Source of the DNA: Buchnera aphidicola (Mindarus abietinus)
Lineage (GTDB): Bacteria > Pseudomonadota > Gammaproteobacteria > Enterobacterales > Enterobacteriaceae
Reading direction: 5' to 3'
DNA: 64,000 nt
Assembly: GCF_964059085.1 (NCBI RefSeq)
Contig: NZ_OZ060398.1
Coordinates: 11,354-75,353 of the forward strand
Shown here: positions 1 to 64,000 of the stretch, one piece after another
How positions within the stretch are numbered: the first letter of the stretch is position 1
Layout: each line of letters starts with the position of its first letter
Made by a program: the position numbers and the translations under genes
The notes under the pieces: generated by a model
The model's input: only the letters and a program-made list of their open reading frames with translations
Database searches by the model: none
Told to the model about the DNA's origin: nothing

Positions 1-110
1 TGTAAACCTGTTCCATCATCAGTATTGCCTATATACATACCAGGTCTTTTTTTTACAGCATCTAATCCTTTTAAAATTTTAATATTTGATGAATCGTAAT
101 TATTTTTCAT
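1..110 (-). CDS. gyrB: DNA gyrase subunit B, N-terminal fragment cut by the window edge
   Basis: Only the first 36 codons are in the window; the gene runs off the left end. The start ATG is at position 110 read leftward. The N-terminus reads [20 protein letters not shown] and continues with [16 protein letters not shown], which matches the start of the E. coli GyrB ATPase domain almost residue for residue. GyrB is the ATP-hydrolysing subunit of the topoisomerase that introduces negative supercoils. E. coli has recF between dnaN and gyrB; here only about 110 bases separate them, so recF is missing. Confidence 0.95.
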
Positions 111-220
111 TAATTTTCCTAATAAATTGAATTAGTTTAAAGATTTTTTAATAAAAATATAAATTAATTTAATTTAATATTTTTAAAAAATATAAATTTT
201 ATTTTTTTATAATCTAAATG

Positions 221-1333
221 TTATAACCGTAATGGCATAATGATATAGTGAATTGAAAATTTATCTTCTTCTTTAATTTGAAGGCTGGTGATAGGATTAG
301 AAAACAAAAGAGAAATATATTTTTTTTCTATAATATTTAAAATATCTAATAAAAAATTAATATTAATTGATATTTTTAGTTTTTCTTTTTGATAATCAGT
401 ATTTATTATAGCCTTTGCTGATTCATCTTTTTGGTTTGTAGTTATTAACTTAATTTTTTTATGTGAAATATAAAAAGTTACACTAGAAAGTTTTTCGTGA
501 GAAAGTATAGAGACTCTTGAAAGCGCTTCTTTTAATTTAATTGTATTAACATTGACCGAATTATTATGTTTTTCAAGTAGTATATTTTTATAATTTGGAA
601 AATTTCCTTCAATAATTTTAGTTATGAATGTTATTTCTTCTAATTTTATTAGAATAGTTTTTTTTCCAACAAAAATGATTAATTTTGAATCTTGATCATT
701 AATTAAATGTATTAATTCTATTATTCCTTTTCGAGGAATAATTTTTGAAAATTTCATGGATTTAGGTAATTCTTGTATAAGAGAACTTGAAGCAATAGCC
801 ATACGATATCCATCTGTAGCTACTACTTTACATTTTTTTTTATTAGCTTTAAATAATATTCCATTTAAATAATATCTAATATCTTGATTTCCCATACTAA
901 AATAGGTATAAATTAACATTTTTTTAAATATTTTTTTAGAAATTAAAATTTTTGATATAAATTTAAGATTTAAAATTTTGGGGAAATTTTTTGCTGAAGA
1001 AGTCAATAACATAAAAGAACACTTTTCAGTAATTATAAATAATTTTTTTTTTAATAAAGTAATATTTATTAATGTTTTTTTAGGCAGTTTTCTACAAATA
1101 TTTAATAATTTTCTTCCTGAAATTAAAATTTTTCCTCTTTCAAAAACCTTGATTTCTTTAATTTTAATCGTAATTTCAATTTCTAGATTAGTTGCAGTTA
1201 ATGAAAGAATATTTTTCTCATTAATATTTAATAAAACATTTGAAATAATTGGAAAAGATGAATTTTTAGTTAGTATTCCGTTGATTTTTTGTATTGGTTT
1301 TATTAAATCATTTTGATATATAGAAAATTTCAT
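221..1333 (-). CDS. dnaN: DNA polymerase III beta subunit (sliding clamp)
   Basis: This encodes the ring-shaped clamp that tethers DNA polymerase III to DNA. It has 370 residues against 366 in E. coli, and begins MKFSIYQNDLIKPIQKINGI, like the E. coli clamp. The C-terminus ends IHYIIMPLRL, corresponding to the MPMRL end of the family, which helps form the partner-binding pocket. It lies 5 bases downstream of dnaA on the same strand, the usual dnaA-dnaN pair. The reading frame is intact. Confidence 0.96.
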   Translation of the reverse strand: MKFSIYQNDLIKPIQKINGILTKNSSFPIISNVLLNINEKNILSLTATNLEIEITIKIKEIKVFERGKILISGRKLLNICRKLPKKTLINITLLKKKLFIITEKCSFMLLTSSAKNFPKILNLKFISKILISKKIFKKMLIYTYFSMGNQDIRYYLNGILFKANKKKCKVVATDGYRMAIASSSLIQELPKSMKFSKIIPRKGIIELIHLINDQDSKLIIFVGKKTILIKLEEITFITKIIEGNFPNYKNILLEKHNNSVNVNTIKLKEALSRVSILSHEKLSSVTFYISHKKIKLITTNQKDESAKAIINTDYQKEKLKISININFLLDILNIIEKKYISLLFSNPITSLQIKEEDKFSIHYIIMPLRL

Positions 1334-1338
1334 AATTA

Positions 1339-2699
1339 TTATGAAGATAATAGTTTAATTAAGTTAGAATAGTCTTCTTGTATAGAATATGTACTTTTTT
1401 GAAGTTGACATATTTTTTTACAAGCGTGTAATACAGTAGTATGATCTCTTCCACCAAATGCTTCTCCAATTTCTGGAAGACTATGATTTGTTAATTTTTT
1501 AATAATCATCATTGCCATTTGTCTTGGTCTAGTAATTGATCGAGAACGTTTTCGAGACAATATATCAGATATTTTTATTTTATAATATTTAGCAACTGTT
1601 TTTTGAATTTTTTCGATAGTTATAACTTTTTTTTGCAATTCAAAAACATGTCGTAAAGCTTCTTTTGTAAAATCGATGGTAATTTTTTTACAACTGAATT
1701 TCGCGTTAGCAATAATAGTATTTAAAGCACCTTCTAATTCTCTAATATTAGATTTCAATTTTTTTGCTATAAAAAAAGCTACTTCATTTGGTAAATAAAC
1801 ATTTTTTTCTTCTGCTTTTTGCATAAGGATAGCAACTCTTGTTTCTAATTCCGGTGGTTCAATGGAAATTGTTAAACCCCAGCTAAATCTTGATTTAAGT
1901 CTATCCTCTACTCCTATGATTTCTTTAGGATAACGGTCAGAAGTTAATATTATTTGTTGATTTTTATCAAAAAGAGCATTAAAAGTATGAAATAGTTCTT
2001 CTTGAGAACGTTCTTTATTTGCAAAAAATTGTATATCATCAATTAACAATGTGTTAACAGAACGATAATATGTTTTAAATTGTTCAATCTCATTATTTTT
2101 TAGCGCTTTTACCATATTTTGCACAAAGGATTCTGAATGCATATATATTACTTTTGCATTATAAAAATTATTCATAATACTATTTCCTACGGCATGTAAA
2201 AGATGTGTTTTTCCTAATCCTGTTTTTCCATATAAAAAGAGAGGATTATATGATTTTCCTGGATTTTTAGCAATCTGAAAGGCTGCTGCCCTTGCTAATT
2301 GATTAGATTTTCCTTCTATAAAATTTTTAAAACTATATTTACTATTAATTTTACATGTTTTTGAAAAAGAATAAAAAGAAGAACAAATATTCCATTTTTT
2401 ATGAATAGAAAAATTTTCTTTATTATCTATTTTTTTTTTAATGCTATAGTTATGTTTTTTTTGGTTAATTTAAAATTTAATATAGGAGTGTTATTTTTAC
2501 AAATATTAGTTAGCAACTGATGTAAAATTTTTAAATATTTATCTTTTACCCAGTCTAGTACAAATCGATTAGGAGCATGTAATTCTAATATATTATTTTT
2601 TAATTTTGCTTTTAAAGGTCGTATCCACATGCTGAATTCTGTAGGAGATAGTTCTTCTTGTAATTGAATTAGACATTTTTTCCAGAGTAAAAGACACAT
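1339..2699 (-). CDS. dnaA: Chromosomal replication initiator DnaA, interrupted by a one-base frameshift in an A10 run
   Basis: DnaA is the AAA+ protein that opens the replication origin. Two open segments together cover the whole protein. The first (2699 to 2427) starts [20 protein letters not shown], matching domain I of E. coli DnaA, and runs 90 residues to a TAG. The second frame is open from the same point to 1339 and carries Walker A ([17 protein letters not shown], about 2175-2225), Walker B (LLIDDIQF) and the DNA-binding signature [13 protein letters not shown]. The frames meet in a run of ten A (coding strand) at 2430-2439. One extra A restores a single protein of 453 residues, about the expected size. 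Longer upstream starts (to 2777) are rejected because family similarity begins at the ATG at 2699. The break could be rescued by transcript slippage, be a real null, or be a sequencing error. Confidence 0.85.
2430..2439 (-). other. A10 homopolymer (coding strand) carrying the dnaA frameshift
   Basis: The coding strand reads GCATT, then ten A, then TAGATAATAAAG. With ten A the frame hits TAG directly after the run. With eleven A it reads on as Lys-Lys-Lys-Ile-Asp-Asn-Lys into the AAA+ domain. mnmE contains the in-frame equivalent, TTA followed by ten further A and then TA (eleven A in all), at 5550-5560. Confidence 0.9.
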
Positions 2700-3025
2700 A
2701 AAATAAACTTCTCTCATATAAGATAATATTAAAATATTTTTTAAAATTATAAAATAGTTGTTTAAAAGATTTAGCAAATAATTTTTTTTTATAAAGATTA
2801 TTTTTTATATTTATTTTATTAAAAATAAAATATGTATTTTTTTATAAGTAAATTATTTTTTTATGTTAAAAAAATATTTTGTTTGCTAAAATTAATTAAT
2901 ACAAAATTCATAAAAAGATAATTGACTCTATATTTTAGAATTATTATTCTTTACTATGAAATTTTTTAATCAGTATATAGTATATATACTTGTATTTATA
3001 ACTTTAAAAAAAATAAGGATTAATC
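2700..3025. other. Intergenic region between divergent dnaA and rpmH
   Basis: This 326-base AT-rich stretch separates dnaA (leftward) from rpmH (rightward), the same divergent arrangement as in E. coli. It should hold the promoters of both. I searched for the DnaA-box consensus TTATNCACA on both strands and found none, so I do not call an origin here. Apart from one candidate promoter I see no further structure. Confidence 0.6.
2922..2950 (+). promoter_or_regulatory. Candidate sigma-70 promoter for rpmH-rnpA
   Basis: TTGACT (2922-2927) and TATTCT (2945-2950) are separated by exactly 17 bases and lie about 75 bases before the rpmH start. This is a good sigma-70 match, but in DNA this AT-rich the -10 element alone means little. 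Confidence 0.4.
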
Positions 3026-3172
3026 ATGAAAAGAACTTTCCAACCTTCTGTTCTTAAACGAAATCGAGCTCATGGTTTTCGCTTTAGAATGAGTACAAAG
3101 AATGGTCGTCATATTTTATCACGTAGACGTTCTAAACTAAGAGTTCGTTTAACCATATCTTCTAAATCATAA
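3026..3172 (+). CDS. rpmH: 50S ribosomal protein L34
   Basis: This 48-residue, very basic protein starts [20 protein letters not shown] and continues [15 protein letters not shown]. It is close to E. coli L34, although the C-terminal tail differs. L34 is part of the large ribosomal subunit. An AAGGA-like ribosome site precedes the ATG. The gene is followed after 5 bases by rnpA, the pairing conserved in most bacteria. Confidence 0.96.
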
Positions 3173-3177
3173 AAAAA

Positions 3178-3525
3178 GTGATTAAACATTTATTTGATAA
3201 AAAAATGAGATTATTAAATTCCTATGAATTTGAGAAAGTTTTTCGTAAACCTTTTTATAAAGTTGAGAATTCAAAAGTAATAATATTTAGTTCTTTAAAT
3301 TTTTTAGTAACTCCTAGATTAGGAATCAGTATAGCACGGAAACAAATAAAACTATCTCATGAAAGAATTAGAATTAAAAGATTAATTAGAGAAACTTTTC
3401 GTTTATCGCAATATAAATTAGTTAAAATGGATTTTGTTGTTGTAATAAAAAGAGAAGTTATGTTTTTAAAAAATAGTTTATTGAATAATATTTTAAGGAA
3501 TTTATGGTATCGTCATTATCAATAA
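3178..3525 (+). CDS. rnpA: Ribonuclease P protein component
   Basis: This is the protein subunit of RNase P, which with the catalytic RNA trims the 5' ends of precursor tRNAs. It has 115 residues (E. coli 119). The start codon is GTG at 3178, as in E. coli. The RNA-binding signature is visible as HERIRIKRLIRETFRLSQ, followed by MDFVVVIKR. The end overlaps yidD by 22 bases, the compact rpmH-rnpA-yidD-yidC order of enterobacteria. Confidence 0.95.
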   Translation: MIKHLFDKKMRLLNSYEFEKVFRKPFYKVENSKVIIFSSLNFLVTPRLGISIARKQIKLSHERIRIKRLIRETFRLSQYKLVKMDFVVVIKREVMFLKNSLLNNILRNLWYRHYQ

Positions 3526-3776
3526 TCTCTCGAATTTTGATATATATATTGTATATATATCAATATTCTATTAGTTATTTAACTTATCCATCATGTCGAT
3601 TTCATCCAACATGTTCTGAATATGCTAAACTTTCGATATATCGGTTTGGATTATTTAGAGCTATTTTTTTAATTATAAAAAGAATTTGTAAATGTCATCC
3701 TTTGCATACTGGTGGTTTTGATAGTATTCCAATTTATAATAAGGAAGTAAAAAAACATCATGGATCTACAACGTAA
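3504..3776 (+). CDS. yidD: Membrane protein insertion efficiency factor YidD
   Basis: YidD is a small inner-membrane-associated protein thought to assist YidC in membrane protein insertion. The 90-residue product has an N-terminal hydrophobic helix and the three diagnostic family pieces: CRFHPTCSEYA, the RFG turn, and KCHPLHTGGFD with conserved cysteines. It overlaps rnpA by 22 bases and yidC by 17 bases, so the three genes are probably translationally coupled. The ATG at 3504 is the only sensible start. Confidence 0.93.
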   Translation: MVSSLSIISRILIYILYIYQYSISYLTYPSCRFHPTCSEYAKLSIYRFGLFRAIFLIIKRICKCHPLHTGGFDSIPIYNKEVKKHHGSTT

Positions 3777-5361
3777 TTTTTTTATTCTTCTATTTATTAT
3801 AGTTTCATTTTTTCTTTGGAAAGAATATAAAAAAGAAACTTTAATTCAACCAGAAATAAGTAAAGAGGAAGTAAATACATCTAATTTTAGTAATTATAAA
3901 GATGAAGATTTTAATAATATTTCAGTTAATACAGATGTTTTATCTTTAAAAATAAATATGAGAGGAGGGGATATAGTTGAAGCTAATTTAAATAATTATA
4001 AAAAAGATTTAAATTCAAAAGAATCTTTTGGACTATTACATACCTCACCATCATTTTTATACCATGCTAAAAGTGGATTAATAGGAAAAGATGGATTAGA
4101 TAATTTCAACTCTAATAAACGACCTATATATCAAGCAGATCAAAAATTATTTAAATTAAAAAAAGATAAGACAGAATTAAGAGTTCCAATTTGGTTTCTT
4201 TCAAAAAAAAATATTTTGTATAGAAAGATATTTATTTTTAAAAAAGGAAAGTATGATGTTAATATCGATTACGATATCTTAAATTTAAGCAAAAAAAAAA
4301 TTGAAATACAGTTACTTAATGAATTGCAACAAAATGCAAACGTTTTAGAAACTGAAAAAAATAAATATAAGCAGAATTTAATGCTTCATACTTTTAGAGG
4401 AACAGCTTATTCTTCTCTTCAAAATAATTTTAAGAAATATAAATTTGAAGATATTATAAGTAATAAACAACTTTCGGTAAAAACTAATACTGGTTGGATA
4501 GCTATGGTACAGCAATATTTCAGCACTGCTTGGATACCAAAAGAAAAAAATATCATAGATTATATCTATACTTTTAAGTCAAAAAAAAATTTAGTTAATA
4601 TAGCTTATATATCTAAAAAAATTTATATTAATCCGAATTCTCATAAAAAAATTAGTTCTATTTTATGGATTGGTCCTGAAATTCAAGATAAAATGAGGTT
4701 ATTAGCTCCTAACTTAGATCTAACTATAGATTATGGTTGGTTTTGGTTTATTTCTCATCCATTATTTCAATTATTACGATATTTGTATCGTTTAGTTGGA
4801 AATTGGGGGATTTCTATTATGTTAATTACATTAATTATTAAACTATTAATGTATCCTCTAACTAGAGTTCAATATAAATCTATGATTAAAATGAGAAAGA
4901 TACAACCTAAAATTGATCTTATTAAAGAAAAATTTAGTAATGATAAAAGAAAATTAAGTCAAGAAATTATGATGTTATATCAAAAAGAAAAAATTAATCC
5001 CTTAGGAGGATGTTTACCAGTATTGTTACAAATGCCAATTTTTTTAGGTTTATATTATATGTTAACTTCTTCTATAGAATTAAGACATGCTCCTTTTTTA
5101 TTATGGATTCGGGATCTTTCTTCATACGATCCTTATTATATTTTACCTATATTAATGGGGCTATCAATGTTTTTAACCCAAAAAACATCTTTGAATGATA
5201 TTTCAGATCCCATGCAAAAAAAAGCAATGTATTTTATGCCCTTTATATTTGTATTCTTTTTTTTATGGTTTCCTTCAGGGTTAGTTCTTTACTATATTTC
5301 TAATAATTTAATTACAATGATTCAACAAAAATTAATTTTAAATAGTTCCTTAAAAAAATAA
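3760..5361 (+). CDS. yidC: Membrane protein insertase YidC (OxaA family)
   Basis: YidC inserts and folds inner-membrane proteins, alone or with Sec. It has 533 residues (E. coli 548). Residues 1-20 form the N-terminal membrane anchor (NFFILLFIIVSFFLW), followed by the large periplasmic domain. The conserved C-terminal insertase core begins near residue 330, with WGISIMLITLIIKLLMYPLT, the coiled cytoplasmic segment (KMRKIQPKIDLIKEKF), GGCLPVLLQMPIFLGLYYML and FFLWFPSGLVLYYISNN. An A10 run at 4291-4300 lies in frame, so the genomic frame is intact here. Confidence 0.96.
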   Translation: MDLQRNFFILLFIIVSFFLWKEYKKETLIQPEISKEEVNTSNFSNYKDEDFNNISVNTDVLSLKINMRGGDIVEANLNNYKKDLNSKESFGLLHTSPSFLYHAKSGLIGKDGLDNFNSNKRPIYQADQKLFKLKKDKTELRVPIWFLSKKNILYRKIFIFKKGKYDVNIDYDILNLSKKKIEIQLLNELQQNANVLETEKNKYKQNLMLHTFRGTAYSSLQNNFKKYKFEDIISNKQLSVKTNTGWIAMVQQYFSTAWIPKEKNIIDYIYTFKSKKNLVNIAYISKKIYINPNSHKKISSILWIGPEIQDKMRLLAPNLDLTIDYGWFWFISHPLFQLLRYLYRLVGNWGISIMLITLIIKLLMYPLTRVQYKSMIKMRKIQPKIDLIKEKFSNDKRKLSQEIMMLYQKEKINPLGGCLPVLLQMPIFLGLYYMLTSSIELRHAPFLLWIRDLSSYDPYYILPILMGLSMFLTQKTSLNDISDPMQKKAMYFMPFIFVFFFLWFPSGLVLYYISNNLITMIQQKLILNSSLKK

Positions 5362-5439
5362 GTAGGAGAATTTTATTAAAAAAAATAAGTATTATTTTTA
5401 ATAAATTTCATTTAAATCTGGTTTAAGAGAATATTTTAT

Positions 5440-6801
5440 ATGTTAAAAACGGATACAATTGTTTCACAAATTACTCCAAAAGGAAAATCAGCTGTTGGAA
5501 TTATCCGTGTTTCAGGATATAAAACAAAAAATGTTATTTTAAAAGTATTAAAAAAAAAAATAAAACCAAGATATGCTCATTACGTAAATTTTTTTGATAA
5601 AAAAAACATTGTTTTAGATCACGGTATCGCAGTATGGTTTTCATGTCCTAATTCTTTTACAGGGGAAGATGTACTAGAATTACATTGTCATGGTAATCAG
5701 ATAATTTTAAATTCTATTATTGAAAGAATCGTTTCAATAGAAGGAATAAGGATAGCAGAACCAGGTGAGTTTTCAAAAAGAGCATTTTTAAATGGAAAAA
5801 TTGATCTAATTCAAGCGGAAGCAATAGCAGATATAATTAATGCAAACTCTCGATATGCTATTCAAGCGTCTTTACATTCATTAAAAGGTGTTTTTTCGAG
5901 TTATATCCAAGATTTAATTAATTTAATATTAAAATTATGTGTTCATATAGAAGCTGAAATTAATTTTTCTGAAGAAGAAAACATAACTTTAAGTTCTACA
6001 ATTGAAGACCAGCTGAATAATATATCTTTAAATTTTTTAAAATTTAATAAATTTTCAATAGAAAATAATACTGATAAAGAAGCGGTTCGCGTAGTTATTG
6101 TTGGGCATCCTAATGCTGGAAAATCTAGTTTATTTAATACTTTAGTTCTTAAAGATCGATCCATAGTAACTAATATTTCAGGAACCACAAGAGATATAAT
6201 TGATGAAAATTTATTAATAAACGGAGTAAATGTTAAAATTATCGATACAGCTGGATTGCATAATTCTAAAGATAAAATTGAAAAAATTGGGATTCAAAGA
6301 GCATGGGAAGAAATTAAAATATCAGAATATATATTTTTTGTTATGGACGCAAGTTTGAGCATGCAAACTCAAAAAAAAATTTTTAAAAATTTTATTTTTT
6401 CTTTATCAGATGATTTAAAAAATATTATAATTATTTTGAATAAAATTGATCTAATTAAAAAGAATCAACAATTATTTAGTTCTAAAAAACATTTAGTAAT
6501 AAAAATATCAGTTAAAAAAGATGTTGGAATTGACTTAATTTGGAAAGTTTTAAAAGAAAACATTATTTTTAATGGAAATATAGAAGATAAATTTTTAGCA
6601 CGTTTTCGTCATTTATGTGCTATCAAGCTTGCTAATAAACAATTTACTAAGGGAATTAAAAATTGGAATAAGAAAAAAAATATTGAGTTATTAGCAGAAG
6701 ATTTAAAAATAGTTCAAAACACATTAAACAAAATCACTGGAAATATAACTTCTGATGATGTATTAAAGAAAATATTTTCTAATTTTTGTATTGGAAAATA
6801 A
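5440..6801 (+). CDS. mnmE: tRNA uridine-5-carboxymethylaminomethyl modification GTPase MnmE
   Basis: With MnmG this GTPase makes the cmnm5U modification at the wobble base of several tRNAs. It has 453 residues (E. coli 454). The N-terminal folate-binding domain starts MLKTDTIVSQITPKGKSAVG. The G domain shows GHPNAGKSSLFN (G1), DTAGL (G3) and NKID (G4), and the last residues are the catalytic CIGK motif. An eleven-A run at 5550-5560 is in frame, which makes a useful comparison with the broken runs in dnaA and ligA. Confidence 0.96.
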   Translation: MLKTDTIVSQITPKGKSAVGIIRVSGYKTKNVILKVLKKKIKPRYAHYVNFFDKKNIVLDHGIAVWFSCPNSFTGEDVLELHCHGNQIILNSIIERIVSIEGIRIAEPGEFSKRAFLNGKIDLIQAEAIADIINANSRYAIQASLHSLKGVFSSYIQDLINLILKLCVHIEAEINFSEEENITLSSTIEDQLNNISLNFLKFNKFSIENNTDKEAVRVVIVGHPNAGKSSLFNTLVLKDRSIVTNISGTTRDIIDENLLINGVNVKIIDTAGLHNSKDKIEKIGIQRAWEEIKISEYIFFVMDASLSMQTQKKIFKNFIFSLSDDLKNIIIILNKIDLIKKNQQLFSSKKHLVIKISVKKDVGIDLIWKVLKENIIFNGNIEDKFLARFRHLCAIKLANKQFTKGIKNWNKKKNIELLAEDLKIVQNTLNKITGNITSDDVLKKIFSNFCIGK

Positions 6802-6886
6802 TTTTTTTAAAATACTGTAAGTAATTTTTTTAAGACATCAATCTTTATTATTTTTAAATTTTGTATAAAAAATCATATTTTTAATA

Positions 6887-6959
6887 TGCCCGAAGGCGGA
6901 ATTGAACCACCGACACGGGGATTTTCAGTCCCCTGCTCTACCGACTGAGCTATTCGGGC
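6887..6959 (-). tRNA. tRNA-Phe (GAA)
   Basis: Read on the minus strand, the 73-base sequence starts GCCCGAATAGCTCAGTCGG and folds into a full cloverleaf. The anticodon loop CTGAAAATC carries GAA. The acceptor stem pairs GCCCGAA with TTCGGGC and the discriminator is A. CCA is not encoded, so the CCA-adding enzyme is needed. Confidence 0.97.
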
Positions 6960-7070
6960 TATAAAGTATTTAAACATTATTTAGATAGTTATGTCAAATA
7001 TTTTATAAATATTATAAATGGGTATTTATCTTTATTTAAAAAAATATTTTTAAATAAAAATGAATCCCCC

Positions 7071-7099
7071 CTTGAAAATTTCTTGATTCATCCCTATAT
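7071..7099 (+). promoter_or_regulatory. Heat-shock (sigma-32) promoter of groESL
   Basis: CTTGAA at 7071-7076, preceded by CCCC, and CCCTATAT at 7092-7099, preceded by CAT, match the sigma-32 consensus. They also match the E. coli groE promoter, which has CCCCCTTGAA and CATCCCCAT, including the spacing. The GC-rich elements stand out from the very AT-rich surroundings, which argues that selection has kept them. rpoH, which encodes sigma-32, is also in this window. Confidence 0.85.
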
Positions 7100-7184
7100 C
7101 AGTTATAGGAAACTTGTTAAAAAATTTAACTTTTTATAAAAAAGTTAATTTTTTTTGGATTTTTAAAAGGAGAAGTTTAAAAAA

Positions 7185-7478
7185 ATGAAAATTCGTCCAT
7201 TACATGATCGTGTTATAGTAAAAAGAAATGAAGTCGAGTTAAAGTCAGCAGGTGGAATTGTTTTAACTGGTTCTGCAGCAGGGAAATCTACTAGAGGAAC
7301 AATTACGGCGGTAGGTAATGGAAGAGTATTAGAAAATGGAAAAGTAAAGCCTTTAGATGTAAAGGTAGGAGATGTAGTAATTTTTAATGAAGGATATGGA
7401 GCAAAAACTGAAAAAATTGATAATACAGAATTATTAATTTTAACAGAGAGTGATATTTTAGCAGTTGTTGAAGAGTAA
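7185..7478 (+). CDS. groES: Co-chaperonin GroES
   Basis: GroES is the heptameric lid of the GroEL folding chamber. The product is 97 residues, the E. coli length, and starts [20 protein letters not shown]. The mobile loop region [16 protein letters not shown] and the core [14 protein letters not shown] are conserved. A strong AGGAG ribosome site lies ahead of the ATG. It is the first gene of the groESL operon behind a sigma-32 promoter. In Buchnera, GroEL is known to be massively produced. Confidence 0.98.
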
Positions 7479-7516
7479 AACTAACCAACATATTCACTGA
7501 TAAAACACTTACTTAA

Positions 7517-9175
<1,659 letters not shown>

Positions 9176-9200
9176 TTTTTTTAAAAATTAATTCTGTTTT

Positions 9201-9223
9201 CCCTAAATATTTAATATTTAGGG
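9201..9223 (+). terminator. Hairpin downstream of groEL, probable terminator
   Basis: The arms CCCTAAATATT and AATATTTAGGG are perfect complements separated by a single T, 25 bases after the groEL stop. In RNA the innermost pairs would open into a small loop. A strong T tract does not follow immediately, so it may act as a transcript-stabilising hairpin as well as, or instead of, a terminator. Confidence 0.6.
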
Positions 9224-9987
9224 AGAACTTAATTCTTATTTAATTAAATTAATTGAAATTTAATTCCATTTATTACTTTTTTTTAAAATTAGTTTTAGAG
9301 GTAAAAAAATAAAATATTTTATTTATTACTTTTTTATAAAATATTATTTTATTAATTTATTTTTATAAAAATAAGAAGTTGTTTTATAAATAGGAATTTA
9401 AATATTTTTAATAATATTAAAGTTAAATAGCTTATTATTTAGGTTGAAATAAATTGTTCTTGTTACTGTTTATGCTGCATATTAAAATTATTTAATTTAA
9501 TAAGAAAAATTCTATTTTTTTTTAAATAGTTATGTATTTTTCTCAAATTTTTTTTAATTTATTTCTAAATTATAGTTTCTATATATTTTAAATAAAATTT
9601 TTGTTTTTATTAATTTTAAAATTAAATATAATTTATTTATAAACTTTAAAATTCTTTCCCCTTAGTAATTTAGTATAAATTTTATTTTTTTTTTAATATT
9701 TTTGATTACTTAATTTTTATTAATAACTAATTTATATCTTTATTTTTTATTTATCAAAAGATTTTTTATTGGAGAAAAAACTTTTTAAATTTTTTTTTTA
9801 TTAAATTTTGCAGCTATATATGAAAAAAAATAAATTCAATATTTTATTTTTTTGAAAAATAAATCTAAAATAATTAGTTTTAATAAATTAAATTTTTTTT
9901 AAAATAAGAAATGATTGTAAGAAAATTTATTACTAAATAATTTTTGTTGTATTCTTCATAATTTTAATTATCTAAAAAAAGGAAAAT
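9224..9987. other. 764-base gap between groEL and efp, possibly a highly decayed epmB
   Basis: No intact gene can be read on either strand; the sequence is nearly all A and T. In E. coli this interval contains epmB (yjeK), oriented opposite to efp. On the minus strand around 9444-9491 a short stretch reads IILICSINSNKNN. It can be laid against ILLVNHINHANEV of EpmB with four identities in thirteen. That is too weak to call by itself, but position and orientation fit. The region also contains the efp promoter, which I cannot pin down. Confidence 0.3.
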
Positions 9988-10554
9988 ATGACTACATATA
10001 ATAGCAATTACTTCCGGTCAGGATTAAAAATTATTTTTGATAAAGAGCCATATATTATAGAAAGCAGCCAATTTGTCAAACCCGGGAAAGGACAATCTTT
10101 TGTTAGAGTAAAATTAAGAAGATTATTAACAGGAAAATTAATAGACAAAACTTTTAAGGCCACCGATACATTAAAAAGCGCGGATATTATCGAAGTAACT
10201 GTTTCTTATTTATATAACAATAGAAAGTTTTGGTTCTTTATGAATAATAAAACATTTGAAGAAATTTTTACAACAAAAAAAATAATAGGAAATTCTACAA
10301 GATGGTTAGTTGAACGGGCAATTTGCACGGCAACTTTATGGAATAAAGAAGTTATTTCAATAACTTTAAGTAACTTTGTAGAATTAAAAGTAATAGAAAC
10401 ACATCCTGGTTTAAAAGGGGATAGTGTAAGTACAGCCACAAAACAAGCTAAATTAATTACTGGAGCTATTATTAAAGTTCCTCTTTTTATCAAAAGTGGA
10501 GAGATTATTAAAGTTGATACTAGATCAGGAGAGTATGTAGCAAGAATTCGATAA
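9988..10554 (+). CDS. efp: Translation elongation factor P
   Basis: EF-P relieves ribosomes stalled at proline stretches. It has 188 residues, the E. coli length, with the three beta-barrel domains intact from [18 protein letters not shown] to [14 protein letters not shown]. Lysine 34 in KPGKGQ, the residue that EpmA and EpmB lysylate in E. coli, is conserved. The gene neighbouring efp in E. coli, epmB, is not intact in the gap upstream. An AAAAAAGGA ribosome site precedes the ATG. Confidence 0.97.
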
Positions 10555-10573
10555 TTTTTATAAAATGTAAATA

Positions 10574-11314
10574 TTAGTATTCATTACCTTTTACATGTTT
10601 TCTATAACTATTCCACTCAAACGTTAACCATAAACTTTTACCTAATTTCATTCGATCAATAACTCTTTCTCCTAATAGAGATTTCATTCCTCTATGATCT
10701 AAATTAGATAACATACCAGTAGATTTTTTAGAAGAAGATCTTCTATCTACAATTTGATTAATAATTACTTTTTCATATCTAGATTCTGTTTGCATTCCTA
10801 TTTCATCAATCATGAGTAAATCTACACTACTAAGTTCGTTTAGTAAACGTTCTTCTGTCATCTTAGTATTTCCATTAAATGTACTTTTTATGTTTGACAT
10901 TAAATCTGCTACCGTTACGATAAGAACACTGTTTCCGTTTAAAATTAAATAATTTCCAATTGCTGAAGCAAGATGGTTTTTTCCTGTACCAGGCCTACCC
11001 GAGAAAATAAAACTAGCTATACTGGAATGGAACTCTTCAGCGTACTTTCGAGTTGCTTTCACAACTTTTAAATGTCCTTCATGTTCAATTTTATAATTTT
11101 CAAAGGAACAATTTATATATAGTTCTTTTATCCCTGATCTTCCAAGTATTTTTTGCATTTTCATAGCTTTATTTTTTCTAATTATTGATTCAGAATCTAT
11201 TTTTCCTTGTGCTTGATTCCAATTAAGTAAATCTATTTCATTTTTAAATTTTGGTTGGATATGATTTGGAATTAATTTTTTAATTCTTTTAAAAATATTA
11301 GTATAATTTTTCAT
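10574..11314 (-). CDS. dnaC: DNA replication protein DnaC (helicase loader)
   Basis: DnaC is the AAA+ ATPase that loads the DnaB helicase. It has 246 residues (E. coli 245). I start it at the ATG at 11314 (MKNYTNIFKRIKKLIPNHIQ), which lines up with the E. coli start; a TTG five codons upstream is unlikely. Walker A is GRPGTGKNHLA and Walker B is VDLLMIDEIGMQTESRYEKV, followed by the arginine-rich NQIVDRRSSSK. It is convergent with efp. dnaT, its E. coli operon partner, is absent here. Confidence 0.95.
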   Translation of the reverse strand: MKNYTNIFKRIKKLIPNHIQPKFKNEIDLLNWNQAQGKIDSESIIRKNKAMKMQKILGRSGIKELYINCSFENYKIEHEGHLKVVKATRKYAEEFHSSIASFIFSGRPGTGKNHLASAIGNYLILNGNSVLIVTVADLMSNIKSTFNGNTKMTEERLLNELSSVDLLMIDEIGMQTESRYEKVIINQIVDRRSSSKKSTGMLSNLDHRGMKSLLGERVIDRMKLGKSLWLTFEWNSYRKHVKGNEY

Positions 11315-11519
11315 AAAAAATCTCAACAATTTGTTTGAAAAAAATATTTAGAAATTTAATGTAATATTTCTTTAAAATTAGTTAATGAGTAAAATACTAA
11401 TTTTTTTTAATATTAGATATTTTTATAGATGATTTTTTAGTGAGTGTATTTTACCATTTTTTGCAAAAAATTAATAAATTTATTTAATAAAAATTCAATT
11501 TTACTTAAAAAAAATACTT

Positions 11520-12083
11520 TTATTTTTTCATATAAAGAAAATATTCATTATTTTTACTTTTTGTACTTTTTATTAACATCCAACTTTTTGGAATATTTAT
11601 AAAATTATATTTTTTTGATTTTTCTATGTAAATAATGGTATCGGATTTAGTCCAGTTATTTTCTTCTAATAAAAAAATTGTTTTTTGCAACAAATTTTGT
11701 TGGAAAGGAGGATCTAAAAAAATTATATCGTAAGAATTCCCTTTCTTTTTTAACCATTTTAAAGTATCGGTTTTAATTACCGATATATTTGGTACGTTCA
11801 GTATATTCTTATAAATATAAGAAACAACTATTTTATTGTTTTCTAATAATAAAACTTTATTTGCTCCTCTAGATACTGCTTCTATTCCTAATGCTCCTGT
11901 TCCAGCAAAACAATCTAGGCAGTTTGAATCTTTAATTTTTATTTGTAACCATTCAAATAATGTTTCTCTTTTTTTATTAGTAGTAGGTCTATTATTGAAA
12001 CTCCCTTTTACCTGTAAAAGTTTTTTTTTTAAAAATCCTCCAATGATTCTAATTTTTTTTTGTGTATAATTTTTTTTTTTCAT
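11520..12083 (-). CDS. rsmD: 16S rRNA (guanine-966 N2)-methyltransferase RsmD
   Basis: This SAM-dependent enzyme methylates G966 of 16S rRNA during small-subunit assembly. It has 187 residues (E. coli 198). The SAM-binding motif is CLDCFAGTGALGIEA and the catalytic motif is IIFLDPPFQ. The N-terminal RIIGG and RPTTNKKRETLFEWL segments are typical of the family. It diverges from ftsY, the arrangement of E. coli. Confidence 0.94.
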   Translation of the reverse strand: MKKKNYTQKKIRIIGGFLKKKLLQVKGSFNNRPTTNKKRETLFEWLQIKIKDSNCLDCFAGTGALGIEAVSRGANKVLLLENNKIVVSYIYKNILNVPNISVIKTDTLKWLKKKGNSYDIIFLDPPFQQNLLQKTIFLLEENNWTKSDTIIYIEKSKKYNFINIPKSWMLIKSTKSKNNEYFLYMKK

Positions 12084-12218
12084 AGAATATATAATTTGTG
12101 GGTTTTATATAATTATAACTATCAATATATGATAATATTTATATTTTATAAATAAAAAGATTTGTTTATAATAAAAAATATAAAGAAAATATTTTTAAGT
12201 TTTTTAATTGGTTAACTT

Positions 12219-13289
12219 ATGTCGAATAAAAAAGAAAATAGGTTTTTTTCTTGGTTTAAGAAAAAAATAGATAATAAGAGTGTAAATATCCTAAAAGATC
12301 TAAAGATAGAAAAGAAAAAAAATCATCATTTCTTAGAAACTAAGAATCAAAATGATTTAATTATCAAAAATAAAAAAAAATCAGATCAATCTATTTTAAA
12401 GTTATTTAAAACTTGTTTAATAAAAACAAAAATAAAATTTAAAGAAGGAATAAAAAGTATTTTTTTTGGAGAAAAAGATACTTTTTATTTTGAAGAATTA
12501 GAAGAACAATTATTATTAGCCGATGTAGGTATTAAAACTACTAATAAAATTATTGATGAGATAAAAAAAAAGGTAAATTTTTTTGGAAGAAGTAAAAATG
12601 AATATTTGTATAGTTTATTAAAAGAAAATATGTTAAATATTCTAAGGGAAGTAGAGAAACCAATCAATATAAATGTAAAAAAACTTTTTGTTATGTTATT
12701 AGTTGGAGTTAATGGTGTAGGGAAAACAACTACTGTTGGAAAGTTAGCATATTTTTATAAAAGTATAGGAAAATCAGTTAATATAGTAGCAGGAGATACT
12801 TTTAGAGCAGCAGGGATAGAACAATTGCAAGTAATAGGAAAAAAGTATTCCATTCCTGTAATTTCTGAAAAAATTGGAACTGATCCAGCTTCAATAGCAT
12901 TTAATGCTATTCATTTAGCAAAGAAAAATAAAATAGATATTTTAATTATCGATACTGCAGGAAGATTGCACAATAAAATTCCATTAATGGAAGAGTTAAA
13001 AAAAATTAAAAGGGTAATAAAAAAAATAGAAAATATTATTTTTAATCAAACAATATTAGTACTTGATGCTTCTATTGGTCAAAATAGCATGAAGCAGGTA
13101 GAATCTTTTAATAAATATTTAGGCCTAAATAGCATTATTCTAACAAAGCTAGATGGAACTTCTAAAGGAGGAATTATCTTTAACTTGGCTAGTACTTTCA
13201 AAATTCCAGTTCAGTATATAGGTATAGGAGAAAAAATAACAGATTTATCTTATTTTAAAAGTCAAGAATTTGTTAAAGAAATTTTTTAG
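12219..13289 (+). CDS. ftsY: Signal recognition particle receptor FtsY
   Basis: FtsY is the membrane-associated GTPase that receives SRP-ribosome complexes. It has 356 residues against 497 in E. coli; the long acidic A domain is reduced to a short lysine-rich leader (about residues 1-60). The NG GTPase domain is intact: GVNGVGKTTTVGKLA, DTFRAAG, DTAGRL and TKLDGTSKGG are all present. In E. coli it begins the ftsYEX operon; here ftsE and ftsX are gone and rpoH follows directly. Confidence 0.95.
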   Translation: MSNKKENRFFSWFKKKIDNKSVNILKDLKIEKKKNHHFLETKNQNDLIIKNKKKSDQSILKLFKTCLIKTKIKFKEGIKSIFFGEKDTFYFEELEEQLLLADVGIKTTNKIIDEIKKKVNFFGRSKNEYLYSLLKENMLNILREVEKPININVKKLFVMLLVGVNGVGKTTTVGKLAYFYKSIGKSVNIVAGDTFRAAGIEQLQVIGKKYSIPVISEKIGTDPASIAFNAIHLAKKNKIDILIIDTAGRLHNKIPLMEELKKIKRVIKKIENIIFNQTILVLDASIGQNSMKQVESFNKYLGLNSIILTKLDGTSKGGIIFNLASTFKIPVQYIGIGEKITDLSYFKSQEFVKEIF

Positions 13290-13405
13290 TTTTTAAAAGA
13301 TATTGAAAAAATTTTAGTCTTTGATTTTTTTAAGCAATTACAGTAAGATGTTATTATCTTAGATAATTTAACTTTATATAATATAAAAATTATATCTGGA
13401 TTTAC

Positions 13406-14266
13406 ATGATAAATAAGGTTCAAATTCTATCTATTTCCCCTTTAGGAAATTTAGATGCTTACATTAGAAAAGTGAATTCTTGGCCTATGTTGTCAAGTAA
13501 AGAAGAAAAATTTCTTTCTGAAAAATTATATTATCATGGAGATCTAGAAGCAGCTAGAACGTTAATTCTGTCACATTTAAGATTTGTTATTCATATATCA
13601 AGAAATTATTCGGGTTATGGTTTGTTACAAGCGGATTTAATTCAAGAAGGCAATATAGGGTTAATGAAATCTGTTCGTAGATTTAATCCAAATTTAAATG
13701 TACGTTTAGTTTCATTTGCTGTTCATTGGATTAAATCTGAAATACATGAATATGTTTTAAGAAACTGGAGAATTGTAAAAGTAGCTACTACTAAATCTCA
13801 AAGAAAGTTGTTTTTTAATCTTAGAAAAAGTAAACAACGATTAGGATGGTTTAATAATCAAGAAATAGAAGTAGTTGCTAAAGAGCTTGGAGTAAGCATT
13901 TCAGATGTAAAGGAGATGGAATCAAGAATGTCGGCACAGGATGTGACATTTAATTTGTCATCTGAAGATGATTCTTTTGGAGAAGGAAAGTTTTTTAATA
14001 TTAAAACTTATTTAAAAGATCAATCTTCTAATTTTGCTAATCTTTTAGAAGAAGCGAATTGGGAAAAACATGCTACAAATAAGTTAACTAATGCTTTATT
14101 AAAGTTAGACGCAAGAAGTAGACATATTATTAATCTTAGATGGTTAAATGAAAATAATAAGATTACTTTACAAGAAATAGCAAATAATTATGGAATTTCT
14201 GCAGAACGTGTTAGGCAATTAGAAAAAAATGCAATGAAAAAATTAAGGATTGCGATCGAATCATAA
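13406..14266 (+). CDS. rpoH: RNA polymerase heat-shock sigma factor (sigma-32)
   Basis: RpoH directs RNA polymerase to heat-shock promoters. It has 286 residues (E. coli 284). Region 2 reads [20 protein letters not shown] and continues [20 protein letters not shown]. The RpoH box is [18 protein letters not shown], and the region 4 helix-turn-helix is [19 protein letters not shown]. The groESL operon in this window has a matching promoter. It follows ftsY with ftsEX missing. Confidence 0.96.
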
Positions 14267-14340
14267 AATTTTGGTTGAATTTTTTATTTAAAATTTTTGT
14301 AAAAATTATTTATTTTTGATTTTTTTTGAGATTTTATTTT

Positions 14341-15141
14341 ATGGAATATATAGTCGTTTCAGATTTAGATGGCACTTTACTAGATGATAATTTTCAGTTA
14401 TCTAATTTTACTAAATTAGTTATAAAAAAGTTAAGTAATAGAGGTATACGTTTTGTAATAGCTACTGGAAGACACTATAGAGATGTGTTAAAGTTTCAAA
14501 AAGAATTAGGAATTAATTTTTTTTCTATTACTTCTAATGGCTCAAAAATTTACAATTCTTTAGGTAACTTAATTTTTAGTTGTAATTTTTTATCAGATAT
14601 TTGTATAAAATTACAAAAAATAAGAATTTTTGATAAAGAAATTTATACGCATATATATAAAAATAATAAGTGGTATATCAATGGAGTTCTTGTTAAAACA
14701 AATCAAATTGATATAAATAACATACCTATTTCTTTAGATGTTAAAAATAGAAACATTTTTTCTTCTAATGTAAGTAAGATATATTTTACTTCTATGAATA
14801 AAAAAAAAATAAAAATTTTAGAAAAAGAGATTCGTAATAATTTTAAAGATAAAGTAAATACAACTTATTCTTCTCCTCTTTGTTTAGAAATTATGCCTAA
14901 TAAAATATCTAAAGGTTTTGCTCTAAAATTTTTATCAAATTACTTAAGATTTCATTTGAAAAAATGTATTTCTTTTGGGAATTCTTTGAATGATCAAGAA
15001 ATGTTAGATATTTCCGGAAAAGCTTATATAATGAATAATTCGGATGAAGATTTAAAAAAATCTTTACCTCATTTAAAATGTATTAAAAATAATTTTGATG
15101 ATGGAGTAGCTCGTTTTTTAGTTAATTTTTTTAATATCTAA
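14341..15141 (+). CDS. yigL: HAD-superfamily sugar/pyridoxal phosphatase YigL
   Basis: This is a Cof-type haloacid dehalogenase phosphatase; E. coli YigL dephosphorylates pyridoxal phosphate and sugar phosphates. From the ATG at 14341 it has 266 residues, the E. coli length; an upstream TTG at 14326 is less likely. Motif I (SDLDGTLLDD), motif II (ITSNG) and motif III lysine (NKISKGFAL) are intact. Motif IV reads FGNSLNDQEML where E. coli has FGDGMNDAEML, so one usual magnesium-binding aspartate is asparagine. The yigL-metE order matches E. coli with yigM and metR lost. Confidence 0.88.
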   Translation: MEYIVVSDLDGTLLDDNFQLSNFTKLVIKKLSNRGIRFVIATGRHYRDVLKFQKELGINFFSITSNGSKIYNSLGNLIFSCNFLSDICIKLQKIRIFDKEIYTHIYKNNKWYINGVLVKTNQIDINNIPISLDVKNRNIFSSNVSKIYFTSMNKKKIKILEKEIRNNFKDKVNTTYSSPLCLEIMPNKISKGFALKFLSNYLRFHLKKCISFGNSLNDQEMLDISGKAYIMNNSDEDLKKSLPHLKCIKNNFDDGVARFLVNFFNI

Positions 15142-15265
15142 TAAAATTTCAAATAACCAATTTTAAACTAATATGTATATAAATATTTTATTTTAAATGT
15201 ATTAATTTATAAATAAAAATTTATAGAAGTAATTTTTTTTTAAAATTTTTAATAAGGTTTACTTT

Positions 15266-17539
15266 ATGACAGTATTTAATCATATACTTGGTTTTCCAAG
15301 AATTGGATCAAAAAGAGAGTTAAAAAAAGCTCAGGAAGAGTATTGGTCTGGCAAGATAACAAAAAAAGAGTTGTTTTCTGTAGGTAAAAAATTGCGGAAA
15401 GAAAATTGGAAACAACAAAAAAAATATGGAATTGATTTTTTACCAGTAGGAGATTTTTCTTGGTATGATCAAGTACTAACAACAAGTATGTTTTTAGGAA
15501 ATATACCAATTCGACATAAAAATTCTGATTCTTCTGTAGATATAGATACGATGTTTCGTATTGCTAGAGGTTCAGCTCCAAAAGGAAAATCTGTTCCTGC
15601 TTCTGAGATGACAAAATGGTTTAATACTAACTATCATTATATAGTTCCTGAATTTTATAAAAATCAAGAATTTTCTTATTCTTGGAGTCAATTATTAGAA
15701 GAAGTTGATGAAGCTTTATCATTAGGCTATAAAATTAAACCGATTTTATTAGGACCTTTAACATATTTGTGGTTAGGAAAAATTAAAGGTGATTATTTTA
15801 ATCGAATAGATTTATTACATAAAATATTACCTATTTATAAACATGTTTTGACAGAGTTATCTAATAGAGGTATTTCTTGGGTTCAAATAGATGAACCAAT
15901 TTTAGGATTAGAACTTTCTAATAAATGGAAAGAAGGTTTTAAATTTGCTTACCGTTTTTTAGGGGATGATTATAAAAATTTATTGTTAACAACTTATTTT
16001 GAAGATATTAATCTTAATTTAGATTTAATAGTGCAGTTACCTGTTGCTGGATTACACATAGATTTACTATCTGGAAATTATGATTTATTAGCTTTAAACT
16101 CAAAATTACCTAAAGATTGGTTATTATCTTTAGGGATGGTTAATGGACGTAACATTTGGAAAACAGATTTAGTTTATTGGTTTAATAAACTTATGCCAAT
16201 ATTAAGTAAAAGAAAAAATATTTGGGTCGGATCTTCATGTTCATTATTACATTCTCCTATTGATTTAAATCTTGAAAAAAATTTAAATCAAGAAATAAAG
16301 AATTGGTTTTCTTTTGCTTTACAAAAATGTTTTGAATTATCTATGTTTTCTAAATCTTTAAATAATAAGGATATAACAGGTATTGAAGAATGGAGTAATT
16401 TATTACATACACGAAATGTTTCAGAATTTGTTCATAATAAAAATGTTCAAGATAGATTAGAAAAACTTAATTGTCAAAATTTAGATAGAAAACATCCTTA
16501 TTCAATACGTTTCTCTAAACAAAAAGAAGCATTGAAATTGCCAATTTTTCCTACTACTACTATAGGGTCTTTTCCTCAAACTGAGTCTATTAGAAAGGTA
16601 AGAAGAGATTTTAAAAGTGGTGTAGTTTCTATTGAAAATTATAATAAACATATTCAAGATAATATAAAAAAAGTAATTTCAGAACAAGAATTATTGGATA
16701 TTGATGTGTTAGTTCATGGAGAAGTTGAACGTAATGATATGGTGGAATATTTTGGAGAAAATTTAAACGGTTTTGTTTTTACTGATTATGGTTGGGTTCA
16801 AAGTTATGGATCTCGTTGTGTTAAACCTCCTGTAATTATAGGAGATATTTATCGAACAAAAGCTATTACTGTTAAATGGTCTAAATATGCTCAGTCTTTA
16901 ACTAACAAATTAGTTAAAGGAATGCTAACTGGTCCAATAACAATTTTATGTTGGTCTTTTCTTAGAGAAGATGTTTCAAAGGAAATAATAGCTAAACAGA
17001 TTTCATTATCGTTACAAGATGAAGTATCAGATTTAGAATCAGCAGGTATTAAAATTATTCAAATAGATGAACCAGCATTAAGAGAAGGTTTACCGTTAAG
17101 AAAAAAAGATTGGGAAAATTATCTTTCTTGGGCAGTGAATGCTTTTAAATTAACATGTGTTAATGTAAAGAGTACTACTCAAATACATACTCATATGTGT
17201 TATTGTGAATTTGAAGATATAATGAATGCTATTGTACGTTTAGATGCTGATGTTATCACGATTGAAACATCTCGTTCCGATATGCAATTGTTAGAATTTT
17301 TCAAAAACTTTAAATATCCTAATGGGATTGGTCCGGGAGTATATGATATTCACTCTCCTAATGTACCAAAAATTCAAGATATAGAGAAGTTATTAAAAAA
17401 AGCATTAACTTATATTTCAAAACAAAATTTATGGGTTAATCCTGATTGTGGTTTAAAAACAAGAACTTGGATTGAAACAAGAAAAGCTTTAAAGAATATG
17501 GTGATTGCTGCTAAAAATATGCGATTACATGCATCGTAA
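15266..17539 (+). CDS. metE: Cobalamin-independent methionine synthase
   Basis: MetE transfers a methyl group from methyl-tetrahydropteroyltriglutamate to homocysteine, the last step to methionine. It has 757 residues (E. coli 753). The zinc-site motifs are visible as [10 protein letters not shown] and [11 protein letters not shown], and the folate-side N-terminus starts [20 protein letters not shown]. metF, which makes the methyl donor, is at 38607. The regulator metR, divergent from metE in E. coli, is absent. The last roughly 83 bases lie within a long perfect inverted repeat. Confidence 0.97.
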
Positions 17540-17705
17540 TCCTGTATAGAAAAATGGTCAAAAAGAAGGCGCTTTTTTTGTAAAAAAGCGCCTTCTTTTT
17601 GACCATTTTTCTATACAGGATTACGATGCATGTAATCGCATATTTTTAGCAGCAATCACCATATTCTTTAAAGCTTTTCTTGTTTCAATCCAAGTTCTTG
17701 TTTTT
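17455..17705. repeat. Perfect inverted repeat: two 124-base arms around a 3-base loop
   Basis: Bases 17455-17578 are exactly complementary to 17582-17705, with TGT at 17579-17581 between them. I compared every base and found no mismatch. The left arm contains the last coding part of metE, its stop codon and its terminator; the right arm repeats all of it backwards, ending about 30 bases before the purH stop. Beyond the arms, ATTGT occurs on both sides at slightly different spacing, hinting at a once longer repeat. It could come from template switching at the terminator hairpin, or from a fold-back artefact in assembly. Confidence 0.93.
17565..17600. terminator. Bidirectional terminator between convergent metE and purH
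   Basis: GAAGGCGCTTTTTT (17565-17578) pairs with AAAAAAGCGCCTTC (17582-17595) and is followed by a T run to 17600; the mirror-image T run serves the other strand. It forms the core of the long inverted repeat. Confidence 0.8.
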
Positions 17706-17737
17706 TACAATGATAAAAAAATAATTATTTTTATTTT

Positions 17738-19309
17738 TTAATGTTTGAAATGACGAGAATTAGTAAAAATCATAGCTATTTTATATTTATTAGCTTCTTT
17801 TAAGACTTCTTCGTCCCTAATAGAACCGCCTGGTTGTATAATAGTTTTTATATTAAATTTATTTGCTTCTTTAACTGAATCTGAAAATGGTAAAAATGCA
17901 TCGGATGCCATAATTATATTTTTATAGTTTTTTTTATTTTGATTTAATAATTTCATATTAGCTATTTTAACAGAACATAAACGACTTGTTTGTCCTGCTC
18001 CTATTCCAATAGTAACTTGATTTTTTACATAAACGATTCCATTTGATTTAATAAATTTAACTATTTTCCAAGCAAAAATAGCGTCTTTTTTTTCTTTTTC
18101 ATTTGGAACTCTTTTCGTTGGAATTTTCCATTTATTCATATCAATTAATAACTGATCTTTTTCTTGAATTAAAAGCCCATTCGTTACAGACCTAAAATCT
18201 AAAGAATTTTTTTTATTTATAAAATTACCAACAGAAAGTAATCGGATATTTGGTTTTTTTTGAAAAATTTTTAATGATTTTTTAGTAATATCTGGAAAAA
18301 TAATAACTTCAACAAATTGTTTATTTAATATTTCTACAGCTGTAGAAGAATCCAAAATCTTATTAAAAGCAATAATTCCTCCAAATGCAGAAGATGGATC
18401 GCTTTCATAAGCAAGTATATAAGCTTGATGTAAACTTTTTCCACTAGCTACAGCACAAGGATTTCCATGTTTAATTATTACACAAGTAGGTTTAGTAAAT
18501 TCTTTTACACATTCTAAAGCTATATCAGCATCGTAGATATTATTAAATGATAATTCTTTTCCTTGAATTTTTTTGACATTTCCAATAGATCCAGAAGAAA
18601 TTTCTTTTTCTACATAAAAAGATCCCTTTTGATGTTGATTTTCTCCATAAGAAAGATTATTTTTTTTAGAAAATTGTAAATTTAATATTTCTGGAAAATT
18701 TTCTTTTTTTATTTTTAAGTTATTAACTTTTTTTTCAAAAAAATTAGATATTCCTACTTCATAAATAGCAGTATATTTAAAAGCTTTCATAGCTAATCGC
18801 ATTCTTTCATTTATAGATAATGTATTTTTTTCAAGATGCTCGTCGAATAATGAATAATCTTTATAATCAACAAGAATTGAAACACGTTCATAATTTTTAG
18901 CAGCAGCACGAACTATGGTTGGTCCTCCTATGTCTATATATTTTAAAACTTCTTGTATCTTTTCATTTTTTATCTTTTTTTTTTCATTAAAAGGATAAAA
19001 ATTAGCTATTACTAGATCAATAGGAATAATAGAGTATTTATTAATAATAGAATCATCTATTCCTTTTCTATATAAAATACCAGCATAAATTTGATAATGT
19101 AATGTTTTTAATCGACCATCCATAATTTCTGGAAAATTAATATAACGAGAAATATTTGTAACAGAAATTTTATTTTTTCTTAATAAATTTGCTGTTCCTT
19201 CAGTGGAAAATAGTTTAACGTTTTTTTGTATTAATTTTTTAGCAAACTCAACAATTCCTGATTTATCAAATACACTAATTAAAGCAGTTTTAATATTTTT
19301 TAATTTCAT
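17738..19309 (-). CDS. purH: Bifunctional AICAR formyltransferase / IMP cyclohydrolase
   Basis: PurH performs the last two steps to IMP. It has 523 residues (E. coli 529). The N-terminal cyclohydrolase domain begins LKNIKTALISVFDKSGIVEF, and the transformylase domain has the catalytic IKHGNPCAVASG motif and SDAFLPFSDSV. purD, its E. coli operon partner, is absent. In Buchnera purH is thought to be kept to recycle AICAR released by histidine synthesis. It is convergent with metE. Confidence 0.96.
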   Translation of the reverse strand: MKLKNIKTALISVFDKSGIVEFAKKLIQKNVKLFSTEGTANLLRKNKISVTNISRYINFPEIMDGRLKTLHYQIYAGILYRKGIDDSIINKYSIIPIDLVIANFYPFNEKKKIKNEKIQEVLKYIDIGGPTIVRAAAKNYERVSILVDYKDYSLFDEHLEKNTLSINERMRLAMKAFKYTAIYEVGISNFFEKKVNNLKIKKENFPEILNLQFSKKNNLSYGENQHQKGSFYVEKEISSGSIGNVKKIQGKELSFNNIYDADIALECVKEFTKPTCVIIKHGNPCAVASGKSLHQAYILAYESDPSSAFGGIIAFNKILDSSTAVEILNKQFVEVIIFPDITKKSLKIFQKKPNIRLLSVGNFINKKNSLDFRSVTNGLLIQEKDQLLIDMNKWKIPTKRVPNEKEKKDAIFAWKIVKFIKSNGIVYVKNQVTIGIGAGQTSRLCSVKIANMKLLNQNKKNYKNIIMASDAFLPFSDSVKEANKFNIKTIIQPGGSIRDEEVLKEANKYKIAMIFTNSRHFKH

Positions 19310-19373
19310 AGTATTTTATTCTTTTTAATATTTTCAGAAAATTTCAATTTAGTATAATTTTATATTTTCATGT

Positions 19374-19404
19374 AAATAAGAGGGCTAAATGCCCTCATTT
19401 ATTT
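19374..19404 (-). terminator. Terminator after hupA
   Basis: GAGGGC (19380-19385) and GCCCTC (19391-19396) form a GC-rich stem with a TAAAT loop, flanked by A/T-rich sequence that can extend the stem. It begins 17 bases beyond the hupA stop and separates hupA from purH. Confidence 0.75.
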
Positions 19405-19420
19405 TAAAATTTTTTAAGTA

Positions 19421-19693
19421 TTATTTAACGGCTTCTTTTAAACTTTTACCTGATACAAAACTTGGTATTTTTGTAGCAGAAATTTTGATTTCTTTTCCTG
19501 TTTGAGGATTTCTGCCTATTCTTTCCGATCTGTAATTAACTTTAAATGTTCCAAATCCAACTAGTTGTACTGTTTCTCCTTTTTTAAGAGAATTTGTAAT
19601 AGTTGATAAAGTGGCTTCTAAAAAATTTTTAGTAGTAGTTTTAGGTAAATTAGTAATTTCAGAAATAATATCGATTAGTTGAGCTTTATTCAT
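19421..19693 (-). CDS. hupA: DNA-binding protein HU-alpha
   Basis: HU is the small histone-like protein that bends and compacts DNA. The 90-residue product is E. coli length and starts [20 protein letters not shown]. The DNA-binding arm [12 protein letters not shown] and the core [17 protein letters not shown] are conserved. Location next to purH and upstream of the thi and rpoC genes agrees with hupA, not hupB. It has its own terminator. Confidence 0.95.
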
Positions 19694-22054
<2,361 letters not shown>

Positions 22055-22738
22055 TTGCTTATTTTTAATAAAACAAAAAAATATTTTTTTAACTTTTGGA
22101 ATAAAATTTTGAAAAATTTTCCAATCATTACAAGAAAAATAGGTTTATATCCTATTGTAGATAGTATTAGTTGGATTAAAAAACTATCTAAATTTAATAT
22201 TAAAAATATTCAACTTAGAATTAAAAAAAAAACTGATATTGAAGTAGAAAAAATAATAATAACAGCAATAAAATTTTCTAAAAAAAATAACTTTAATTTA
22301 TACATTAATGATTATTGGAAATTAGCAATAAAACATGGAGCTTATGGGATTCATTTAGGTCAAGAAGATTTAAAAAAATCTGATCTTAAATTAATTTTAT
22401 ATTCTAAAATAAAGTTTGGAATTTCCACAAGAAATGAAAATGAATTTAACCAAGCTATTGTACTTCGACCTTCTTATATAGCAATTGGGCATATCTTTCC
22501 TACTGGAAGCAAAAAAATGAAAAGTATGCCTCAAGGATTGAAAATAATTAAAAAATACGTTCAAAAAAAAGATTCTATTCCTATAGTTGTAATTGGAGGT
22601 ATTACATTAAAGCGTTTGCCATTAGTTTTGAACTTTAATATAGATGGTGTTTCTTTAATTAGTGCTATAACAAAATCTGAAAATTGGAAATTTAGTATTT
22701 TAAAATTTTTAAAAATAATTAGAAAATATTGGAAATAA
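22055..22738 (+). CDS. thiE: Thiamine-phosphate synthase ThiE
   Basis: ThiE joins HMP pyrophosphate with thiazole phosphate to give thiamine phosphate. It has 227 residues from a TTG at 22055 that directly abuts the thiC stop (E. coli 211). Strong similarity starts near residue 30 with GLYPIVDSISWI, so the true start could be somewhat downstream. Active-site motifs include QLRIKKKTD, LYINDYWKLAIKHGAYGIHLG and IAIGHIFPTGSKKM, then VVIGGIT. Translation is probably coupled to thiC. Confidence 0.93.
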   Translation: MLIFNKTKKYFFNFWNKILKNFPIITRKIGLYPIVDSISWIKKLSKFNIKNIQLRIKKKTDIEVEKIIITAIKFSKKNNFNLYINDYWKLAIKHGAYGIHLGQEDLKKSDLKLILYSKIKFGISTRNENEFNQAIVLRPSYIAIGHIFPTGSKKMKSMPQGLKIIKKYVQKKDSIPIVVIGGITLKRLPLVLNFNIDGVSLISAITKSENWKFSILKFLKIIRKYWK

Positions 22739-22739
22739 T

Positions 22740-23504
22740 ATGTTAAATGATAATGACCTTTTGCGTTATAGCCGACACTTATTGTTAAAAGAAGTAGGAA
22801 TTGAAGGACAAGAAAAAATCCAAAGAAGTAAAGTTTTAATTATAGGATTAGGAGGATTAGGATCTATTGTTGCTATGTATTTATTATCTTCAGGAATAAA
22901 TACTTTATTTATTTCTGATGGAGATATTTTAGAGTTAAGTGACTTGCAGAGACAAATTATATATGATTCGGATCAATTAGGAAAATTAAAATCTAAGTTA
23001 GCTAAAAAACGCTTAATAAAAATGAATCCTAATTGTAAAGTTACAGCTATATCAAAATATCTTAATGAAAAAAATATTTATTCTTTTATTAAGAAGGTGG
23101 ATATAGTTTTAGATTGTACTGATAATTTAAAAACAAGAAGAATAATTAATAAATTTTGTGTAAAAGGAAACAAACCTTTATTAATTGCTTCAGCAATAGG
23201 ATTTAAAGGACAATTAATAGTTATTAAACCTCCTTGGAAATTTGGATGCTATTCATGTTTATGGCCAGAAAATATTAAAGAAAATAATAATTGTGAATCA
23301 TTAGGAATATTTTCTCCTATAACTGGAATAATAGGATTGTTCCAAGTTTTGGAGACTTTAAAATTAATTTTAAATAAAAAATCTTCAATAAATGGAAAAA
23401 TTCAATTATTTAATGGTTTGGATTTATCTATTAATCAAATAAATTTAAAAAAAGATATTTTTTGTTCAATATGCAGAGGAAAAAATGAAAATTACAGTAA
23501 ATGA
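22740..23504 (+). CDS. thiF: ThiS adenylyltransferase ThiF
   Basis: ThiF adenylates the C-terminus of ThiS, activating it to accept sulfur for the thiazole ring. It has 254 residues (E. coli 251). The nucleotide-binding loop is IIGLGGLGS, the E1-like RxxRQ region reads ELSDLQRQIIYD, and two zinc-binding CxxC pairs are seen as CYSCLWPE and CSICRG. The ATG comes 1 base after the thiE stop, and the end overlaps thiS by 20 bases, as in the E. coli operon. Confidence 0.95.
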   Translation: MLNDNDLLRYSRHLLLKEVGIEGQEKIQRSKVLIIGLGGLGSIVAMYLLSSGINTLFISDGDILELSDLQRQIIYDSDQLGKLKSKLAKKRLIKMNPNCKVTAISKYLNEKNIYSFIKKVDIVLDCTDNLKTRRIINKFCVKGNKPLLIASAIGFKGQLIVIKPPWKFGCYSCLWPENIKENNNCESLGIFSPITGIIGLFQVLETLKLILNKKSSINGKIQLFNGLDLSINQINLKKDIFCSICRGKNENYSK

Positions 23505-23685
23505 AAAAGAACTGATAATTACGTCTTCATTAATTCTTTCAGAATTAATTGAACAATTTCCAATATATTTAAAAAATTCCGCTATATCTGTAAATAATAA
23601 TATTATTCCTAAAAAAAATTGGAAAAAGTATACTTTAAAAAATAATGATAAAATTATTCTTTTTCATATTATTGCAGGGGGTTAG
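23485..23685 (+). CDS. thiS: Sulfur carrier protein ThiS
   Basis: ThiS is the ubiquitin-like carrier that delivers sulfur as a thiocarboxylate to ThiG. The 66-residue protein ends in the obligatory Gly-Gly (FHIIAGG), exactly at its C-terminus, so the functional end is preserved. The body, [20 protein letters not shown], is consistent with the beta-grasp fold. It overlaps the end of thiF by 20 bases and is followed by thiG after 4 bases. Confidence 0.93.
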
Positions 23686-23689
23686 TAGA

Positions 23690-24460
23690 ATGTTAAAAAT
23701 ATCAAATGAAAAATTTCGTTCGAGACTATTATTGGGAACGGGAAAATTTTCAAGTTCAGCTATAATGTTAGAATCAGTTAAAAAATCTGAAACAGAAATA
23801 ATAACATTAGCTATTGCAAGAATTGATCTTAATAAAAAACAAGAAAATTTTTTAAATCCTCTTAAAAAATTAAATGTAAAATTTTTACCTAATACTTCTG
23901 GAGCAAAAAGTTCTGAAGAAGCTGTTTTTGCAGCAATGTTAGCTAGAGAAGCACTAAATACAAATTGGATTAAGTTAGAAATTCATCCTGATACTAATTA
24001 TTTAATGCCTGATCCTATAGAAACATTAAAAGCTGCAGAATTATTAGTAAAAAAAAATTTTGTAGTGTTGCCATATTGTAGTGCGGATTTGGTTTTATGT
24101 AAAAGATTAGAGGAAGTAGGTTGTGCAGCAGTTATGCCTATTGGTGCTCCAATTGGAAGTAATAAAGGATTACAAACTATCGATATGTTAAAAATTATTA
24201 TTGAACAATCTAATGTTCCTGTAATAGTTGATGCAGGAATTGGTGCTCCTAGTGATGCTAGTAAAGCTATAGAAATTGGAGCAGATGCTGTTTTAGTTAA
24301 TACAGCAATTGCTGTATCTAATAATCCTGTTACTATGGCTAAATCTTTTTGTCTTTCAGTAAAAGCCGGTTATTTAGCTAGAAAAGCTAAATTACCTATA
24401 AAAAAGAAGTATGGTGAAGCCACCAGCCCCTTGACATCTTTTTTGATGAACAAGAGATAA
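23690..24460 (+). CDS. thiG: Thiazole synthase ThiG
   Basis: ThiG assembles thiazole phosphate from deoxyxylulose phosphate, dehydroglycine and ThiS thiocarboxylate. I use the ATG at 23690 ([20 protein letters not shown]), giving 256 residues as in E. coli; a start 15 codons upstream would run through thiS. The Schiff-base lysine motif [10 protein letters not shown] and the phosphate-binding regions [13 protein letters not shown] and VDAGIG are conserved. A strong GGGGG-containing ribosome site lies in the thiS end. Confidence 0.96.
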
Positions 24461-24466
24461 AAAATT

Positions 24467-25615
24467 ATGAAAAACAACTTTACTCAAGAATGGAAAACTT
24501 ATAATTGGGAAAAAATTGTTAAAAGTATTCAATCTAAAAATAATTCAGACATAAAAAAAGCATTATCTTCTGAGAAAGTGAATTCAGAAACTATAATGTC
24601 ATTATTATCTCCTTCTGCTAATTATTATATTGAAGAAATAGCACAAAGAGCAAAAAAATTAACACGCCAAAGATTTGGTAATATTGTTTCTTTATATATA
24701 CCTTTATATATTTCAAATTTATGTTCTAATGCTTGCTCTTATTGCGGTTTTTCTGTTTTAAATAATATTAAAAGAAAAACTTTAACTACTAAAGAAATAT
24801 TAGAAGAATGCAAATCAATTAAAGAATTAGGATTTGATAAAATATTATTAGTTAGTGGAGAACATGAAAAGAAAGTTGGAATGGATTATTTTAGAAAAAA
24901 TTTACCTATAGTAAGAAAAAAATTTAGCACTCTGACTATAGAATTTCAACCATTTTCTGTTAAAAACTATAAAGAATTAAAAACAATAGGTGTGGATGGA
25001 GTTCTTGTATATCAAGAAACATATAATTATAAATCATATTTACAACACCATTTAAAAGGAAAAAAAAGAGATTTTTTTTTTAGGTTAAACGCCCTTGAAA
25101 GAGTGGGTGACGCTAAGATAAATAATATAGGAATAGGAGTGTTATTAGGTTTATCAGATAGTTGGAGAGCAGACTGCTATTTTATGGCAATGCATCTTTT
25201 ATTTCTTAAAAAAAAATATTGGAGAAGCAATTTTTCAGTTTCTTTTCCTCGTATACAGCCTTGTATGGGTGGAATTTTATCAAAAAATTTTATTAATGAT
25301 CAAGAATTATTTCAATTGATTTGTGTTTTTAGGTTATTTTTTCCAGATGTAGAATTTTCTTTATCTACACGGGAAGATTCTATATTTAGAGATAATGTTA
25401 TTCCCATTGCAATTAATTCTATAAGTGCTTATTCTAAAACATATCCGGGGGGGTATTCAAAAGTATCAAATAATAAAAAAATAAAAAAATTAAAACAATT
25501 TGAAGTTAAAGATATTAGAACTCCAAAAGAAATAGAAAAAATGATAAAAAAATTGGGATTACAACCCATCTGGAAAGATTGGGATTACTATTTAGGGAAA
25601 AAATGTAATATTTAA
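24467..25615 (+). CDS. thiH: 2-iminoacetate synthase ThiH (tyrosine lyase)
   Basis: ThiH is a radical-SAM enzyme that cleaves tyrosine to dehydroglycine for the thiazole ring. It has 382 residues (E. coli 377). The iron-sulfur motif is intact: CSNACSYCGF. Further conserved stretches are LVSGEHEKKVG, VYQETYN and GIGVLLGLSDSWR. It closes the thi operon 6 bases after thiG and is convergent with rpoC. The presence of ThiH rather than ThiO is the enterobacterial, tyrosine-dependent route. Confidence 0.96.
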   Translation: MKNNFTQEWKTYNWEKIVKSIQSKNNSDIKKALSSEKVNSETIMSLLSPSANYYIEEIAQRAKKLTRQRFGNIVSLYIPLYISNLCSNACSYCGFSVLNNIKRKTLTTKEILEECKSIKELGFDKILLVSGEHEKKVGMDYFRKNLPIVRKKFSTLTIEFQPFSVKNYKELKTIGVDGVLVYQETYNYKSYLQHHLKGKKRDFFFRLNALERVGDAKINNIGIGVLLGLSDSWRADCYFMAMHLLFLKKKYWRSNFSVSFPRIQPCMGGILSKNFINDQELFQLICVFRLFFPDVEFSLSTREDSIFRDNVIPIAINSISAYSKTYPGGYSKVSNNKKIKKLKQFEVKDIRTPKEIEKMIKKLGLQPIWKDWDYYLGKKCNI

Positions 25616-25631
25616 GTTTAAAAAATTTTTT

Positions 25632-25670
25632 TATTCAAGAATATCTATTTTTTTAAGATATTCTTGAATA
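25632..25670. terminator. Bidirectional terminator between thiH and rpoC
   Basis: TATTCAAGAATATCT (25632-25646) and AGATATTCTTGAATA (25656-25670) are perfect 15-base complements with a T-rich loop, sitting between the convergent thiH and rpoC stop codons and flanked by T/A runs. Confidence 0.8.
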
Positions 25671-25696
25671 TTTTATAAAAAATTAACCGAATTATA

Positions 25697-28600
25697 TTAA
25701 TTTACTGTTAGTTCAGAATTTAAAAGTTCTGATAAATTTGCAGATGCTTCTTCAACAGTAATTTTTGATTGATTAGATACATCTGTTTTTTCTAAAGATT
25801 CTTTTCTATTACTTCTATTTTGGTGATAAGCATATCCAGTTCCAGCTGGAATTAATCTGCCAACAATAACATTCTCTTTTAACCCTCTTAACTCATCTCT
25901 CTTTCCTGCTACTGCTGCTTCAGTTAGTACTCTAGTAGTTTCTTGAAAAGATGCTGCAGAAATAAATGATTCTGTTGCTAAAGATGCTTTAGTGATTCCT
26001 AATAAATCTCTTAAAAAAGAAGCAGGTTTTTTTCCTTTTTTAATCAGTTTTTCGTTGGCTATTTTTATTCTTGAATATTCTACTTGTTCTCCTATTAAAA
26101 AATCCGAATTTCCAGAATTAAGAATAGTGGCTTTTCTTAACATTTGTCTTATTATTACTTCAATATGTTTGTCATTTATTTTCACTCCTTGAAGACGATA
26201 AACATCTTGAACTTCATTAACAATATATCGAGTAACTGATTGTACCCCTCTTAATCTAAGAATATCATGAGGAGATTCTGGACCATCTGATATTACATCT
26301 CCTTTCTCCACCCTTTCTCCTTCGAAAACATTTAATTGACGCCATTTGGGAATCATTTCTTCATATAAATTTTCATCGTTCATAGGATTAATAATTAATC
26401 TTCTTTTTCCTTTGGTTTCTTTTCCAAAAGAAACTAATCCACTGATTTCTGCTAGAATAGCCAGTTCTTTCGGTTTTCTAGCTTCAAAAAGATCAGCAAC
26501 TCTAGGTAATCCTCCTGTAATATCTTTTGTACCCCCAGATTCCTGAGGTATTCTAGCTAAGGTATCTCCAGAACTAATTTCAGTTAAATTTTCTAATTGT
26601 ACAATAGCTTTTCCAGGTAAAAAATATTGTGCTGGAACATCAGTACCTGGAATAAGTATATCTTTTCCATATGAATCTATAATTTTTAAAGATGGTCTTA
26701 AATCTTTACCTAAAGCAATTCTTTCAGAGATATCTAATACAACTATAGAAGAAAGACCGGTTAATTCATCGGTTTGTCTAATAATACTTTGTCCTTCTAT
26801 CATGTCAATAAATTGAACAAATCCTTTTACTTCACTAATTACCGGAATCGTATGAGGATCCCATATAGCAACAGTTTCTCCGGATTTAACTTTTTTTCCA
26901 TTTCCTTTAGTAAGGATCGTCCCATAGGGAACTTTATAACTTTCTTTTGTTCGTCCAAAAGAATCAATCATGTTTAATTCAACATTTCTAGATAAAATAA
27001 TAATTTGTCCTTTAGAATTCATAATAGATTTTGCATTATTTAGTCTAATAGTTCCTTCATTTTTTACTTGAATATTGGACTCAGCCGCAACTCTTGAAGC
27101 AGCTCCTCCAATATGAAAGGTTCGCATAGTTAATTGAGTACCTGGTTCTCCAATAGACTGAGCAGCAATAACGCCAATAGCTTCTCCTTTATTTACTAAA
27201 TTTCCCCTAGCAAGGTCTCTTCCATAGCAATTTGCACAGACTCCAAAACTCGTATTGCAATGTACTACTGATCTAACCTTGACGTTGTCTATAGAATTTT
27301 CTTCTAAAATATTACACCATTGTTCGTTTAATAACGTATTTCTAGGAATCAGGATACTTATGGAATTAGGTTTTAAAACATTTTCAGCGGTAACTCTGCC
27401 TAGAACTCGTTCTCTTAAAGGTTCTTTAACATCTCCTCCTTCTATAACAGGAGTCATGATAATTCCTTTATTTGTATTACAATCGTTTTGTGTTACAACT
27501 AAATCTTGAGCTACGTCAACTAGACGGCGAGTTAAATATCCAGAATTAGCCGTTTTTAAAGCAGTATCTGCTAATCCCTTTCTTGCTCCATGTGTAGAAA
27601 TAAAATATTGTAATACATTTAATCCTTCACGGAAATTAGCAGTGATTGGTGTTTCAATAATTGAACCGTCTGGTTTTGCCATTAGTCCTCTCATTCCTGC
27701 TAATTGTCTAATTTGAGCTGCTGATCCTCTTGCTCCTGAATCTGCCATCATAAATATGCTATTAAAAGATTTTTGTATTTTTCTTTTCCCTTTTTTATCT
27801 ATTGTAAATTCTGTAGATAAATTTTTCATCATTGCTTTAGAAACACGTTCATTAGCAGCAGCCCATATATCTATTACTTTATTATATCTTTCTCCTAAAG
27901 TTACTAATCCGGATTGGAATTGATCCTGTATTTCTACAACTTCTTTTTCTGCTTCTGTAATAATTTCTATTTTTTCATCAGGTATCACCATATCATCAAT
28001 TCCAACTGATGCTCCAGATCTAGCAGCATAAGAAAAACCAGTATACATAATTTGATCAGCAAAATTAACAGTATCTTTTATACCTAAAATTCTATAACAA
28101 GTATTTAACATTTCAGAAATACTTTTTTTCCCTAATGTTTTATTAACAATACTAAAAGAAAGACCTTTTGGAACTATCATCCATAAAATAGATCTTCCAA
28201 TAGTTGTATTTATAATTTTTTTACTTTTGATAAATTGATTATTTTCAATTTTTTTATATTCTGTAATTCTTACTTTAACAGATGCATGTAAGTTAACTAA
28301 ACCTAAATAATAGATTCTTTCTGCTTCTTTGGGGTTACTTAATAACATTCCCTCCCCCTTTCCATTAATAGTTTTTCTAGTCATATAATACAATCCTAGT
28401 ACTACATCTTGAGAAGGAACTATAATTGGATCCCCATTTGCTGGAGAAAGAATATTGTTGGTGGACATCATTAATGCTTTTGCTTCTAATTGAGCTTCCA
28501 ATGTTAAAGGAACGTGTACTGCCATCTGATCTCCATCAAAATCAGCATTATATGCGGCACAGACTAAAGGATGTAGTTGTATAGCTTTTCCTTCAATTAA

Positions 28601-29920
28601 AATTGGCTCAAATGCTTGAATTCCTAATCTATGTAAAGTGGGTGCTCGATTTAATAAAACAGGATGTTCTTTAATAACTTCATCTAGAATATCCCATACA
28701 ATAGGCTCTTCTCGTTCAACCATTTTTTTTGCTGATTTTATTGTAGTTGCTAAACCTCTGACTTCTAATTTTCCATAAATAAATGGTTTGAATAATTCTA
28801 AAGCCATTTTTTTAGGCAAGCCACATTGATGTAAACGAAGATATGGACCAACAGTAATAACTGATCTTCCGGAATAATCAACTCTTTTTCCCAGCAAGTT
28901 TTGTCTAAATCTACCTTGTTTCCCTTTAATCATATCAGCTAATGATTTAAGAGGTCTTTTATTTGATCCCGTTATAGCTCTACCTCTTCTTCCGTTATCT
29001 AATAGAGCATCTACAGCTTCCTGTAACATTCTTTTTTCGTTTCTAACAATTATATCGGGAGCTGATAGTTCTAATAGACGTTTTAATCGATTATTTCTAT
29101 TAATTACACGACGATACAAATCATTTAAGTCAGAAGTAGCAAATCTTCCACCATCTAAAGGAACGAGTGGGCGGAGATCAGGAGGTAGTACAGGAAGAAC
29201 AGTTAAAATCATCCATTCTGGTTTATTGTTAGATAGAATGAATGATTCTATTAACTTAATTCTTTTTGTAATTTTTTTTCTTTTGGTTTCCGAATTTGTA
29301 TCTTGCAGTTCCTGTCTTAAATTTTCGCATTCTTCCTTTAAATTCATATGAATTAAAAGTTCTTGTATAGCTTCAGCTCCCATTTTTGCATTAAACTCAT
29401 CTCCAAATTCTTCTATAGCATCTAGATATTGCTCTTCTGTTAAAATTTGTTTTTTTTCGAGATTAGTCATTCCACTATCAATTACAACATAAGACTCAAA
29501 GTATAAAACTCTTTCTATATCTCTTAGTGGCATATCTAATAAAAGACCAATTCTAGAAGGAAGAGATTTTAAAAACCAAATGTGAGCTGTTGGAGAAGAC
29601 AATTCAATATGTCCCATTCTATCTCTGCGAACTTTACTTTGAGTAACTTCTACTCCACATTTTTCACAAATAACACCTCTGTGTTTTAATCGTTTATATT
29701 TTCCACATAGACATTCGTAATCTTTAACAGGACCAAATATTCTAGCACAAAATAAACCATCTCTTTCTGGTTTAAAGGTTCTATAATTTATTGTTTCTGG
29801 TTTTTTTACTTCTCCAAAAGACCAAGAACGAATCATATCAGGTGCTGCTAAAGCAATTTTTATTGCATCAAATTCTTCTGTTTTAGTTTGTGATTTTAAA
29901 AATTTTAATAAATCTTTCAC
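25697..29920 (-). CDS. rpoC: DNA-directed RNA polymerase beta' subunit
   Basis: This is the catalytic largest subunit of RNA polymerase. It has 1407 residues, identical in length to E. coli. The N-terminal zinc finger ([20 protein letters not shown]), the magnesium-binding loop [12 protein letters not shown] near residue 460, the bridge-helix region ([20 protein letters not shown]) and the C-terminal QNRSNRKE segment are all present. It ends the rplKAJL-rpoBC operon, 51 bases after rpoB. Confidence 0.98.
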
Positions 29921-29971
29921 GGATTGATTCCCGTTGAGGTAAAGAGTTGCAGTGTTAGCAATTAATATATT

Positions 29972-32900
29972 TTATTTTTCTTCTAATTCTATATTAATTC
30001 CTAATGATCTAATCTCTTTTAACAGTACATTAAAAGATTCCGGCATTCCAGGTTCCATTTGATGATTGCCATCAACTATATTCTTATACATTTTAGTTCT
30101 TCCATTAACATCATCAGATTTTACGGTTAACATTTCCTGTAAAGTATAAGAAGCTCCATAAGCTTCTAGCGCCCATACTTCCATTTCTCCAAAACGTTGC
30201 CCACCAAATTGAGCCTTTCCACCTAATGGTTGTTGTGTAATTAAACTATAAGATCCTGTAGATCGCGCATGCATTTTATCATCAACTAAATGATTTAATT
30301 TAAGCATATACATATATCCGACTGTTACCGGTCTTTCAAATTTTTCTCCTGTTCTTCCATCAAATAAATTAATTTGGCCTGAAGCAGGTAAATCAGCTAA
30401 TAATAGTAATGCTTTTATTTCAGTTTCAGTAGCTCCATCAAATACTGGAGTAGCAATTGGCATACCTTCTTTTAAATTTTTTGCTAAAGAAAATATTTCT
30501 TCATCTGTAAATAAGTCTAAATTTACTTTTTGTCTAACATTATCTCCTAAATCAAATACTTTTTGTAAAAAAATTTTTATCTTTTCTACTTTTTTTTTCT
30601 TTTTTAGTAAAGAATTAATTTTTTCACCTATTCCCTTAGCGGCCATTCCTAAGTGGGTTTCTAAAATTTGACCTATATTCATTCTAGAAGGCACTCCTAA
30701 TGGATTTAAAACAATATCCACTGGAATTCCATTTTTATCATAAGGCATATCTTCTATAGGATTAATTTTTGAAATCACACCTTTATTTCCATGCCTTCCT
30801 GCCATTTTATCCCCAGGTTGTATCTGTCTTTTAACAGCTAAATATACTTTTACTATTTTTAAAATTCCTGGAGCTAAATCATCTCCTTGAGTTATTTTTT
30901 TTCTTTTTTCTTCTATTTTTTTTTCAAATTTTCTTTTTAATTCATAATATTGATCAAATAATTTTGTTAGTTGTTCTTTTTTTTCCTTTATAGAAAAATT
31001 TAATAATTCTTCATGGGATAATTTATTAATACTTTCTTTTGAAAATCCAGAGGATATTAATAAATTTTTAATTCTATTAAATAATCCAAATTCAAAAATT
31101 TTAAATTCTTCAGTTAAGTCTTTTTTAACATTTTTTAAATGCATTTCTTCAATTTCTAATGTTCTTTTATCTTTTTTAATTCCATCTCTAGTAAAAATTT
31201 GAACATCTATAATTGTTCCTGAAATTCCATTGGGAACTCTTAAAGAAGAGTCTTTTACATCAGATGCTTTTTCTCCAAAAATAGCGCGTAATAGTTTTTC
31301 TTCTGGTGTAAGTTGAGTTTCCCCTTTAGGTGTAACTTTTCCAACTAAAATATCTCCATCTGTTACTTCTGCTCCAATATATACTATTCCAGATTCGTCT
31401 AATTTAGATAATGCAGATTCTCCAACATTAGGTATATCTGAAGTAATTTCTTCTATTCCTAATTTAGTATCTCTAGATATACAAGAAAGTTCTTGAATAT
31501 GAATAGTAGTAAATCGATCTTCTTGAACTACTTTTTCTGATATTAAAATGGAGTCTTCGAAATTATATCCGTTCCAAGGCATAAAAGCTACTCGCATATT
31601 TTGGCCTAACGCTAATTCTCCAAGATCTGTAGATGGACCATCAGCTAACACATCTTTTTTTTTCACAATTTCATTAGGCTGAACACATGGTATTTGATTA
31701 ATACAAGTGTTTTGGTTTGATCGAGTGTATTTAGTTAGATTATATATATCTATACCAGCTTCATCTGAGACTGTTTCCGATTCATTTACTTTGATAACTA
31801 TTCTAGATGCATCTACATATTCGACTAACCCACCTCTTTTTGCAACGATAGTAACTCCAGAATCTACAGCAACAGCTCTTTCCATCCCAGTTCCTACTAA
31901 AGGTTTATCTGATTTTAATGTTGGAATAGCTTGTCTTTGCATGTTAGCTCCCATGAGAGCTCTATTAGCATCATCGTGTTCTAAAAAAGGAATAAGAGAT
32001 GCTCCAACAGAAACAATTTGTTGAGTAGAAACGTCCATATAGTCTACTTTATTTCTATGAAATAAACCGGATTCTCCTTTATTTCTACATGTAACTAATT
32101 CTTCTAAAAAATTTCCGTTTTTATCTAAATTTGTATTAGCCTGCGCAATAATAAAATCTCCTTCTTCAATAGCCGATAGATATTGAATTTTATTAGTTAC
32201 AGTAGAGTTTTTAACTTTCCGATAAGGTGTTTCTAAAAATCCGTATTCATTAGCATGAGCATATACAGATAAAGAGTTAATTAAACCGATATTAGGGCCT
32301 TCAGGAGTTTCTATAGGACAAACTCTTCCATAATGAGTAGGATGAACATCTCTAACTTCAAATCCAGCTCTTTCTCTAGTTAAACCTCCTACTCCGAGTG
32401 CAGAAATTCTTCTTTTGTGTGTAATTTCTGATAAAGGATTGTTTTGGTCCATAAATTGAGATAATTGACTTGATCCAAAGAATTCTTTTACAGCAGCCGA
32501 AATTGGTTTAGCATTGATAATATCTTGCGGCATCAAAGTTTCTAAATCTCCAAGCGACAATCTATCTTTTACTGCTCTTTCTACTCTAACTAATCCTATT
32601 CTAAATTGATTTTCTGCCATTTCTCCAATAGATCGAATTCTTCTATTTCCCAAATGATCTATATCATCCACTTCTCCTCTTCCATTTCGGATGTTAATTA
32701 ATTTTTTAATAACATCTACAATATCTGATTTTTTTAATGTATTAGGTCCAAATATCTCTTTTCTATATAAGGAGCAATTAAATTTCATTCTTCCAACAGA
32801 AGATAAGTCATATCTATCTTCCGAAAAAAATAAGTTTGAAAATAAAGTTTCTGCTGCTTCTTTTGTAGGAGGTTCTCCTGGACGCATCATTCTATAAATT

Positions 32901-33997
32901 TCTATTAAAGCACTATTTTTATCAACTGTAGAGTCAATTTTTAAAGTTTCCGAAATGTAAGGACCATGATCTAAATCATTAGTAAATAATGTTTCAATTT
33001 TTTTAAAACCTGCAAGTTTTATTTTTTCAAATATCTCAAAAGTAAGTTCTGTGTTAGCTAAAGCTATAATTTCACCAGTGGAAACATTGAAATAATTTTT
33101 TGATAAAATTTTTCCTATGATATATTCAGCAGGAACTTGTAAACTTTCAACTTTATTATCAATTAATCTTTTTATATGATTAGCAGTTACTCTTCTTCCT
33201 TTTTCTACATATAATATATTATTATTGCAGGTTATATTAAATGAAGCTGTTTCTCCTCTTAATCTTTCAGGTATTAATTGCATTTCAATTTTTTTATCTT
33301 TGATAAGATATATATTAGTTTTAAAAAAAATATTTAATATATCTTCAGAAGTATAGTTTAAAGCTTTTAATATAATTGTTACGGGTAATTTTCTTCTTCT
33401 ATCGATTCGAACAAATAAATGATCTTTAGGATCAAATTCAAAATCTAACCAAGAACCTCTATAAGGAATAATTCTTGCGTTATATAATACTTTTCCAGAA
33501 GAATGAGTTTTTCCTTTATCACTATCGAAAAATACTCCAGGGCTTCGATGCAGTTGAGAAACTATAACTCTTTCTGTTCCATTAATAATAAATGTTCCAT
33601 TATCTGTCATTAAAGGAATTTCTCCCATATATACTTCTTGTTCTTTTATATCTTTTATAATCGATTTAAAAGTATCTTTTTCATAGATTATTAATCGTAA
33701 TTTAACTCGTAGAGGAGCGGAATATGTTGTACCTCGAATATGACATTCTTTTACATCAAAAACAATTTTTCCTAAACGATATCCCACGTATTGAAGTTCA
33801 GCATTTCCATTATAACCTTTGATTGGAAAAACTGACCGAAATGCTGCTTCTAGTCCATAAATTCCCTTTTTATCTTTTTTAATAAATTTCTTAAAAGAGT
33901 TTATTTGTATAGAAAGAAGATAAGGTATTTCTAACACTTTTGGACGTTTTCCAAAATCTTTTCGAATTCTTTTTTTTTCGGTATAAGAGTAAACCAT
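29972..33997 (-). CDS. rpoB: DNA-directed RNA polymerase beta subunit
   Basis: This is the second catalytic subunit of RNA polymerase and the rifampicin target. From the ATG at 33997 ([20 protein letters not shown]) it has 1341 residues (E. coli 1342). That start is preceded by a good GAGGAACTCC ribosome site and matches E. coli; an upstream start at 34009 is rejected. The rifampicin region reads [20 protein letters not shown] with RRISALG following. The [13 protein letters not shown] lysine-rich motif and the C-terminal clamp are intact. Confidence 0.98.
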
Positions 33998-34139
33998 GGA
34001 GTTCCTCAACTAACTAAAGGTCAAGCTTTTTCTTATTGAGAAAAGTTATTGTTTTTTTCTTGTTATATTTTATATATATGGTGAATAACATTTTTATAAG
34101 AAAGAATTTTTATATAAATAATATCAATATATTTTAAAA

Positions 34140-34165
34140 AGCTGGTGATTATTATCTCACCAGCT
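34140..34165 (-). terminator. Attenuator hairpin between rplL and rpoB
   Basis: AGCTGGTGA and TCACCAGCT are perfect 9-base complements around an 8-base loop. On the minus strand the stem is followed by a run of five T, the form of an intrinsic terminator. E. coli has an attenuator and processing site at the same place, lowering rpoBC expression relative to rplL. Confidence 0.8.
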
Positions 34166-34226
34166 AACAATATTGATTTAATTTTTATTAAAAGTATTCT
34201 TATATACTATAAAATAAGATTTATAT

Positions 34227-34595
34227 TTATTTGATTTCAATTTCAGCACCAGCATCTTCTAAAACTTTTTTTAAAGATAAAGAATCATTTTTGTTAAGAT
34301 TTTCTTTAATTACAACAGGAGCAGATTCTACAAGATCTTTTGCTTCTTTTAAACCTAATCCAGTAGCACTACGCGCAGCCTTAATAACTGCAATTTTATT
34401 TTTTCCTATAGATTTTAAAAAAACATTAAATTCTGTTTTTTCTTCCGTATTAGATGTATTTTGATTATTTCCAGAGTTATTTTGAGAAGCGGCAGAGACA
34501 TTAAATTTTTTTTCCATATCAGAAATAAGATCAATTACATTAGTAACTGACATATCAGCGATAGCTTCTATAATTTGTTCTTTTGTAATAGGCAT
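34227..34595 (-). CDS. rplL: 50S ribosomal protein L7/L12
   Basis: L7/L12 dimers form the ribosomal stalk that recruits translation GTPases. It has 122 residues (E. coli 121). The N-terminal dimerisation helix ([20 protein letters not shown]), the flexible linker (here Asn/Ser-rich rather than Ala-rich) and the C-terminal factor-binding domain with [20 protein letters not shown] are visible. A GGAAAAAA ribosome site precedes the ATG. It lies after rplJ and before the rpoB attenuator. Confidence 0.96.
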
Positions 34596-34688
34596 GAAAG
34601 TTTTTTTCCTGAAATAAATTTAGACACTGTTTATATAATATTCAAAATTAGCTGAATTTATTTACAAAGTAATTAATTTTAAAAGAAA

Positions 34689-35174
34689 TTACTTGTCTTT
34701 TATAGCGATCAAAGTTCTAAGAAGTTTACCTAGAGTTATTTCTTGCATAATTTTAATTATATAAATTATACTTTCTTTGTATGTTGGCATAGCTGCGAGT
34801 TGATCAATTTTTGAAGAAGATAATGATTTAGATTTTAAAGCAGCTCCAATAATTTGAAAATTTTTATTTTCCATTGAAAATTTTTTAAAAATTCTAGCAG
34901 CACTTCCTGGATGTTCCATAGAAAAAGCAATTAATATAGGTCCTGATAATTTTTTTTTTAAACATTCAAATTGGGTTCCTTTAAATGCTAATTTTAATAA
35001 ATTATTTCGAACTACATTAAAAATAATTCCATTTTTTCTTGATTTTTTTCTAAGATAATTAATTTTATTTGCAATTATTCCCCTAGAATCTGCAATTATT
35101 GCTGATAATGCTAAATTTGCAGTTTTATGCATATTCGCAACAATTGTTTTTTTTTTCTGAAGGTTTAATCCCAT
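34689..35174 (-). CDS. rplJ: 50S ribosomal protein L10
   Basis: L10 anchors the L7/L12 stalk. It has 161 residues (E. coli 165), starting MGLNLQKKKTIVANMHKTAN, with conserved VVRNNLLKLAFKGTQFECL and AYSMEHPG-like AFSMEHPGSAARIF. A 269-base leader separates it from rplA. In E. coli that leader holds the L10 promoter and the L10-L7/L12 autoregulatory site; here it is so AT-rich that I cannot define the site. Confidence 0.95.
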   Translation of the reverse strand: MGLNLQKKKTIVANMHKTANLALSAIIADSRGIIANKINYLRKKSRKNGIIFNVVRNNLLKLAFKGTQFECLKKKLSGPILIAFSMEHPGSAARIFKKFSMENKNFQIIGAALKSKSLSSSKIDQLAAMPTYKESIIYIIKIMQEITLGKLLRTLIAIKDK

Positions 35175-35443
35175 TTATTTTATACTCCTAGATTTTTAAT
35201 ACAAAAAATAATTTAATTTAGAGTTTTTTTAAATTAAAAAGATAACGAATATGTTATACTTTAATACTTATGTTTTTAGTATAATTTATAATAAATAAAA
35301 AAAATTTATTTTGTTTATATAAAAATATAAAAAATAATTTTAATTATTAAAAATAATCATTTTAATTTAATTAAAATTATATATTTTTTATATGTAAAAA
35401 TTATAAAAATGTTATTTAATTGTATTAATTAGAATAATTAATA

Positions 35444-36145
35444 TTAATCAATTATAGTTTTTAAGCTAGATAGATCTATCATTATACTTCCGCCCATAGA
35501 ACTCGATAAAGTGATTTTTTTAAAAAATGTTCCTTTAGATTGCTTTGGTTTTAATTTTTTTAATGATTCTAAAAATTTAAATAAATTTTCTTTTATATTA
35601 TTTGTAGAAAAATTTACTTTTCCAATAGCGGTATGTATAATTCCATTTTTATCATTTCGAAATCGTATTTGACCTTTTTTAGCATTTTTTACTGCATTAA
35701 ATATATCTTCGGTAATAGTACCTGATTTCGGATTAGGCATTAGTCCTTTAGGGCCTAAAATCGATCCTATCGAAGTTAATTTATCCATACTTTCAGGGGA
35801 AGCAATTGCAATATCAAAGTTTACCCCTTCTAGTTTTATTCTTTCAATTAAATCGTCTAAACCAAAAAAATCTGCTCCGGCTAACTTTGCTTGTTCAATA
35901 TGAACTCCTTGAGCGAATACAGCTACTTTAATTAACTTTCCAATACCATTTGGTAAAATAGTAGATCCTCGCACATTTTGATCTGATTTTTTAGGATTTA
36001 TATTTAAATTAACAGCTACATCTATAGTTTCTAAAAATTTAACTGTTGATAATTTTTTTAATTTTTTAATAGCTAGATCTGCTTTAAGAATATCTTTTTT
36101 ATTAATTTTTTCCTTAATTTTTTTCATTCTTTTGCTAATAAACAT
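35444..36145 (-). CDS. rplA: 50S ribosomal protein L1
   Basis: L1 binds 23S rRNA at the E-site stalk and, in E. coli, represses its own operon. It has 233 residues (E. coli 234). Diagnostic stretches include [20 protein letters not shown] (shifted by one residue), [14 protein letters not shown] and [14 protein letters not shown]. It follows rplK by 7 bases, the conserved rplK-rplA pair. Confidence 0.96.
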
Positions 36146-36152
36146 GTATTAC

Positions 36153-36581
36153 TTACTCCGTAATTACTAGACCCATTGATTTTGCTGTACCTTCAATTGA
36201 TTTACTTATCTTATCAATATTAGAACCAGTCATATCGATTTCTTTAATCTTCGCAATTTCTTTTATTTGTAGTCTACTAATATTTCCTACTGTTTCAGTT
36301 TTTGCTTTTCCTGACCCTGATTTAATTCCAGAAAATTTTTTTAATAAGACAGAAGCGGGTGGTGTTTTAGTAATGAAAGTAAAAGATCGATCTGAATATA
36401 CTGTTACAATTACAGGTATTGGCATTCCTTTTTCTATATTAGCAGTTTTCTCATTAAATAATTTACAAAACTCCATAATATTTACTCCTTTTTGACCTAA
36501 TGCAGGTCCAATGGGAGGACTTGGTGTTGCCATTCCTGCAGATACTTGTAATTTTATGTATGATTGTATTTTTTTTGCCAT
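36153..36581 (-). CDS. rplK: 50S ribosomal protein L11
   Basis: L11 sits at the GTPase-associated centre of the ribosome. It has 142 residues, the E. coli length. Conserved stretches are [33 protein letters not shown] and [14 protein letters not shown]. It starts the ribosomal part of the operon, 67 bases after nusG. Confidence 0.97.
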
Positions 36582-36648
36582 TTTTAATTTTCTCTAGTTA
36601 ATAAAATATCAATATTTTATTAAGCATAACTATAATAATCTATTGAGA

Positions 36649-37194
36649 TTAATTTTTTTCAACTTGTGAAAAATCTAGCTCTACTGGTGTTGCTCTTCCA
36701 AAAATTGATACCGATACTTTTAATCTATTTTTTTCATAATCTACTGTTTCTACAACTCCATTAAAATCTGAAAATGGCCCATTTTTAACTCTAACTATTT
36801 CTCCAGGATCAAAAATAGTTTTAGGTCTTGGTTTGTTTTCAACTTTCTTAACTTTATCAATTATAATTTTTACTTCTTTATCACTAATAGGAGAAGGTTT
36901 TTCAGAAGTACCTCCTACAAATCCCATAACTTTAGGAACATTTTTTATTAAATGCCAGCTTAAACTGGTCATTTGCATATGTATAAGTATATATCCAGGG
37001 AAAAATTTATATTCACTTTTTTTTCTTTTCCCTTTTTTTATTTCAACAACTTCTTCTGAAGGAACCATAATTTCATCAAATAAATTATTCATTTTTTTTA
37101 ATTCAATATGTTCCTTAATGGAATTTACGACTTTGGATTCTAATCCTGAAAATGTTTGTAACACATACCATTTTTTATTTTTCTTTTTATCCAT
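36649..37194 (-). CDS. nusG: Transcription termination/antitermination protein NusG
   Basis: NusG binds RNA polymerase, aids Rho termination and links transcription to translation. It has 181 residues, the E. coli length. The N-terminal NGN domain begins [20 protein letters not shown] and includes [13 protein letters not shown]. The C-terminal KOW domain reads [20 protein letters not shown]. It overlaps closely with secE upstream (one base apart), the standard secE-nusG operon. Confidence 0.97.
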
Positions 37195-37195
37195 T

Positions 37196-37576
37196 TTATA
37201 TTCTCATTTTTGTAATTATTGAAATAATATAAAATAAGATATTATCTAACCCCCATACTATAATTGATGTCAAAAAAGTTACTAGTATTATAACAATAGT
37301 GGTATAGAGAGTTTCTCTTTTTGTTGGATAAACAACTTTTTTTATTTCTATAAAAGCTTCTTTTATTAAAGAAAGTAATTTTTTTCCTTTTCTTGTAAAT
37401 TGAACCAATATAATTGTTATTATTAATAAAAGAAAAAAGTTTGTTATATATTTAAATATATATGTTTTTTTTAGAAAAAAATTATTTAAAATTAGTAGAA
37501 ATAATGAGATTAATATTGTAAAGCATTTTACATATTCCGTAACAATTTTTTTTTTAGAACAGTTAGTATGTTTCAT
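37196..37576 (-). CDS. secE: Preprotein translocase subunit SecE
   Basis: SecE is the small clamp subunit of the SecYEG translocon. It has 126 residues (E. coli 127) from the ATG at 37576; an alternative TTG at 37588 is not needed. Three membrane segments are visible, at about residues 17-34, 42-62 and 95-115. The conserved amphipathic helix and hinge, [14 protein letters not shown] and [10 protein letters not shown], are in the right places. It comes directly before nusG. Confidence 0.94.
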
Positions 37577-37855
37577 AAAACATCTCAAAAAAGTTTTTTA
37601 AAATATTAAAATAATTTAATTTAAATTAAATTTATAAAAAATTAATTTGAATGTAATTTTTTATTTTTGATAGAATTTAAAATTCTTTTATTTATTTTTT
37701 TTTAAATATTTTATAAAAAAATATTTTTTCTATAAGGTTTAATTATAATTCAAAAGGTATGTTTTCTAACAGTATTTTTTTTAGGACATATAAGAAATGA
37801 AAATCAGAAATATTTTTTTTGAATTTATATATTTTTTTTAAAATAGTTTTGCTTT

Positions 37856-37928
37856 TGCTGATACCCAGGATTGAACTGGGGACCTCACCCTTACCAAGGG
37901 TGCGCTCTACCAACTGAGCCATACCAGC
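37856..37928 (-). tRNA. thrT: tRNA-Thr (GGT)
   Basis: The minus-strand sequence starts GCTGGTATGGCTCAGTTGG and has the anticodon loop CTTGGTAAG with GGT. It matches E. coli thrT closely. One acceptor pair is G-U. CCA is not encoded. In E. coli tufB follows; here it is missing and secE comes next after a 280-base gap. Confidence 0.96.
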
Positions 37929-37937
37929 TTTTTTTGG

Positions 37938-38009
37938 AGCGGACATCGGGAATCGAACCCGAATCTTCAGCTTGGAAGGCTGAGGTAATAACCTTTATAC
38001 CATGTCCGC
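37938..38009 (-). tRNA. glyT: tRNA-Gly (TCC)
   Basis: The 72-base minus-strand sequence starts GCGGACATGGTATAAAGG and has anticodon TCC in CTTCCAAG. It matches E. coli glyT. CCA is encoded immediately downstream (37935-37937), unlike the other tRNAs in the window. Confidence 0.96.
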
Positions 38010-38069
38010 CTTTAAAAGTTTAATATTTATATAATTTAAAAAAATAAATACTATTTAATATATTTTTTT

Positions 38070-38151
38070 TGGTGGGAGAAGGATTCGAACCTTCGAAGTC
38101 GATGACGGCAGATTTACAGTCTGCTCCCTTTAACCACTCGGGAATCCCACC
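38070..38151 (-). tRNA. tyrU: tRNA-Tyr (GTA)
   Basis: This is an 82-base class II tRNA with a long variable arm. It starts GGTGGGATTCCCGAGTGG and its anticodon loop CTGTAAATC carries GTA. The acceptor stem GGTGGGA/TCCCACC pairs fully. CCA is not encoded. Position between glyT and thrU matches the E. coli cluster. Confidence 0.96.
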
Positions 38152-38166
38152 TAATATAATAGTTAA

Positions 38167-38239
<73 letters not shown>

Positions 38240-38606
38240 TAATACTTACTATAATACGTATAGAACTGTTCTTATGCAATAAAAAAATTAAATTTATTAA
38301 TAATTTTTTTGACAAAAAAATAAAAGATATATTTTTTATTTTTAAAAAATAATTATAAGAAAAATTTTTATAAAACAACTTTTTTTTAATTTTAATAATT
38401 TTTTTAAAAAAAATATTAATTTATAAATATAAGTAATAAAGCTACTTTTTTTTTGGATATATTTTTGTTTATTCTTTTAATTTTTTATATAAAATTTTTT
38501 TTGTAAAAAATAAAAAGAGAATATTTATTTAATAAAATATAAATTTTTAATAATTAAGTGTACAATATTTTGTATACGTATAAGTAAAATTTTTTGAGAA
38601 ACTATC
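38240..38606. other. 367-base gap between the tRNA cluster and metF
   Basis: Nothing can be read here on either strand; the sequence is almost entirely A and T. It must contain the promoter of the leftward tRNA cluster and of rightward metF. In E. coli the genes upstream of thrU are murB and birA, which are not present here. The metF start is preceded by TTGAGAAACTATC, with only a weak ribosome site. Confidence 0.5.
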
Positions 38607-39515
38607 ATGAATACTTCAAATTTGTATAAAAAAGATTTCTTTTTTGAAAAATTTTCTAAAATAGGTGAAGATATTCGAATTTCATTCGAATTATTTCCTT
38701 CTAAAGATAATTTTTCAGAAAAAAAATTATGGAATACTATTCAAAAATTAAAATTATTTAATCCGATTTTTTTTTCAGTTACACATGGTGCAAACAGTGG
38801 AAATGAAAATTTAACATATTCTTTAGTAAAAAAAATAAAAAAAGTTACTAATATTAATTCTGCACCTCATCTTACGTGTTCTGATTTTACCAAAGTTGAA
38901 TTAAAAAAAATTGCTCAAAAATATTGGGAAAATGGTATTTCTCAAATTGTAGCATTAAGAGGGGACGAATTAGAAGGCAGTAGTAAATCTAAAATGGAAG
39001 CTTTCGATCTAGTATGTTTGTTAAAAGAAGTAGCAAATTTTGATATTTCAGTAGCTGCTTATCCTGAAGTTCATCCAAAAGCTAAAAGTGCTCATTCGGA
39101 TATTTTAAATTTGAAAAATAAGTTAGATGCTGGAGCTAATAGAGCTATTACTCAATTTTTTTTTAAAATAGATCATTATTTACATTTTCGAGATAAATGT
39201 TTTTCTATAGGAATTAAAAAAGATATAGTTCCAGGAATATTACCCATATATAATTTTGATCAATTGCTTCGTTTCGCTAAATTAGGAAAAGTATCTATTC
39301 CTAAAGGAATACAAAATACTTTTGAAAATTTTAAAAATGATATAGACATTTGTAAAATTATAGGTTCAAATATAATGTTAGAAATGGTTTATACATTATT
39401 TAAAGAAGGAGTAAGACATTTTCATTTTTATACTTTAAATCGATTAGAAATCGTTTATTTAATTTGTTGTATAGTAAATCAAATATCATTTAAAAAAATT
39501 AATACTGGTTTTTAA
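38607..39515 (+). CDS. metF: 5,10-methylenetetrahydrofolate reductase
   Basis: MetF is a flavoenzyme that makes 5-methyltetrahydrofolate, the methyl donor used by MetE (15266). It has 302 residues (E. coli 296). Motifs include ISFELFPSK, FFSVTHGANSG, APHLTCSDF, IVALRGDE, AAYPEVHPKAKS and ITQFFFK, following the usual TIM-barrel order. The start ATG at 38607 gives a typical N-terminus. In E. coli metF is close to the argECBH cluster, as it is here. Confidence 0.96.
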   Translation: MNTSNLYKKDFFFEKFSKIGEDIRISFELFPSKDNFSEKKLWNTIQKLKLFNPIFFSVTHGANSGNENLTYSLVKKIKKVTNINSAPHLTCSDFTKVELKKIAQKYWENGISQIVALRGDELEGSSKSKMEAFDLVCLLKEVANFDISVAAYPEVHPKAKSAHSDILNLKNKLDAGANRAITQFFFKIDHYLHFRDKCFSIGIKKDIVPGILPIYNFDQLLRFAKLGKVSIPKGIQNTFENFKNDIDICKIIGSNIMLEMVYTLFKEGVRHFHFYTLNRLEIVYLICCIVNQISFKKINTGF

Positions 39516-40028
39516 TCCGGTATAAATTAAAATAAATACAAGATATTTAAGAATCTATTTAATTGCTAATTAAAAGAATAATTTTTTATTAGTTTTTAGT
39601 AAAAAGATAATTAAATACTATGTAAATTTTTATTTAAATACTCTCTAATACTGATTATTTTAGTATTTAAAAAAAAATTTTTAGTAAAAATATTACTATT
39701 TAAAAAAAAATTAATTGATATTAACAATATTTTTTCTAAAAAAAATAATATAGAAAAACTTATTTATTATAATACTAGAGTCTTATTTTAATCGATTTAT
39801 TTTAATTGAAAATTTAAAAATTAATTTAATCCATTTTTTAGAAAAATTTAAATCGACTAAATATAAAAATTATGACTTATAGCTGTAATTATTTCTTCTA
39901 TCTTTAATAAATTAAAAAATCACTAATATTAACAATATTAAAGATTAAATATTTTTTAAAATATTTAATTTTTTTAGGGGTTTTTAAAATCTTTTTTTAT
40001 TTTTAAATAAAATGTTGAGTTATTAAAA
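39516..40028. other. 513-base gap between metF and argB where argE and argC are expected
   Basis: In E. coli the divergent argE and argC lie just ahead of argB. Neither is intact here. The sequence is AT-rich, with AATATTAACAATATT occurring in two nearly identical copies (near 39717 and 39925). A faint trace of argE may lie within it. argB has no recognisable ribosome site. Confidence 0.5.
39721..39900 (-). pseudogene. Possible faint relic of argE (acetylornithine deacetylase)
   Basis: On the minus strand one frame gives DLNFSKKWIKLIFKFSIKIN, then a stop and INKF. It resembles the E. coli ArgE segment with [20 protein letters not shown] followed by NKF, with matching W, K, F and N-K-F positions after small indels. 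The orientation (away from argB) and the place are those of argE in E. coli. The match is short, in low-complexity AT-rich DNA, so this is a hypothesis only. Confidence 0.2.
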
Positions 40029-40811
40029 ATGAGTAAAAATCCTTTAGTAATAAAGTTAGGCGGATTGCTTTTAGATAGCGATGCTGCTATGAAACGTTTA
40101 TTTAAAATTTTTGTATCATATCGAAATTTATACGATAGAAAAATAATAATCGTACATGGAGGAGGGGGAAGTATAGATAATTTAATGAGAAGACTATCTC
40201 TTCCAATAAAAAAGAAAAAAGGATTAAGAATTACCCCGATTGAACATATTAAAATCATAGTTGGTGTATTGAGTGGTACAGTTAATAAAATGTTATTAGC
40301 TTGGGCTAAAAAGTATAATATTGATGCTGTAGGTTTATGTTTAACAGATGGAAATAGCACATCTGTAACTCAATTAAATTCTTCTCTCGGATACGTTGGT
40401 ACAGCTAAACCTCGATCTTCTAATTTTTTAAAACTTATGTTATCTCAAGGAATTACTCCCGTTATCAGTTCCGTAGGTATTACTGAAGAAGGAGTTTTAA
40501 TGAATATTAATTCTGACATTGCTGCTACAGCAATATCTTTAGTTTTAGATGCGGATTTAATATTACTTTCTGATGTTAGTTCGATTTTAGATGGTAAAGG
40601 AAAACCAATTTCTAAAATCAATGCTAGTTTAGCTAATAAATTGATTAATAGAGGAATTATTACTAATGGAATGATCGTTAAAGTTAACGCTGCTTTAGAA
40701 GCGGCAAAAACTTTAAATAAAGTAGTAGATATTGCAAGTTGGCAAAATGAAGAGGAATTACAGTTATTGTTTCAAGGAAAATCAATAGGTACTCAAGTAT
40801 TACCATGTTAA
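40029..40811 (+). CDS. argB: Acetylglutamate kinase
   Basis: ArgB phosphorylates N-acetylglutamate, the second step to arginine. It has 260 residues (E. coli 258). Motifs are [11 protein letters not shown], the glycine-rich [14 protein letters not shown], and the C-terminal ATP-site region [16 protein letters not shown]. It heads an argB-argG-argH run, with 19 and 67 bases between genes. argC and argE are not next to it, as they would be in E. coli. Confidence 0.95.
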
Positions 40812-40830
40812 TAATTAAGGTATTAAAATT

Positions 40831-42063
40831 ATGAAAACAAAAAAAGTTAAAAAAGTTGTTTTAGCATATTCGGGTGGGGTAGATACTTCAGCGATTATTC
40901 CATGGATAATAGAAAATTATGGATATGAAGTAATAGCTTTTGTAGCAGATGTAGGACAATCTTCAAAGGATTTGATAGGTATAGAAAAAAAAGCAATACT
41001 TTCAGGAGCAACTCATTGTTATGTATGTGACTTAAAAAAAGAATTCGTAGAGCAGTATATTTATCCAATAGTAAGAATAGGAGCTTTGTATGAATGGAAT
41101 TATTTATTAGGAACAGCTATGGCACGTCCTATTATAGCTAAAGCTCAAATTGATTTAGCAATTAAGTTAAAAGCATTTGCTGTGTGTCATGGAGCAACAG
41201 GAAAGGGTAATGATCAAGTAAGATTTGAAATGGCTTATGCAGCTTTAGCTCCTTATTTAAAGGTAATAGCTCCTTGGAGAGAATGGAAATTTAGATCTCG
41301 AGAAGAGTTATTAGTATACTTAAAAGAAAGAAATATTCCTATTACTGCAACTATTAAGAAAATTTATAGTCGGGATGAAAATATATGGCATATTTCTACA
41401 GAAGGCGGTGATTTAGAATGTCCATGGAATGCGGTTAAAGAAGATTGTTGGATTTGGACTACTAGTCCTAAATTAGCTCCAGAAATTCCTGAAAAAGTTT
41501 TTGTTAAAATAAAAGAAGGAAACATAATATCAGTTAATCATCTTAATTTAACGCCATTGGAATGTTTAAATTTATTAAATAAAATAGCAGTTCGCCATGG
41601 TATTGGTCGAGTAGATATGGTTGAGAATCGATTAGTGGGAATAAAATCGAGAGGTTGTTATGAAACTCCAGGCGGTACTTTAATGATGCAAGCTGTTAGG
41701 GCAATTGAAGAGTTAGTATTAGATAGCAATGCTTTTAAATGGAAGCAAAAACTTTCTTTAGAAATGGCTTCTGTGGTATATGAGGGTCGATGGTTCACTC
41801 CAATTAGAGAATCTTTAGAAGCAGCAGGAAATATTTTATCAAAAGATATAACAGGAGAAGTAGTATTGGAGTTATATAAAGGAACAGCAAGAGTAATACA
41901 AAAAAGGTCAATTAATTCCTTGTATTCTCAAGAATATGCAACATTTGGAAAAGAAGAAGTATACGATCAGTCAGATGCAAAAGGATTTATAAATTTATTT
42001 TCCTTATCTTCAAAAATAAAAGCAACAAATAAGACTTTTTTAAATAAAAAATCTTTAGATTAA
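40831..42063 (+). CDS. argG: Argininosuccinate synthase
   Basis: ArgG joins citrulline and aspartate. The 410-residue product is of the shorter, widespread bacterial type, about 400 residues, rather than the 447-residue E. coli K-12 type. The ATP pyrophosphatase P-loop is [14 protein letters not shown]; further conserved parts are [23 protein letters not shown] and [17 protein letters not shown]. It lies between argB and argH, so it was placed within the arg cluster, unlike E. coli, where argG is elsewhere. Confidence 0.96.
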
Positions 42064-42130
42064 AATGGTTTAACTAAAAAATAGAATATTTTAAAAAACT
42101 TTTAATTTTTTTATTGAACAAGGTAATATT

Positions 42131-43507
42131 ATGTCTCTTTGGGGTGGAAGATTTACTGAAGAACCGAATGGGTTTTTTAAAACATTTAATAGATCACTAG
42201 ATGTTGATTATAAATTAGTTAAACAAGATATTTTTTTGTCAATTCAGTGGTCTAAAGCCTTAAAAAAAATCGATGTTTTAACAGTAGAAGAACAAAAAAA
42301 AATTGAAATAGTATTAAATACTATTTTAAAAGAAGTGGAAATAAATTCAAAAATTATATTAGAAAGTCAAGAAGAAGATATTCATAGTTGGATTGAAAAA
42401 AAATTAATTTCTTCGTTAGGTTTATTAGGAAAGAAATTACATACAGGAAGAAGTAGAAATGATCAAGTTACTACGGATTTAAAATTATGGTGTAAATATA
42501 AAGTCCAAAAAATCTTAAATAATATATACGATTTTAAAAAAAATTTAGTTGATTTAGCTGAAAAAAATCAACGATCTATTATGCCAGGTTATACACATTT
42601 ACAAAGTGCTCAACCTATAACATTCGCTTATTGGTGTCTTGCATATTTAGAAATGTTTAAACGAGATGAATCAAGACTAAAAGATGCTTTATATCGATTA
42701 GATGAATGTCCCTTAGGTTCAGGAGCTTTAGCAGGAACAGCATGGAACATAAATAGAGAGGAATTATCTGATCAATTAGGATTTAGAACAGCTACTAAAA
42801 ATGCTTTAGATAGTGTTTCAGATAGAGATTATGTCATAGAATTATTATCTGTTGCTTCAATTAGTATGATTCATCTTTCTAGATTTTCTGAAGATTTGAT
42901 TTTTTTTAATTCCGGGGAAGTTAATTTTATAGAACTTTCCGATTCTATAACTTCAGGTTCTTCTTTAATGCCACAAAAGAAAAATCCGGATGCTTTGGAA
43001 TTAATTAGAGCTAAATGTGGAAAAGTTTGCGGAAATTTACTTAGTAATATGATATTATTAAAAGGTTTACCATTATCTTATAATAAAGATATGCAAGAAG
43101 ATAAAAAAAGTTTATTTGAAGCGATGGACATATGGATTAATTGTTTAAAAATTTCTGTTTTAATTTTAAAAAATATTACTTTGAATCTTAAAAATTGTAA
43201 AAAATCAGCTAAAAAAGGTTATACTAATGCTACTGAATTAGCTGATTATCTTGTTAAAAAAGGAATTCCTTTTAGAGATGCTCATCATCTTACAGGTAAG
43301 ATAATTTTGTACGCTAGTAAATTAAATTTATCTTTAGAACAAATTGAATTAACAGAATTTAAAAAATATAGCAAGTTAATTGAACAAGATATTTATAAAA
43401 ATATAAATTTAGATTCTTCATTGAAAAAAAGAAATTCTTTAGGTGGGGTATCTTTTTCGCAGGTATCTAAAAAAATAGCTTTAGAAAAAAAAATATTAAA
43501 TAAGTAA
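42131..43507 (+). CDS. argH: Argininosuccinate lyase
   Basis: ArgH splits argininosuccinate to arginine and fumarate, the final step. It has 458 residues (E. coli 457). The superfamily signature [18 protein letters not shown] is intact, as are [20 protein letters not shown] and the catalytic histidine region [10 protein letters not shown] and [12 protein letters not shown]. An ACAAGGTAATATT ribosome site precedes the ATG. It ends the arg cluster. Confidence 0.97.
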
Positions 43508-43558
43508 TATTTTTAAAATAATCTTTTAATGTATTTTTAAAAATATTTTTTAATAAAA

Positions 43559-43596
43559 AAATAAATATTTAAATTATATAATTTAAATATTTATTT
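43559..43596. terminator. AT-only palindrome after argH
   Basis: Arms of 17 bases (43559-43575 and 43580-43596) are perfect complements around ATAT, which is itself self-complementary, so the 38 bases form a perfect palindrome made only of A and T. Its position 52 bases after argH suggests a terminator or transcript end, but an all-AT stem is weak. Confidence 0.4.
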
Positions 43597-43674
43597 AATA
43601 GAATCATAAGTAGATTTTTATATATTAAAAAAAAATAATTTTGTACATATACTCGATTACGGAGAAAAAATATT

Positions 43675-44406
43675 TTGTGTAAAGAAGTAAATAAAATTTG
43701 GGAAAAAATAAAATATGAAGGAGTTAAAGCTATTAAAAAAGAACCTATCTTACATGATTTTTATTATTTTTATTTATTAAAACATAATTCATTTCAAATG
43801 GCATTATCAACTATTTTATCTAATAAAATAAATAATTCTTTTTTTTCAAATAAAAAAATTTTAAATATTATTAATACTGTTTACAATTCTGATTTTTCAA
43901 TTTTAGAAAATGCCATTAGAGATCTTCAAGAGACATATTTGACTGATCCAGTAGTAGATTCTTTATCTATTCCTCTTCTATATTTTAAAGGATTTCACGC
44001 TTTACAATTATATAGAATATCTCATTTTTTCTGGAATTCTTCTCAAAAATTATTAGCAACTTATATTCAAAATCAAGTTTCTACGGTTTTTTCAGTCGAT
44101 ATACATCCTGCTGCAAAAATTGGTGCTGGTGTTATTTTAGATCATGCTACTGGAATTGTGATAGGAGAAACAGCTAGAGTTGGAAATAATGTTCAGATTT
44201 TACATTCAGTAACTTTAGGAAGTATAGGATCAGCAAAAGGAGATCGGCATCCGAAAGTTCAAAGTGGGGTGATGATAGGAGCAGGAGCTAAAATTTTAGG
44301 AAATATAAAAATAGGATCTAATACAAAAATAGGCGCTAATGCTGTGGTTTTATCTTCTATACCTGCAAATACTACGGTTGTTGGCATTCCCGGAAAAATA
44401 GTTTAG
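43675..44406 (+). CDS. cysE: Serine acetyltransferase, lacking the usual C-terminal tail
   Basis: CysE makes O-acetylserine, the precursor of cysteine. It has 243 residues (E. coli 273), from a TTG start with GGAG 10 bases upstream. The N-terminal helical domain and the left-handed beta-helix core are complete (VDIHPAAKIGAGVILDHATG, GDRHPKVQSGVMIGAGAK). The protein stops at VVGIPGKIV, about 30 residues short. In E. coli the missing tail ends in the isoleucine that docks in CysK and takes part in cysteine feedback. cysK is at 56517. Confidence 0.94.
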   Translation: MCKEVNKIWEKIKYEGVKAIKKEPILHDFYYFYLLKHNSFQMALSTILSNKINNSFFSNKKILNIINTVYNSDFSILENAIRDLQETYLTDPVVDSLSIPLLYFKGFHALQLYRISHFFWNSSQKLLATYIQNQVSTVFSVDIHPAAKIGAGVILDHATGIVIGETARVGNNVQILHSVTLGSIGSAKGDRHPKVQSGVMIGAGAKILGNIKIGSNTKIGANAVVLSSIPANTTVVGIPGKIV

Positions 44407-44572
44407 ACATATAAAATAAACTATTCAGTTAATTTTTCAGCGTATTTATTAAACTTTTTTTAAAATTAATTGCTTTAAAATTAGATAACTAAGTCTAATA
44501 AATACACTATTTTTTTTTAAACAATTTATTTAAATTAAATTAATTTAAATTATTTACTAACTTTAATTAGTA

Positions 44573-46396
44573 TTAATCATCTAAAAAACTTTTAAGTACT
44601 TCAGATCGACTAGGATGTCTTAATTTTCGTAAAGCTTTAGCTTCTATTTGTCGAATTCTTTCTCTTGTAACATCAAATTGTTTCCCTACTTCTTCTAAAG
44701 TATGATCAGTATTCATATCAATTCCAAATCGCATTCTTAATACTTTTGCTTCTCTAGGAGTAAGTCCTGCTAAAATATCGTGTGTAACAGAACGAAGACT
44801 TTCAGAGGTAGCAGATTCTAAGGGAAGTTCTAATGTAGTATCTTCAATAAAATCTCCTAAATGGGAATCATCATCATCTCCTATAGGAGTTTCCATGGAA
44901 ATTGGTTCCTTGGCTATTTTTAGTACTTTTCTTATTTTATCTTCTGGAATGAGCATTTTTTCTGATAATTCTTCAGGAGTGGGTTCTCTTCCCATTTCTT
45001 GCAACATATTTCTAGAAATTCTATTAAGTTTATTAATTGTTTCTATCATATGAACAGGAATTCTAATAGTTCTAGCTTGGTCCGCAATAGAACGAGTAAT
45101 AGCTTGTCTTATCCACCATGTTGCATATGTTGAAAATTTATATCCTCTTCGATATTCAAATTTATCAACTGCTTTCATTAATCCAATATTTCCTTCTTGG
45201 ATTAAATCTAAGAATTGTAATCCTCGATTAGTATATTTTTTAGCAATTGAAATTACTAATCTTAAATTAGCTTCTACCATTTCTTTTTTAGCACGCTTAG
45301 CTTTTGCTTCTCCAATGGACATTCTTCTATTAATATCTTTTACTTGTTCTATAGTTAAACCTGTTTCTTTTTCAACTTTTAATAATACATTTGATATAGA
45401 CAAAATTTTATCTTTTATTTTGTATAGTTTTTCTGACCACGGCTGTTTCATTTTCTTTGCTTGGTATAACCATTTTATATTTGTTTCTTGACCGACAAAA
45501 AGATTAATAAATTTTTTTTTAGGCATTTTACATTTTTCAATACATAATTTCATGATTAAACGTTCTTGAGTACGTACTTTATTCATCATATTTCTCATAT
45601 TATTAACTAAATAATCAAATTGTTTTGGAGCTAATCTAAATTGTTTAAATATTTCAGATAAATTATTTATTTCTGAAATAGTATCTTTATGATTTCTTTT
45701 TTTTGATTTTATAGAATAATGAGTTATTAAGTATTGATTACGTAAAGCAAAAAATTTTTCTCGAGCTATTTCTGGATCTATAGTGTTATCTTCTTCATTT
45801 GTATTTTCTTTATCTAGGTTATTTTCTTGCTGTTTTAATTCTTCTTCTGTGCTATTAGTAATAGAAGAAATATATTCTTCTATATTTGGATCTACAAATC
45901 CTATAATTAAATCAGACAATCTCATTTTTTTGTTTTCTACGCGTTCATATTGTTTTAATAAATAGGTAATTGCTTCGGGATATTCGGCTACAGAAGATTG
46001 TACCTGATTAATTCCTTCTTCGATTCTTTTAGCTATATCTATTTCACCTTCTCTTGTAAGTAATTCAACAGTTCCCATTTCACGCATATACATGCGAACA
46101 GGATCAGTCGTACGACCTAATTCTGATTCAACGTTAGATAAGACTTGAGCCGCAGCTTCTACAGCATCTTCATCAGTATCTGTTTGTGTTTCATTTAACA
46201 TAAGTTCATCAGCATCTGGGGCTTTTTCCACCACTTGTATTCCCATATCGTTAATCATTTGAATGATATCTTGAATCTGATCTGAATCAACAATATCATC
46301 TGGTAAATGATCATGAATTTCAGAATAAGTCAAGTAGCCTTGTTCTTTCCCATATGTAATTAGTAGCTTGAGCTGAAACTGCGGATTTCGCTGCAT
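44573..46396 (-). CDS. rpoD: RNA polymerase primary sigma factor (sigma-70)
   Basis: RpoD is the housekeeping sigma factor. It has 607 residues (E. coli 613). Region 1.2 reads [20 protein letters not shown]. Region 2 contains [20 protein letters not shown] and [20 protein letters not shown]. Region 4 has the -35 helix-turn-helix [20 protein letters not shown]. It is the last gene of the rpsU-dnaG-rpoD macromolecular synthesis operon. The acidic region 1.1 is retained. Confidence 0.98.
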
Positions 46397-46585
46397 AATA
46401 CTGTATCCATACTTCAGTTAATTAAATTTGTTTTTCAATATAATTTTTATTTAAAAATAAATATTATAAATAAGTTAAAACTAATTGCTATAATATATTT
46501 TTTATTATACCATTTAAATCAAATTGTAAAAATTCTTTATTTTATTATTTTAATTTTATAATTTTTTATTTATCAAAAAATAAAA

Positions 46586-48316
46586 TTATTTAGAAAGTTC
46601 TTTATTTATTAACCATAATTCTTTTTTTTCAGATATAGTTATATTTTTAATTCGATCTTTGGAAATTAAAGATTCTTGTCTATTTCTTAAAATAATATCA
46701 AACAAATTTATTAGTGTATCTAAAAATACATTTTTTATTTCTTTTTGAATAATCATGTGATCCCATTGAATTAATTTTGATAAAATATTTTTTTTAGAAT
46801 TTCTATATAATTCTAATAATTGACCTGTATTTATATTTTCTTTTTTTTTACAATTATAAAAAATATCTAAAAATAAAGATATTCCTGGGAATTTAACTAA
46901 TTTTAATTCAGATAAATCTGGAATTATTTTAGCTATTTTAGGATTTTGTATTAATAAAGCAATTAGTATTCGCATTGTATTTTTTTTTATTGTCTTTGTC
47001 TTTTTTTTATATTTATAAATTAATGGAATAATTTTTTCTAATTCATATTCTTCTATAATTCCGATCATTTTTCCTAATTTTTTTCTTAAATAAATTTTTG
47101 TAATTTGTCCAGGTATTTTATCAATTAGTTTTTTTGATTGAATGCAAAATTTAATTTTTTCTTCTGTGGAAATAATTTTTTTTTTATTTAATAAATTTTG
47201 AAATAAAAATTTTGATAAGCTAAAAGCATTCTGAATTCTTTCTCTAAATTTTTTTTCTCCTTCTTTTCTAAGAATTGAGTCTGGATCTTCATTTTTGGGA
47301 AGAATAATAAATTTTACAGTTCTTTCATCTGTTAAATAAGGTAAAGTTAGAATTAAAGCTTTCCAAGTAGCTTCTTTTCCAGCATGATCCCCATCAAAAC
47401 AATAAAGAATATTTTTTGTTATTTTAAAAAGGTTAGAAATTTGTAAGTTAGAAATAGCAGTTCCTAATAAAGAAACAGAATAATTAATATTAAATTGAGA
47501 TAACATAATTACATCCATATAACCTTCTACGATAAGTAAACGATTTGGATTATTATCTTTTTTATATAATTGATCTATTCCATATAGATTATTTTTTTTA
47601 TAAAAAATTTCTGTTTCTGGAGAATTAATATATTTAGGATGGGTATTAGAAATATTTCTTCCTCCAAATCCATTGATTTTTCCTTTTTTATCTTTAATAG
47701 GAAATGTAATTCTTCCATAGAACCGATCATATATGTTATTTTTAATCTCGATAACCATACCTGAATCTACTAGAAATTTTTTGTTTTCTTCTTTTATTTC
47801 AGAATGATCAGATAAAAAATTTTTTTTATTACTTGCGTAACCAATAGAAAATTTTTTTAAACTTTCTTTATTTATACCCCGCTTTAAAATATAATTATAA
47901 ATATGTATGAATTTTTTTGAATAAATATTTTTTTGATATAAAAAAGAAATCTTATTCATTAAAGAATATATATTTTTTCGTTTGGTATCAATTTTATTTA
48001 AAAATAAATATTTTTTTTGATTTGGTAGTATTAATCCATTTTTTTTGGTTAATTCTTTAATACTTTCTAAAAAACTTAATTTTTCATAGTTCATTAAGAA
48101 ATCAATAACATTTCCATTTTCTTTACACCCAAAACAATAAAAAAATTGTTTTTTAATATTTACAGAAAAAGAAGGAGTTTTTTCATTGTGAAATGGGCAA
48201 AGAGAATAATAATTCTCTCCTTTTTTTTTTAATTTTATTCGACTACCAATAAGTTCTATTATATTTGTTCGAACAATTAATTCTTGAATAAAATGTTGAG
48301 GAATTTTAGTATTCAT
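46586..48316 (-). CDS. dnaG: DNA primase
   Basis: DnaG makes RNA primers for replication. It has 576 residues (E. coli 581). The CHC2 zinc finger reads CPFHNEKTPSFSVN with FFYCFGC, the TOPRIM catalytic residues are in LLIVEGYMDVIML and CFDGDHAGKEA, and a divergent C-terminal DnaB-binding domain follows. A run of ten A on the coding strand at 48221-48230 lies in frame (Leu-Lys-Lys-Lys-Gly). A hairpin upstream probably limits its transcription relative to rpsU. Confidence 0.96.
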   Translation of the reverse strand: MNTKIPQHFIQELIVRTNIIELIGSRIKLKKKGENYYSLCPFHNEKTPSFSVNIKKQFFYCFGCKENGNVIDFLMNYEKLSFLESIKELTKKNGLILPNQKKYLFLNKIDTKRKNIYSLMNKISFLYQKNIYSKKFIHIYNYILKRGINKESLKKFSIGYASNKKNFLSDHSEIKEENKKFLVDSGMVIEIKNNIYDRFYGRITFPIKDKKGKINGFGGRNISNTHPKYINSPETEIFYKKNNLYGIDQLYKKDNNPNRLLIVEGYMDVIMLSQFNINYSVSLLGTAISNLQISNLFKITKNILYCFDGDHAGKEATWKALILTLPYLTDERTVKFIILPKNEDPDSILRKEGEKKFRERIQNAFSLSKFLFQNLLNKKKIISTEEKIKFCIQSKKLIDKIPGQITKIYLRKKLGKMIGIIEEYELEKIIPLIYKYKKKTKTIKKNTMRILIALLIQNPKIAKIIPDLSELKLVKFPGISLFLDIFYNCKKKENINTGQLLELYRNSKKNILSKLIQWDHMIIQKEIKNVFLDTLINLFDIILRNRQESLISKDRIKNITISEKKELWLINKELSK

Positions 48317-48348
48317 ATACTATTTTTTTTTACTTATTAAATAATTTC

Positions 48349-48370
48349 GACCGTACAGTTATGAACGGTC
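48349..48370 (-). terminator. Internal attenuator between rpsU and dnaG
   Basis: GACCGT (48349-48354) and ACGGTC (48365-48370) form a GC-containing stem with a 10-base loop in otherwise AT-rich DNA, between the rpsU stop and the dnaG start. E. coli has a terminator at the same place that keeps primase levels far below those of S21. Confidence 0.65.
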
Positions 48371-48419
48371 TTTTATAAAAAATATAAATATTAATTTTTT
48401 TGTTAGTATTTTTTTAAAA

Positions 48420-48635
48420 TTAATACATTCTTATTTTTTTTAAATTTTCTCGAGATAATTTTTTAGAAAGTCTTTTTACTGCTGAAGACTTAGCTCTTTT
48501 TCTTTCAGTTGTTGGCTTTTCATAAAATTCTCTTCTTCGAATTTCGGCTAAAATCCCAGCCTTTTCACAGGATCGTTTAAATCTTCTTAAAGCTATATCA
48601 AACGGTTCATTATCTCGAACTTTTATTATTGGCAT
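48420..48635 (-). CDS. rpsU: 30S ribosomal protein S21
   Basis: S21 is a small basic protein of the 30S subunit. It has 71 residues, the E. coli length, starting [20 protein letters not shown] with conserved [37 protein letters not shown] ribosome site precedes the ATG. It is the first gene of the operon with dnaG and rpoD and diverges from tsaD, as in E. coli. Confidence 0.97.
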
Positions 48636-48777
48636 AATTCAAACCTCATAATATAATTATTTTTATAATTTGATCATAAAAAAAATAATTTTTAAATTAA
48701 TAGCTTTTAATCCTACCTTATAGAGTATAAGGTTGTAAAGAATCATTTTTTTTAAAATAAAAAATAGGAAATAAATT

Positions 48778-49788
48778 ATGAAAATATTAGGAATAGAAAC
48801 ATCATGTGACGAAACCGGAATAGCAATATACGATACAAATTTAGGTTTAATCGTAAATAAATTATATTCTCAAAGTAGAATTCATTCTAAATATGGAGGT
48901 GTAGTTCCGGAATTAGCAGCTCGTAAACATAGTTTAAAAATCATTCCTTTAATTTCCTCGGTATTAAAAAAAATAAATAAAAATAATTTTGTTAATGCCA
49001 TTGCATATACAGGAGGTCCTGGATTAGTAGGTTCATTATTAGTAGGAGCTACTGTAGCAGCATCTTTATCTTATGCTTGGAAAATCCCTAAGATATCTAT
49101 TAATCATATGGAAGGTCATTTATTATCTCCTATGTTAAATAGTGATTTAATAAAATTTCCTGCCTTAGCTTTGCTAGTATCTGGTGGCCATACTCAAATT
49201 ATTCGATGTGATAAAGTAGGAAAATATGTTATTTTAGGAGATTCATTAGACGATGCAGCTGGAGAAGCTTTTGATAAAGTTTCTAAATTATTAGGTTTAG
49301 GATATCCTGGCGGAAGAAGAATATCTGAATTAGCTAAAAAAGGAAGATCAAAAAAATTTTTTTTTCCTAGACCTATGACTAATGTTCCAGGATTAAATTT
49401 TAGTTTTTCTGGATTAAAAACTTTTACATCGAACATTTATTCTTATTCTTCTAAGGATAATCAATCTAAGGCAGATATAGCTAGAGCATTCGAAGATGCA
49501 GTAATCGACACGTTAATAATTAAATGCAGAAGAGCTATAGAAATGACAGGTATCAAAAGATTAATAATAGCAGGAGGTGTTAGTGCAAATATAAAACTAA
49601 AAAAAGAAGCAAAGAAAATGATAAATATTTATCAAGGATCATTGTATGTTCCTTCAAAAAAATTTAGTACAGATAACGCTGCTATGATCGCATATGCAGG
49701 GTCATTAAGATATAAAAAACATAAGGATTTTTCTTTAAAAATTTCAATCAATCCTAAATGGTCGATTGCAGATTTAGTTAGTATTTAA
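48778..49788 (+). CDS. tsaD: tRNA threonylcarbamoyladenosine transferase TsaD
   Basis: TsaD transfers threonylcarbamoyl to A37 of tRNAs that read ANN codons. It has 336 residues (E. coli 337). The metal-binding histidines are in NHMEGHLLSP; the ATPase fold parts LGIETSCDETGIAIYD, LLVSGGHTQI and LIIAGGVSANIKL are intact. A hairpin, ACCTTAT/ATAAGGT at 48715-48733, lies between the divergent rpsU and this gene. An AAATAGGAAATAAATT ribosome site precedes the ATG. Confidence 0.97.
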   Translation: MKILGIETSCDETGIAIYDTNLGLIVNKLYSQSRIHSKYGGVVPELAARKHSLKIIPLISSVLKKINKNNFVNAIAYTGGPGLVGSLLVGATVAASLSYAWKIPKISINHMEGHLLSPMLNSDLIKFPALALLVSGGHTQIIRCDKVGKYVILGDSLDDAAGEAFDKVSKLLGLGYPGGRRISELAKKGRSKKFFFPRPMTNVPGLNFSFSGLKTFTSNIYSYSSKDNQSKADIARAFEDAVIDTLIIKCRRAIEMTGIKRLIIAGGVSANIKLKKEAKKMINIYQGSLYVPSKKFSTDNAAMIAYAGSLRYKKHKDFSLKISINPKWSIADLVSI

Positions 49789-49833
49789 TTAATATTTTTT
49801 TATTTTAAATATTAAATTTTTATTTAAAAAAAA

Positions 49834-49859
49834 TTAAGTTACTTGGTTCAGTAACTTAA
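49834..49859. terminator. Bidirectional terminator between tsaD and ribB
   Basis: TTAAGTTACT and AGTAACTTAA are perfect 10-base complements around TGGTTC, between convergent tsaD and ribB, with A-rich and T-rich flanks. Confidence 0.65.
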
Positions 49860-49935
49860 AATAAAAATATAAAAATGTGATTGTTAATTTAGATAGTTAA
49901 TAAATAGATATAACTGTTAGTAAATGTATAAATGT

Positions 49936-50574
49936 TTATATCTTTTTTATATAATCAATTATGTCTTTAATAGTTAGAACAGCCATGTTATTTTTTTTAG
50001 AAAAAATAATAATATCAGGAACACGAGCCATAGACCCATTTTTATTTGTTAATTCCGATAAAACAGCTGTAGGACTAAATCCTGCTAATTTGATTAATTC
50101 AATTGAAGCTTCCGTATGCCCCTCTCTAGCGAACAAGCCATTTTTATCTGCACATAGAGGAAAAACGTGTCCAGGTCGATTTAAATCTTCTGGTTTAGCT
50201 GTGTTTGATATTGCTGTTTTGATAGTAGTAATTCTGTCTTGAGCGGATACTCCAGTGGAAACTCCTTTAGCCGCTTCAATAGATACTGTAAATCTAGTTC
50301 CATAAGTGCTAGTATTATTTTCAACCATCATAGGTAAAAGTAGTTCTTTTCGTTTTTTTTCTGTAATACATAAACAAATAATTCCACTCCCATATCTAAT
50401 AGAAAAAGCCATTTGTTTAATCGTCATCATTTCACTAGAAAATACTAAATCTCCTTCATTTTCCCTATTTTCATTATCTATTAAAATTATTCCATTTCCA
50501 TGTTTTAGCTCTCGAATTGCCGTTAATACTCTATTTTTAGAATTTCCGAATTCTTTTAATAATTTTTTTTTCAT
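49936..50574 (-). CDS. ribB: 3,4-dihydroxy-2-butanone 4-phosphate synthase
   Basis: RibB converts ribulose 5-phosphate into the four-carbon unit used for riboflavin. It has 212 residues (E. coli 217). The metal- and substrate-binding acidic loop DNENRENEGDLVF is conserved. So are MVENNTSTYGTRFTVSIEAA, RPGHVFPL and GHTEASIELIKLAGFSP. I looked for an FMN riboswitch in the 193 bases upstream, as in E. coli, and saw no recognisable element. Confidence 0.96.
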   Translation of the reverse strand: MKKKLLKEFGNSKNRVLTAIRELKHGNGIILIDNENRENEGDLVFSSEMMTIKQMAFSIRYGSGIICLCITEKKRKELLLPMMVENNTSTYGTRFTVSIEAAKGVSTGVSAQDRITTIKTAISNTAKPEDLNRPGHVFPLCADKNGLFAREGHTEASIELIKLAGFSPTAVLSELTNKNGSMARVPDIIIFSKKNNMAVLTIKDIIDYIKKI

Positions 50575-50767
50575 AAATTTTCCTGTTTTTTTAAAATTAA
50601 ATAAAATTTAATTTTTTTTAATATAAAAATCACTATTTTTTAGTAGTAATTTAAATAAAAAATAAATATTTTTTTTAAGAAATATTTAGTTATTATTTAT
50701 TTTTATAGAAAAATTATCAAGTTTAATAATATTAGATTTTTTATATAAATTTATATTTTCAGAAAAT

Positions 50768-51745
50768 TTATTTAACAATAGAAATCATTTTATAGTCCTG
50801 AAAGAATTTAATTTTTTCTAACATTTCTTCTTTACTAATAGTTGCTGTACCTATTTTTTCGACAACTATTCCTGCTGCTATATTAGAGTACCAACAAGCT
50901 TTTTTAAAAGATTTTCCTAATGATAATACAAGACTAATCAATGATATAACGGTATCTCCTGCTCCAGTTGGATCATTTGCGTTTTTTGATAGAGATGAAA
51001 AATGAATTGAATTTTTTTTATTTTCTATTAATGTCATACCAAGTTCAGATTGTGTGACTAGTAGAGCAGATAACTGTAATTTAGAAATTAATGATTTTCC
51101 TTTATTAATAATATCTAACTTATTTTTACATGTACCTACCATACTTTGAAATTCTTCTAGATTAGGCGTTAATAATGTAGCACCAAAATATTTTAAAATA
51201 TTTTCTTTTTTTGGATCAATTATTACAGGAATAGATAATTTTCTTGCAATTTTAATAATTTTTTGCGTGCATACTAAAGTTCCTTTGTTATAGTCAGATA
51301 TAATGATTACATTATAATTTTTAATTATCTTTTTGACTAATTCAAATATTTTTTCTTTTTTTTCAATAAAATATTTTTTTTCTAAATCTAATCTCATTAA
51401 TTGATTTTTTTTAGAAATTATTCGTATTTTTTTTATTGTTTTCCTATTATAACTAACTATTAAATCGTATTTAAGATTAATTCTTTTTAATAGGTTTTTT
51501 ATTATTTTTCCTTCTGCATCGCTACCTATAATACCTATTAAGTGAGCATTCCCTCCTATTTTTGAAATATTTTTAGCAACATTAGCAGCTCCACCTGCTC
51601 TATTTTCTATATTTTTTATATTCATAATAGGTGCTGATTTTTCAAAAGTATTTTTTCGATCAGTAACATACCAATATTGATCTAAAATAATGTCTCCAAT
51701 AATTAATATATTTGATTTTTTGAAATTAGAAATTATATCAGACAT
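50768..51745 (-). CDS. hldE: Heptose-7-phosphate kinase, kinase domain only of HldE
   Basis: E. coli HldE is a 477-residue two-domain enzyme: a PfkB-type kinase (about 1-318) and an adenylyltransferase. Here the 325-residue product contains only the kinase domain. The start reads ILIIGDIILDQYWYVTD, followed by RAGGAANVAKN, TLLTPNLEEF and the catalytic NDPTGAGDTVISLISL. It ends where the linker should begin. The 193 bases to ribB are too short for the second domain (about 130 residues) and lack its HxGH motif. Loss of LPS heptose activation or a changed role for the kinase are both possible. Confidence 0.9.
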   Translation of the reverse strand: MSDIISNFKKSNILIIGDIILDQYWYVTDRKNTFEKSAPIMNIKNIENRAGGAANVAKNISKIGGNAHLIGIIGSDAEGKIIKNLLKRINLKYDLIVSYNRKTIKKIRIISKKNQLMRLDLEKKYFIEKKEKIFELVKKIIKNYNVIIISDYNKGTLVCTQKIIKIARKLSIPVIIDPKKENILKYFGATLLTPNLEEFQSMVGTCKNKLDIINKGKSLISKLQLSALLVTQSELGMTLIENKKNSIHFSSLSKNANDPTGAGDTVISLISLVLSLGKSFKKACWYSNIAAGIVVEKIGTATISKEEMLEKIKFFQDYKMISIVK

Positions 51746-51932
51746 AATGTACCACAGTTTTTAAATTTTATAATTTATTCTTTATATCATATATTTTTTT
51801 AAGTATTAAAAAATATTTTTTTAAAAGATATAAATTTAAAAAAAACAGTTTTTATTTTTTATGGTAAATTTTGTTGGTTATTTTTTTAAGATAATTTATT
51901 AAATAAAATATTTACAATTTTATAGGTTTTTT

Positions 51933-53183
51933 ATGAAAACATATTTAGTAGGTGGTGCGGTTAGAGATAAATTATTAGGTTTAGATATAAAAGATAAAGA
52001 TTGGGTAGTTGTTGGAGCTACTCCTGAAGTTTTACTAAAAAAAAAATATCAGCAAGTTGGGAAAAATTTTCCAGTTTTTTTACATCCTAAAAGCAATGAA
52101 GAATATGCATTAGCAAGAGTAGAAAAAAAAAATGGAGCAGGTCATACAGGATTTAAGACGATATTTTCGCCAAATATTTCATTAGAGCAAGATTTACAAA
52201 GAAGAGATTTAACAATTAATGCAATAGCACAGGATATAGATGGAAAAGTAATTGATCCTTTTAATGGAGTAAAAGACTTAAAAAATAGGGTGTTAAAACA
52301 TGTATCCTCCGCTTTTAGCGAGGATCCTTTACGAATATTAAGAGTTGCAAGATTTGCAGCTAGTCTAGCGCATTTAGGTTTTATTGTTTCTAAAGATACA
52401 ATACGAATTATGTCAATGATGGTAAAGAATAGAGAGTTAATGTATTTAAGTAAAGAACGAATTTGGAATGAAACAAAAAAAGCGTTAAATACAGCAAATC
52501 CTCATATTTTTTTTAAAGTATTAAAAGCATGTGAAGCACTATATGTTATATTTCCAGAAATAGATAGAACGATTAATTCCAATTTTTCTTTTTTTAATAT
52601 TAATTTAAAAAATTATTTTTCTAATTTATTAATAATTTTAGCAAAAATATCTAAAAATACAGATGATATTTCAATACGTTTTTCTTCTATTTTTTCTTTA
52701 CTTAATAATATTATTTTTTTTAAAGATTTTTCATCTTATAAAGATTTTGATTATAATTCAGCAATATTAACAAAAAAAATGTGTGAACGTTTTAAAGTTC
52801 CAAAATATATTCAAGATTTTTCAGTATTAATTTCTGGATTTTTTTTATTTTTAAGAAATTTTCATTTACAAACAGAAAGAAAAATAATTGATTTTTTTAA
52901 TCGAATGGACGTTTGGAGAAAACCAAATAGAATAAAACAATTAATTATTTTAATTAAACACGGATTTTTTTTTTCAAATTTTAATAAATGTTCAAACATA
53001 GATTTTTGTATTTTTTTAAGTAAATATTTAAAAAAAATATTTAATATTTCATTGAATGTTTCTGTACAATCTATTATAAAAAAAGGTGTTTTAGGCTCTA
53101 AAATTAGTATTGAATTAGAACTTTTAAGAATTAGTAAAATTAAAAAATGGAAGAAAAAAAATTTTAAAAAATATTTTTATTAG
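51933..53183 (+). CDS. cca: CCA-adding tRNA nucleotidyltransferase with a degraded HD domain
   Basis: Cca adds CCA to tRNA 3' ends; seven of the eight tRNAs in this window do not encode CCA. It has 416 residues (E. coli 412). The nucleotidyltransferase head is intact: YLVGGAVRDKLLGLDIKDKD (DxD motif), RRDLTINAIAQD and EDPLRILRVARFA. The C-terminal part aligns (MDVWRKPNRIKQL) but where E. coli has the HD motif CHDLGKG, this protein reads SLLNNIIFFKD. The metal-dependent phosphohydrolase activity is therefore probably lost. An A10 run at 52037-52046 is in frame. Confidence 0.93.
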   Translation: MKTYLVGGAVRDKLLGLDIKDKDWVVVGATPEVLLKKKYQQVGKNFPVFLHPKSNEEYALARVEKKNGAGHTGFKTIFSPNISLEQDLQRRDLTINAIAQDIDGKVIDPFNGVKDLKNRVLKHVSSAFSEDPLRILRVARFAASLAHLGFIVSKDTIRIMSMMVKNRELMYLSKERIWNETKKALNTANPHIFFKVLKACEALYVIFPEIDRTINSNFSFFNINLKNYFSNLLIILAKISKNTDDISIRFSSIFSLLNNIIFFKDFSSYKDFDYNSAILTKKMCERFKVPKYIQDFSVLISGFFLFLRNFHLQTERKIIDFFNRMDVWRKPNRIKQLIILIKHGFFFSNFNKCSNIDFCIFLSKYLKKIFNISLNVSVQSIIKKGVLGSKISIELELLRISKIKKWKKKNFKKYFY

Positions 53184-53823
53184 AAAAAGTAATTTAAAAA
53201 AAAATTTAATAGAAAATTATGAAAAAATAATTTTTTATTTATATCAAAATAATTTGATAGTTATCTCTGTAAAAAAAAATATTATAAAAAATTTAATTAT
53301 TATAGCTAAAATATTTCATAAAAAATAAATTGAGATTTTTTTATTAAATTTAGTAATTAATCCTTAATAAGAACTAAATAATACATTTAAATTAAAAAAA
53401 TATGAATATAAATTAATTTAGTCGATATATTTTTTTAAATTAGGCATTTATTCGTTAATAAAATTTATTTAATAAAAATAAATATTAAAAGATTTTGATA
53501 ATAAATAGTTTTTATGTTAATTTTATTTGAAAATAAAATTTATTTTTTTTCTTTACTAATAAAAAATTATTTTTTTTTATAGAAAAAACTATTAATTCAG
53601 TTCAATATTTTTTTTTAATTTTGATTTTAAAAAAAAGATTAACAATTATTACTATTCTTAGTAAAATATTTTAGAAAAATTGTTCTAATAATTATAATTC
53701 TTTTAGAATTTTAATATTATTAAATTTTTTAATTTTAAAATTATTAATTTTTTAAAAAAGATGTTTTAGAAACTTTAGCTTTGCAGTTTAAACGGTAAAA
53801 GTTTCCGTTCAAACTGTAAAGAA
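53184..53823. other. 640-base gap between convergent cca and crr
   Basis: No gene can be supported. E. coli has uppP (bacA) and folB after cca; I could not recognise either. A frame without any ATG is open from 53128 to 53328, overlapping the cca 3' end, and reads ENYEKIIFYLYQNNLIVISV; it has no family resemblance I can name, and such runs are common in DNA this AT-rich. The rest is nearly pure A/T, apart from the terminator near crr. Confidence 0.5.
53784..53816 (-). terminator. Terminator hairpin after crr
   Basis: CAGTTTAAACGG and CCGTTCAAACTG pair in eleven of twelve positions around a 9-base loop, 8 bases beyond the crr stop. Its GC content stands out from the surroundings. It closes the cysK/ptsHI-crr run on the minus strand. 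Confidence 0.7.
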
Positions 53824-54315
53824 TTATTTTAATATAGTCATAATTTTTGTTTTTCCTTCAATAACTTTTCCAGAAAATTTATTTATTTTTTTTATTTTTT
53901 CCATATTAGAAATAATTATTGGAGTTATGGTTGATACAGCATTTTTTTTTAAAAATAGTAAGTCTAAACTAATAATAGGTTCTCCTACTTGTACTTTTCT
54001 TTTTTTATTAATTAAATTTTTAAAACCTTTTCCTTTAAGTTGTACAGTATCAATTCCAAAATGTACGAATAATTCTATATCATCATCTGATTTTATAGAA
54101 AAAGCGTGTAATGTTTTAAATATTTTTCCAATAGTTCCGGAAAATGGAGCAACTAATTGATTTCCAGATGGATTAATGGCTATACCATCTCCGACTATTT
54201 TTTTAGAAAATACTTCATCAGGCACTTTTTCAAGATCTATAATTGTTCCTGATATAGGTGCAATAATGTCAATTTTTTTTTGATTTCTCTTAAATAATTT
54301 AGAAAAAAAATTCAT
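53824..54315 (-). CDS. crr: PTS glucose-specific component EIIA
   Basis: EIIA-Glc carries phosphate from HPr to a sugar permease and, in E. coli, regulates other uptake systems. It has 163 residues (E. coli 169). The active-site histidine lies in ELFVHFGIDTVQLKGKGF; the second conserved histidine region corresponds to KTLHAFSIKSDD. It follows ptsI by 46 bases in the ptsHI-crr order. No permease (EIIBC) is in this window. Confidence 0.95.
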   Translation of the reverse strand: MNFFSKLFKRNQKKIDIIAPISGTIIDLEKVPDEVFSKKIVGDGIAINPSGNQLVAPFSGTIGKIFKTLHAFSIKSDDDIELFVHFGIDTVQLKGKGFKNLINKKRKVQVGEPIISLDLLFLKKNAVSTITPIIISNMEKIKKINKFSGKVIEGKTKIMTILK

Positions 54316-54361
54316 TTTTTCTCCTTTATATGAAATATTTTTTTGAATTAGTTTAAATTTT

Positions 54362-56071
54362 TTAGTTAAATTGTTTTATTATTTTTGATATATCTTTTGA
54401 TGTGGATTGTTTTAATGCTAATTCAGCAATTTCAGAAGATTTTTGAAAACTAGTTTCTCTAATAATTTTTTTTATATAAGGTATTGAAATAGAACTCATA
54501 CTAAATTCATTTATTCCCATACCTACTAGTAAAATGGTTGCATTTGTATCAGCTGCTAGTTCTCCACAGATCCCTGTCCATTTTCCTTCTGAATGAGAAG
54601 CATCGGTAATTTTCTTGATTAAGTTAAGAACAGATGGACTCATAGGGTCATATAGATGAGATATTAAGTCATTTCCTCTATCAACAGCTAGGGTATATTG
54701 AGTTAAATCATTTGAACCAATGCTAAAAAAATCAACTTCTTTTGCTAAATGAGAAGAAATGATAGCAGCTGCAGGAGTTTCTATCATAATTCCAATTTCT
54801 ATTTTTTCATCAAAAGTATATTTTTCTTGAGCTAATTTTTTTTTAAGAAACTTTAACTCTTCTTTGAGAAATCTAATTTCTTCTATTGAAATAATCATAG
54901 GAAACATAATTCGTATTTTTCCGAACGCTGAAGCGCGCAGTAATGCTCTTAGCTGGGTGTGTAGAATATCTTTCCGATCAATTAATATTCGAATTGCTCT
55001 CCATCCTAAAAATGGATTTTCTTCTTTTGGAAGATTCATATAAGGAATATTTTTATCTCCTCCAATATCCATAGTCCTAATAATAACAAATTTTCCTTTC
55101 ATCGAATTTGCTACGGTTTTATAAGTATTAAATTGTTCTTCTTCAGATGGAAGAGAGTTTCTTTCCATAAATAAAAATTCTGTTCTATATAATCCTATGC
55201 ATTCTGCTCCGTATTTTTTTGCATTTTTAATGTCTCGTATTCCGCTAATATTTGCACCAATTTCTATTTTGTAATTATCTAGTGTAAGAGCGGGGTATTT
55301 TTTTAATTTTAATAATTTATTATTTTCTAATAAAAAATTTTTTTTTCTTTTTTTAAATTTTTCTATTAATTTCAGAGTAGGATTAACAAAAATTTGGTTA
55401 TTTATACTATCTAAAATTAAATAGTCTTTGTTTTGAACTTTTTTAGTAATGTTTGTTGTTCCAACAATAGCTGGTAATTCTAATGATCTGGCTATAATGG
55501 ATGAATGTGATGTTTTTCCTCCTAAATCTGTAATAAATCCTAGTATTTTTTTTGTGTTAATTTGAGTTGTTTCTGAAGGCGTTAAATCCTTAGCAACTAA
55601 AATTACTTTTTCAGTGATATTTTCTAAATCGATAATATTAAAGTTTAAAATGTTTTTTATTAATCGGTTACTAATATCTTTAATATCAATAGCACGACTT
55701 TTTAAGTATTCATCATTTAAATTTTCTAGTTCATTTAATTGCTTTTTAAAAACAATATGAGCAGAATATTCTGCTGACATATTTTTTTCTTGAATATAAG
55801 AAATTATTTCTTGTTCTAGTTCTTCATCTTCAAGTAACATAATATGTCCTTCGAATATTAATGCTTTTTCTTTTCCAAGTGTTAACTCTGTTTTTGATTT
55901 TATTTTTTTAAGCTGTTCTATCGATTTTTTTCTTGCTTTAATAAACTTTTCTATTTCTTCTCTGAATTTTTCGGAAGAAATTCTTTCTTGATTAATAATT
56001 ATTGGTTCTTCTTTTATCAATAATGCTTTACCAAGAGCAATTCCTGGAGATGCTATGATACCCGAAATCAT
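54362..56071 (-). CDS. ptsI: PTS enzyme I (phosphoenolpyruvate-protein phosphotransferase)
   Basis: Enzyme I takes phosphate from phosphoenolpyruvate and passes it to HPr. It has 569 residues (E. coli 575). The phosphorylated histidine is in [20 protein letters not shown], and the PEP-binding barrel has [29 protein letters not shown] and [20 protein letters not shown]. Its start is [19 protein letters not shown]. The gene lies between ptsH and crr. Confidence 0.97.
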
Positions 56072-56162
56072 AATATTTCCTTTAATATGATGATAGCCTG
56101 TTGTTATTTTTAAGAAATTAAAATTTAATATTTTTAAAATTTTATTTTAGAAAAGTAAAAAT

Positions 56163-56423
56163 TTATTCTTTTAATGCAGTAATAAATTTTACTAAGGATT
56201 CAACAGCTTTTTTTTCATCTTCTCCTTCAGCGGATATGCTAAGCTTAGAACCTTTAACTATACCTAAAGTTTGTAATTTAAATAAACTTTTTGCATTTGC
56301 TGTTTTTTTGTTTTTTGTTACTGTAATTACGGATTTAAATTTTTTTGCTTCTTGAACAAATTTAGCTGCTGGGCGTATGTGCAATCCATGAGATAATTGT
56401 ATTTCTACTGTTTTTTGAAACAT
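56163..56423 (-). CDS. ptsH: PTS phosphocarrier protein HPr
   Basis: HPr is the small phosphate shuttle between enzyme I and the sugar-specific EIIA proteins. It has 86 residues (E. coli 85). Histidine 15 is in [13 protein letters not shown] and serine 46 in [11 protein letters not shown]. An AAGGAAACAATT ribosome site precedes the ATG. It leads ptsH-ptsI-crr and follows cysK, the E. coli order. Confidence 0.97.
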
Positions 56424-56516
56424 AATTGTTTCCTTAATAGTATTATTAATACTCTTTTATAAAATTAATTTTTATTTAAGATACAAAATATTTGAAAAAA
56501 TATTTTTTAGAGAAAC

Positions 56517-57455
56517 TTATTGAAATAAAATAGTACTTAAATATCTTTCTCCAGAAGATGGGAGAATTACTACTATTTTTTTTTCTTTATATAAAGGATT
56601 TTGGTTAATTTTATTAGCTGCAGCAATAGCTGCTCCTGAAGATATACCTGCAAGAATACCTTCTTTTTTCATTAATTTTTTAGCAAATCTTATTGCTTCT
56701 TCATCGGTAACTAACACAACTTGATCAATTAAGTTGACGTCTAAATTTTTAGGAATGAATCCTGCTCCGATGCCTTGAATTTTATGAATACTAATAGGAA
56801 ATTTTTTTTTGTATTTTAAATTTGTAATAACAGGAGAATTTCTTGGTTCTACAGCTATACTTAATACTTTTTTTTCTAATTTTTTATTTAGATATTTGGT
56901 GACACCTGTAATAGTACCTCCTGTTCCAACACCAGAGATAAAAATATCTATTTTTCCTTGCATGTCTTCCCAAATTTCGGGTCCTGTAGTTTTCTCATGT
57001 ATTTCTGGATTAGCAGGGTTGTCAAATTGTCTGGTATAAAAATATTTTTTGGGATTTAAGAACATGATTTCTTTTAGTTTTTTAATAGCTCCTCGCATAC
57101 CCTGGGTTCCATCAGTTAAAATTAGATTTACACCTAGCATTTTAAGTAACTTTATTCTTTCTTTCGACATAGTTTCAGGCATAGTTAATGTTAGTTTATA
57201 ATTTCTTGATGCTGCTAAACAAGCTAAAGAAATTCCTATGTTTCCACTAGTTGCTTCTATTAAATGTTGGTTTGCTGTTAGTTCTCCTCTTTTTTCCGCA
57301 TTTTTAATTATATTTTGACTAACTCTACATTTTACACTAAAACCAGGATTACGAGATTCTATTTTTACAAAAATATTCCCATTTCCTATATTGTTTAGTT
57401 TAATAATAGGAGTATTTCCAATAGTTGAAAAATTATTTTTGTATGTTTTACTCAT
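56517..57455 (-). CDS. cysK: Cysteine synthase A
   Basis: CysK makes cysteine from O-acetylserine (supplied by CysE, 43675) and sulfide, using PLP. From the ATG at 57455, preceded by AAGGAAAATC, it has 312 residues (E. coli 323); a longer start at 57482 is rejected. The PLP lysine is in [13 protein letters not shown]. The substrate-carboxylate loop reads [11 protein letters not shown] where the family almost always has TSGNTG, so a threonine is isoleucine. The rest ([21 protein letters not shown]) is typical. Confidence 0.95.
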
Positions 57456-57918
57456 GATTTTCCTTATTTTTAATTTTAACATTTTTAAAAATATGTATTT
57501 TTAAATATAAATATGTAAATAAAAAACAATTTAGTTTAATTTTTTTTAAAAAAATATTCTTTTTAATTATTTATCTAATTAATAGCTTTGGGAAAGGTTA
57601 TTTTTTTTAAAAAAATAATTATTTTATTTATAAATTATTTTTTTTGAATAAAAAAATTAAAATTTAATAAATATTAATTTTTTTTATATTTTAAATTTGT
57701 TTAATATTTTTTTATAAAAATATCGAGCTGAATTTTTTAAGAATTTATTTTGTATTTAAATATCTTTTTAATTAAAAGAATATGTTAACATTAAAATAAT
57801 AGAACACAAGCCGTGTACGATATAAAAATTACAATTAATATGTTAATTAAAAAGAACAAACGTATTTGTTGTATTAATTTTAATATTAAATGTTTAGATT
57901 AACTCAGTATGGAGTCTT
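57456..57918. other. 463-base gap between divergent cysK and ligA
   Basis: In E. coli cysZ and zipA lie between cysK and ligA; neither is recognisable here. A patch near 57805-57885 is less AT-rich than its surroundings and includes ACAAA/TTTGT around CGTA and CAC/GTG around AAGCC, both short self-complementary pieces. I cannot assign a function. The ligA ribosome site GGAG is at 57911-57914. Confidence 0.5.
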
Positions 57919-59951
<2,033 letters not shown>

Positions 59952-59958
59952 TATTTTT

Positions 59959-60031
59959 TGGGTCGTGCAGGATTCGAACCTGCGACCAATTGATTAAAAG
60001 TCAACTGCTCTACCAACTGAGCTAACGACCC
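59959..60031 (-). tRNA. tRNA-Lys (TTT)
   Basis: The 73-base minus-strand sequence starts GGGTCGTTAGCTCAGTTGG with anticodon loop CTTTTAATC (TTT). It is essentially identical to E. coli tRNA-Lys. CCA is not encoded. With tRNA-Val it lies upstream of and divergent from gltX, as in the E. coli valUXY-lysV region. Confidence 0.97.
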
Positions 60032-60064
60032 TTGAAAAAAATAGATTTTATAACTATAAAATAA

Positions 60065-60137
60065 TAGGTGATGACAGATTCGAACTGCCGACTTCCTCCG
60101 TGTAAAGGAGGCGCTCTACCAACTGAGCTAATCACCC
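60065..60137 (-). tRNA. tRNA-Val (TAC)
   Basis: The 73-base minus-strand sequence starts GGGTGATTAGCTCAGTTGG; the anticodon loop TTTACAC carries TAC. The first acceptor pair is G-U rather than G-C. CCA is not encoded. It is the single survivor of the three val genes that E. coli has here. Confidence 0.95.
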
Positions 60138-60284
60138 AATATAACTATTATAAATACAAAAAAAAATGAGTCAATAATTATTTGAAATATAATATTTTTT
60201 TATTAAGAAAATAAAGATTAAAAAGATAAAAATTTTTTAAGAAAATTTTTTTTGTAATATTTTTTCTAAAAAAAAGAGAATTTC

Positions 60285-61688
60285 ATGAAAATAAGAACAA
60301 GATTTGCCCCTAGTCCGACTGGATTTTTACATATTGGAGGAGCTAGAACCGCTTTATATTCTTGGTTATTTGCTAGAAGATATCAAGGATCTTTTATATT
60401 GAGGATAGAAGACACTGACGTTAAACGTTTATCATCTAATTCGATTAATTCAATTATAGATGGTTTAAATTGGTTAGGTATAACTTGGGATGAAGGCCCT
60501 TTTTTTCAAACAAAAAAATTATCTTATTATTGCGGTATTATTCAATCTATGATTTTTAGTGGTCAAGCATATAAATGTTATTGTTCAAAGGAACGATTAA
60601 AAAATGTTAGAGAATCACAGATGTCGCAAAATAAAAAACCTAAATATGATGGTAAATGTAGAAAAAATAAAACATCGTATAAAAATAATCAACCTTATGT
60701 TGTTAGATTCCGAAATCCTTTAAAAGGTTCAGTTATAGTTAAGGATGAGATAAGAGGAAAAATAATATTTCAAAATAAAGAATTAGATGATCTTATTATT
60801 CAAAGAGAGGATGGTACACCAACATATAATTTTTGTGTTGTTATAGACGATCAAGATATGAATATTACTCATGTAATTAGAGGAGAAGATCATATTAATA
60901 ATACTCCTCGTCAAATAAATATTATGAATGCGTTAGGATTTTCCATTCCTTCATATGCCCATTTATCTTTAATAGTTGATAAGGAAGGAAAAAAGATTTC
61001 AAAGAGAAACAATTTAGTAGATGTTATGGAATATAATAGAAAAGGATATTTACCTGAAGCATTAGTGAATTATATGCTGAGATTAGGTTGGTCAAATGGA
61101 AATAGAGAAATTTTTTCAATAGAAGAAGTAAAAAAAATTTTTAGTTTTAAAGATATTAGTGTTTCTTCCAGTAAGTTCGATATAGAGAAATTATCTTGGT
61201 ATAATCGATTTTATATAAAAAAAATTTCAGTAGTTCAATTATCTACGCTTTTAAAGCAACAATTTTTAATTATGCATGTGGATATAAATTTTGGTCCTGA
61301 TTTAAAAAAGTTAGTTGAATTATTAAGATGTAGATTTAATACAATTAAAGATATGGCTGATTCATGTAAAATTTTTTATAAAAAAAATATTATTTTCAAA
61401 GATTCTTATAAAGAATACGTTTATTTAAATACAAGTACGATAGTATCGTATTTTTACAAAAAAATAAAACTTATTAAAAAATGGGATCTTGAAAGTATTT
61501 CTCTTATTTTAAAATCGGTAGTAGTAAAATTTAAAGTCAATTTTAAAGAATTAGGAGTACCTTTAAGAATAATATTAATAGGAAAAGATAGCTTTTTTTC
61601 TGTTAATACAATTATTTATCTTTTAGGAAAAAGTATAGTTTTATTAAGAATAGAAGAGGGATTGGATTGGATCAATAAAATTAATTAA
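60285..61688 (+). CDS. gltX: Glutamyl-tRNA synthetase
   Basis: GltX charges tRNA-Glu. It has 467 residues (E. coli 471). The class I HIGH region is RFAPSPTGFLHIGGARTALY and the KMSKS-type loop reads KEGKKISKRN. The E. coli-type cysteine zinc site is partly visible around KCYCSKERL. The start is MKIRTRFAPSPTG after an AAGAGAATTTC ribosome site. tRNA-Ala follows on the same strand, as in E. coli. Confidence 0.97.
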   Translation: MKIRTRFAPSPTGFLHIGGARTALYSWLFARRYQGSFILRIEDTDVKRLSSNSINSIIDGLNWLGITWDEGPFFQTKKLSYYCGIIQSMIFSGQAYKCYCSKERLKNVRESQMSQNKKPKYDGKCRKNKTSYKNNQPYVVRFRNPLKGSVIVKDEIRGKIIFQNKELDDLIIQREDGTPTYNFCVVIDDQDMNITHVIRGEDHINNTPRQINIMNALGFSIPSYAHLSLIVDKEGKKISKRNNLVDVMEYNRKGYLPEALVNYMLRLGWSNGNREIFSIEEVKKIFSFKDISVSSSKFDIEKLSWYNRFYIKKISVVQLSTLLKQQFLIMHVDINFGPDLKKLVELLRCRFNTIKDMADSCKIFYKKNIIFKDSYKEYVYLNTSTIVSYFYKKIKLIKKWDLESISLILKSVVVKFKVNFKELGVPLRIILIGKDSFFSVNTIIYLLGKSIVLLRIEEGLDWINKIN

Positions 61689-61746
61689 TTTTAATAATTA
61701 AATATTTTTGTATTATAATACATTATAATCGTAACTTATAAAATAG

Positions 61747-61820
61747 GGGGCTATAGCTCAATCAGGTAGAGCATTTGCATGGCATGCAAAAGGTTATCGG
61801 TTCAATTCCGTTTAGCTCCA
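61747..61820 (+). tRNA. alaW: tRNA-Ala (GGC)
   Basis: The 74-base sequence starts GGGGCTATAGCTCAATCAGG with anticodon GGC in CATGGCATG. The acceptor stem contains G-U at the third pair, and the T stem has a T-T mismatch (ATCGG against CCGTT). CCA is not encoded. It follows gltX, the place of alaW/alaX in E. coli. Confidence 0.93.
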
Positions 61821-61861
61821 AAATTATTAAAATTTTGATATTTAAAAATTTTCAAAAAGAT

Positions 61862-61885
61862 AAAAAACCGCTAGTTAGGTTTTTT
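61862..61885. terminator. Bidirectional terminator between tRNA-Ala and fliE
   Basis: AAAAAACC and GGTTTTTT are perfect complements around GCTAGTTA, with A and T tracts suited to termination on both strands, just beyond the fliE stop. Confidence 0.7.
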
Positions 61886-61890
61886 ACTTT

Positions 61891-62187
61891 TTATAATTGT
61901 AAATTCATAACTTCTTGATAAACTGAAATTAATTTATTTACTATTTTCATAGCTGTTTGCACAGAAAGTTCAGATTTTTCTAATTTAATGATAGAATCTT
62001 CAAATGATAAGTTTTCTTGTTGATTTTTTAAAAAATTAGTTTTATTTTCATTGTTAACGTTAATTCTTTTATTTTTTTTTGGAGTTAATATAATAAATTT
62101 TTTAAAATTAGTAGTTTCTTTTACTTTTAAATTTTTTATTTTTTTATTATAGATTTTTTCACAATTATTAATTGTATCAATAAACAT
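61891..62187 (-). CDS. fliE: Flagellar hook-basal body protein FliE
   Basis: FliE joins the MS ring to the flagellar rod and is an early export substrate. It has 98 residues (E. coli 104). Only the C-terminal third is clearly conserved: SFEDSIIKLEKSELSVQTAM then NKLISVYQEVMNLQL, the usual FliE end. The N-terminal part is lysine/asparagine-rich and diverged. It diverges from fliF, the arrangement of E. coli. Confidence 0.9.
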   Translation of the reverse strand: MFIDTINNCEKIYNKKIKNLKVKETTNFKKFIILTPKKNKRINVNNENKTNFLKNQQENLSFEDSIIKLEKSELSVQTAMKIVNKLISVYQEVMNLQL

Positions 62188-62357
62188 TTTTTATTTTTTA
62201 AAAATTTTTTTTATTTATATAGATTATAAATAATAAATTATTTCTTTCAAGAAAAATATTCTTTTAAAAAAAATAAATAAAAAAAATTTTAAGGAAAATT
62301 TATTTTTAATTTTTTAAAATGATTTAAAAAAAATAAATTAGCAGTAGGATAATCTTT

Positions 62358-63905
62358 ATGAATGTAAACTCTATTCAAAATATATATGAAAAATTTAGAA
62401 AAAAGATAGAATTTTTTCTAAGAAACTCTGTTAGTAATTTTAAAGTTTTATTCTTTATTATTTTTTTAATAATTACTGGAATAATTTTTTTTTCTTTATG
62501 GGGAGATTCTTCAGAATATTCTTTATTATATGAAAATTTATCAAATAAAGAGAAAAAAATAATTGTAAAAAAGTTAGAAAATTTGAAAATACCGTATCAA
62601 TTTATTAAAAACTCTAATAGTTTATTAGTACCTTCAGAAAAAATAAATGATTTGCATCATTTAGCTTTAAATAAATCGTTTTTAAAAAGATCAGAAATAG
62701 GGTTTGAATTATTAGATGATCAAAAGTTTGGAATTAGTCAGTTTAATGAAAAAATTAATTATCAGCGAGCATTAGAAGGGGAATTATCTCGTACTATTCA
62801 AAAATTGACAGTAGTAAATGATGCTAGAGTACATATAGCTTGGCCTAAATCATCTTTATTTATAGAAGAAAAAAAAGATCCTTCAGCTTCTGTTTTTTTA
62901 GAAATTAAGCCTGATGCTTTTTTAAATTCAGATCAAATAAATGCTATAAAAAATTTGGTTGCTAACAGCATTGCAGGTTTATCAGTAAATAAAGTAGTAG
63001 TATTAGATCAATTTGGACAGTTATTAGATGAGTCTACTACAGAATTAAGTTTTTCTAACGATATTAGAAATAAATATATTTCAAGAATAGAATTTCAATA
63101 TAAAAACAAAATAAAAACTCTTCTACAACCTATCTTTGGATCTAAAAACATAAAAGTAGAAGTGACTGCTCAAATTAATTTTAATGAAAAAGAAAGAACA
63201 AATGAAGTGTATCATCCTAATAAAAGTAAAAAAAATCAATCTGTTAGATCAGAAGAAAAATCAATTGACGAAAAAGTTGCTTCGGCTTATTTAAATTTTT
63301 TAAAAAACCAAATATCATCATCAAAAAATTTTCTTTTAAGTAATTTAAAAAAAAATATATTTGATGAAAAAAATTTAGAAAACAGCAGTGATTTTTTAAA
63401 AAAAAATAATAAAAATATTAATTTTTTAAATATTCGTGATTTTAATAATAAAACTAAAAATTATGAATTAAATCACACAGTTTCCCATACAAGAATTAAT
63501 TCTGGAGAAATTAAAAAATTATCGGTAGGTATAGCTATAAATTATTTAAAAAATGAGTTTAATCAAAAAAAGGAAATATCTAAATCTGATTTAAAAAAAA
63601 TAAAAAACTTAGTTAAAGGAGCTATAGGATATTCGTTAAAACGAGGAGATAAAATTAATATTATTAATACTATTTTTTCAGAAAATAATTTTAAAAAACC
63701 AAAAATAATTATTAATTCTTCAAATGGTTTTCATTTTTTTATAGAATATAAAAAAGTAGCATATTTACTTTTTTTTATAGGAATTTTTCTTTTCGGAATA
63801 TTTTTTTATAAAAAAAATTATTTTTTTTTAAAAAATAAACATTTAAGAAATAATTCTCTAGTTGTAAATAAAAAAAATAAAAAAAAAAGAAAAAAAAATT
63901 TATAA
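62358..63905 (+). CDS. fliF: Flagellar MS-ring protein FliF with a shortened C-terminus
   Basis: FliF forms the membrane ring that starts the flagellar basal body and houses the export gate. It has 515 residues (E. coli 552). The first membrane segment is about residues 29-48, followed by ring-building motifs including YQRALEGELSRTIQKLTVVN, VHIAWPKSSLF and DPSASVFLEIKP. The second membrane segment is about 468-487. After it comes only a basic, lysine-rich tail ending NKKKRKKNL; the acidic FliG-binding segment is not visible. The other frames do not continue it. Confidence 0.92.
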   Translation: MNVNSIQNIYEKFRKKIEFFLRNSVSNFKVLFFIIFLIITGIIFFSLWGDSSEYSLLYENLSNKEKKIIVKKLENLKIPYQFIKNSNSLLVPSEKINDLHHLALNKSFLKRSEIGFELLDDQKFGISQFNEKINYQRALEGELSRTIQKLTVVNDARVHIAWPKSSLFIEEKKDPSASVFLEIKPDAFLNSDQINAIKNLVANSIAGLSVNKVVVLDQFGQLLDESTTELSFSNDIRNKYISRIEFQYKNKIKTLLQPIFGSKNIKVEVTAQINFNEKERTNEVYHPNKSKKNQSVRSEEKSIDEKVASAYLNFLKNQISSSKNFLLSNLKKNIFDEKNLENSSDFLKKNNKNINFLNIRDFNNKTKNYELNHTVSHTRINSGEIKKLSVGIAINYLKNEFNQKKEISKSDLKKIKNLVKGAIGYSLKRGDKINIINTIFSENNFKKPKIIINSSNGFHFFIEYKKVAYLLFFIGIFLFGIFFYKKNYFFLKNKHLRNNSLVVNKKNKKKRKKNL

Positions 63906-64000
63906 ATAAAAACTAAAATTTTTTTTTAATATAGGTAAATATTTAAAAAAAAATTATAAAATATAAATATAAAGAGAAAATAAAAAACTAAGTAAAAAAA
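63906..64000. other. Window end after fliF
   Basis: These last 95 bases are nearly pure A/T and hold no recognisable gene start. fliG would be the next gene expected to the right. Confidence 0.5.

Follow-up and report, generated by a model that had tools for sequence, protein, structure and literature searches.

How does a long, perfect palindrome that includes the end of a protein-coding gene come to lie in the chromosome of a reduced endosymbiont, and what keeps its two arms identical? The locus that raises these questions is the convergent metE-purH junction of Buchnera aphidicola (Mindarus abietinus), within the 64,000-nucleotide stretch of chromosome analysed here (the window). An inverted-repeat search defined two arms of 124 nt each (17455-17578 on the forward strand and 17582-17705 on the reverse), 100% complementary and separated by a 3-nt loop (17579-17581), confirming the long perfect repeat at the end of metE described in an earlier sequence-only reading of this DNA. 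The configuration, an inverted repeat with near-perfect arms and a short spacer, is that of a template-switch product. A chance origin was rejected, as the second-longest inverted pair in the whole window measures 77 nt at 73%. The left arm starts within metE, of which it holds the final 85 nt with the stop codon, and continues through a 13-nt spacer into the left half of a terminator; the right arm repeats all of this exactly as the reverse complement. Capture of coding sequence had been recognised correctly, its length put at about 83 bases where the count is 85 nt. The inverted copy of the gene end (17621-17705, reverse strand) mirrors 17455-17539, lies outside any called gene and matches metE residues 731-757 at 100% on the minus strand. 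The source gene, metE itself, occupies 15266-17539 (forward strand; NCBIfam NF003556, 1103 bits), and a spacer of 32 nt (17706-17737) separates the right arm from the stop codon of the convergent neighbour purH (17738-19309, reverse strand; NCBIfam NF002049, 643 bits). Separately, we noted a full-length thiC beside hupA (20210-22054, forward strand; NF006763, 975 bits); the Buchnera that are commonly described are not known to have this gene.

At the centre of the palindrome lies a bidirectional intrinsic terminator (core 17553-17607), with a GC-containing hairpin and a run of T on each strand (six pattern hits, three per strand) and a 27-nt half-stem that does not vary among the three genomes of the genus. 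Nine terminator-like sites occur between 15200 and 19400, where 0.7 were expected, and six of them fall at the palindrome, in agreement with the terminator hairpin that had been placed there in the earlier reading. This terminator accounts for the palindrome centre, but not for the 85-nt coding copy. Folded as RNA, the palindrome reaches -205.9 kcal/mol, whereas shuffled sequences average -45.2. Membership in an Rfam-listed RNA family was rejected, only eight tRNAs in the window passing gathering thresholds, as was a shared mobile sequence, since 17400-17750 has no match in the plasmid collection. Apart from the locus itself, this interval matches its own genome only over 26-60 nt at 76-92% identity; a hairpin scan of 264,000 of the 540,092 bases of the chromosome (score threshold 28, loop up to 30) returned one other hairpin, with a 30-nt arm.

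To place the palindrome in time, we compared the genome under study (G000) with two others of the same genus (G001 and G002; genus g1). The second contig of G002 matches a plasmid of the Mindarus japonicus Buchnera at 100% identity, and that of G001 likewise matches one from the M. keteleerifoliae Buchnera. The closest public relatives of the G000 leucine plasmid also come from these two symbionts (87.9% and 82%), which bears out the attribution to Buchnera in the earlier reading. Both sister genomes have a palindrome at the same metE-purH junction, one of 146 nt (loop of 1) and one of 129 nt (loop of 0), each 100% complementary. Despite these differing arm lengths, the outer boundary falls in the same homologous stretch of metE in all three genomes, and only the outermost few bases of the G000 copy have decayed. 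A single inverted duplication that arose lately in this strain, too young for its arms to have diverged, would explain their 100% identity, and the earlier description of the palindrome as recent had pointed that way; the same palindrome with the same boundary in both sister genomes, whose metE bodies are 12-16% diverged at the DNA level, speaks so strongly against this origin, unless every copy were an assembly artefact, that we give it almost no credence, and the recent date is not borne out.

Between species, the left arms differ by 13 (G000-G002), 16 (G000-G001) and 22 (G001-G002) substitutions, each mirrored in the right arm, and by 19 gapped positions in each pair that involves G001. Within each of the three genomes, the arms differ at no position. 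Zero differences within species against 13-22 between them is the pattern of arms corrected towards each other, presupposing correct assemblies; since the arms are identical within each species yet differ between species, homogenisation would be what keeps them so, as the alternative wording of the earlier reading ("actively homogenised") had it. Comparison of these sequences suggests, then, that the two arms of the metE palindrome show concerted evolution, being re-copied from one another. In two pairs the captured tail of metE and the body of the gene are similarly diverged (0.131 vs 0.121 and 0.154 vs 0.160), and in G001-G002 the tail is the more diverged of the two (0.256 vs 0.156).

The wider distribution of the palindrome was established at the metE 3' junction of 71 reduced genomes (0.4-1.4 Mb), drawn from a family sample of 392 together with the genera of G325, G223 and G278 and grouped by us into genus-level clades. 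Thirteen of the 71, in four clades, have a palindrome that extends into metE and has at least 50 pairs: g1 (three of three genomes), g45 (seven of 11), g120 (two of three) and g92 (one of four). In the remaining reduced genomes, the metE end has a hairpin no longer than 30 pairs or no hairpin was found, and in family members with larger genomes (n = 23) the arms at this site reach 13 nt at most. Three of the 11 g45 genomes and one g120 genome are without the long palindrome, and g60, the sister of g1 (SH-aLRT 97), has it in none of five. One further g45 genome, G179, was not scored positive, its metE junction having an N gap and a scrambled repeat; at the metE stop of this genome (L121) we observed a run of N within a scrambled inverted repeat by which metE is cut short, an arrangement that looks like a palindrome broken in assembly. 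Clade g45 is probably the Buchnera of gall aphids; the plasmid of G093 is, over the first 8,000 of its 8,788 bases, 100% identical to that of the Formosaphis micheliae Buchnera. The four palindrome clades are separate on a quick metE tree from which the last 35 residues were left out; because the deep branches of this tree are weakly supported, the palindrome may instead have a single ancient origin followed by many losses. Within g45, five of the seven palindromes have their left boundary at -43 to -51 from the metE stop. A scan of contigs for MetE yielded 31 distant relatives, none of them Buchnera. A requirement for convergent purH was rejected, the downstream neighbour being purH, yicC or trkH by clade (the latter two named by eye from translations). 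As a separate compositional observation, the three Mindarus genomes have a third-position GC of 0.22-0.37 over the final 27 codons of metE, compared with 0.12-0.14 for the body of the gene; we considered GC-biased conversion or repair, which this rise would fit, and the g45 palindromes show little of it.

Because the case for concerted arms presupposes correct assemblies, it must be asked whether the right arm is real at all, or whether a short-read assembler folded back at a terminator stem longer than its k-mer. The sister genomes are described as derived from 2x150 Illumina reads only, by one assembler with k-mers of 27-33 (PMC11193766); the N run and scrambled repeat of G179, exactly at this site, imply that assemblers struggle there, and the lack of a long palindrome in three of the 11 g45 genomes could be counted on the same side. 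An artefact of this kind would not readily yield one homologous outer boundary in three genomes whose arms measure 124, 129 and 146 nt. Nor would it produce the arms of G396, which are unequal at one base within the captured metE codons and so need two separate sequences; a single gap between the arms in each of G293 and G259 counts less, because these gaps lie nearer the terminator. The site recurs, moreover, in G325, apparently from another, earlier deposit, and in Blochmannia vafer, where long palindromes interrupted both the assembly and Sanger reads, Illumina data that were already available served to close them (PMC3017870). We therefore consider an assembly artefact unlikely.

A real palindrome might still be a selected RNA element, a hairpin whose pairs are kept by selection at the RNA level for its effect on the stability or regulation of the metE (and purH) mRNAs. 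Its recurrence at metE in four clades and the invariance of the 27-nt terminator core within the genus would accord with such a role, and the authors of the Blochmannia study argued that palindromes of this sort decay without selection (PMC3017870). Selection on pairing, however, should leave G-U pairs and mismatches, whereas the ungapped palindromes, in 12 genomes, consist of 1053 Watson-Crick pairs among 1054, with one G-U pair and no mismatch; since RNA-level selection would accept G-U, this composition indicates copying at the level of DNA. Messenger RNAs that end at the central terminator would, in addition, hold little of the opposite arm, leaving most of the stem unformed; the palindrome is missing from g60, from three g45 genomes and from one g120 genome; and the gene neighbouring metE varies between clades. 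Selection on an RNA hairpin accordingly seems to us an improbable explanation. As for the transcripts expected from the sequence, purH mRNA that ends at the terminator in the centre would already include the 3' end of metE in the sense orientation, and at least the final 124 nt would be common to the metE and purH mRNAs. The earlier proposal of purH-derived RNA with the metE 3' end does not need its premise of read-through, as a stop at the terminator suffices.

The explanation we prefer, and regard as probable, is a real chromosomal palindrome, seeded by the terminator hairpin and both made and kept by replication through fold-back template switching. In a first step, the leading nascent strand, having passed metE and the terminator, would fold back at the terminator hairpin, template itself for about 100 nt and then rejoin the true template; the end of metE would thereby be duplicated, in inverted orientation, between terminator and purH. 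With SbcCD and RecA undetected, the palindrome would then be neither cut nor lost. Renewed fold-back at the same hairpin could subsequently copy the mutations of one arm into the other, and both convergent mRNAs would end at the shared terminator with the same 3' sequence. Template switching at the terminator hairpin, which had been put forward from the sequence alone, is thereby supported as the likely origin. The mechanism has precedent in print: nascent strand templating at inverted repeats of E. coli makes imperfect palindromes more perfect (PMC7202029); reverse-complement copying by template switch creates stems and restores pairing (PMC8794818); and in yeast without RNase H2, fold-back template-switch events depend on high transcription and fork direction (PMC3820800). 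Strong transcription along the direction of the fork is a possible reason for the preference for metE. Template switching and another RecA-independent form of conversion would fit the perfect pairing equally well. The direction of copying, from a presumed leading-strand gene into the DNA behind its terminator, fits the mechanism within a small sample.

The genetic background of these genomes bears on persistence. The RecA model (TIGR02012) had no match in any of 25 reduced genomes and was positive in three of three large ones, placing the palindrome in a setting where the RecA model is silent in 25 of 25. SbcD (TIGR00619) was likewise matched in none of 18 reduced genomes and in all three large genomes; the 18 took in six of the 13 palindrome genomes (G000, G001, G002, G223, G278 and G293), the g45 bearers (n = 7) being left out. 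SbcC had no match in the G000 genome, the sole genome searched. In E. coli, expression of SbcCD is lethal to recombination-deficient cells with a 246-bp interrupted palindrome (111-bp arms), and even to recombination-proficient cells with a 460-bp perfect palindrome (PMC4245961). Reduced genomes free of the palindrome show the same absence of RecA and SbcD matches, and gene loss is for this reason at most permissive: it allows the palindrome and does not explain it. That such a structure should be unexpected in a reduced genome, as had been supposed, is doubtful given this lack of RecA and SbcD matches and the Blochmannia palindromes listed in 2010 (PMC3017870).

Whether metE is a special site was addressed by scanning stretches of 80-264 kb in 11 genomes, 10 of which have the metE palindrome, a biased choice, with 1376 open frames of at least 120 aa. 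Besides metE, one hairpin with arms of at least 30 nt takes in at least 20 nt of the 3' end of a protein gene, a gmk-like gene (named by eye) in G325. Because comparable capture of 3' ends is nearly absent elsewhere in the sampled stretches, the end of metE looks, on these sequences, like a preferred palindrome site in several Buchnera clades. The terminator of tRNA-Leu(gag) is a second recurring site, with a perfect palindrome (33, 54, 65 or 69 nt) in each of four g45 genomes sampled (L147, 16272-16344; L187, 6002-6116; L200, absolute position 394872; L210, absolute position 396487), and in three of the four it includes 3-11 nt of the 3' end of the tRNA. G223 has several further palindromes; at L160 (1063-1204) we observed a perfect one of 66 nt whose right arm includes the opening 17 nt of a gene resembling ligA (named by eye), a capture that concerns the 5' end, not the 3' end. 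In G278, a 50-nt perfect palindrome (L179, 3213-3314) immediately precedes a gene resembling hisG (named by eye), a position that a his leader or attenuator might occupy. Copying runs downstream in the presumed fork direction at metE (forward strand, about 30 kb), tRNA-Leu(gag) (reverse, about 396-406 kb) and the gmk-like gene (reverse, about 439 kb), the sign of GC skew changing near 300 kb in g45, but the skew being weak in the Mindarus genus. This polarity, read from few cases, is suggestive; it weighs little because the copying of gene ends into non-coding DNA is also the outcome that selection tolerates, and the cases are biased to that extent.

Long palindromes have been described in another reduced insect endosymbiont, Blochmannia, three genomes of which hold 20, 10 and 6 of them, 62-136 bp in length, nearly all at least partly intergenic, some impeding assembly and Sanger sequencing, and thought to need selection (PMC3017870). 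By the definition used there (at least 30 bp, a gap of at most 20 bp, at most 3 mismatches), the metE palindrome, partly intergenic and from a reduced endosymbiont, belongs to the same class. It differs in its arms of 124-146 nt in the Mindarus genus, of which 85-94 nt are coding, in its recurrence at one gene in four clades and in the concerted change of its arms; the available portion of the Blochmannia text suggests selection rather than copying and makes no mention of metE (PMC3017870). The quasipalindromes of E. coli are alike in the use of the nascent strand as template at an inverted repeat, in the more perfect repeat that results and in strand bias, but that work used a laboratory strain with an 18-bp quasipalindrome as its reporter, whereas the palindromes here measure 50-146 nt and their correction is deduced from comparison of species (PMC7202029). 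Template-switch RNA hairpins, as treated in the accessible part of that work, reach 59 bp at most in the largest pattern and are discussed for rRNA (PMC8794818), against a longer stem and the end of a protein gene here. In a survey of inverted repeats of at least 6 bp, Buchnera BCc had the highest frequency, with enrichment after coding sequences; the available text of that survey contains neither long palindromes nor a comparison of arms between species (PMC10434271). Homogenisation, coding capture and recurrence at metE are new here relative to the Blochmannia palindromes, and among the open-licence papers listed by literature searches we recognised none that reports a metE palindrome or arms of this kind evolving in concert.

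Genomes of clonal endosymbionts are usually treated as being without recombination and hence without gene conversion. If the arms do evolve in concert across species, RecA-independent copying would still edit endosymbiont DNA, coding sequence included; the growth and decay of palindromes would become measurable on the host tree, and the long palindromes of Blochmannia would have a mutational, not a selective, reason. We offer, tentatively and as something less than an even prospect, the fuller proposition of a self-correcting metE palindrome acquired convergently in Buchnera lacking RecA and SbcCD, in which a hairpin seeded by the terminator captures the end of this one gene time and again, and fold-back copying homogenises the arms and can write mutations of the junk arm into the C-terminus of MetE; the palindrome would then serve a key nutritional gene as a partner for gene conversion without recombination.
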